The notes under the pieces are model-generated. The model was not told the origin of the DNA and ran no database searches. It worked only from the letters and a program-made list of their open reading frames with translations. Positions 1-23,005 of a stretch of DNA of 23,005 nucleotides are shown here, piece after piece (position 1 is the stretch's first letter; each line of letters begins with the position of its first letter). The DNA lies in contig NZ_BDUD01000007.1 of the NCBI RefSeq assembly GCF_003113895.1, positions 1-23,005 on the forward strand, read 5' to 3'. This stretch comes from Nostoc commune NIES-4072 (GTDB lineage Bacteria > Cyanobacteriota > Cyanobacteriia > Cyanobacteriales > Nostocaceae). A program made the position numbers and the translations under genes.

Positions 1-515
1 TCTTTTAAAGTTTCTCTAGCGATGTCTGACTGAGGAGAAGGTAATATAACGTCAAAGTTATTGACAGCTTTCCCCTGACGTTCAAAAAGTCTATTGTTAA
101 TTTGTAGAGTTAAAATATTTCGACTCCAACCGTTTTCTAAGGTTTTTTGTACATACCATAGCTTTGCTGTTATGTCTTTGATAGCATCCAAAATACGAAC
201 ATTATGCCCCCAAGGAATTAGTGCAACAAGCTGTTGCACAATTTGCTCATCTGGGTAAGCTTCAGCAAAAGCCCGCATATAGTTTAGATTACGTGCTGAG
301 AATCCCTTCATCTCTGGGAAAGCTTGTTTTAAATCTCTGGCGAGACGTTCGATAACTTTTGCACCCCATCCCTGTTGTTGTTGTTGAAGAAGAATATCTC
401 GCCCAATTTGCCAATAGAGTAATATCAATTCGCGGTTAACAGACAATGCCGCTCGTACTTGGGCACTGCGTATGCGTTCTTTTAACGAGCGCAAGAAATT
501 GTCATAATTGTCCAT
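1..515 (-). CDS. DUF1016/YhcG-type PDDEXK nuclease, N-terminal half (continues at 23005)
   Basis: This is the first half (about 171 residues) of a gene that starts with ATG at 515 and is still open at position 1. It begins MDNYDNFLRSLKERI and contains the helical N-terminal region typical of DUF1016, with LYWQIGRDI near residue 40, GFSARNLNYMRAFAEAYPD in the middle and IPWGHNVRILDAIKD after that. The last residues read LPSPQSDIARETLKD. The codon is split over positions 2, 1 and 23005 and continues in frame as PYIFDFL, so the full protein is about 343 residues, normal for the family. The N-terminal domain is thought to mediate DNA or protein contacts; the nuclease fold is in the other half. 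It is divergent from parA, and the shared 142-base region carries ACTTGT half-sites. Family assignment is firm from memory; its biological role is not established. Confidence 0.9.
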   Translation of the reverse strand, partial: MDNYDNFLRSLKERIRSAQVRAALSVNRELILLYWQIGRDILLQQQQQGWGAKVIERLARDLKQAFPEMKGFSARNLNYMRAFAEAYPDEQIVQQLVALIPWGHNVRILDAIKDITAKLWYVQKTLENGWSRNILTLQINNRLFERQGKAVNNFDVILPSPQSDIARETLK

Positions 516-575
516 TTCAGTTAACTCTTAATTCCCCGCTTACTGATAAATTACTGCGCCAATCGCGTACCTGAT

Positions 576-605
576 ACTTGTCTACAATCTAACTTGTCAA
601 CTTGT
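576..605. promoter_or_regulatory. ACTTGT half-sites between nuclease and parA
   Basis: The intergenic region holds ACTTGT at 576-581, 592-597 and 600-605. The first is part of a near-palindrome TTGTCTACAA (578-587). The same motif forms a perfect palindrome downstream of parA and recurs near 22356-22405. Likely operator or centromere sites for the RHH partner of ParA; this is inference. Confidence 0.5.
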
Positions 606-657
606 AAACATTTTCATATATTAACGTGTTAACACTGTTATATGTATTCTTATCTAC

Positions 658-1278
658 ATGAAAACAATCGCCATAATTTCTCGAAAGGGCGGTGCTGGTA
701 AAACAACTCTGGCGGTGCATCTTGCTGTTGCTGCCACTATTGATGGCTTATCAACAGCCATCATCGACCTAGATCCACAAGCTTCGGCTGCTGGCTGGGG
801 GGACAGTAGAACCCTTGATGCTCCTGCGGTTGTCTCAGCACAAGCCGCCCGTTTACCAAAAGTTTTAGAAGCAGCCGCTAGTAATGGGGCAGATATAGTT
901 TTTATTGATACAGCACCGCACTCAGAAACCGCAGCGTTGGCAGCTATCCGTGCAGCTGACTTAATTTTGATTCCCTGCCGTCCTGCAATTCTCGACCTAC
1001 GAGCAATCAGCGATAGTATCGACCTAGTAAAACTTGCTAACAAAACTGTAACTGTTGTCCTCAATGCTGTTCCTCCACGCGGTTCCTCAGCTAGTGAAGC
1101 CATTGAAGCAATTGCCACTTATGGAGTTGCAGTTGCCCCCATCCAGGTAGGACAACGAGCGGCATTTGTGCATAGCTTGACAGCAGGACAAACAGCCCAA
1201 GAATATGAACCTTCGGGTAGGGCTGCCGAGGAAATTGAACAACTTTACAAGTGGATATGTAAACAAGTAAACATATAA
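658..1278 (+). CDS. parA: ParA family partition ATPase (short, type Ib)
   Basis: 206-residue Walker-type partition ATPase. It has the deviant Walker A motif KGGAGKTT at residues 10-17 with the signature lysine at 10, followed by IIDLDPQAS (about 35-43) and VFIDTAPHSE as the Walker B region. There is no N-terminal HTH extension, which places it with the short type Ib ParA proteins that rely on a small partner for operator binding. The start ATG at 658 immediately precedes the Walker motif, so it is well fixed, although no clear Shine-Dalgarno is visible. The gene is followed after 51 bases by an RHH protein. Expected role: ATP-dependent positioning of plasmid copies. The gene ends inside a region of ACAAGT repeats. 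Confidence 0.93.
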   Translation: MKTIAIISRKGGAGKTTLAVHLAVAATIDGLSTAIIDLDPQASAAGWGDSRTLDAPAVVSAQAARLPKVLEAAASNGADIVFIDTAPHSETAALAAIRAADLILIPCRPAILDLRAISDSIDLVKLANKTVTVVLNAVPPRGSSASEAIEAIATYGVAVAPIQVGQRAAFVHSLTAGQTAQEYEPSGRAAEEIEQLYKWICKQVNI

Positions 1279-1300
1279 ATTATATTACTTGTATACAAGT
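1263..1300. promoter_or_regulatory. Perfect palindrome ACTTGTATACAAGT and half-site
   Basis: Between parA and its partner gene, positions 1287-1300 read ACTTGTATACAAGT, a perfect 14-base palindrome. A further ACAAGT half-site lies at 1263-1268, inside the parA 3' end. Position and symmetry fit an operator or parS-like site for the RHH protein encoded next. Confidence 0.6.
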
Positions 1301-1329
1301 AAACTTATAATCCGAACTTCAATATAGAT

Positions 1330-1599
1330 ATGGCTAAGAAGAATCTCGCAGACGCTCTACAAATTGCATCTGGGAAACCAGCGACCGATGAACGCTCTCC
1401 TTCTCCTGCTCAGGCAGATGATAAACCCGAACTGCCACCTTCCAGGCAGGGGAAAAAGGCGATCGCCGGTCATTTTGACCCGGCTGTATCTAAGCAGTTA
1501 AAGCAATTGGCATTGGAACAAGACACTACAGTTCAAGCTTTGTTAGCTGAAGCTTTAAATGACCTGTTTGATAAATACAACAAGAAGCCAATAGCTTGA
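1330..1599 (+). CDS. Ribbon-helix-helix partition partner (ParB/ParG-like)
   Basis: 89-residue protein. The first 45 residues are polar and probably disordered (KPATDERSPSPAQADDK). The second half is a compact RHH-like domain: AGHFDPAVSKQLKQLALEQ, then TTVQALLAEALNDLFDKY. Small proteins of this type commonly sit directly behind short ParA ATPases on cyanobacterial and proteobacterial plasmids, where they bind the centromere through the RHH domain and stimulate ParA through the flexible N-terminus. The palindrome ACTTGTATACAAGT is 30 bases upstream and may be its operator. Role inferred from context and fold; no specific family symbol is claimed. Confidence 0.82.
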   Translation: MAKKNLADALQIASGKPATDERSPSPAQADDKPELPPSRQGKKAIAGHFDPAVSKQLKQLALEQDTTVQALLAEALNDLFDKYNKKPIA

Positions 1600-1629
1600 G
1601 CCGACGACAGGATACACATAGAAATTAAT

Positions 1630-1651
1630 TTAGGAGAAACGTTTTTCCTAA
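1630..1651. repeat. 22-base palindrome, copy 1
   Basis: TTAGGAGAAAC followed by GTTTTTCCTAA: a near-perfect palindrome, one mismatch from copy 2 (1894-1915). The flanks also match (AAT before, CCAAAT after), so about 30 bases are duplicated. It lies just after the RHH gene and could form a hairpin. I see no convincing gene in the rest of 1600-2087. Confidence 0.7.
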
Positions 1652-1893
1652 ACCAAATATTTGAGAAATTTTTGACGCTACTTTCAAAACGGAGAGCGGG
1701 TGAAAGGAGTGTAGAAGGCTCTCGCCCCAAGTCTTGCCTCACTAGTGGACAAGTGACTGCATAGCGACAAAACCTGTAACCATTCATCTTCGGATATAAG
1801 AGCAAGTTTTACCGATTGCTGAACTATAAGAGTACGTTGAAATCTTAGAAATATTCTCGCCCTAACAGCGACAGGAGACACATGATCAGGAAT

Positions 1894-1915
1894 TTAGGAG
1901 AAACGTTTCTCCTAA
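1894..1915. repeat. 22-base palindrome, copy 2 (perfect)
   Basis: TTAGGAGAAAC followed directly by its exact reverse complement GTTTCTCCTAA. With copy 1 it brackets about 240 bases without a supported gene. Possible interpretations are a small non-autonomous mobile element or a dispersed cyanobacterial palindrome; no target duplication was recognised. Confidence 0.75.
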
Positions 1916-2087
1916 CCCAAATTCAGCACAACCAAAAGACATTGATCAGGGCATTATCCTCAAATATAATTACCGTTGCGCTCTGGTGATTGCGCTCTTT
2001 CTGCTCAAACCTGTGCAATTACGGTATGCTTATCAAAACTGAACCAAAAGCTTCTCGGTTGGGTGCTAAAGAGGTAGGAGTTGGGTT

Positions 2088-2561
2088 ATGGATGTTCTTG
2101 ATTTGTACAGGCGGTACGCTGCTGGAGAAAGAGATTTTAGTGGGGCTGATTTGAGTGATATCAAGCTCAATATTGCTAAGGTTCGTAAATATGATTCCGC
2201 TATGAATAATCTCAGCAACATTAACTTGAGTGGTGCTAATCTGACTAGAGCCGATATGCGCTACGTAAACTTTAGTGGCGCAAACCTAAGTTATGCCAAT
2301 CTGGAAATTGCTATCCTGACATCTGCTAACTTGACTAATGCTGATTTAAGTAATGCTAATTTGTATTGCACTGACTTGGACGGAGCCAAACTAATCAACG
2401 CTAATCTACGCGGAGCCAAACTGGTGTCTGTCAGAATACACGGTGTTGATTTGACTGGTGCTGATTTGAGAAGTGCTGATTTTACGGGTGGTGGGGGAAT
2501 GATCACCTTTTGTAACACCATCATGCCGGATGGTACTGTCAGAACCGAATATATTGACTGA
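2088..2561 (+). CDS. Pentapeptide repeat protein
   Basis: 157-residue pentapeptide-repeat protein. After an N-terminal cap with YRRYAAGERDFSG it shows successive A(D/N)LSxxx-type repeats: LSGANLTRAD, FSGANLSYAN, LTNADLSNAN, LRGAKL, LTGADLRSADF. It ends with a FCNTIMPDGT tail also present in the paralogue at 3751-4275. Such repeats fold into a right-handed quadrilateral beta helix. Some members bind DNA gyrase as DNA mimics, but most cyanobacterial ones have no known partner. The ATG at 2088 follows GTAGGAG by seven bases, a good ribosome site. No signal peptide or membrane segment is seen, so it is probably cytoplasmic. Confidence 0.92.
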   Translation: MDVLDLYRRYAAGERDFSGADLSDIKLNIAKVRKYDSAMNNLSNINLSGANLTRADMRYVNFSGANLSYANLEIAILTSANLTNADLSNANLYCTDLDGAKLINANLRGAKLVSVRIHGVDLTGADLRSADFTGGGGMITFCNTIMPDGTVRTEYID

Positions 2562-2716
2562 GAAATTTATCAATTCTGTGTCGGCTAGAAGATATCAAGT
2601 AATTAGTATTAGATGCTCCTGGTAAGAAAATTCTGCCCATAGTTTCTTACAAGGGTTGCCACAGCCGGGCGAAATCAATGGTTGTGAGAGCCAGTGTTGT
2701 GCATCTCTATTATGCG

Positions 2717-2767
2717 GTCGCACCTGAAAAATTGCGATCGCCTACGACTTCGCAATCAAGGTGCGAC
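2717..2767. repeat. Stem-loop containing a HIP1 octamer
   Basis: GTCGCACCT (2717-2725) pairs with AGGTGCGAC (2759-2767), and ATTGCG (2731-2736) pairs with CGCAAT (2751-2756). HIP1 (GCGATCGC, 2734-2741) is in the inner stem. It lies in the 350-base gap between two pentapeptide genes and could act as a terminator for the first, although no T-run follows. Nothing else is supported in 2562-2915. Confidence 0.6.
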
Positions 2768-2915
2768 ATATTGGCGCTTAAGAACCTTATGGTGTAAGCT
2801 ACATTAGCCAAATAATCAAAATTTTTTCTTAGTTTTTTCTTAATAGACTAAATTTTTATTGATAGCAGTAGCAGTATATAAAGATGGCAGCGAAAAGAAA
2901 AATCTTAATTATCCT

Positions 2916-3344
2916 CTAGTTGCCGAAGTATTGGGATTTAGTGAGGAACTTAATTTCAGGAACTTGGACATTCTTGAAGCGGTCGAAATGTGGGGAAGTA
3001 CACTCTACGAAGGCGGGTTGCCACAAATTGGCTCCATCCCAGATAGTATCCCTGAAATTGCAATTAATGAAGGTAGACCCCGTTATACCTTTTACCCCAG
3101 TGAAATCGGAACCAGTGAAATCAATATCTTCCCATACAACAAGCTCCCATTTAGCATAGCTGAAAATAGCGTTCCTCATAGTAGAACCACTGAAGTCGAT
3201 ATCAATAAAACAACCTTTCAGATTAATGCCACTGAGGTCAACGCCTCTGAAAAAACCTTCACGTCTGTCCTCAATAGTAGCAGTAGCGAAATTTCTCCGT
3301 TCAGCAGCGTAGAAGCTCAACAATTCCTCAGCATTTATACTCAT
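2916..3344 (-). CDS. Pentapeptide repeat protein, divergent
   Basis: 142-residue protein. Its N-terminus (ELLSFYAAERRNF) is a diverged form of the cap seen in the two neighbouring pentapeptide proteins. Repeats follow with bulky centres: FFRGVDLSGINLKGC, IDFSGSTMRNAIFS, IDFTGSDFTGVKG, STFINCNFRDT, IWDGANLWQPAF. The repeat run is irregular compared with the paralogues, and the C-terminal FCNT...PDGT tail is missing. The opposite strand is also open over much of this stretch, but only the minus-strand frame gives the repeat pattern. The ATG at 3344 follows a GAGAAAG-like purine stretch. Function unknown. Confidence 0.87.
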   Translation of the reverse strand: MSINAEELLSFYAAERRNFATATIEDRREGFFRGVDLSGINLKGCFIDIDFSGSTMRNAIFSYAKWELVVWEDIDFTGSDFTGVKGITGSTFINCNFRDTIWDGANLWQPAFVECTSPHFDRFKNVQVPEIKFLTKSQYFGN

Positions 3345-3505
3345 CTATACACTTTCTCATTAACCACTATATATTGATCTAAATTAACCGCTTTCCCTTT
3401 AATGTCGTCTTCCCCTCTATTTCCCGACATCGGGCAAGGCGATCGCGCTTTATGGGTTAATCTGGGACTGGTCATCCGTGAGAGGTTAAGGTAATTACAG
3501 ATTTG

Positions 3506-3667
3506 TCAAGAGGGTGCAGGAAAAGGAGACAAATCCAGCTTGGAGACTGGCAATCGTTTGGCTTTGACCACTCCTAAATCTTGATTTTCCTTGGCAGCGA
3601 AATACTTAACAGGGTCTTCGGCTTTGCCTTTTTCTTGCGCGACACTAATGAGACTATTTTGAGTATT
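3506..3667 (-). pseudogene. Possible gene remnant (3' end of unknown gene)
   Basis: Reading minus from 3667 gives an open stretch of about 53 codons with protein-like composition. It includes VAQEKGKAEDPVKYFAAKEN and VVKAKRLPVSKLDLSPFPAPS before a stop at 3506-3508. No start codon with a ribosome site is present, and an in-frame stop lies upstream at 3668-3670. This looks like the preserved 3' end of a lost gene. I do not recognise the family. The rest of 3345-3750 shows only a HIP1 site (3439-3446). Confidence 0.35.
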
Positions 3668-3750
3668 TTAACTGATTGACAAAATGCTCTTTATCTTAAC
3701 CTTTCACCGATGTATTAATATTCAGTTAGCATATCTCAGTGCAATACCAT

Positions 3751-4275
3751 TTAGAAAAAGCTAATGATCTTCGTACCATCTGGCAGAGTGGTATTACAGA
3801 AAATAGCTCCCTCAATCCTTGGGTTCTCGATCCCACCAGGGAGGTCAATTCTAGCTCGACTCAGATCGACATCAGTCAAGTTAGCTCCTTTGAGCAACGG
3901 TTCATTACCGATGAGCGTTCCAGTCAAATTAGCCCCATTGAGGTTAGCCCCATCCAAAGGACAGGCAGTCAAGTCGGCATAGCTGAGGTTAGCTCCACTC
4001 AAGTCAGCTTCAGACAAAACCCCATCGGATATAACAGCATGACTGAGGTTAGCCCCACTGAGATTAGCTTCTTCCAACCAAGCACTGCCCAAGTTCACAT
4101 GACTGAGGTTGGCACCACTAAGATTGGCTCTGTCCAGCTTGGCACCAAACAAGATTGCACCACTCAAATTAATCCCTGGCAATTCGGCATCTCTCAATCT
4201 GGGGCTATCCAGCTTTACTCCACTGAAATCTCTTTCCCCAGCAGCATAACGCTCCAGCAATTCTGATTCAGTCAT
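3751..4275 (-). CDS. Pentapeptide repeat protein
   Basis: 174-residue pentapeptide-repeat protein with the most regular repeat run of the three. The cap LLERYAAGERDFSGVKL is followed by INLSGAILFGAKLDRANLSG, ANLSHVNLG, EANLSGANLSHA, EADLSGANLSYADL, ANLNGANLTG and ANLTDVDLSRA. The C-terminal tail IFCNTTLPDGTKI matches the protein at 2088-2561, so the two are likely duplicates in opposite orientation. The ATG at 4275 is preceded by GGGGTAGG, a usable ribosome site. No secretion signal is present. The plus strand is also open across this region because the repeats lack stops in antisense; the minus frame is clearly the coding one. Confidence 0.93.
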   Translation of the reverse strand: MTESELLERYAAGERDFSGVKLDSPRLRDAELPGINLSGAILFGAKLDRANLSGANLSHVNLGSAWLEEANLSGANLSHAVISDGVLSEADLSGANLSYADLTACPLDGANLNGANLTGTLIGNEPLLKGANLTDVDLSRARIDLPGGIENPRIEGAIFCNTTLPDGTKIISFF

Positions 4276-4350
4276 AACCTACCCCGCACCAGCATCAATT
4301 AATACTATCCTTTCTAAACTTCCCCTTGATGTCATATAACCAGGATTTAA

Positions 4351-4476
4351 GAACTCGTGGCTCGGAGTCGGCGCAGCGGAGTGGCTCTTGCGGGCTTGCA
4401 GGATCTAGTTGGCCCAATCAGTAATCTTTCTGCCCGTAAGAGCCACCGACTCCGAGAGCGTAGCGGTCACGAGTTC
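4351..4476. repeat. Long imperfect inverted repeat
   Basis: GAACTCGTG (4351-4359) pairs with CACGAGTTC (4468-4476), CTCGGAGTCGG pairs with CCGACTCCGAG, and TGGCTCTTGCGGGC pairs with GCCCGTAAGAGCCA, with short unpaired pieces between. The arms are about 45 bases long around a loop near 4395-4430. It resembles dispersed palindromes of Nostoc-type genomes. It lies upstream of the third pentapeptide gene. Downstream, 4480-4900 holds no supported gene. Confidence 0.75.
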
Positions 4477-4910
4477 GTCGGGTCAATACGCTTTACGGCT
4501 ACTGACGGGTCTACTCCAAAAATCGCATTCCATTCTTGTGATCAAACCTGACCTGGAAATTATCTTCAGTACACTGTTGTCTGCCTAGACACAATAAGAA
4601 TACTTGATACAAAAATGAGTATCGCGGGTAGCAATAGGGAGTATTTGTGCGGAGAATTTCTGTTTTGCTGACAACTGACGCTCACACCTTTTGGATCAAA
4701 AATGAGTATTTGCGCGTCATCTAAAGCCAAATCATTGCTTAGAATCAATTCTTGAGCAAAACTCTACTTTTTCATATTACTTTGCACTACATTTGTACTA
4801 TCACAACTGCATTCCACTTGTGAGTTACACAAAAGCTATGCTGTAAACACCACTTATTACATACGGTTTATGTAGTTTAGCAGTATTGAAATAGTAGTTC
4901 TAAATACCTT

Positions 4911-5042
4911 GCCCAAGTGGTAGCTGTTGGGTAGCTCAACTGGTGACACACAGCTACCAGTTGAGTAGTAAAAAAGCGAGTTGTTGAAAATTTGATCATT
5001 CCCCAACTGGTAGCTATAGAGCAGCCCTACTGCTACCAGTTG
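4911..5042. repeat. CAACTGGTAGC repeat cluster forming two hairpins
   Basis: CTCAACTGGT (4935-4944) pairs with ACCAGTTGAG (4956-4965), a perfect 10-base stem. CAACTGGTAGC (5004-5014) pairs with GCTACCAGTTG (5032-5042), a perfect 11-base stem. A diverged fifth copy, CAAGTGGTAGC, lies just before at about 4914. No gene overlaps. Iteron-like or operator-like arrangement of unknown purpose. Confidence 0.75.
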
Positions 5043-5048
5043 AGCATA

Positions 5049-5473
5049 AGACATTTTGCGAAAAGTTCGGGCGTAATGCTTACTGATTATGACTTACAGC
5101 AAATTTTTATCGCTTGTTTTATTCTCAATAACTTCAAAATTATTGAGAATATATAATACATTTATGTTGCAATTGTGCTTCAATAATTATTTCATTAACT
5201 TAATCCAGCCCACTTAACATCCGATTTTTTTCTTCATGCCTGAATAGAAATTCTTCATTTTACAATCTCCACGCTTGTTAATAGAGATGAAACTTGTTTT
5301 AAGTAGTGAAATTGTCTGATTAATCACAGTTACAATTAGCAGACATTTTGCACCTAAAACCCCGATTCATATACAAAATGTCTGCTATCTTGCACAGCTT
5401 ATACACGCTTTAAACTTTTATAGCTGTCAGGAAACTTTGATTATTCACTACAAAATGTCTGCTATTTTGCACA
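5049..5473. repeat. AGACATTTTGC repeat family
   Basis: AGACATTTTGC at 5049-5059; AGCAGACATTTTG at 5338-5350; its reverse complement CAAAATGTCTGCT at 5374-5386 and 5451-5463. The last two copies continue with AT(C/T)TTGCACA, so about 23 bases are directly repeated. Copies two and three form a 13-base inverted repeat. No supported gene underlies them. Confidence 0.75.
5121..5150. repeat. Hairpin of repeat module 1
   Basis: ATTCTCAATAA (5121-5131) pairs with TTATTGAGAAT (5140-5150). The bases to its right (to about 5195) read on the minus strand as the 3' end of a small ORF with QLQHK and a TAA stop inside the hairpin, like modules 2 and 3. An upstream in-frame stop means module 1 is a fragment. 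Confidence 0.7.
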
Positions 5474-5544
5474 TCGCTTTTTTGAAAAATTGGTGTCTAA
5501 TACATACACCAACTACCTTTTAGCCACTTTTATCAAACTTATTC

Positions 5545-5574
5545 ATTCTCAATAACTTTAAAATTATTGAGAAT
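5545..5574. repeat. Hairpin of repeat module 2
   Basis: ATTCTCAATAA (5545-5555) pairs with TTATTGAGAAT (5564-5574), the same arms as module 1. It overlaps the stop codon of the 37-residue minus-strand ORF and may serve as its transcript end, although no T-run follows. Confidence 0.7.
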
Positions 5575-5677
5575 CTATAATACTTTTGTGTTGCAACTGT
5601 ACTTCAAAAATCTCGCTCAATCGATCAACTTCTTCAGTAAGTGAATCTGAAATTTCCACTGTGAGTTCAGGAGTCAT
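5564..5677 (-). CDS. Small 37-residue protein, possible RHH-like
   Basis: ATG at 5677, stop at 5564-5566. The protein starts MTPELTVEISDSLTEEVDRL and ends EVQLQHKSIIDSQ. The first 20 residues resemble the strand and first helix of small RHH/CopG antitoxins, but the second helix is short, so the assignment is weak. The support for coding is that its last 12-15 residues recur as IEAQLQHKCIIYSQ (module 1) and FETQLQHIMITHCQ (module 3), each with a stop inside a hairpin. No clear ribosome site precedes the ATG. Without a larger parent gene in view, it could be a real micro-protein or the best-preserved copy of a decayed gene. Confidence 0.4.
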   Translation of the reverse strand: MTPELTVEISDSLTEEVDRLSEIFEVQLQHKSIIDSQ

Positions 5678-5805
5678 TGTATATATTGAGCGTTAACTGA
5701 AACAGAAACTCGTCTAACGCAACAACTACACTAAACACTCGTAAACCCGTAAATTTGGTGTAGTTTAACCGTAGTAAATCAGTCTCATCTGACACTAATA
5801 TTTTT

Positions 5806-5854
5806 GGCCGTCCAAAAGGACAAAAACAGTGGTTTTTTGTCCTTTTGGCCGTCC
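5806..5854. repeat. GGCCGTCC hairpin, copy 1
   Basis: GGCCGTCCAAAAGGACA starts at 5806, and TGTCCTTTTGGCCGTCC ends at 5854. CCAAAAGGACAAAAA pairs with the T-rich arm TTTTTTGTCCTTTTGG. The octamer GGCCGTCC occurs at both edges as a direct repeat 41 bases apart, exactly as in copy 2 (5913-5961). Confidence 0.8.
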
Positions 5855-5912
5855 AATGAACGCCAACCCTACTCAATTGTCATGCTCTGCTGACAAATGC
5901 CCACCTGTCAAC

Positions 5913-5961
5913 GGCCGTCCAAAAGGACAGAAATGACCAGTTTTTGTCCTTTTGGCCGTCC
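5913..5961. repeat. GGCCGTCC hairpin, copy 2
   Basis: Same architecture as copy 1: GGCCGTCC at 5913-5920 and 5954-5961, with stem CCAAAAGGACA / TGTCCTTTTGG. Both GGCCGTCC elements are shifted exactly 107 bases from copy 1. The loop sequence differs while the stem is kept, which suggests a constrained structure or protein site. Confidence 0.8.
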
Positions 5962-6032
5962 AGTGTTTTTGAAAAAAATCTTCTGTAACTCTTATTCAGT
6001 CTCAATTACAGCCACTTTGAGGCGCTATTTTT

Positions 6033-6063
6033 ATTGTCAATAAGATTGGGTCTTATTGACAAT
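6033..6063. repeat. Hairpin of repeat module 3
   Basis: ATTGTCAATAAGA (6033-6045) pairs with TCTTATTGACAAT (6051-6063), a perfect 13-base stem. The adjoining minus-strand reading FETQLQHIMITHCQ plus stop matches modules 1 and 2. It sits about 80 bases beyond the relaxase stop codon and could end that transcript. Confidence 0.7.
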
Positions 6064-6146
6064 GCGTAATCATGATATGTTGCAATTGTGTTTCAAAAAT
6101 TCTTTCTTGAACTTAACCCACGAGTCAGGTGTACGCTCTGCGTGAC

Positions 6147-7676
6147 TCACAAGCTAAAACCACGGTCAAGCTGTTTCTGCTTTTGTTGCTCCTCCCTGAG
6201 ATGAGCTTCTAGTTCCTGACTCCAATCAGGATTATGGGTTTTGAGCCTTTTACCCTGTGGCAATAATTCTAATACTGCACTAGCAGCAAGATTCCCTTGC
6301 GAATCATTATTGAATGCTACGACCACCCTATTGAAACTCTTGAGAAATTCCATAGGTAGGTTATTCGGGTCATCAGCTACCATCAACATGGTTCTAGTTG
6401 GTGGTAGTCCCTTGCAACTTGAGATCAGGTAGGTGGCTGCTGACATGGCATCAATTGGTGTAGAACACAAAAAGACGTTTTCTACCTTGTCCGTTGGTTG
6501 CCCTCCCAATCTCAGATAAAACCAACCTTTTTGTGTAGAGGTGTTTTGGTCGTACTCCACAGTGCGATGATTTTCTCTAGGCTTTGACCAAACTAATGCA
6601 CCAGTTTTTTCACCATCTAAATCACGCTTGATAAACAAAATATTTCGTTGCTCATCCATGTAAAGCAACTGATTATTATGTAATCCTTGCACAATATAAT
6701 CTGGTATATAGCGTTTCTCGTCCAAATACTTGTGCAACACTTGCCAAACAACTTTATCCTCTGGTGGTGGAGTGAACTGGGGCTGTTGTTTGCGTTCAAT
6801 TTCTTGAAGAAACTTTTCTAACTGCTCAATTGGGAGTGGTTTAGCAGGAATCACCAGAATTTGATTAATGCGCTCATCATCACGTTCTGGTTGGTAGTCA
6901 ATGCCACGATGTTTTTGCAGTCCTGGGAAGGTATAGGCAGGCCCCAAAGATGTACCGCTAAATTTCTGATCATTCCATGAGTAAGAGATGCCTTTACTTT
7001 TACCGTTGCGTGTTAGCCCATGACGCATCTCAATACCCAACAGTTGCAATCGTTCCATCAGTTGGGGCATAGTCGGTTTATCTACTGTGGCGCGGTCAAT
7101 TAATTCAATTAGTTGGGTTTTGATTGGCTGTTGTGGCGGCGTGTTTCTCTCACCCTGCTCATATTCTAGTTGTTCTCTTTCAACTCGTCGCTGTTGCCCT
7201 ACGCTGGGGGCGCGGTTCAGTTTCTCCTTGCTATTGAGGGTCTGCTGTAACCCATATTCTAGTTCTAGCTGTCGAATGATTTTTTCAGAGCGCACATACT
7301 CCCAGCTATCACGGGTAATCTTGCCGTCATCCAAACTGATTCTGCTGGCGCAAATGTGTATATGGTCGTGGTTGCGATCGCTGTGGTGGTAGATGGCATA
7401 TTGGTTAGCTGTGTAACCCATTTCCTCGATGTACTTGTCGGCTATCTCGCACCAAGTATCATTGTCTAGTTGTTCGCCTGGGCTTAGTGAAAGCGAAACA
7501 TGATGAACTACTTTTTCTGCTTCTGGATTAAGTTGTCGAGACAGTCGGAATTCTCTGGCTAATTCTCTGGCATTTGTGCCAAACATATTGCCGCCAATTA
7601 AGGATGACTCCTCTTTGTTTTCAAGATAGTCAAGGAGTCCGCGAAAGCTTTTACCTTTGGTTTGGTTGCCAATCAT
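6147..7676 (-). CDS. MOBP-type relaxase with DUF3991/Toprim-like C-terminus
   Basis: 509-residue mobilization relaxase. It nicks one DNA strand at oriT and carries it to the recipient. Residues 1-150 form the relaxase/mobilization nuclease domain: probable catalytic Tyr17 in GLLDYLE and the metal-binding histidine motif YHHSDRNHDHIHI at about 96-108. Residues about 305-365 resemble DUF3991 (KYLDEKRYIPDYIVQGL, KRDLDGEKTGALVW). Residues about 398-475 are a Toprim-like domain (CSTPIDAMSA, VVVAFNNDSQG). In that domain the usual glutamate before PIDA is serine (405), and the first aspartate of the DxD pair is asparagine (456), so the Toprim site looks degenerate. The start lies two bases after the mobC stop, so translation is probably coupled. 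Confidence 0.9.
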   Translation of the reverse strand: MIGNQTKGKSFRGLLDYLENKEESSLIGGNMFGTNARELAREFRLSRQLNPEAEKVVHHVSLSLSPGEQLDNDTWCEIADKYIEEMGYTANQYAIYHHSDRNHDHIHICASRISLDDGKITRDSWEYVRSEKIIRQLELEYGLQQTLNSKEKLNRAPSVGQQRRVEREQLEYEQGERNTPPQQPIKTQLIELIDRATVDKPTMPQLMERLQLLGIEMRHGLTRNGKSKGISYSWNDQKFSGTSLGPAYTFPGLQKHRGIDYQPERDDERINQILVIPAKPLPIEQLEKFLQEIERKQQPQFTPPPEDKVVWQVLHKYLDEKRYIPDYIVQGLHNNQLLYMDEQRNILFIKRDLDGEKTGALVWSKPRENHRTVEYDQNTSTQKGWFYLRLGGQPTDKVENVFLCSTPIDAMSAATYLISSCKGLPPTRTMLMVADDPNNLPMEFLKSFNRVVVAFNNDSQGNLAASAVLELLPQGKRLKTHNPDWSQELEAHLREEQQKQKQLDRGFSL

Positions 7677-7678
7677 TT

Positions 7679-8083
7679 TTACTCCCAGTCTTCCGAATCA
7701 CTGTCATCATCAATGTCATCGTCATCAGTAACTTCAGTTTCGATTTGGGACAACTCCCGACCAATTTGTTGTAAGAGTTCTTGTAGCTGTTTTAGTTGTT
7801 CTGGATCTGCGGGTGGTCGCAGTCCCATTTTAATAGCTGTGTTAGTAGCTCTAGTGAGTTGATTAATATTGCTGCCGATGCGGACTAATTCTCGGTAAGT
7901 AGCTAGGGTTATTTTGCTCAGTCGTTTGGGCAGTGGTTTTAATAAAACACTGCGTCTAGTTAATTCAGCTATGCTTAGTCCCGCGTCTTGTGCTTTCAAC
8001 TTAATCATCTCGTGTTCGATTGCGTTGACACGAGCTTCTAATGTCTTAGTACGAAGCAGGTTTTTTGACAGTTTGGGACGCAT
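7679..8083 (-). CDS. mobC: MobC-like relaxosome accessory protein
   Basis: 134 residues from the ATG at 8083; an upstream GTG at 8131 would give 150. The conserved MobC-like part is LEARVNAIEHEMIKLKAQDA followed by LTRRSVLLKPLP and YRELVRIGSNINQLTRATN, and a glutamine/leucine-rich helix leads into an acidic tail (DDDDIDDDSDSEDWE). MobC proteins bind oriT next to the nick and help the relaxase open the strands. Its stop is two bases from the relaxase start, so the two form one operon. Neither possible start has a clear Shine-Dalgarno. I prefer 8083 because the added 16 residues are proline-rich and overlap the putative oriT dyad. Confidence 0.82.
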   Translation of the reverse strand: MRPKLSKNLLRTKTLEARVNAIEHEMIKLKAQDAGLSIAELTRRSVLLKPLPKRLSKITLATYRELVRIGSNINQLTRATNTAIKMGLRPPADPEQLKQLQELLQQIGRELSQIETEVTDDDDIDDDSDSEDWE

Positions 8084-8110
8084 AACTGTGGGAGGTATGA
8101 GAGGGGGTTT

Positions 8111-8191
8111 CCAAAGGGGGATGCTTCCCACTTTGGCAAGCCTGTCGTCCGAGCGGAGCGAGGTTTGCCGTAGGCAAAAGGCACGGCTTGC
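8111..8191. other. Candidate oriT region (dyads upstream of mobC)
   Basis: Three nested or adjacent inverted repeats lie directly upstream of the mobC-relaxase operon. CCAAAGGGGGA pairs with TCCCACTTTGG (8111-8136). GCAAGCC (8136-8142) pairs with GGCTTGC (8185-8191). Inside that lies TTTGCC-GTA-GGCAAA (8164-8178). oriT commonly lies in this position for MOBP/MobC systems. No nick consensus could be fixed. Confidence 0.4.
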
Positions 8192-8278
8192 TTCTAGCCA
8201 AAATATGGGGGGTAAGCGAGGTGTCGAGTGCTACGTATGTACGGAGGGCACAGCGAGAGGCTGAGGGCGGAAGTACAA

Positions 8279-8619
8279 CGGCGTAGCCGTGATGCTGACT
8301 ATCCTACAATCTACAGAGGGAGATAGCAACGGCGTAGCCGGAATTTAAGATAATCAAGCAAGAGATAAATTCTGGTTCGGCGTAGCCACAATAGAAGAAA
8401 TAAAAACGGCGTAGCTGCTATATGAAAATTCTCTTCTTCAGCGAAGCTGCCACACAATATAATAGTCCGGCGTAGCCACAATACTAAAAAATAATTCAGC
8501 GTAGCTGTTTTAAGTAAAATTCTCTGATTTAGCGTAGCTGTAATAGTCAGATTTTTTAGCATTAGCTTGAATAAGACTACCAGCGAAGCTGCCACACTAA
8601 AAAATATAAGGCGTAGCCG
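8279..8619. repeat. Array of ten GCGNAGC mini-hairpins
   Basis: Ten copies of RGCG(T/A)AGCY start at 8280, 8331, 8379, 8408, 8440, 8469, 8498, 8531, 8582 and 8610. Stem bases co-vary (GGC/GCC versus AGC/GCT), while the loop stays GTA or GAA. Spacing is mostly 28-33 bases, with 48-51 at both ends. The array lies in AT-rich DNA between the rep gene end and mobC. No supported gene overlaps it. Confidence 0.85.
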
Positions 8620-8713
8620 TAATACGAAATGGAGAGAAATTAACCACGCTAAAACTAGACTGCTTTTTGAAGACCGCAGTGCAAATATGATTTTAAAATT
8701 AGTCAAGTCTATT

Positions 8714-11700
8714 TCAGTCCCTATTTACTGGTGTAAGTTCAGTGAACGGCAATAAAACCACTGTATTGTTGGTTAAGTTCAGACATCTTAAGCTACTATC
8801 TAATGTTTTGCTCTGTACCAAGAACTGGTCATCATCTCCTGTGACGGTACATACAAGTCCAATCAACGTTTCTATAAGGGATTTCGGGTGATGTTGATTT
8901 GGATCTCCTAGATTATTTTGAATATTAAAAGACATAGATGATCCATCAGACTCTCCAAGATTTTTCAGCCTTTCGCGTCGTGCGGCACGTTTAGCTAATA
9001 TGGACATCAGGTTAGACCAGATTTCAGCATCCAGTCGGTAGACTTTAATTTTTTGCCTCTCAAACCCCGGCTCAAACCTCGACCAGCGAAAAGCCGCTTT
9101 GATTCCCAACTGCGATAACATCTGATGCACAACCTGAACATCACTCATTTTGTCGCTAATGGTGAGTTTGAGATGGTGGAATATTTCTGGGGCATAAAGG
9201 CGAATCTTGTCGGCGTAGGGTTTGAGGTCAGCTTTAGTCCATTCTTTTTTTGGATCTAAAAAGTCGTTTAATCCAAATGCTTCTCGCATAGAGCGCCGCA
9301 GCGCTGTACCAGAAATATCCCACGGGCAAACAGCTTGATTCCAATTAGCTTGTTTCTCTAATGATTTGGCGGTTCTGTCAATTCCTAATGCAGGGTTAAG
9401 TTGCGCTTCTAAATTGAGCAGTTCCCCGCGTCGTCGGCCTTCTTTGTCCCAAAGTACATCTTCTAGAGTTAGCTCGTCTACGCAGTAGAAATCTTTCAGG
9501 TAATATTTTCTAATTGCTAGTGCGTCTTCTGGTGAAACTGCCTCTTGGGATTCCAAGAGGGCAATTTCTGGGTAAGTTAAATCGGCGGCGGCTACTATGT
9601 CTTTGGCTTCAATTTGTTTGATTTCGTCTTTGGCTGACTTTAGTAACAGTTTGACAGCTTTATCCGATTCTCGATTATCAATTTTAATCTGATGCCCTTC
9701 ATGTTTTAGTCTTATAAGCAGTGCATCAGAGAGATTCATCATCGAATAATTCTGCTCGGCACTAATTCGGGCATACAAATTAACATGAGGGTTTGATTGC
9801 CAATCGAAATTAGCAATACCTTCAACAATATCTGGTCTGAGGTTGGAGCGGACTAAGCTAACAGTGGCATCTGTTCTCTGTTGTAATTGGGCTTTAATTT
9901 CTAGATAATTACTGGAACGAGAAACTTTACAGTAATTTGTCCCACGTTTGGCACACCAAACTGTGCGGTCTACGTTGTCTCGTAGTCGGGCTAAAGATTG
10001 GGACATATCAGCGTCGGTGGATGATGCCCCGGTGAAAATTCCATAGACTTTCTCGACAAAATCTGGAATTTCTATGCTGACTCCGGTGGCGACTGTGGGA
10101 GAACAAATAATTACGTCATATAATCCTTCTGCAATCACAGCATCGGGAGTTTTCAAAAACCTTTTTTCATCAGGATTGCCACTGGTTTCTGAGTTAACTA
10201 GCAGGATTCTAATACCAGGAATTTCTTTTTGTAGCAGTCGGGCTGTTGTCTTGCTGGTGGCTTTGCTATCTGTGGTGACATATAGCGCCTTACCTTGCTC
10301 GATGTTCCGTGCATTTTGGATTAACTCGTTTATAACAGCTGATTTATCTTTGGCTTGAATAAATGTGACGTGGTAGGGTTTGGGTTGATAGTCGTTATAA
10401 ATTAAGTAGATTGGAGCCGGATCTGCTTTCAGTTCCCAGAGGTAATTTAGGGTTGGGTTGTTTAAATCAGCGTCAGCAACAATTATCCTCCGGGCGACTC
10501 TAATTAATTCTGCAAATCTTGCTAGTAATGCTGGACGTTTCCCGTCTTTATCACAGGTGCTAGAAGTTAATAAGTGACGAACAACTTGGACAATTTCATC
10601 AATCATTAAGTCACAGCCAGCAAATTTTTTCGGGTCGATGGCTAGGAGTGAATCAACACAGAAACCAATTCGGAAGCTGTAAGCTGATCCTTTGATAAAA
10701 TTGCCGTTGACTTTATCTAAGTCGCCTCGGTAATCTAAAGAAGCCCTGGCACATAAATTCTGTACGAGCGCTATTCTGTGACTCGGTGCTAATAATTTCG
10801 GAGAATGCGCTGTTGTTTTGGCCATAAACTTAGTTTTACCAGTGCCTTTGCCTGAGTTAAGGGCAATAATTCCTGACTCAGGTAAGTCTTTGATCTCTAA
10901 GGTCGATAAGTCGGCTGTGGTTAGTTTTAATGAGGGTTCGTAAGTTAACCGATTTTCTAAGCGTTGCCACAACTGCCAATGTGCTACTGAAAGGGCTTGG
11001 TTTAAGGCTGTTGACCACGCAGCCACGCCAGCATTTACTATCAGGTCATCAACGCCTTTACACAGTCCTTTTTGACCGTCCCAGATGGCGATATCAACTA
11101 TTGAACCGGCGGCGGTCAGTAATCGGCTAAAGCGGAAAGTCGCAGCGTTAACTCGTCTCTGGGTTAGAGTATTGGTGTCTTGGTCAAAGGCGAGGGTAAA
11201 TTTTCTCCCTTTAACAGCAAATCGTGCTATATCTGAGATTAGATAGGGCAAGACTTGGTTGCCTAATAAATCCTTGCTGCGGTAGCCGCCGTTAATTCCG
11301 TAAAGGGCAATGGCTACATACCCCTGTGACAACAGGCATAAGGATTTTTTACCCCCTTCTGTAATGATGATTGGGATTTCTGGGTGGAGTTCTAGCCAGT
11401 TCCAGAAACTTTCGCCAGGAGGGGGGACTTCTACGCCGTAGCGGTTGGCTATTGAGCGTCTATTTTCTCGGTTGACGGTGGGGAGATAAGCCCGTGAGCC
11501 GTTGCCAATTGGGGTTTCGTATTTTTGATCCTTGTCTTTTTTCGTGTCAATCCTGGGTTTACTGAGTTTGCCTTGCCAGGGGCTACCGTCTTCGTTAATA
11601 AATATTGCGGCGTGGAGTGTGGGTTTGGCTTGATGCCCAAATCTGGTATATTTCCAGTTCAGTGCGTCGTGGATTGGGGTTGAGACATCCCCCCCAGCAC

Positions 11701-11863
11701 TAATTTCTATGTCGGAGACGATACGGATGTTATCAGTGTACAGAGAAATTGCGATCGCAGAGCCGATAAGAAATTCTCGCTCAATTCGGCTGGCAAACTC
11801 ACTTAAGCTTTCTACTGGCAGTAGATTTTGAACAGATGGTAGAACACTTGATAGATTTTTCAA
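8714..11863 (-). CDS. Large plasmid replication protein: DUF3854 (Toprim-like) plus helicase
   Basis: 1,049-residue replication protein of the type I recall being called CyRepA1 in cyanobacterial plasmids. The N-terminal half has a DUF3854/Toprim-like primase module: IIITEGGKKS with Glu169, ALYGINGGY, and FTLAFDQDT with Asp227 and Asp229. The middle is a superfamily-2-like helicase: NSGKGTGKTK Walker A (338-344), LMIDE Walker B (Asp422, Glu423), CSPTVATGVSIE near 590 and SQSLARLRD near 621-629 as a motif VI equivalent. The C-terminal 400 residues are less recognisable and probably bind the origin. It starts with TTG at 11863, preceded by AGGAG eight bases upstream. All catalytic residues are present, so this is the likely replication initiator. 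Confidence 0.88.
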   Translation of the reverse strand: MKNLSSVLPSVQNLLPVESLSEFASRIEREFLIGSAIAISLYTDNIRIVSDIEISAGGDVSTPIHDALNWKYTRFGHQAKPTLHAAIFINEDGSPWQGKLSKPRIDTKKDKDQKYETPIGNGSRAYLPTVNRENRRSIANRYGVEVPPPGESFWNWLELHPEIPIIITEGGKKSLCLLSQGYVAIALYGINGGYRSKDLLGNQVLPYLISDIARFAVKGRKFTLAFDQDTNTLTQRRVNAATFRFSRLLTAAGSIVDIAIWDGQKGLCKGVDDLIVNAGVAAWSTALNQALSVAHWQLWQRLENRLTYEPSLKLTTADLSTLEIKDLPESGIIALNSGKGTGKTKFMAKTTAHSPKLLAPSHRIALVQNLCARASLDYRGDLDKVNGNFIKGSAYSFRIGFCVDSLLAIDPKKFAGCDLMIDEIVQVVRHLLTSSTCDKDGKRPALLARFAELIRVARRIIVADADLNNPTLNYLWELKADPAPIYLIYNDYQPKPYHVTFIQAKDKSAVINELIQNARNIEQGKALYVTTDSKATSKTTARLLQKEIPGIRILLVNSETSGNPDEKRFLKTPDAVIAEGLYDVIICSPTVATGVSIEIPDFVEKVYGIFTGASSTDADMSQSLARLRDNVDRTVWCAKRGTNYCKVSRSSNYLEIKAQLQQRTDATVSLVRSNLRPDIVEGIANFDWQSNPHVNLYARISAEQNYSMMNLSDALLIRLKHEGHQIKIDNRESDKAVKLLLKSAKDEIKQIEAKDIVAAADLTYPEIALLESQEAVSPEDALAIRKYYLKDFYCVDELTLEDVLWDKEGRRRGELLNLEAQLNPALGIDRTAKSLEKQANWNQAVCPWDISGTALRRSMREAFGLNDFLDPKKEWTKADLKPYADKIRLYAPEIFHHLKLTISDKMSDVQVVHQMLSQLGIKAAFRWSRFEPGFERQKIKVYRLDAEIWSNLMSILAKRAARRERLKNLGESDGSSMSFNIQNNLGDPNQHHPKSLIETLIGLVCTVTGDDDQFLVQSKTLDSSLRCLNLTNNTVVLLPFTELTPVNRD

Positions 11864-12036
11864 TTTCTTTCTCCTGGCAGGGGTTAAATTGCCCTCGCCA
11901 AGAAAAGACTGAATGTTAACTTCTATCTACAGAACAGTTGGCGTAACTTGTGCGGTAGAGGGGAAAGAGTCAAGTAGTTTGGGTAAAGCCTTCAAATAAG
12001 TTCTTTTTTCCCTTTTAATCTGTTGGAAGTAAGGCT

Positions 12037-12215
12037 TATAATCAATAAAAGGCTCCACTTGATTCTTACTCCAGTGGGGGTTTTACATTCTGTCTTTTCT
12101 GGCGGGGTGGACGCGTGGTAGGTGGTTCCAAGCACCGAAGCCACAAATTACAACAACCGAAATCAAATGAAGAATTTGAGCCTAAGTCTGTGAGTTCGTA
12201 CCTCGCAGACTTTTT
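12037..12215 (+). ncRNA. Candidate counter-transcribed RNA over the rep leader
   Basis: The plus strand shows a TATAAT box (12037-12042) with only a weak -35. It then shows successive small stems: CCACT/AGTGG (12055-12059/12073-12077), GGTG/CACC (12121-12124/12133-12136) inside GTGG/CCAC, and a strong intrinsic terminator ending at 12215. No open reading frame explains a plus-strand terminator here. The transcript would be antisense to the 5' leader of the minus-strand rep mRNA, a common way to control plasmid copy number. The remaining bases of 11864-12456 contain nothing else I can support. Inference only. Confidence 0.35.
12185..12215 (+). terminator. Intrinsic terminator
   Basis: AGTCTGTGAG (12185-12194) pairs with CTCGCAGACT (12202-12211), with one T-G pair and a seven-base loop, and is followed by a run of T (12211-12215). 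Oriented for the plus strand, with no plus-strand gene upstream of it. Confidence 0.65.
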
Positions 12216-12456
12216 GGCTTATTAGCTCAATTTCTTAACGATTTAAAACCATAAATAGAACTTAGTTGGTTGGGGTTGAGATGTTGTTTGCTTGTCAGCA
12301 TATCATTGAGTAACATTAGGCACATATTGTCATTTGGCTAACAGTCAGTAAAAAGTCAGAAATCCGTATATAGATACCAATTAATAAATCCATCAAATCT
12401 TACTAGTTTGGCTATAGCTTGAGTGATAGGTTAGTTTCCCCTTTACGATCGCGTCT

Positions 12457-12612
12457 TTACTCATTTGTCTTAAGCCAATCCTTGAGTAATGTGTTTACTA
12501 TTTCACCCATAGGCTTACCTTGCTTAGTACAGGCCACTTTAAATTTCAGTTTCACATCCTTGTCCACATAGACACTTAGCTCAGTCATTCCCTCTGGAAT
12601 TTTCTTAGACAT
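12457..12612 (-). CDS. Small ribbon-helix-helix (CopG-like) regulator
   Basis: 51 residues from the ATG at 12612: MSKKIPEGMTELSVYVDKDV, then KLKFKVACTKQGKPMGEI and VNTLLKDWLKTNE. The TELSVYVDKDVKLKFK strand, the central helix and the GEIVNTLLKDWL helix match the fold of small dimeric RHH DNA-binding proteins. The frame is open upstream to 12729, but the added residues run through the repeated GCGCGAT operator region and look non-coding; AGAGAG precedes the chosen ATG. It probably represses its own promoter through those repeats. It may act as a copy-number or transfer-gene regulator, since it lies between rep and the 12899-17671 gene run. Confidence 0.75.
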   Translation of the reverse strand: MSKKIPEGMTELSVYVDKDVKLKFKVACTKQGKPMGEIVNTLLKDWLKTNE

Positions 12613-12620
12613 TTTCTCTC

Positions 12621-12698
12621 TTTGCGCGATATCTAGTATTCTCGCATCACCTCCGGCATCTTCGTCTACCACGTATTGCGCGATTGCGCGATATACGT
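12621..12698. promoter_or_regulatory. TTGCGCGAT operator repeats
   Basis: TTGCGCGATAT occurs from about 12622, and two tandem TTGCGCGAT copies at 12676-12692 sit inside the dyad ACGTAT...ATACGT (12671-12676/12693-12698). Location just upstream of the small RHH gene, and between it and the plus-strand gene run, fits an operator shared by divergent promoters. Confidence 0.5.
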
Positions 12699-12898
12699 TA
12701 TGATAACAGACAAGACAGAGAAACAACAACAGCCGTTAACCAATTCGTGTCTGCCGAGTAAGGAAAAACCTTATAAATCAATCCTTTTAGCGTGTGGACA
12801 CTCCAAAGCTACCGTTAGTTGTCAATACCTGTTGATTACTTGTCAGCATTTGTTATTGACTATCAATTACTGTTTGACCATTAATCAATAAATGAAGT

Positions 12899-13276
12899 AT
12901 GAAAACATCAAATCCCTCACGGGGACTTGATTTAGATTCCCCTGGTCTGTTTTGCTCAAGTTATGTTACGAAATCTGAACTAGCAAAAATTCTTAACGTT
13001 GCTCGTTCAACTTTGGTCAGTTGGGACGGTATAGCTCTTTACCGCATAGATGGCTATCGGCAAGCCTACCCAGTAAAAACTGATGGCAGTACGGATCGCT
13101 CTTGCCCTTTATCCCCGTACCAAAGCTGGGTTCTGTCCCGCATTGGACGAGTGATGGCTAATCTGCGTTCTGTCGAACGGGTAAAGAACTACATCAAAAA
13201 GTATCCCCAGGAATTCAGTCAAGCCAAGTTTCAAGCACAGTTCGCCCAAGTAATTCAAAGAGGTACAGCTGCATGA
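12899..13276 (+). CDS. Hypothetical protein with HTH-like segment
   Basis: 125 residues. Residues about 22-45 (VTKSELAKILNVARSTLVSW) look like the helix-turn-helix of a MerR/excisionase-type domain. It continues with CPLSPYQSWVLSRIGRVM and a basic helix ERVKNYIKKYPQEF. The start ATG at 12899 has only a weak purine stretch before it. Its stop overlaps the next gene start by four bases (ATGA), so it is the first gene of a coupled run reaching 17671. It could be the local regulator of that run or a DNA-binding accessory protein. The 286 bases upstream hold the RHH operators but no supported gene. I do not recognise a named family. Confidence 0.78.
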   Translation: MKTSNPSRGLDLDSPGLFCSSYVTKSELAKILNVARSTLVSWDGIALYRIDGYRQAYPVKTDGSTDRSCPLSPYQSWVLSRIGRVMANLRSVERVKNYIKKYPQEFSQAKFQAQFAQVIQRGTAA

Positions 13277-13857
13277 ATCCTAATTCCACCAAAACCAATA
13301 AGCCAGAAATGATTTCTATTAAAGAATCTGCCGAACGTTTGGGAGTTGCTGAAGAGATTGTCCGATTCAGCCTCCAAGAAGCTTACCCCGATGATTTTGA
13401 TAGCCTCAAGGAAATAACTTTGGCAGAATTTGAAACCCTAGCCAACACATTCAAGCAGAAGGCTCTTGAACAAAACACGGGGGAAGTAGCTGCGATTGCT
13501 CCTTCTAGCGATAGTCCTTTACCAATAGAACAACAGCAACAGATTATTGATGGTACTGTCAATGCCCTTCAAGAATTTGCTGGTAATTACGTGCTGACCA
13601 TTGAGAAAATCGCTTCTACCCTCGCTTATTTGAGTGGTCAAGCAGTTGTAGACAACTTTGTAGAAATTCATTCCAACACTGTCAGAGATGGCTTAGAAAG
13701 CTATTTAGACCAGTTTGCAGCCGAATTTGTGACTGCTGCTCATTCCATCAAAGGAGTGAACGCCAAAGATTTTTTGTCCCAACGGGGAATAACCCAGAAA
13801 CAGCGAACTGCTCAAAAGTCATTGCAAGAAATTCTGAACCTAGCAGCAAACCCCTAG
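13273..13857 (+). CDS. Hypothetical protein, helical
   Basis: 194 residues, starting inside the stop of the previous gene (ATGA overlap). Residues about 13-50 (MISIKESAERLGVAEEIVRF) again look like a short HTH. The middle is rich in helices (LPIEQQQQIIDGTVNALQEF), and the C-terminus carries VTAAHSIKGVNAKDFLSQRG and TAQKSLQEILNLAANP. No membrane segment or enzyme motif is visible. Close coupling to the preceding HTH protein suggests the two act together, possibly as a DNA-bound complex. Family unknown to me. Confidence 0.77.
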   Translation: MNPNSTKTNKPEMISIKESAERLGVAEEIVRFSLQEAYPDDFDSLKEITLAEFETLANTFKQKALEQNTGEVAAIAPSSDSPLPIEQQQQIIDGTVNALQEFAGNYVLTIEKIASTLAYLSGQAVVDNFVEIHSNTVRDGLESYLDQFAAEFVTAAHSIKGVNAKDFLSQRGITQKQRTAQKSLQEILNLAANP

Positions 13858-13931
13858 ATATTGCTTCAAAGATGGCATTATCCGATGCCAGATTTCTATT
13901 TCTCTTGCACTTCATTTCAAAGGAAAGAAAA

Positions 13932-14075
13932 ATGCACTTACTAACTGAAGTTTGTTTTTATTCTGGTGTGGCTACCCTCTCCCTAATTGGTGGTGTAGCA
14001 GCAGTTATATCGCCTTTAGGAGTTGGGTTATTTACTGTGGGCTTAGTAATGTATGTCAACCAAAACAAACAATAA
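13932..14075 (+). CDS. Small hydrophobic membrane protein
   Basis: 47 residues from the ATG at 13932, which follows AAGGAAAG by five bases. The frame is open from 13872, but the internal start has the better ribosome site. Almost the whole chain is hydrophobic with glycines: TEVCFYSGVATLSLIGGVAA and PLGVGLFTVGLVMYV, ending NQNKQ. This predicts one long or two short membrane segments. Glycine-rich small membrane proteins are frequent in secretion or transfer operons, but no homology is claimed. It overlaps the next frame by 23 bases. Confidence 0.6.
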   Translation: MHLLTEVCFYSGVATLSLIGGVAAVISPLGVGLFTVGLVMYVNQNKQ

Positions 14076-14310
14076 TAGGGACAAATTAGAGTCTGATTAT
14101 CAGTGGCTTGCTTTCAAAATCCGCCCAGTCCTTTTAATAGCTTGCATCACAATTCCTAGTTTCTTTGGAGCGTATATCTATGCAGCAAATTTTGACTGTA
14201 GAGCAAATTTTAGCAATTCTCAAAGGGAAAGAAGAGAGTTTGAGGATGTTGAGGGCAACGCCAGAGTACATGAAATTGGAGGCATCAGAGCGATTCACTA
14301 CGTCAAATGA
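14053..14310 (+). CDS. Small membrane protein, doubtful 3' half
   Basis: 85 residues in a frame different from both neighbours. The first half looks real: a polar start (MSTKTNNNRDKLESDYQWL) and one membrane segment (PVLLIACITIPSFFGAYIYA, about residues 26-45). The second half lies opposite the better-supported start at 14180 and is rich in arginine and glutamate, as expected for an out-of-frame reading. No ribosome site is evident; it would depend on coupling to the preceding gene, whose stop it overlaps. Either a genuine overlapping gene or one shorter than drawn. Confidence 0.42.
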   Translation: MSTKTNNNRDKLESDYQWLAFKIRPVLLIACITIPSFFGAYIYAANFDCRANFSNSQRERREFEDVEGNARVHEIGGIRAIHYVK

Positions 14311-14431
14311 CCTCCGCCTCGGTGACGCAATTCAGGCACTCTTCGAGATTCACGAAGCAATCCTAAATATCGAGTTCTACTCTCAAGTTGAGGGACAAAC
14401 AAATGCTTTCAACGACAGCCTTACAACGTAA
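14180..14431 (+). CDS. Small hypothetical protein
   Basis: 83 residues from the ATG at 14180, nine bases after GGAG. It begins MQQILTVEQILAILKGKEES and continues as amphipathic helices, with EYMKLEASERF and LGDAIQALFEIHEAILNIEF. It is acidic with no membrane segment. Its first 131 bases overlap the membrane ORF starting at 14053. This frame has the more protein-like composition across the overlap. Function unknown; it sits in the coupled gene run and also overlaps the following gene by 29 bases. Confidence 0.6.
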   Translation: MQQILTVEQILAILKGKEESLRMLRATPEYMKLEASERFTTSNDLRLGDAIQALFEIHEAILNIEFYSQVEGQTNAFNDSLTT

Positions 14432-14597
14432 CCACCTGTACGAATTTCGCGGTCAACAACTCCGCTACAGCCATCAGTCTAATTGTGGAGTCAATGCCCC
14501 TTTCATATTCAATGACTCCAAGGGCAGGCGTAAAGAATTAAGTCAAAACCAAGTGCAGAGGGAGGTTTTTGAACTTGTTGAGTTTTGTGAGAACTGA
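14403..14597 (+). CDS. Small hypothetical protein
   Basis: 64 residues from the ATG at 14403, which follows GAGGG by about eight bases; the frame is open from 14388 with a weaker start. It reads MLSTTALQRNHLYEFRGQQL, then RYSHQSNCGVNAPFIFND and KELSQNQVQREVFELVEF. The composition is compact and soluble. It overlaps the preceding gene by 29 bases. It is followed by a 95-base gap with a HIP1 octamer (14630-14637). Family not recognised. Confidence 0.55.
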   Translation: MLSTTALQRNHLYEFRGQQLRYSHQSNCGVNAPFIFNDSKGRRKELSQNQVQREVFELVEFCEN

Positions 14598-14692
14598 TGA
14601 TGAAGCGATTGCACCTGCCGGCAAGCTTGGCGATCGCCTAATCAGGACGTATCTCTCGCCGCAAAAACGAAAGTACACAAGGATTCTAACAA

Positions 14693-15136
14693 ATGACACT
14701 CGATTACAGAAATCCCAACGATTGGGGCAAATCGCCTCTGACTGACTCCGCCCTGAGATTAGAGCAATTCAAAGCAGAAAATCCTGAACAATGGGCAGCA
14801 AGGATTGAGGCAGATATTGAGGCACTCTCCACGCCAATATTCGAGAGTGAAGATTACCCACCCTTCACTGGGACGGAATTTCTAGCAACTCATGAAACCA
14901 TTGATGACCATCCATACTCTGCTGCATTTGGTCAATTCTTGGGTAATGGGATTGACGCGGACATTGCAAATATTTTGGCATTTGGTGAGAACCGATTTGA
15001 TTTAATTTCTGATGATTTTGATGATCCAATACGGCAATTAGCAACGAGAATTTATAGCCGATTTGAAGAGATGGGTTACTGGGATGAAGTGCCCCAAGAG
15101 TCGAGTGATATCAACTACGACTACATACCTTATTAG
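14693..15136 (+). CDS. Hypothetical acidic protein
   Basis: 147 residues, strongly acidic, starting MTLDYRNPNDWGKSPLTDSA with AAGGA ten bases before the ATG. Features are EQWAARIEADIEALS, a proline-rich centre (FESEDYPPFTGTEF), FGENRFDLISDDFDDPI and an IYSRFEEMGYWDEVP ending rich in aspartate and tyrosine. No cysteines, membrane segment or catalytic motif stand out. The next gene starts 12 bases after its stop, with the ribosome site overlapping the stop region, so they are likely one transcript. Function unknown. Confidence 0.75.
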   Translation: MTLDYRNPNDWGKSPLTDSALRLEQFKAENPEQWAARIEADIEALSTPIFESEDYPPFTGTEFLATHETIDDHPYSAAFGQFLGNGIDADIANILAFGENRFDLISDDFDDPIRQLATRIYSRFEEMGYWDEVPQESSDINYDYIPY

Positions 15137-15148
15137 GAGAATAACGCA

Positions 15149-15865
15149 ATGGATTTTGCAATACGTAATCCGGTCGTTGGTCATGCAAGCCATATTGATG
15201 AAAAAGCGCAAGCATGGGGAGGGTTTGAGTCTGATATTCTGGGCTATCTTTCCGATATAAATAAGCTCGAACAGTTCGCTGATTATGCGAATAATGCCCA
15301 AGAATTATCTGACAGACTAGAACCATTTTTGGACAATGCCAAGGTCGTCTTTGAGGCGATGGAGAAGCTGACCAAAGGACAAGTTACCTGGGTCGAACTT
15401 CGTAAACAATATGGCTCTCATGTTGCGGGTGCTATCGCCAAAATTCGCAAACTTAACTCGGAATTCGATTCGGAGATGAGTAAAATAGATGCCCAAGATA
15501 GAGCAGACCTCCTGCGAATTGACCAAAAACGTAAGCACGCTTTAACCGAAGTTGCAGCCCAATTACATCAAGATTTACAAGCAGAATTATGGCGGCATGA
15601 AAACAAGATTAGCGGCATCGAAAATAGGCAAGTTGTACAAGCAGAAAGACAAGCAATCACAACAGGACTGAGAGAGAAACGCCAACAACTTTTAGCCCGT
15701 GCGAGGTATGGCTCACGGGCATTAGAACCGAATCAAACACCCCAGGAAATCATACCAGTTACTAGCCAAAATCATGCACCAGCATCAAGTGTTTCTGCAA
15801 CAGGAACAGTTCGCGGTTGGGGTGCGATGTTAGGTAACTTGTGGCAGAAGTTAGGCGATAGATAA
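15149..15865 (+). CDS. Coiled-coil hypothetical protein
   Basis: 238 residues, preceded by TTAGGAGAATAAC, a strong ribosome site. Residues about 30-100 are helical with a repeated acidic pattern (INKLEQFADYANNAQELSDR). Residues about 105-190 form a long charged coiled coil (EMSKIDAQDRADLLRIDQKR, ITTGLREKRQQLLARA). The tail is low-complexity (PVTSQNHAPASSVSATG) and ends with WGAMLGNLWQKLGDR, possibly an amphipathic membrane-contact helix. A scaffold or adaptor role next to the membrane proteins that follow is plausible but unproven. No named family recognised. Confidence 0.78.
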   Translation: MDFAIRNPVVGHASHIDEKAQAWGGFESDILGYLSDINKLEQFADYANNAQELSDRLEPFLDNAKVVFEAMEKLTKGQVTWVELRKQYGSHVAGAIAKIRKLNSEFDSEMSKIDAQDRADLLRIDQKRKHALTEVAAQLHQDLQAELWRHENKISGIENRQVVQAERQAITTGLREKRQQLLARARYGSRALEPNQTPQEIIPVTSQNHAPASSVSATGTVRGWGAMLGNLWQKLGDR

Positions 15866-15890
15866 CTATTAGTTGAAAGGACACAGGCTG

Positions 15891-16427
15891 ATGCTAGTAA
15901 GGAAACGAAATGAAGATCCTCATAGCGTCAGCCCTTTTTCATTTGAAGGGCTGGCACAGAAATCACAACAACAACAACCAGAACAACCACAACCATTACC
16001 AGAGAACAACAGAGGTAGAACATTTAGACGTGCTGGTAACGCTTGTGAAATTATTGCTGGCAGTTGTTTAAATTCGGCAGTGATTTTCACCTTTCATTTA
16101 TTGCAAGTTCACCCAGTTGGAATGTTCTTAGCTGTGGGTACTGCACACCTGTATTTTACTGCCACTGCAACAGGTGAAGGGTTTAATAATTTTGTCACTA
16201 ATTTAATGACTGGTTGCAGTGCTTCATGTGCGTTATTGTGTGCGCTTTCCGACCCGTTGGGTGAGTGGAATGAAGCGAGAACTTCTACACAAACAGCTAA
16301 TACTTCAATTGAAAAGGTGTATCAGCCAAAAACTGCTGAATCTTCAAGTTGGATGGATGGTGCAGGAGTGGGCATATTTCTAGCGATATTAATGATTTTT
16401 CTATTTGGTGGCAGGAGAAGTAAATGA
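15891..16427 (+). CDS. Membrane protein with four hydrophobic segments
   Basis: 178 residues from the ATG at 15891; a TTG at 15873 would add six. The N-terminus is polar and glutamine/proline-rich (KSQQQQPEQPQPLPENN). Predicted membrane segments are near residues 51-71 (IIAGSCLNSAVIFTFHLL), 76-94 (PVGMFLAVGTAHLYF), 101-120 (FVTNLMTGCSASCALLCAL) and 157-174 (AGVGIFLAILMIFLFGG), ending in RRSK. AAAGGA precedes the start. It overlaps the following ATPase gene by four bases (ATGA), so the two are translationally coupled and probably form a membrane complex. Confidence 0.78.
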   Translation: MLVRKRNEDPHSVSPFSFEGLAQKSQQQQPEQPQPLPENNRGRTFRRAGNACEIIAGSCLNSAVIFTFHLLQVHPVGMFLAVGTAHLYFTATATGEGFNNFVTNLMTGCSASCALLCALSDPLGEWNEARTSTQTANTSIEKVYQPKTAESSSWMDGAGVGIFLAILMIFLFGGRRSK

Positions 16428-17671
16428 ATTATTTAAGTGACAAACATAAAACTTTATCAGAGTCGCAACAATCGGGTTTAATGCTGTGGTTTGGTCGCCT
16501 ACCAATGGATAAGAAAGCTGTTGCCATTGGGTTGAGTTTGACCGTGGGTATTGGCTCGGCAGCGATGGCATGGCAGGGAACGAGCAGTGACAGAATTTAT
16601 TTCTGCATTAAAACCCCAAAGAAAACATTGGTATGTCAGGACAAAGATAACCGTCCTTTTCGCATGACCCCTTTTTATTGGTCACAATGGCAGTTAGAAG
16701 GAATGCCGCGCCAAGTAGTGCGTGACCCAGCTATGGGCGTTAATGGGCTGGTGAAAGCGACTAACCAATACAAGCCTTTTTGGGCGTTTGGGGGATTCCT
16801 GGGGTTTGCGCTTGCTGGGTGGATGCTGCGCCACTGCCAAGATGAGGAGAAGCAGAGAGCAGTTTTTGAAGACATAGCCCAAAAACGGGATGCTGCAAAA
16901 GCAGAGATGGCCGCACGTTCCGAGCTACTAGAGAGTTACCGAGATGTTGCGATCGCAGAAGTTCAACTGCAAGCCGATTTGGATTTAATCGCCAATGACC
17001 GCACTGTGGATATCCAAAAAGCAGAGATTTACGCCAACACGGAAATTGAAGTTACCCAAATGGAGGCAACTGATGCCATTTTTGAGGCGCAAACGGCTGG
17101 GATGACCGAGGAACAGAAGGCAGATTACATTAAGCAGCTACGGGAGACGAAAACGCCTTACTTGCAAGGGAGTCAGACTTTAGCGGGGACGATTGACCCC
17201 AACGATAAGGTTACTGGGGGAGAACAGCCGGCGATTGCAGACAGTGACAAATATCGCTGGATCAAAAACACCATCGGCTACCCCACTTTGATATTTGGTG
17301 GCATGGGTGCGGGGAAGTCGTGGACTACCAGAGAGATTATTTGGAAGAAAGTACAAGCTGGGTGGAACATCGTAGCGCTTGACCCTCACGGAACTGAGGT
17401 TGAATGGCGAGGTGTGCGGCTGATTACTGGCTACAAAGAAATAGCCGATTTCATGCAATGGTACATGGATGAAATGCGCCAGCGCTATGAAGATTACCGC
17501 AAGAGTGGATTAACAGAGGAGCAATGGACAGAACAATTACGAGCATCGGGCAAGATGCTATCAGTTATCTGTGAAGAATTTACAACGAGGAAACCCGACG
17601 GCGCTCGTAGCCCATTGATTGATTTGACTGCCGTTGATATTTATCCGCTCACACAGATCAGTCTTAGTTAG
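16424..17671 (+). CDS. Membrane-anchored FtsK/TraG-like ATPase, C-terminally truncated
   Basis: 415 residues. Two membrane segments (about 31-50 and 117-136) flank a small extracytoplasmic domain with three cysteines near its edges. A charged coiled coil follows (about 138-240), then an ATPase core: TLIFGGMGAGKSWTT with Walker A 292-299, VALDPHG (318-323) as seen in HerA/TraD-type motors, and LSVICEEFTT (379-388) as Walker B with glutamate in the aspartate position. Reading then stops resembling an ATPase after about residue 388 and ends at 415, whereas such motors need about 150-200 more residues. The last 111 bases overlap an opposing gene. Probably a coupling-type or DNA-translocating ATPase inactivated by a rearrangement near 17585-17620. 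Confidence 0.75.
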   Translation: MNYLSDKHKTLSESQQSGLMLWFGRLPMDKKAVAIGLSLTVGIGSAAMAWQGTSSDRIYFCIKTPKKTLVCQDKDNRPFRMTPFYWSQWQLEGMPRQVVRDPAMGVNGLVKATNQYKPFWAFGGFLGFALAGWMLRHCQDEEKQRAVFEDIAQKRDAAKAEMAARSELLESYRDVAIAEVQLQADLDLIANDRTVDIQKAEIYANTEIEVTQMEATDAIFEAQTAGMTEEQKADYIKQLRETKTPYLQGSQTLAGTIDPNDKVTGGEQPAIADSDKYRWIKNTIGYPTLIFGGMGAGKSWTTREIIWKKVQAGWNIVALDPHGTEVEWRGVRLITGYKEIADFMQWYMDEMRQRYEDYRKSGLTEEQWTEQLRASGKMLSVICEEFTTRKPDGARSPLIDLTAVDIYPLTQISLS

Positions 17672-18091
17672 CCCCTGTTTAGCATCATGATCAGAATATG
17701 AGAATTTGATTTTGCCTCTGGGTATGTCCTCTACCCTCTCTCTGAGAGATGATAACCCCGCGTTAATAAGAGCTTGCCGTAGCCCATCGATTTCTGTTCT
17801 GAGCGAGTTAATCTCATCATTGAATTCCCTTTGTTGCTCGGCTACGGTCGCCTCTAAACCATCTATTTCAGTGGCTTTTACCTTAAGCTGTTTTACCTCT
17901 TGTTCAAGGTTCTCTGGCATCACTTCAATCGGAATATTGCCCTCTAAATAATGCTCAAGTATAATTGTGAGAGCTTGAGACGCTTTCTTTATTTTGTGTG
18001 TTTTCATCCACTTCTCTAAACTAGCGTAGAGGCTGAAGTCAAGGTATGCCGTCACTTTAGCGTGGTTATCTAACCAGTCTTTAGTAGCCAT
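17561..18091 (-). CDS. RHH-like coiled-coil DNA-binding protein, 3' end possibly rearranged
   Basis: 176 residues. An RHH-like N-terminus (KVTAYLDFSLYASLEKWMKT, then KASQALTIILEHYL, about 12-50) is followed by a long coiled coil (about 60-115: EQEVKQLKVKATEIDGLEA, FNDEINSLRTEIDGLRQAL). The C-terminal segment LTKTDLCERININGSQINQW resembles an HTH as in other cyanobacterial proteins of this layout. The last dozen residues (GFPRCKFFTDN) lie opposite ATPase coding sequence, so the true C-terminus may be lost. Four AGTAA-N-TTACT palindromes upstream (18174-18451) are plausible binding sites. A DNA-organising or partition-like role is inference; no ParA-type partner is adjacent. Confidence 0.72.
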   Translation of the reverse strand: MATKDWLDNHAKVTAYLDFSLYASLEKWMKTHKIKKASQALTIILEHYLEGNIPIEVMPENLEQEVKQLKVKATEIDGLEATVAEQQREFNDEINSLRTEIDGLRQALINAGLSSLRERVEDIPRGKIKFSYSDHDAKQGLTKTDLCERININGSQINQWATSAVGFPRCKFFTDN

Positions 18092-18173
18092 ATATTGCTT
18101 GTTCTATATTGGTAATTTAAAGTCAATTACGTTAAATTTAAAACAATATTATTGTCATATACTGCTGTGTTAA

Positions 18174-18451
18174 TAGTAATTTACTAATACACGTTGGCAG
18201 CTTACTGCATAAGGTTAAGAAAACTAAAGTAAGTTACTAAAATTAAAAAGTGTCTGACTATAAACGTCTAAACCATAATTGGTGTCTGACCTAGATGGAA
18301 TAAGGCAAGCACTGTGGAGCTATTATAAATTAAGTAATTTACAGCAGTAGATAAATTAAGGTACAGTCAGATAATTATTTAAATAAGTTGATTGTTTTAA
18401 TATACTTATAGTTTATTAGTATATTAAAGCAACTTAACCAAGTAAGTTACT
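18174..18451. promoter_or_regulatory. Four AGTAA-N-TTACT palindromes in an AT-rich region
   Basis: Sites are at 18174-18186 (TAGTAATTTACTA), 18228-18238 (AGTAAGTTACT), 18333-18342 (AGTAATTTAC, one arm shortened) and 18441-18451 (AGTAAGTTACT). Centres are 53, 105 and 108 bases apart, near whole multiples of a helical turn. An additional 11-base inverted repeat TTTAATATACT/AGTATATTAAA is at 18396-18428. No gene is supported in 18092-18605. Confidence 0.6.
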
Positions 18452-18605
18452 ATCGCCTAAACCCAGATACAGAGCGGGTGTTATCTCAATCGTGGTTGGT
18501 GGTAGCACAACTGGAGTGAGAGGGCAGGCGATCGCTGTCACTACCACAACAGACAGCGCAGTTATTAGAATGAGATAGCCTAGCAATGCTTTTAGAAGGG
18601 GGATA

Positions 18606-18821
18606 ATGAGTCAGTCAGCAATCATTACCGCATCGCCAGATGTGATGAGTGGTACGCCAGTCTTCGCAGGAACGCGAGTACCTGTGCAAACCCTGCTGGA
18701 TTATTTGAAGGCGGGAGATTCCATTGATGATTTTCTAGAGGGATTTCCCACAGTGAAGCGAGAACAGGTGATTGCTTTTCTGGAAGCCGCACAAGCGCAG
18801 ATTGTGAAGCTGGTTGCATAG
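18606..18821 (+). CDS. DUF433 antitoxin
   Basis: 71-residue DUF433 protein. The diagnostic stretch is VMSGTPVFAGTRVPVQTLLD, followed by YLKAGDSIDDFLEGFPTV and REQVIAFLEAA. DUF433 proteins have a short winged-HTH-like fold and are paired with DUF5615 PIN-like toxins in cyanobacteria, where they are taken to neutralise the toxin and repress the operon. The ATG at 18606 is preceded by AGGGGG at good spacing. The toxin start is one base after the stop, so the two are coupled. Length is normal for the family. Confidence 0.93.
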   Translation: MSQSAIITASPDVMSGTPVFAGTRVPVQTLLDYLKAGDSIDDFLEGFPTVKREQVIAFLEAAQAQIVKLVA

Positions 18822-18822
18822 T

Positions 18823-19143
18823 GTGAATATTTTGATTGACGAGTGTATTGACCGAAGACTGGCAAGGCAGTTGTCTGGACACATTGTTAAAACGGTGCCG
18901 CAGATGGGTTGGGCTGGCATCAAAGATGGAGAACTTTTGCGTTTAGCCGAAATTGAGTTTGACGTGTTTATTACGGTAGATCGGAATCTGCCATTTCAGC
19001 AAAATTTGGCAATTCTAGATTTAGCTGTTTTGGTGTTGCAAGCACCATCGAATCGATTAGCAGATATAGAAGTGCTGATTCCTAAAATTTTGGCAATTGT
19101 TGACACCGTACCAAAGGGTACAGCAACGGTAGTGAGTGAATAA
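18823..19143 (+). CDS. DUF5615 family PIN-like toxin
   Basis: 106 residues from the GTG at 18823; a TTG at 18814 would add three and overlap the antitoxin stop. It begins MNILIDECIDRRLARQLSG, with the first conserved acids of the PIN-like fold (Asp, Glu), then WAGIKDGELLRLAEIEFDVF and ITVDRNLPFQQNL with the third acid. This is the usual DUF5615 layout, predicted RNase activity in the Mut7-C/PIN-like superfamily. Forms a toxin-antitoxin operon with the DUF433 gene and probably stabilises the plasmid. It ends 37 bases from a convergent gene. Confidence 0.9.
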   Translation: MNILIDECIDRRLARQLSGHIVKTVPQMGWAGIKDGELLRLAEIEFDVFITVDRNLPFQQNLAILDLAVLVLQAPSNRLADIEVLIPKILAIVDTVPKGTATVVSE

Positions 19144-19180
19144 AATCTCATCTAGGTATTGAGTCAAAGCTCTAGCAGTC

Positions 19181-19564
19181 TCAGTTGTCGGTGCTTAACG
19201 TAACCACGCTTCCTGCAATCACTTTCCAGTTGTTTTCAAATAGCTTCCAAACCCTGAGATAGCGGAATTTGCCATCAATTTCTTGCCCTAAATAGTTTCC
19301 TAGTATCTCTACCGTGACGGCAACAACAACGTCGTCTCCGACCATGTTTAGCATTAGATCACTTGATTCAAGTGTATGCAGGTTGATGTTTCCCGAACGG
19401 TAATTTTCCAGATCCATCGCTTTGGTTGCCGTTTCGCCACTAGGCCCGTTAAACAGAAGCTCATCGTGAAGCAGTTGATCCAAAAGTTCCACGTTATTGG
19501 TTTTCATTGCTAAGAGGAGTTTTTTCTCGTTATCGATGACCTGGGCTTTGTGGGTGGCATCCAT
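19181..19564 (-). CDS. NTF2-like (SnoaL/DUF4440) family protein
   Basis: 127 residues with the cone-shaped NTF2-like pattern: an N-terminal helix (IDNEKKLLLAMKTNNVELLD), LLHDELLFNGPSGE, a central strand region VVVAVTVEILGNYLGQ, and the C-terminal FRYLRVWKLFENNWKVIAGS. This matches DUF4440/SnoaL-like proteins of about 125 residues. Many are small-molecule binding or isomerase proteins, others have unknown roles; no substrate can be inferred. The ATG at 19564 has a weak ribosome site. Looks like chromosomal cargo, because it has no link to plasmid functions and is isolated between convergent and divergent genes. Confidence 0.85.
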   Translation of the reverse strand: MDATHKAQVIDNEKKLLLAMKTNNVELLDQLLHDELLFNGPSGETATKAMDLENYRSGNINLHTLESSDLMLNMVGDDVVVAVTVEILGNYLGQEIDGKFRYLRVWKLFENNWKVIAGSVVTLSTDN

Positions 19565-19795
19565 GATGTTTGTTGTTGAATTTGACCCTAGATGAGTTCA
19601 TGGTACAGGGTGTGAAGCAAGCGTTCAAGGGTGGCTAGATTATACCTGCAATTGGTCAACGTGCTGCAAGCATAAGCAGGTTTAATCAGCCAACGGTATC
19701 ATGCGGGTTGTAGCGATTGCGATTGATAAGTTGGAATTGATGGGCAGCGATCGCTTTCGTGACGCTAACGGAGTTACAATACTTTGGGTCATCAG

Positions 19796-19821
19796 TTACA
19801 CGTTTGTCAGGAAACGTGTAA
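19796..19821. other. Xer/dif-like recombination core site
   Basis: TTACACGTTT (19796-19805), six-base spacer GTCAGG, then the perfect inverted arm AAACGTGTAA (19812-19821). Two ten-base arms around a six-base asymmetric centre is the layout of tyrosine-recombinase core sites. It ends 20 bases before the recombinase ATG. Could alternatively be an operator of that gene. Confidence 0.5.
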
Positions 19822-19840
19822 TCCCATTAAGATCACAAAA

Positions 19841-20392
19841 ATGAAAGTAGACGGCAACGGACAAGGCAAAATATTAACCCAAGACGAACTAAAGCGATTA
19901 TTCACGGAGGGATTTCTCACTCCCCGCGATCGCGCTCTGTTTGGAATTTGCCTGTTCACTGGTTGTCGCGTATCAGAAGCACTAGCACTCCAGACGACTG
20001 ATATCAAATCTGGTGCTATCACTTTTCGCAAGTCTACCACCAAAGGCAAGCATAAAACCCGGATTGTGGACATCCCACCAGCACTAGCCGCAATGCTAGG
20101 CGAGTACCAACTAAAACCGGGGGCAATGTTCCCAGGTATGCGCGGTGTAACTGAACGTCTGACCCGATTCATGGCAGACAAGATTTTACGAGATGCCTGC
20201 AAGCGGATTGGGGTTGAGGGAGTCAGCACCCATTCGTTTAGGCGAACTGCCCTCACGCAGATGTCGAGCGCCGGGATACCTTTGAGAACTATTCAAGAAA
20301 TTTCAGGTCACAGTGACCTGGGGACATTGCAGCGTTATCTGGAGGTTACGCCAGAGCAGAAGCGAAAGGCGGTTTCGGTGATTGGGTTTTAG
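19841..20392 (+). CDS. Small tyrosine recombinase (catalytic domain only)
   Basis: 183 residues from the ATG at 19841; a TTG at 19784 would add 19 but would run through the palindromic core site. Catalytic residues are complete: Arg43 in TGCRVSEALALQ, a lysine-rich beta-hairpin (STTKGKHKTR), His131 and Arg134 in STHSFRRTAL, His157 in EISGHSDLG and Tyr166 in TLQRYLEV. The usual N-terminal arm-binding SAM-like domain is missing or very short, as in a group of cyanobacterial plasmid integrases. Likely resolves plasmid multimers using the inverted site directly upstream, or integrates the plasmid. It ends 11 bases from a convergent gene. Confidence 0.9.
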   Translation: MKVDGNGQGKILTQDELKRLFTEGFLTPRDRALFGICLFTGCRVSEALALQTTDIKSGAITFRKSTTKGKHKTRIVDIPPALAAMLGEYQLKPGAMFPGMRGVTERLTRFMADKILRDACKRIGVEGVSTHSFRRTALTQMSSAGIPLRTIQEISGHSDLGTLQRYLEVTPEQKRKAVSVIGF

Positions 20393-20403
20393 CCTATGGG
20401 ATA

Positions 20404-21000
20404 TCAAGTTGCATCAGCCTGATTATCTAAAGCTTCCCACTCATCTAAAGAAATTTGAAACTCTTTATAAACTTCTTCCATTGCTAACTGTTCGGTTTCA
20501 AAATAACCAATTTCTGAAATTTCTCCAGATGGCGAGATATCGAAACGGTAAAATCCCGAATCTGTTGTATAGTGAACAATTCTAATTTCTTGAGGCAAAG
20601 GTGATTCTGTTCTTATTCCATCTATATATGAATAACGAAATATAGTTCCAGTACGTTGATGATTTGAATTAAAAAAAACACGATGCTTAGTCACAGGGGA
20701 GCGCTGCTTAAATAATTCTAAAAGTTCAAAAAACACATCACAAGCTTTTGCTTCGTCTCCAACTTCTTTAAGAATAATATTTTTCCATCCGGCTGTTGAT
20801 TCAGACCATTTATAAGATCGAGCTACCCAGTCATGGAACTGCCTGAATGGAGGTATTTCTTCTTCAACCAAAATATGATTTTCTGCTAGTGCAAAATCAT
20901 AGCCACAAATAAAGCCTAGTAATGCAGTTATGGAACGCTGACCTAAATACATTCCGGGTCTTTGTTTTATCCTTTCTAAAAGCTTATAAATATTTTTCAT
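20404..21000 (-). CDS. Hypothetical protein, immunity-like family
   Basis: 198 residues, starting MKNIYKLLERIKQRPGMYLG, a start I associate with a family of uncharacterised cyanobacterial proteins (RPxMYLG motif). It continues with ALLGFICGYDFALAENH, FHDWVARSYKWSESTAGWKN and ACDVFFELLELFKQ, then a beta-rich half (VFFNSNHQRTGTIFRYSYID, IVHYTTDSGFYRFDISPSG). Such stand-alone proteins are sometimes thought to be immunity proteins of polymorphic toxins, but no toxin gene is present. No membrane segment. Upstream is a 359-base region with a possible gene remnant. Confidence 0.78.
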   Translation of the reverse strand: MKNIYKLLERIKQRPGMYLGQRSITALLGFICGYDFALAENHILVEEEIPPFRQFHDWVARSYKWSESTAGWKNIILKEVGDEAKACDVFFELLELFKQRSPVTKHRVFFNSNHQRTGTIFRYSYIDGIRTESPLPQEIRIVHYTTDSGFYRFDISPSGEISEIGYFETEQLAMEEVYKEFQISLDEWEALDNQADAT

Positions 21001-21188
21001 ATTTCTTATGCAGTCGTGTTAGAAGACGGGCATCTATAAAATATTATTTGATTTTTACAAACTTCAAAAAATCCCCGTAATTCTACTAAACAGGTGCTTG
21101 GTCGAACCTCAAGAAATGCTTGCAGTAGAATAATTTTCGTTTTCAGAAAATATCGTTTCTTACTTTCTACTTAATCGCTAAAATAAAT

Positions 21189-21314
21189 TTAGCTTTCTAC
21201 TTGTTCAACTAGAGGTTGATAAGATAAACTTTTGATATCTACTTCATCATGATTTAGAATCCATATATCTGGCAGTGTGGCTTTTATGGCTTGGGCTGCG
21301 ACGTTTTTTGACAA
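21189..21314 (-). pseudogene. Small ORF or gene remnant
   Basis: Reading minus from a TTG at 21314 gives 41 codons ending at 21189-21191: LSKNVAAQAIKATLPDIWIL, then NHDEVDIKSLSYQPLVEQVES. Composition and helix pattern look like real protein, but there is no ATG or ribosome site, and two stop codons precede it. Most likely the 3' end of a lost gene. GCTAAA/TTTAGC at the stop could form a small hairpin. The rest of 21001-21359 shows nothing I can support. Confidence 0.35.
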
Positions 21315-21359
21315 TTATTATTTGGTGTTTGTATGGCATCAACAGCAGAAACTATTTAA

Positions 21360-21923
21360 TTAATCTCTATCAATTGGGATTTTTAACCAATCACTCAATT
21401 CATCTGCTAACCAGTCTAGGTCAGCCTCAGATACAATAGGAGAGCTAGAAATACTATATTTATTTTCTCCTGCCCAAATAATAATTTCGGGTTCAATTAT
21501 AATACCACCATCATTAGGAGAACTAGATTTTATATGACGTTTAGTACGTTCTAATTTATTAATATTATTTTTCTGACTGGGGGTTGCTTGAGTCATGATA
21601 AATCCTGAAATTTCATGAGTTAACGAAATTTGTTGTTGATCGATTTTGATCCGTGTATTTTGAAACAGGATTCCGCATATTACCCATAACATTGCTATAC
21701 TAAAACCCCACCAAGGAATAGAGAATAAAGCTAGAAAAATTTTATTGGGCAAATCAACCCAATAAATACCCAATACAAGAAATGCCAAAGGTATACTAGA
21801 AATCATAAACATTACACCAAAAATAGTTAAACTCATATAACTTCTAAGTCCGGCTGGAGGAATAATAATTTCTAAAAAATCTTCGTTTTTTATTAGTACT
21901 ATTTTACTTGATGATTTTTCCAT
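21360..21923 (-). CDS. Hypothetical membrane protein
   Basis: 187 residues. After a 25-residue cytoplasmic start (KIVLIKNEDFLEIIIPPAG) there are two membrane segments, about 31-53 (LTIFGVMFMISSIPLAFLVL) and 61-86 (KIFLALFSIPWWGFSIAMLW), then a soluble beta-rich domain (TRIKIDQQQISLTHEIS, IIIEPEIIIWAGENKYSISS) ending ADLDWLADELSDWLKIP. The strand pattern after a membrane hairpin recalls PH-like domains attached to the membrane, often found near cyanobacterial kinases; function unknown. The C-terminal helix motif DLDWLADELSDWL is typical of that group as I remember it. No partner gene is adjacent. Confidence 0.77.
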   Translation of the reverse strand: MEKSSSKIVLIKNEDFLEIIIPPAGLRSYMSLTIFGVMFMISSIPLAFLVLGIYWVDLPNKIFLALFSIPWWGFSIAMLWVICGILFQNTRIKIDQQQISLTHEISGFIMTQATPSQKNNINKLERTKRHIKSSSPNDGGIIIEPEIIIWAGENKYSISSSPIVSEADLDWLADELSDWLKIPIDRD

Positions 21924-22129
21924 ATTTTCTACTCATCCTTGATTTTCTACTTCTATAGACTTAAACTAATGTTTAATAAAATACTTACTTTTAGTGAATA
22001 TTTCCGTGATAACCCATATTGATATTAATGGCAAGTATCTAGTTACACATTAATAACCTTTATATAGTTTGCCATCTAAAATCTGAAAACCTAACTATGA
22101 CGACATATCTCTAAATACGCCGACCGTAA

Positions 22130-22290
22130 GGCATTTAGCCACCAATTAGCTAAAAATGCGATGGCGCAGAGCGCCCAGCATAGCTGATCGCCCTCGTTGG
22201 CGGGATTTTCTTACTTTTGGAAAGAGGCGAGCGCCCAATCTTAGGCGCGACCGCGCAAGAAAGGTGGGCAGTCGAAGCAGTCTCAAATCC
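22130..22290. repeat. GC-rich dispersed-repeat patch
   Basis: Within the otherwise AT-rich gap 21924-22488 lies a GC-rich patch with short hairpins such as GGCG-AG-CGCC and several GCGC/CGCC pieces. It resembles non-coding dispersed repeats of Nostoc-type genomes. No gene is supported in the gap. Confidence 0.45.
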
Positions 22291-22353
22291 TTGTATATTC
22301 TGCTTTTGAGCTAGGCGCAGAAATTTACTGCTTAGTTGTTTCTTACCTAGTTA

Positions 22354-22405
22354 ACTTGTATACACTTAAACATGATACCTTGTATACAATTCATAATGTC
22401 TACAT
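22354..22405. promoter_or_regulatory. TTGTATACAA-type palindromes beyond the nuclease gene
   Basis: ACTTGTATACAC (22354-22365), TTGTATACAA (22380-22389, perfect palindrome) and ATGTCTACAT (22396-22405). These are the same motif as the sites around parA (578-587, 1287-1300), which lie about 1.2 kb away across the circular join. Candidate partition or operator sites. Confidence 0.5.
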
Positions 22406-22488
22406 GTAAAGGTCTAATTGTATTGTAATTAATAATAGTAATATCTGAATAACAAGCAGGATAACTAACTAATATTAAATATATTTAC

Positions 22489-23005
22489 TCATTCTTCATT
22501 ATCTACTTCTACAGACAAATTCTCCAATTCTGCTTCCAACTGCTCAATAGTTGGTAAATTTGGTTGTAACTCTTTAGGCAGTGATTTAGTAAGTTGAGTT
22601 TGCCATTCAGCAATACCAATTGGTTTATTGACATCACGCAGCGCATACTCAGCAATAACATTATCTTTACTTGCACATAAAATTAAACCAATTGAAGGAC
22701 TATCTAGAGGAGATTTAAGTAAATCATCCACAGCCGAAAGATAAAAATTAATTTTTCCTGCATACTCAGGTTTAAATTTACCTGTTTTCAGTTCAATTAC
22801 TACAAAGCAATGTAATTTCACATGATAAAAAAGCAGGTCTATATAAAAATCTTCATTGCCTACTTTTAAGTTATATTGTTGTCCAACAAATGCAAATCCT
22901 ACACCCAATTCTAAAAGAAATTGGGTAATGTGTTTAACAAGTTCTTTTTCTATTTCTCGTTCTTGTGCTGCTTCTCCTAAAGTTAAAAAATCAAAAATAT
23001 AAGGG
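22489..23005 (-). CDS. DUF1016/YhcG-type PDDEXK nuclease, C-terminal half (starts at 515)
   Basis: This is the nuclease half of the gene interrupted by the window ends. From 23005 it reads PYIFDFLTLGEAAQEREIEK, then LVKHITQFLLELGVGFAFVG, and then the PDDEXK core: the aspartate in FYIDLLFYH and the E-x-K in FVVIELKTGKF. It closes with an acidic tail ending VDNEE. All expected catalytic acids are present, so it looks intact. The frame joins exactly to the segment ending at position 1, which argues that the replicon is circular. Family members are found near restriction systems and on mobile elements; a DNA-nuclease role is inferred from the fold only. Downstream lie TTGTATACAA-type palindromes shared with the parA region, so gene and partition locus may form one unit. 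Confidence 0.92.
   Translation of the reverse strand, partial: PYIFDFLTLGEAAQEREIEKELVKHITQFLLELGVGFAFVGQQYNLKVGNEDFYIDLLFYHVKLHCFVVIELKTGKFKPEYAGKINFYLSAVDDLLKSPLDSPSIGLILCASKDNVIAEYALRDVNKPIGIAEWQTQLTKSLPKELQPNLPTIEQLEAELENLSVEVDNEE

Follow-up and report, generated by a model that had tools for sequence, protein, structure and literature searches.

Mobilization module and hairpin array of the window

The window, i.e. the whole stretch of DNA analysed here, is an entire contig of 23,005 bp from the 8.2 Mb genome of Nostoc commune NIES-4072. It carries a relaxase gene (6147–7676, − strand), the product of which is MOBP-like, contains a DUF3991 domain and was identified by Pfam PF03432; its match to the NCBIfam TraI/MobA(P) model was below the cut-off. 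Adjacent to it lies mobC (7679–8131, − strand; start codon uncertain), a NikA-like/MobC gene with matches to PF21983 and PF05713 that occupies the place of traJ. A search of viral contigs with MobC found no relative. Beyond mobC, the sequence contains an oriT inverted repeat (8136–8191, + strand) with the arms GCAAGCC (8136–8142) and GGCTTGC (8185–8191), which is conserved in relatives and has a layout like that of R751. Nested within it is the hairpin TTTGCC-GTA-GGCAAA (8164–8178, + strand), which the first-pass annotation had correctly recognised as a GTA-loop hairpin of an oriT-like dyad. The predicted nic neighbourhood, positioned by comparison with R751, is at 8192–8202 (+ strand) and reads TTCTAGCC, with the cut expected within a few bases.

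The R751 sequence was retrieved for comparison. Its gene order is traI and traJ leftward, oriT, then traK, traL and traM rightward, and its oriT consists of an inverted repeat with an inner hairpin, followed by CATCCTG on the strand that leads to traK; ATCCTG occurs once more on the opposite strand, at a distance from the inverted repeat. The order of the Nostoc module matches this arrangement: relaxase and mobC genes leftward, an oriT with a nested repeat between mobC and the predicted nic, and a rightward gene, designated K, although the window itself is without K. The nic motif ATCCTG is absent beside the Nostoc oriT inverted repeat, and TTCTAGCC stands at the equivalent place. The window does contain ATCCTAC, about 100 nt off, within the array described below. 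A well-kept block, CTATCCTACAA (8297–8307), which resembles an IncP nic and lies about 100 nt from the oriT repeat, is found in the first gap between hairpin units; it is missing from the array-less loci L012 and L013.

To the right of oriT, at 8281–8617 (+ strand), are ten same-strand copies of GCGWAGC, eight of them GCGTAGC and two GCGAAGC, as had been claimed. The heptamers start at 8281, 8332, 8380, 8409, 8441, 8470, 8499, 8532, 8583 and 8611, giving start-to-start spacings of 51, 48, 29, 32, 29, 29, 33, 51 and 28. The d(GCGNAGC)-type mini-hairpin is a tiny, unusually stable DNA hairpin. Each of the ten units can be written as a + strand hairpin: unit 1, ACGGC-GTA-GCCGT, with a stem of 5 bp (8278–8290); unit 2, CGGC-GTA-GCCG (8330–8340); units 3, 6 and 10, GGC-GTA-GCC (8379–8387, 8469–8477 and 8610–8618); unit 4, CGGC-GTA-GCTG, with one G.T pair (8407–8417); units 5 and 9, CAGC-GAA-GCTG (8439–8449 and 8581–8591); unit 7, CAGC-GTA-GCTG (8497–8507); and unit 8, AGC-GTA-GCT (8531–8539). 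The proposed exchange of G-C for A-T at the outer pair is thus visible within the window itself.

The ten GCGNAGC in 8262–8640 compare with a mean of 0.25 and a maximum of 3 in 2000 local shuffles. Over the 8.2 Mb host genome, both strands included, GCGTAGC occurs 852 times, i.e. about once per 9.6 kb (reversed control, 471). The array is not background, since it holds eight GCGTAGC in 0.34 kb, and the refuting condition set beforehand, a random scatter of the heptamer through the host genome at similar density, does not apply. A three-unit pattern matched the genome only inside 8281–8617, in three overlapping matches, with one match for the reversed control. Random heptamer background was ruled out as the source of the array by the genome counts and the shuffles. 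Whole-array DNA folding was unremarkable on both strands (z −1.75 and −1.73), and the folding energy of single units was about equal on the two strands, the parameters used giving no advantage to the GNA side.

Conservation of the array between mobC and gene K

A blastn search with positions 8101–8720 of the window matched 35 plasmid records. In eight of these, one place covered at least 80 % of the query, and all eight matches end at query position 528–532, i.e. at about 8630 in the window (8629–8632, just after unit 10). Past that point these relatives have one further unit (mutated in L007) and then, beginning about 100 nt after the last unit, the rightward gene K. Neither a match to K nor the relatives' next unit was found in the window, where a rep gene now adjoins the array in place of K; a K is present on contig C8 of the same Nostoc commune genome. 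The description of the array as lying between rep and mob genes is therefore true of the window, but in the relatives its flanks are oriT/mobC and K. The Rep of one carrier, pNPM7 (L001), is only 29.5 % identical to that of the window, so rep is incidental to the array. A link to Rep was rejected, because the constant neighbours of the array are mobC and K, and Rep as its reader is not supported.

Arrays were defined as at least five units with gaps of at most 110 bp. This gave 62 distinct sequences, or 60 after removal of two simple tandem repeats (L025 and L026). It is apparent that mobC lies divergently upstream in 59 of the 60, the exception (L055) being at a contig end, and that K lies downstream in 58, the exceptions being the window and L044, which is also at a contig end. 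Among the 17 arrays (16 distinct) found by pattern alone, 17 have mobC and 15 have K. When GTDB species genomes were scanned from the K side, 55 of 64 K loci had at least three + strand GCGNAGC between oriT and K (L099 reaches three with the oriT inner hairpin counted in), while the − strand of the same stretches gave five single matches in all. The other nine loci comprise two with two units (L060 and L068), six from Fischerella/Westiellopsis without an array and one on a short contig. In 76 array regions, GCGNAGC occurs 610 times on the + strand and 4 times on the − strand; copies of the conserved oriT core motif may be among the former, a count also swollen by tandem descent. The system is common in Nostoc: small plasmids have some ten such hairpins between oriT and K, the gene predicted to be the first to enter the recipient.

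L012 and L013 have the oriT core and mobC of the carriers and no array, and in L116 and L117 K is kept and the hairpin units have decayed. In a scan of the family, 43 of 217 genomes matched a looser pattern, some through other repeats; 30 of the listed pattern loci were examined, and 13 of them (L020–L029, L033, L037 and L045) proved to be repeats of other kinds or matches by chance. Of the 291 genomes sampled from the order, 262 are from outside the family; the pattern was matched in one of these, G332, by what looks to be a simple tandem repeat.

Several individual plasmids deserve mention. Plasmid pNe_4 (NZ_CP054696.1; L002 and L017) has two mob modules, each with its own array. The array-less L012 and L119 contain other inverted repeats between oriT and K, e.g. 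CTCAATGGCG...CGCCATTGAG in the case of L012, which may represent an alternative structural solution. In p057_F of Nostoc sp. C057 (L008, 799–3149), two genes annotated to the HBL/NHE enterotoxin family adjoin the mob module.

The K protein consists of a small helix-turn-helix-like domain and a disordered tail. Any kinship with TraK is weak by sequence: K matched the CENA543-type K with an E value of 2.5e–7, and the latter matched TraK with an E value of 7e–4 and a probability of 26 %, while the direct comparison of K with TraK (PF17273) gave a probability of 0.7 %. The structural model of K had a pTM of 0.35; StbA was matched with a poor rmsd and unrelated chains were ranked above it. A sequence search of solved structures with K, the CENA543-type K and TraK produced no credible match. 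The K helix domains of L012 and L119 are closely similar to those of the carriers, the array being absent, and the tie between the K N-terminus and the array may be one of physical linkage only. In L104, L106 and L113, K turns into unrelated sequence at or near 'LLKEQKP..'; L104 and L106 still have arrays. A KGGTGK-type gene follows K in L001, L012 and L015, in the TraL/StbB position, and a P-loop (TraL/StbB-like) gene lies within 900 nt after K in 8 of the 64 K loci, five of the eight being array-less.

Compensatory change in the hairpin stems

Covariation was examined in an alignment of 47 arrays with four pairs per unit. Arrays whose units are few or spaced otherwise (L052, L053, L059–L062, L066–L068, L076, L081, L087, L088, L099, L101–L104, L107, L010 and L011, among others), L055 and copies were left out. 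Paired cells made up 93.0 % of the total, compared with 91.6 in shuffles. Cells in which both partners had changed numbered 43, as against 13.0 ± 4.0 in shuffles, none of 500 of which reached 43, and at most 8 were obtained when the partners were slid. Nine pairs had a double change (5.7 in shuffles, 10 of 500 being as good). Of the five measures of covariation, one, the count of further pair types, did not exceed the shuffles (24 versus 25.0). The change of the outer pair that had been noted from the window alone holds over the 47 aligned arrays.

Because shuffles ignore relatedness, changes were also counted on a tree built from the spacers. The changes per site were 0.36 for the inner stem, 0.64 for the loop A, 1.64 for the loop G, 2.73 for the loop middle and 2.80 for the spacers, so that the inner stem evolved approximately 8 times more slowly than the spacers. 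Within the closing pair, the C had 0.82 changes per site and the G 0.00. Good conservation is limited to the inner three pairs. In the third, one Watson–Crick pair replaced another 11 times, and there were 16 changes to G.T and 4 to A.C; the fourth is free and often C.A. The statement that the loop stays GNA must be qualified: GNA is preferred, but 15 changes of the loop G to A were inferred. The array is thus supported as non-random and conserved, as made of hairpins whose stems change in a compensatory manner, and as linked to the transfer of plasmids.

That the array is a selfish or neutral repeat expansion without function is most improbable. The number of units does vary, from 0 to 14, and Nostocaceae genomes hold other short repeats that fit the same pattern, but neutral expansion is contradicted by the fixed place and orientation, the slow inner stem and the compensatory changes.

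The two halves of the heptamer are not equally constant. The 3′ half AGC had 0.64, 0.00 and 0.09 changes per site and the 5′ half GCG had 0.55, 0.82 and 1.64; since the AGC half is the steadier, either the sequence is read as well as the shape, or the CpG in GCG mutates faster. The asymmetry is not predicted by the fold alone, and it favours an operator of direct repeats, in which K or a host factor would bind the double-stranded units and the hairpin would be incidental. Duplex repeats, the stbDRs, are found at this place in R388. We nevertheless regard such an operator as rather unlikely: the outer pair covaries, the loop is off-centre and same-handed, and the higher mutation rate of the CpG in the 5′ half may partly explain the asymmetry. 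As a strand test, wobble changes were counted: in the inner three pairs there were 23 to the + strand type and 9 to the − strand type, but the second pair alone (0 and 5) and the fourth (14 and 30) point in the opposite direction, and the CpG of the heptamer is a confounder, so that wobble type gave no consistent strand.

A transcript through the array would bear about ten short stems right before K, and the array could in principle serve the K (or mobC) transcript as an RNA leader or as an attenuator. In favour, the outer pair of unit 4 is G.U in 14 of 47 arrays, but G.U is rare at the outer pair overall (20 of 654 units, some 48 of which are in fact the oriT core motif). A scan of the window against Rfam at the gathering threshold found no family, and the one region scanned for promoter- or terminator-like sites (L005, 2070–2700) had none on the + strand. 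An RNA role is accordingly considered very unlikely.

The array as a putative leading-region element

The polarity of transfer was predicted from the R751 layout. The available text of PMC11541004 gives it as a general rule that the relaxase side enters last. If nicking occurs to the right of the oriT inverted repeat, as we infer, the + strand would be the transferred strand; it would leave nic near 8200, enter the recipient with the array first and continue into K, and the array would, by analogy, open the leading region. The GNA loops would lie on the transferred strand, because nicking at that place would send the + strand.

The remaining pair of GCGNAGC in the window (4371 and 4458) is inside a 125-bp inverted-repeat element on the other side of the relaxase gene (4350–4475, + strand), which was recognised by folding and covariation as a branched hairpin. 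Its + strand fold is a long stem from which two GCGNAGC side arms branch off (z −5.85; none of 200 shuffles as good), and the − strand also folds well (z −5.20). In 14 sequences, 8 pairs were double-changed, compared with 2.1 in shuffles (none of 500 as high). The loops of the side arms differ in their middle base, and the first-arm loop is longer or altered in several rows (L002, L004, L085, L012 and L011). The element was found in 19 plasmid records, its carriers including the array-bearing L001, L002, L004, L006 and L007 and the array-less L012, L013 and L118. By the same polarity it would come late on the transferred strand, and it may be a single-strand origin or another signal. Three ORFs to its left (2088–2561, 2916–3344 and 3751–4275) are pentapeptide-repeat-like by eye.

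The closest precedent for the array is the set of StbA-bound repeats of R388, together with the TraK site of RP4. As in R388, RP4 and R751, repeats or a binding region lie beside oriT and before the first leading-region gene; that gene encodes a small DNA-binding protein (for K, predicted), the relaxase operon is divergent and, in some, a ParA-like gene comes next. The differences are that the stbDRs are 9-bp repeats spaced by 2 bp, whereas the Nostoc units form covarying hairpins with GNA loops at intervals of about 30 bp, that K has no recognisable TraK sequence homology and that the P-loop gene is mostly absent in Nostoc. In the form of its units the array resembles the promoters of the N4 virion RNA polymerase, which share the short stem, the C-G closing pair and a loop with a 5′ G and a 3′ A; these are present in the exact Nostoc units by construction, and the loop G is weakly kept. 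Unlike N4, Nostoc has an array of ten rather than a promoter with a downstream start, and we know of no N4-type polymerase in the Nostoc setting. According to the text available of PMC4496689, the N4 promoter hairpins extrude from supercoiled DNA and depend on the C-G closing pair together with the G and A of the loop. If C(GNA)G hairpins can extrude from supercoiled duplex in this way, the hairpin form would be possible in the donor plasmid too.

The array very probably belongs to the leading region of a mobilization module like that of IncP, and is best read as a site of extrudable mini-hairpins with K as the probable reader. We envisage that the units would extrude as hairpins in the supercoiled donor plasmid and would also fold in the transferred single strand; that K, in the place of TraK/StbA, would bind the repeated units, as duplex or extruded; and that the resulting nucleoprotein complex beside nic would set the expression of K and strike a balance between transfer and segregation, in the manner of StbA on its repeats. 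Against K as the reader stand the window, which keeps ten intact units without K in cis (albeit with a K on contig C8 of the genome), the decayed units beside K in L116 and L117, the array-less L012 and L119 with their closely similar K helix domains, and the weak kinship of K to TraK. The relaxase or MobC may also be candidate readers, although the array is lacking in L012 and L013, which have the same oriT core and mobC. The complete proposal, a cis-acting leading-region element of an IncP-like MOBP module with units read by K, is given about an even chance.

The folded units might instead act without K, as a single-strand signal only, after transfer or in rolling-circle replication. A single-strand initiation role had been suggested at the outset and is possible; second-strand priming, loading of a host protein or protection of the 5′ end of the transferred strand would be the candidate roles. 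Such a signal agrees with the strand specificity of the GNA loops (the counts in the 76 array regions above), with the oriT inner loops, which are GNA or GNNA in all 56 of the 64 K loci in which the core motif was found, and with the position of both GNA arms of the distal element on the same strand. The text available of PMC4595007 places the single-strand origin of ICEBs1, sso1, on the same, leading side of oriT; sso1 is not described as an array, and the likeness is one of kind and position. Folded single-stranded DNA in the leading region is likewise the feature shared with Frpo/ssi sites. These are described in the available part of PMC9849209 as single larger structures with −10/−35 boxes, whereas the Nostoc stems are short and separate; no single large stem-loop with such boxes was seen on the strand predicted to be transferred. 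A single-strand promoter for K would not fit the predicted polarity either, because K then has the sense of the transferred strand, and that strand is hence no template for K; PMC11541004 speaks of leading genes as 'encoded on the T-strand', whichever strand that phrase may mean. Moreover, before recircularization a primer at the array would copy only the stretch back to nic. A signal confined to the single strand therefore seems to us a doubtful alternative.

Three elements of the module, namely the oriT inner hairpin, the array and the distal element, have G-N-A-type loops on the same strand. Because these loops are shared on the strand predicted to be transferred, a bolder reading can be put forward, if only tentatively: GNA mini-hairpins would be a strand-specific code of folded DNA, and the relaxosome and recipient factors would read the single-strand shape of the first and last transferred parts.

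In our view, little is known of what leading-region DNA does apart from its genes and Frpo promoters. The literature searched contained no natural arrays of d(GCGNAGC) hairpins that evolve by compensatory change, and what is new here is a probable leading-region site built of covarying mini-hairpins. From the placement of the array, folded DNA may well contribute to the signal for transfer; such a signal, if true, would join the biophysics of GNA hairpins to conjugation.
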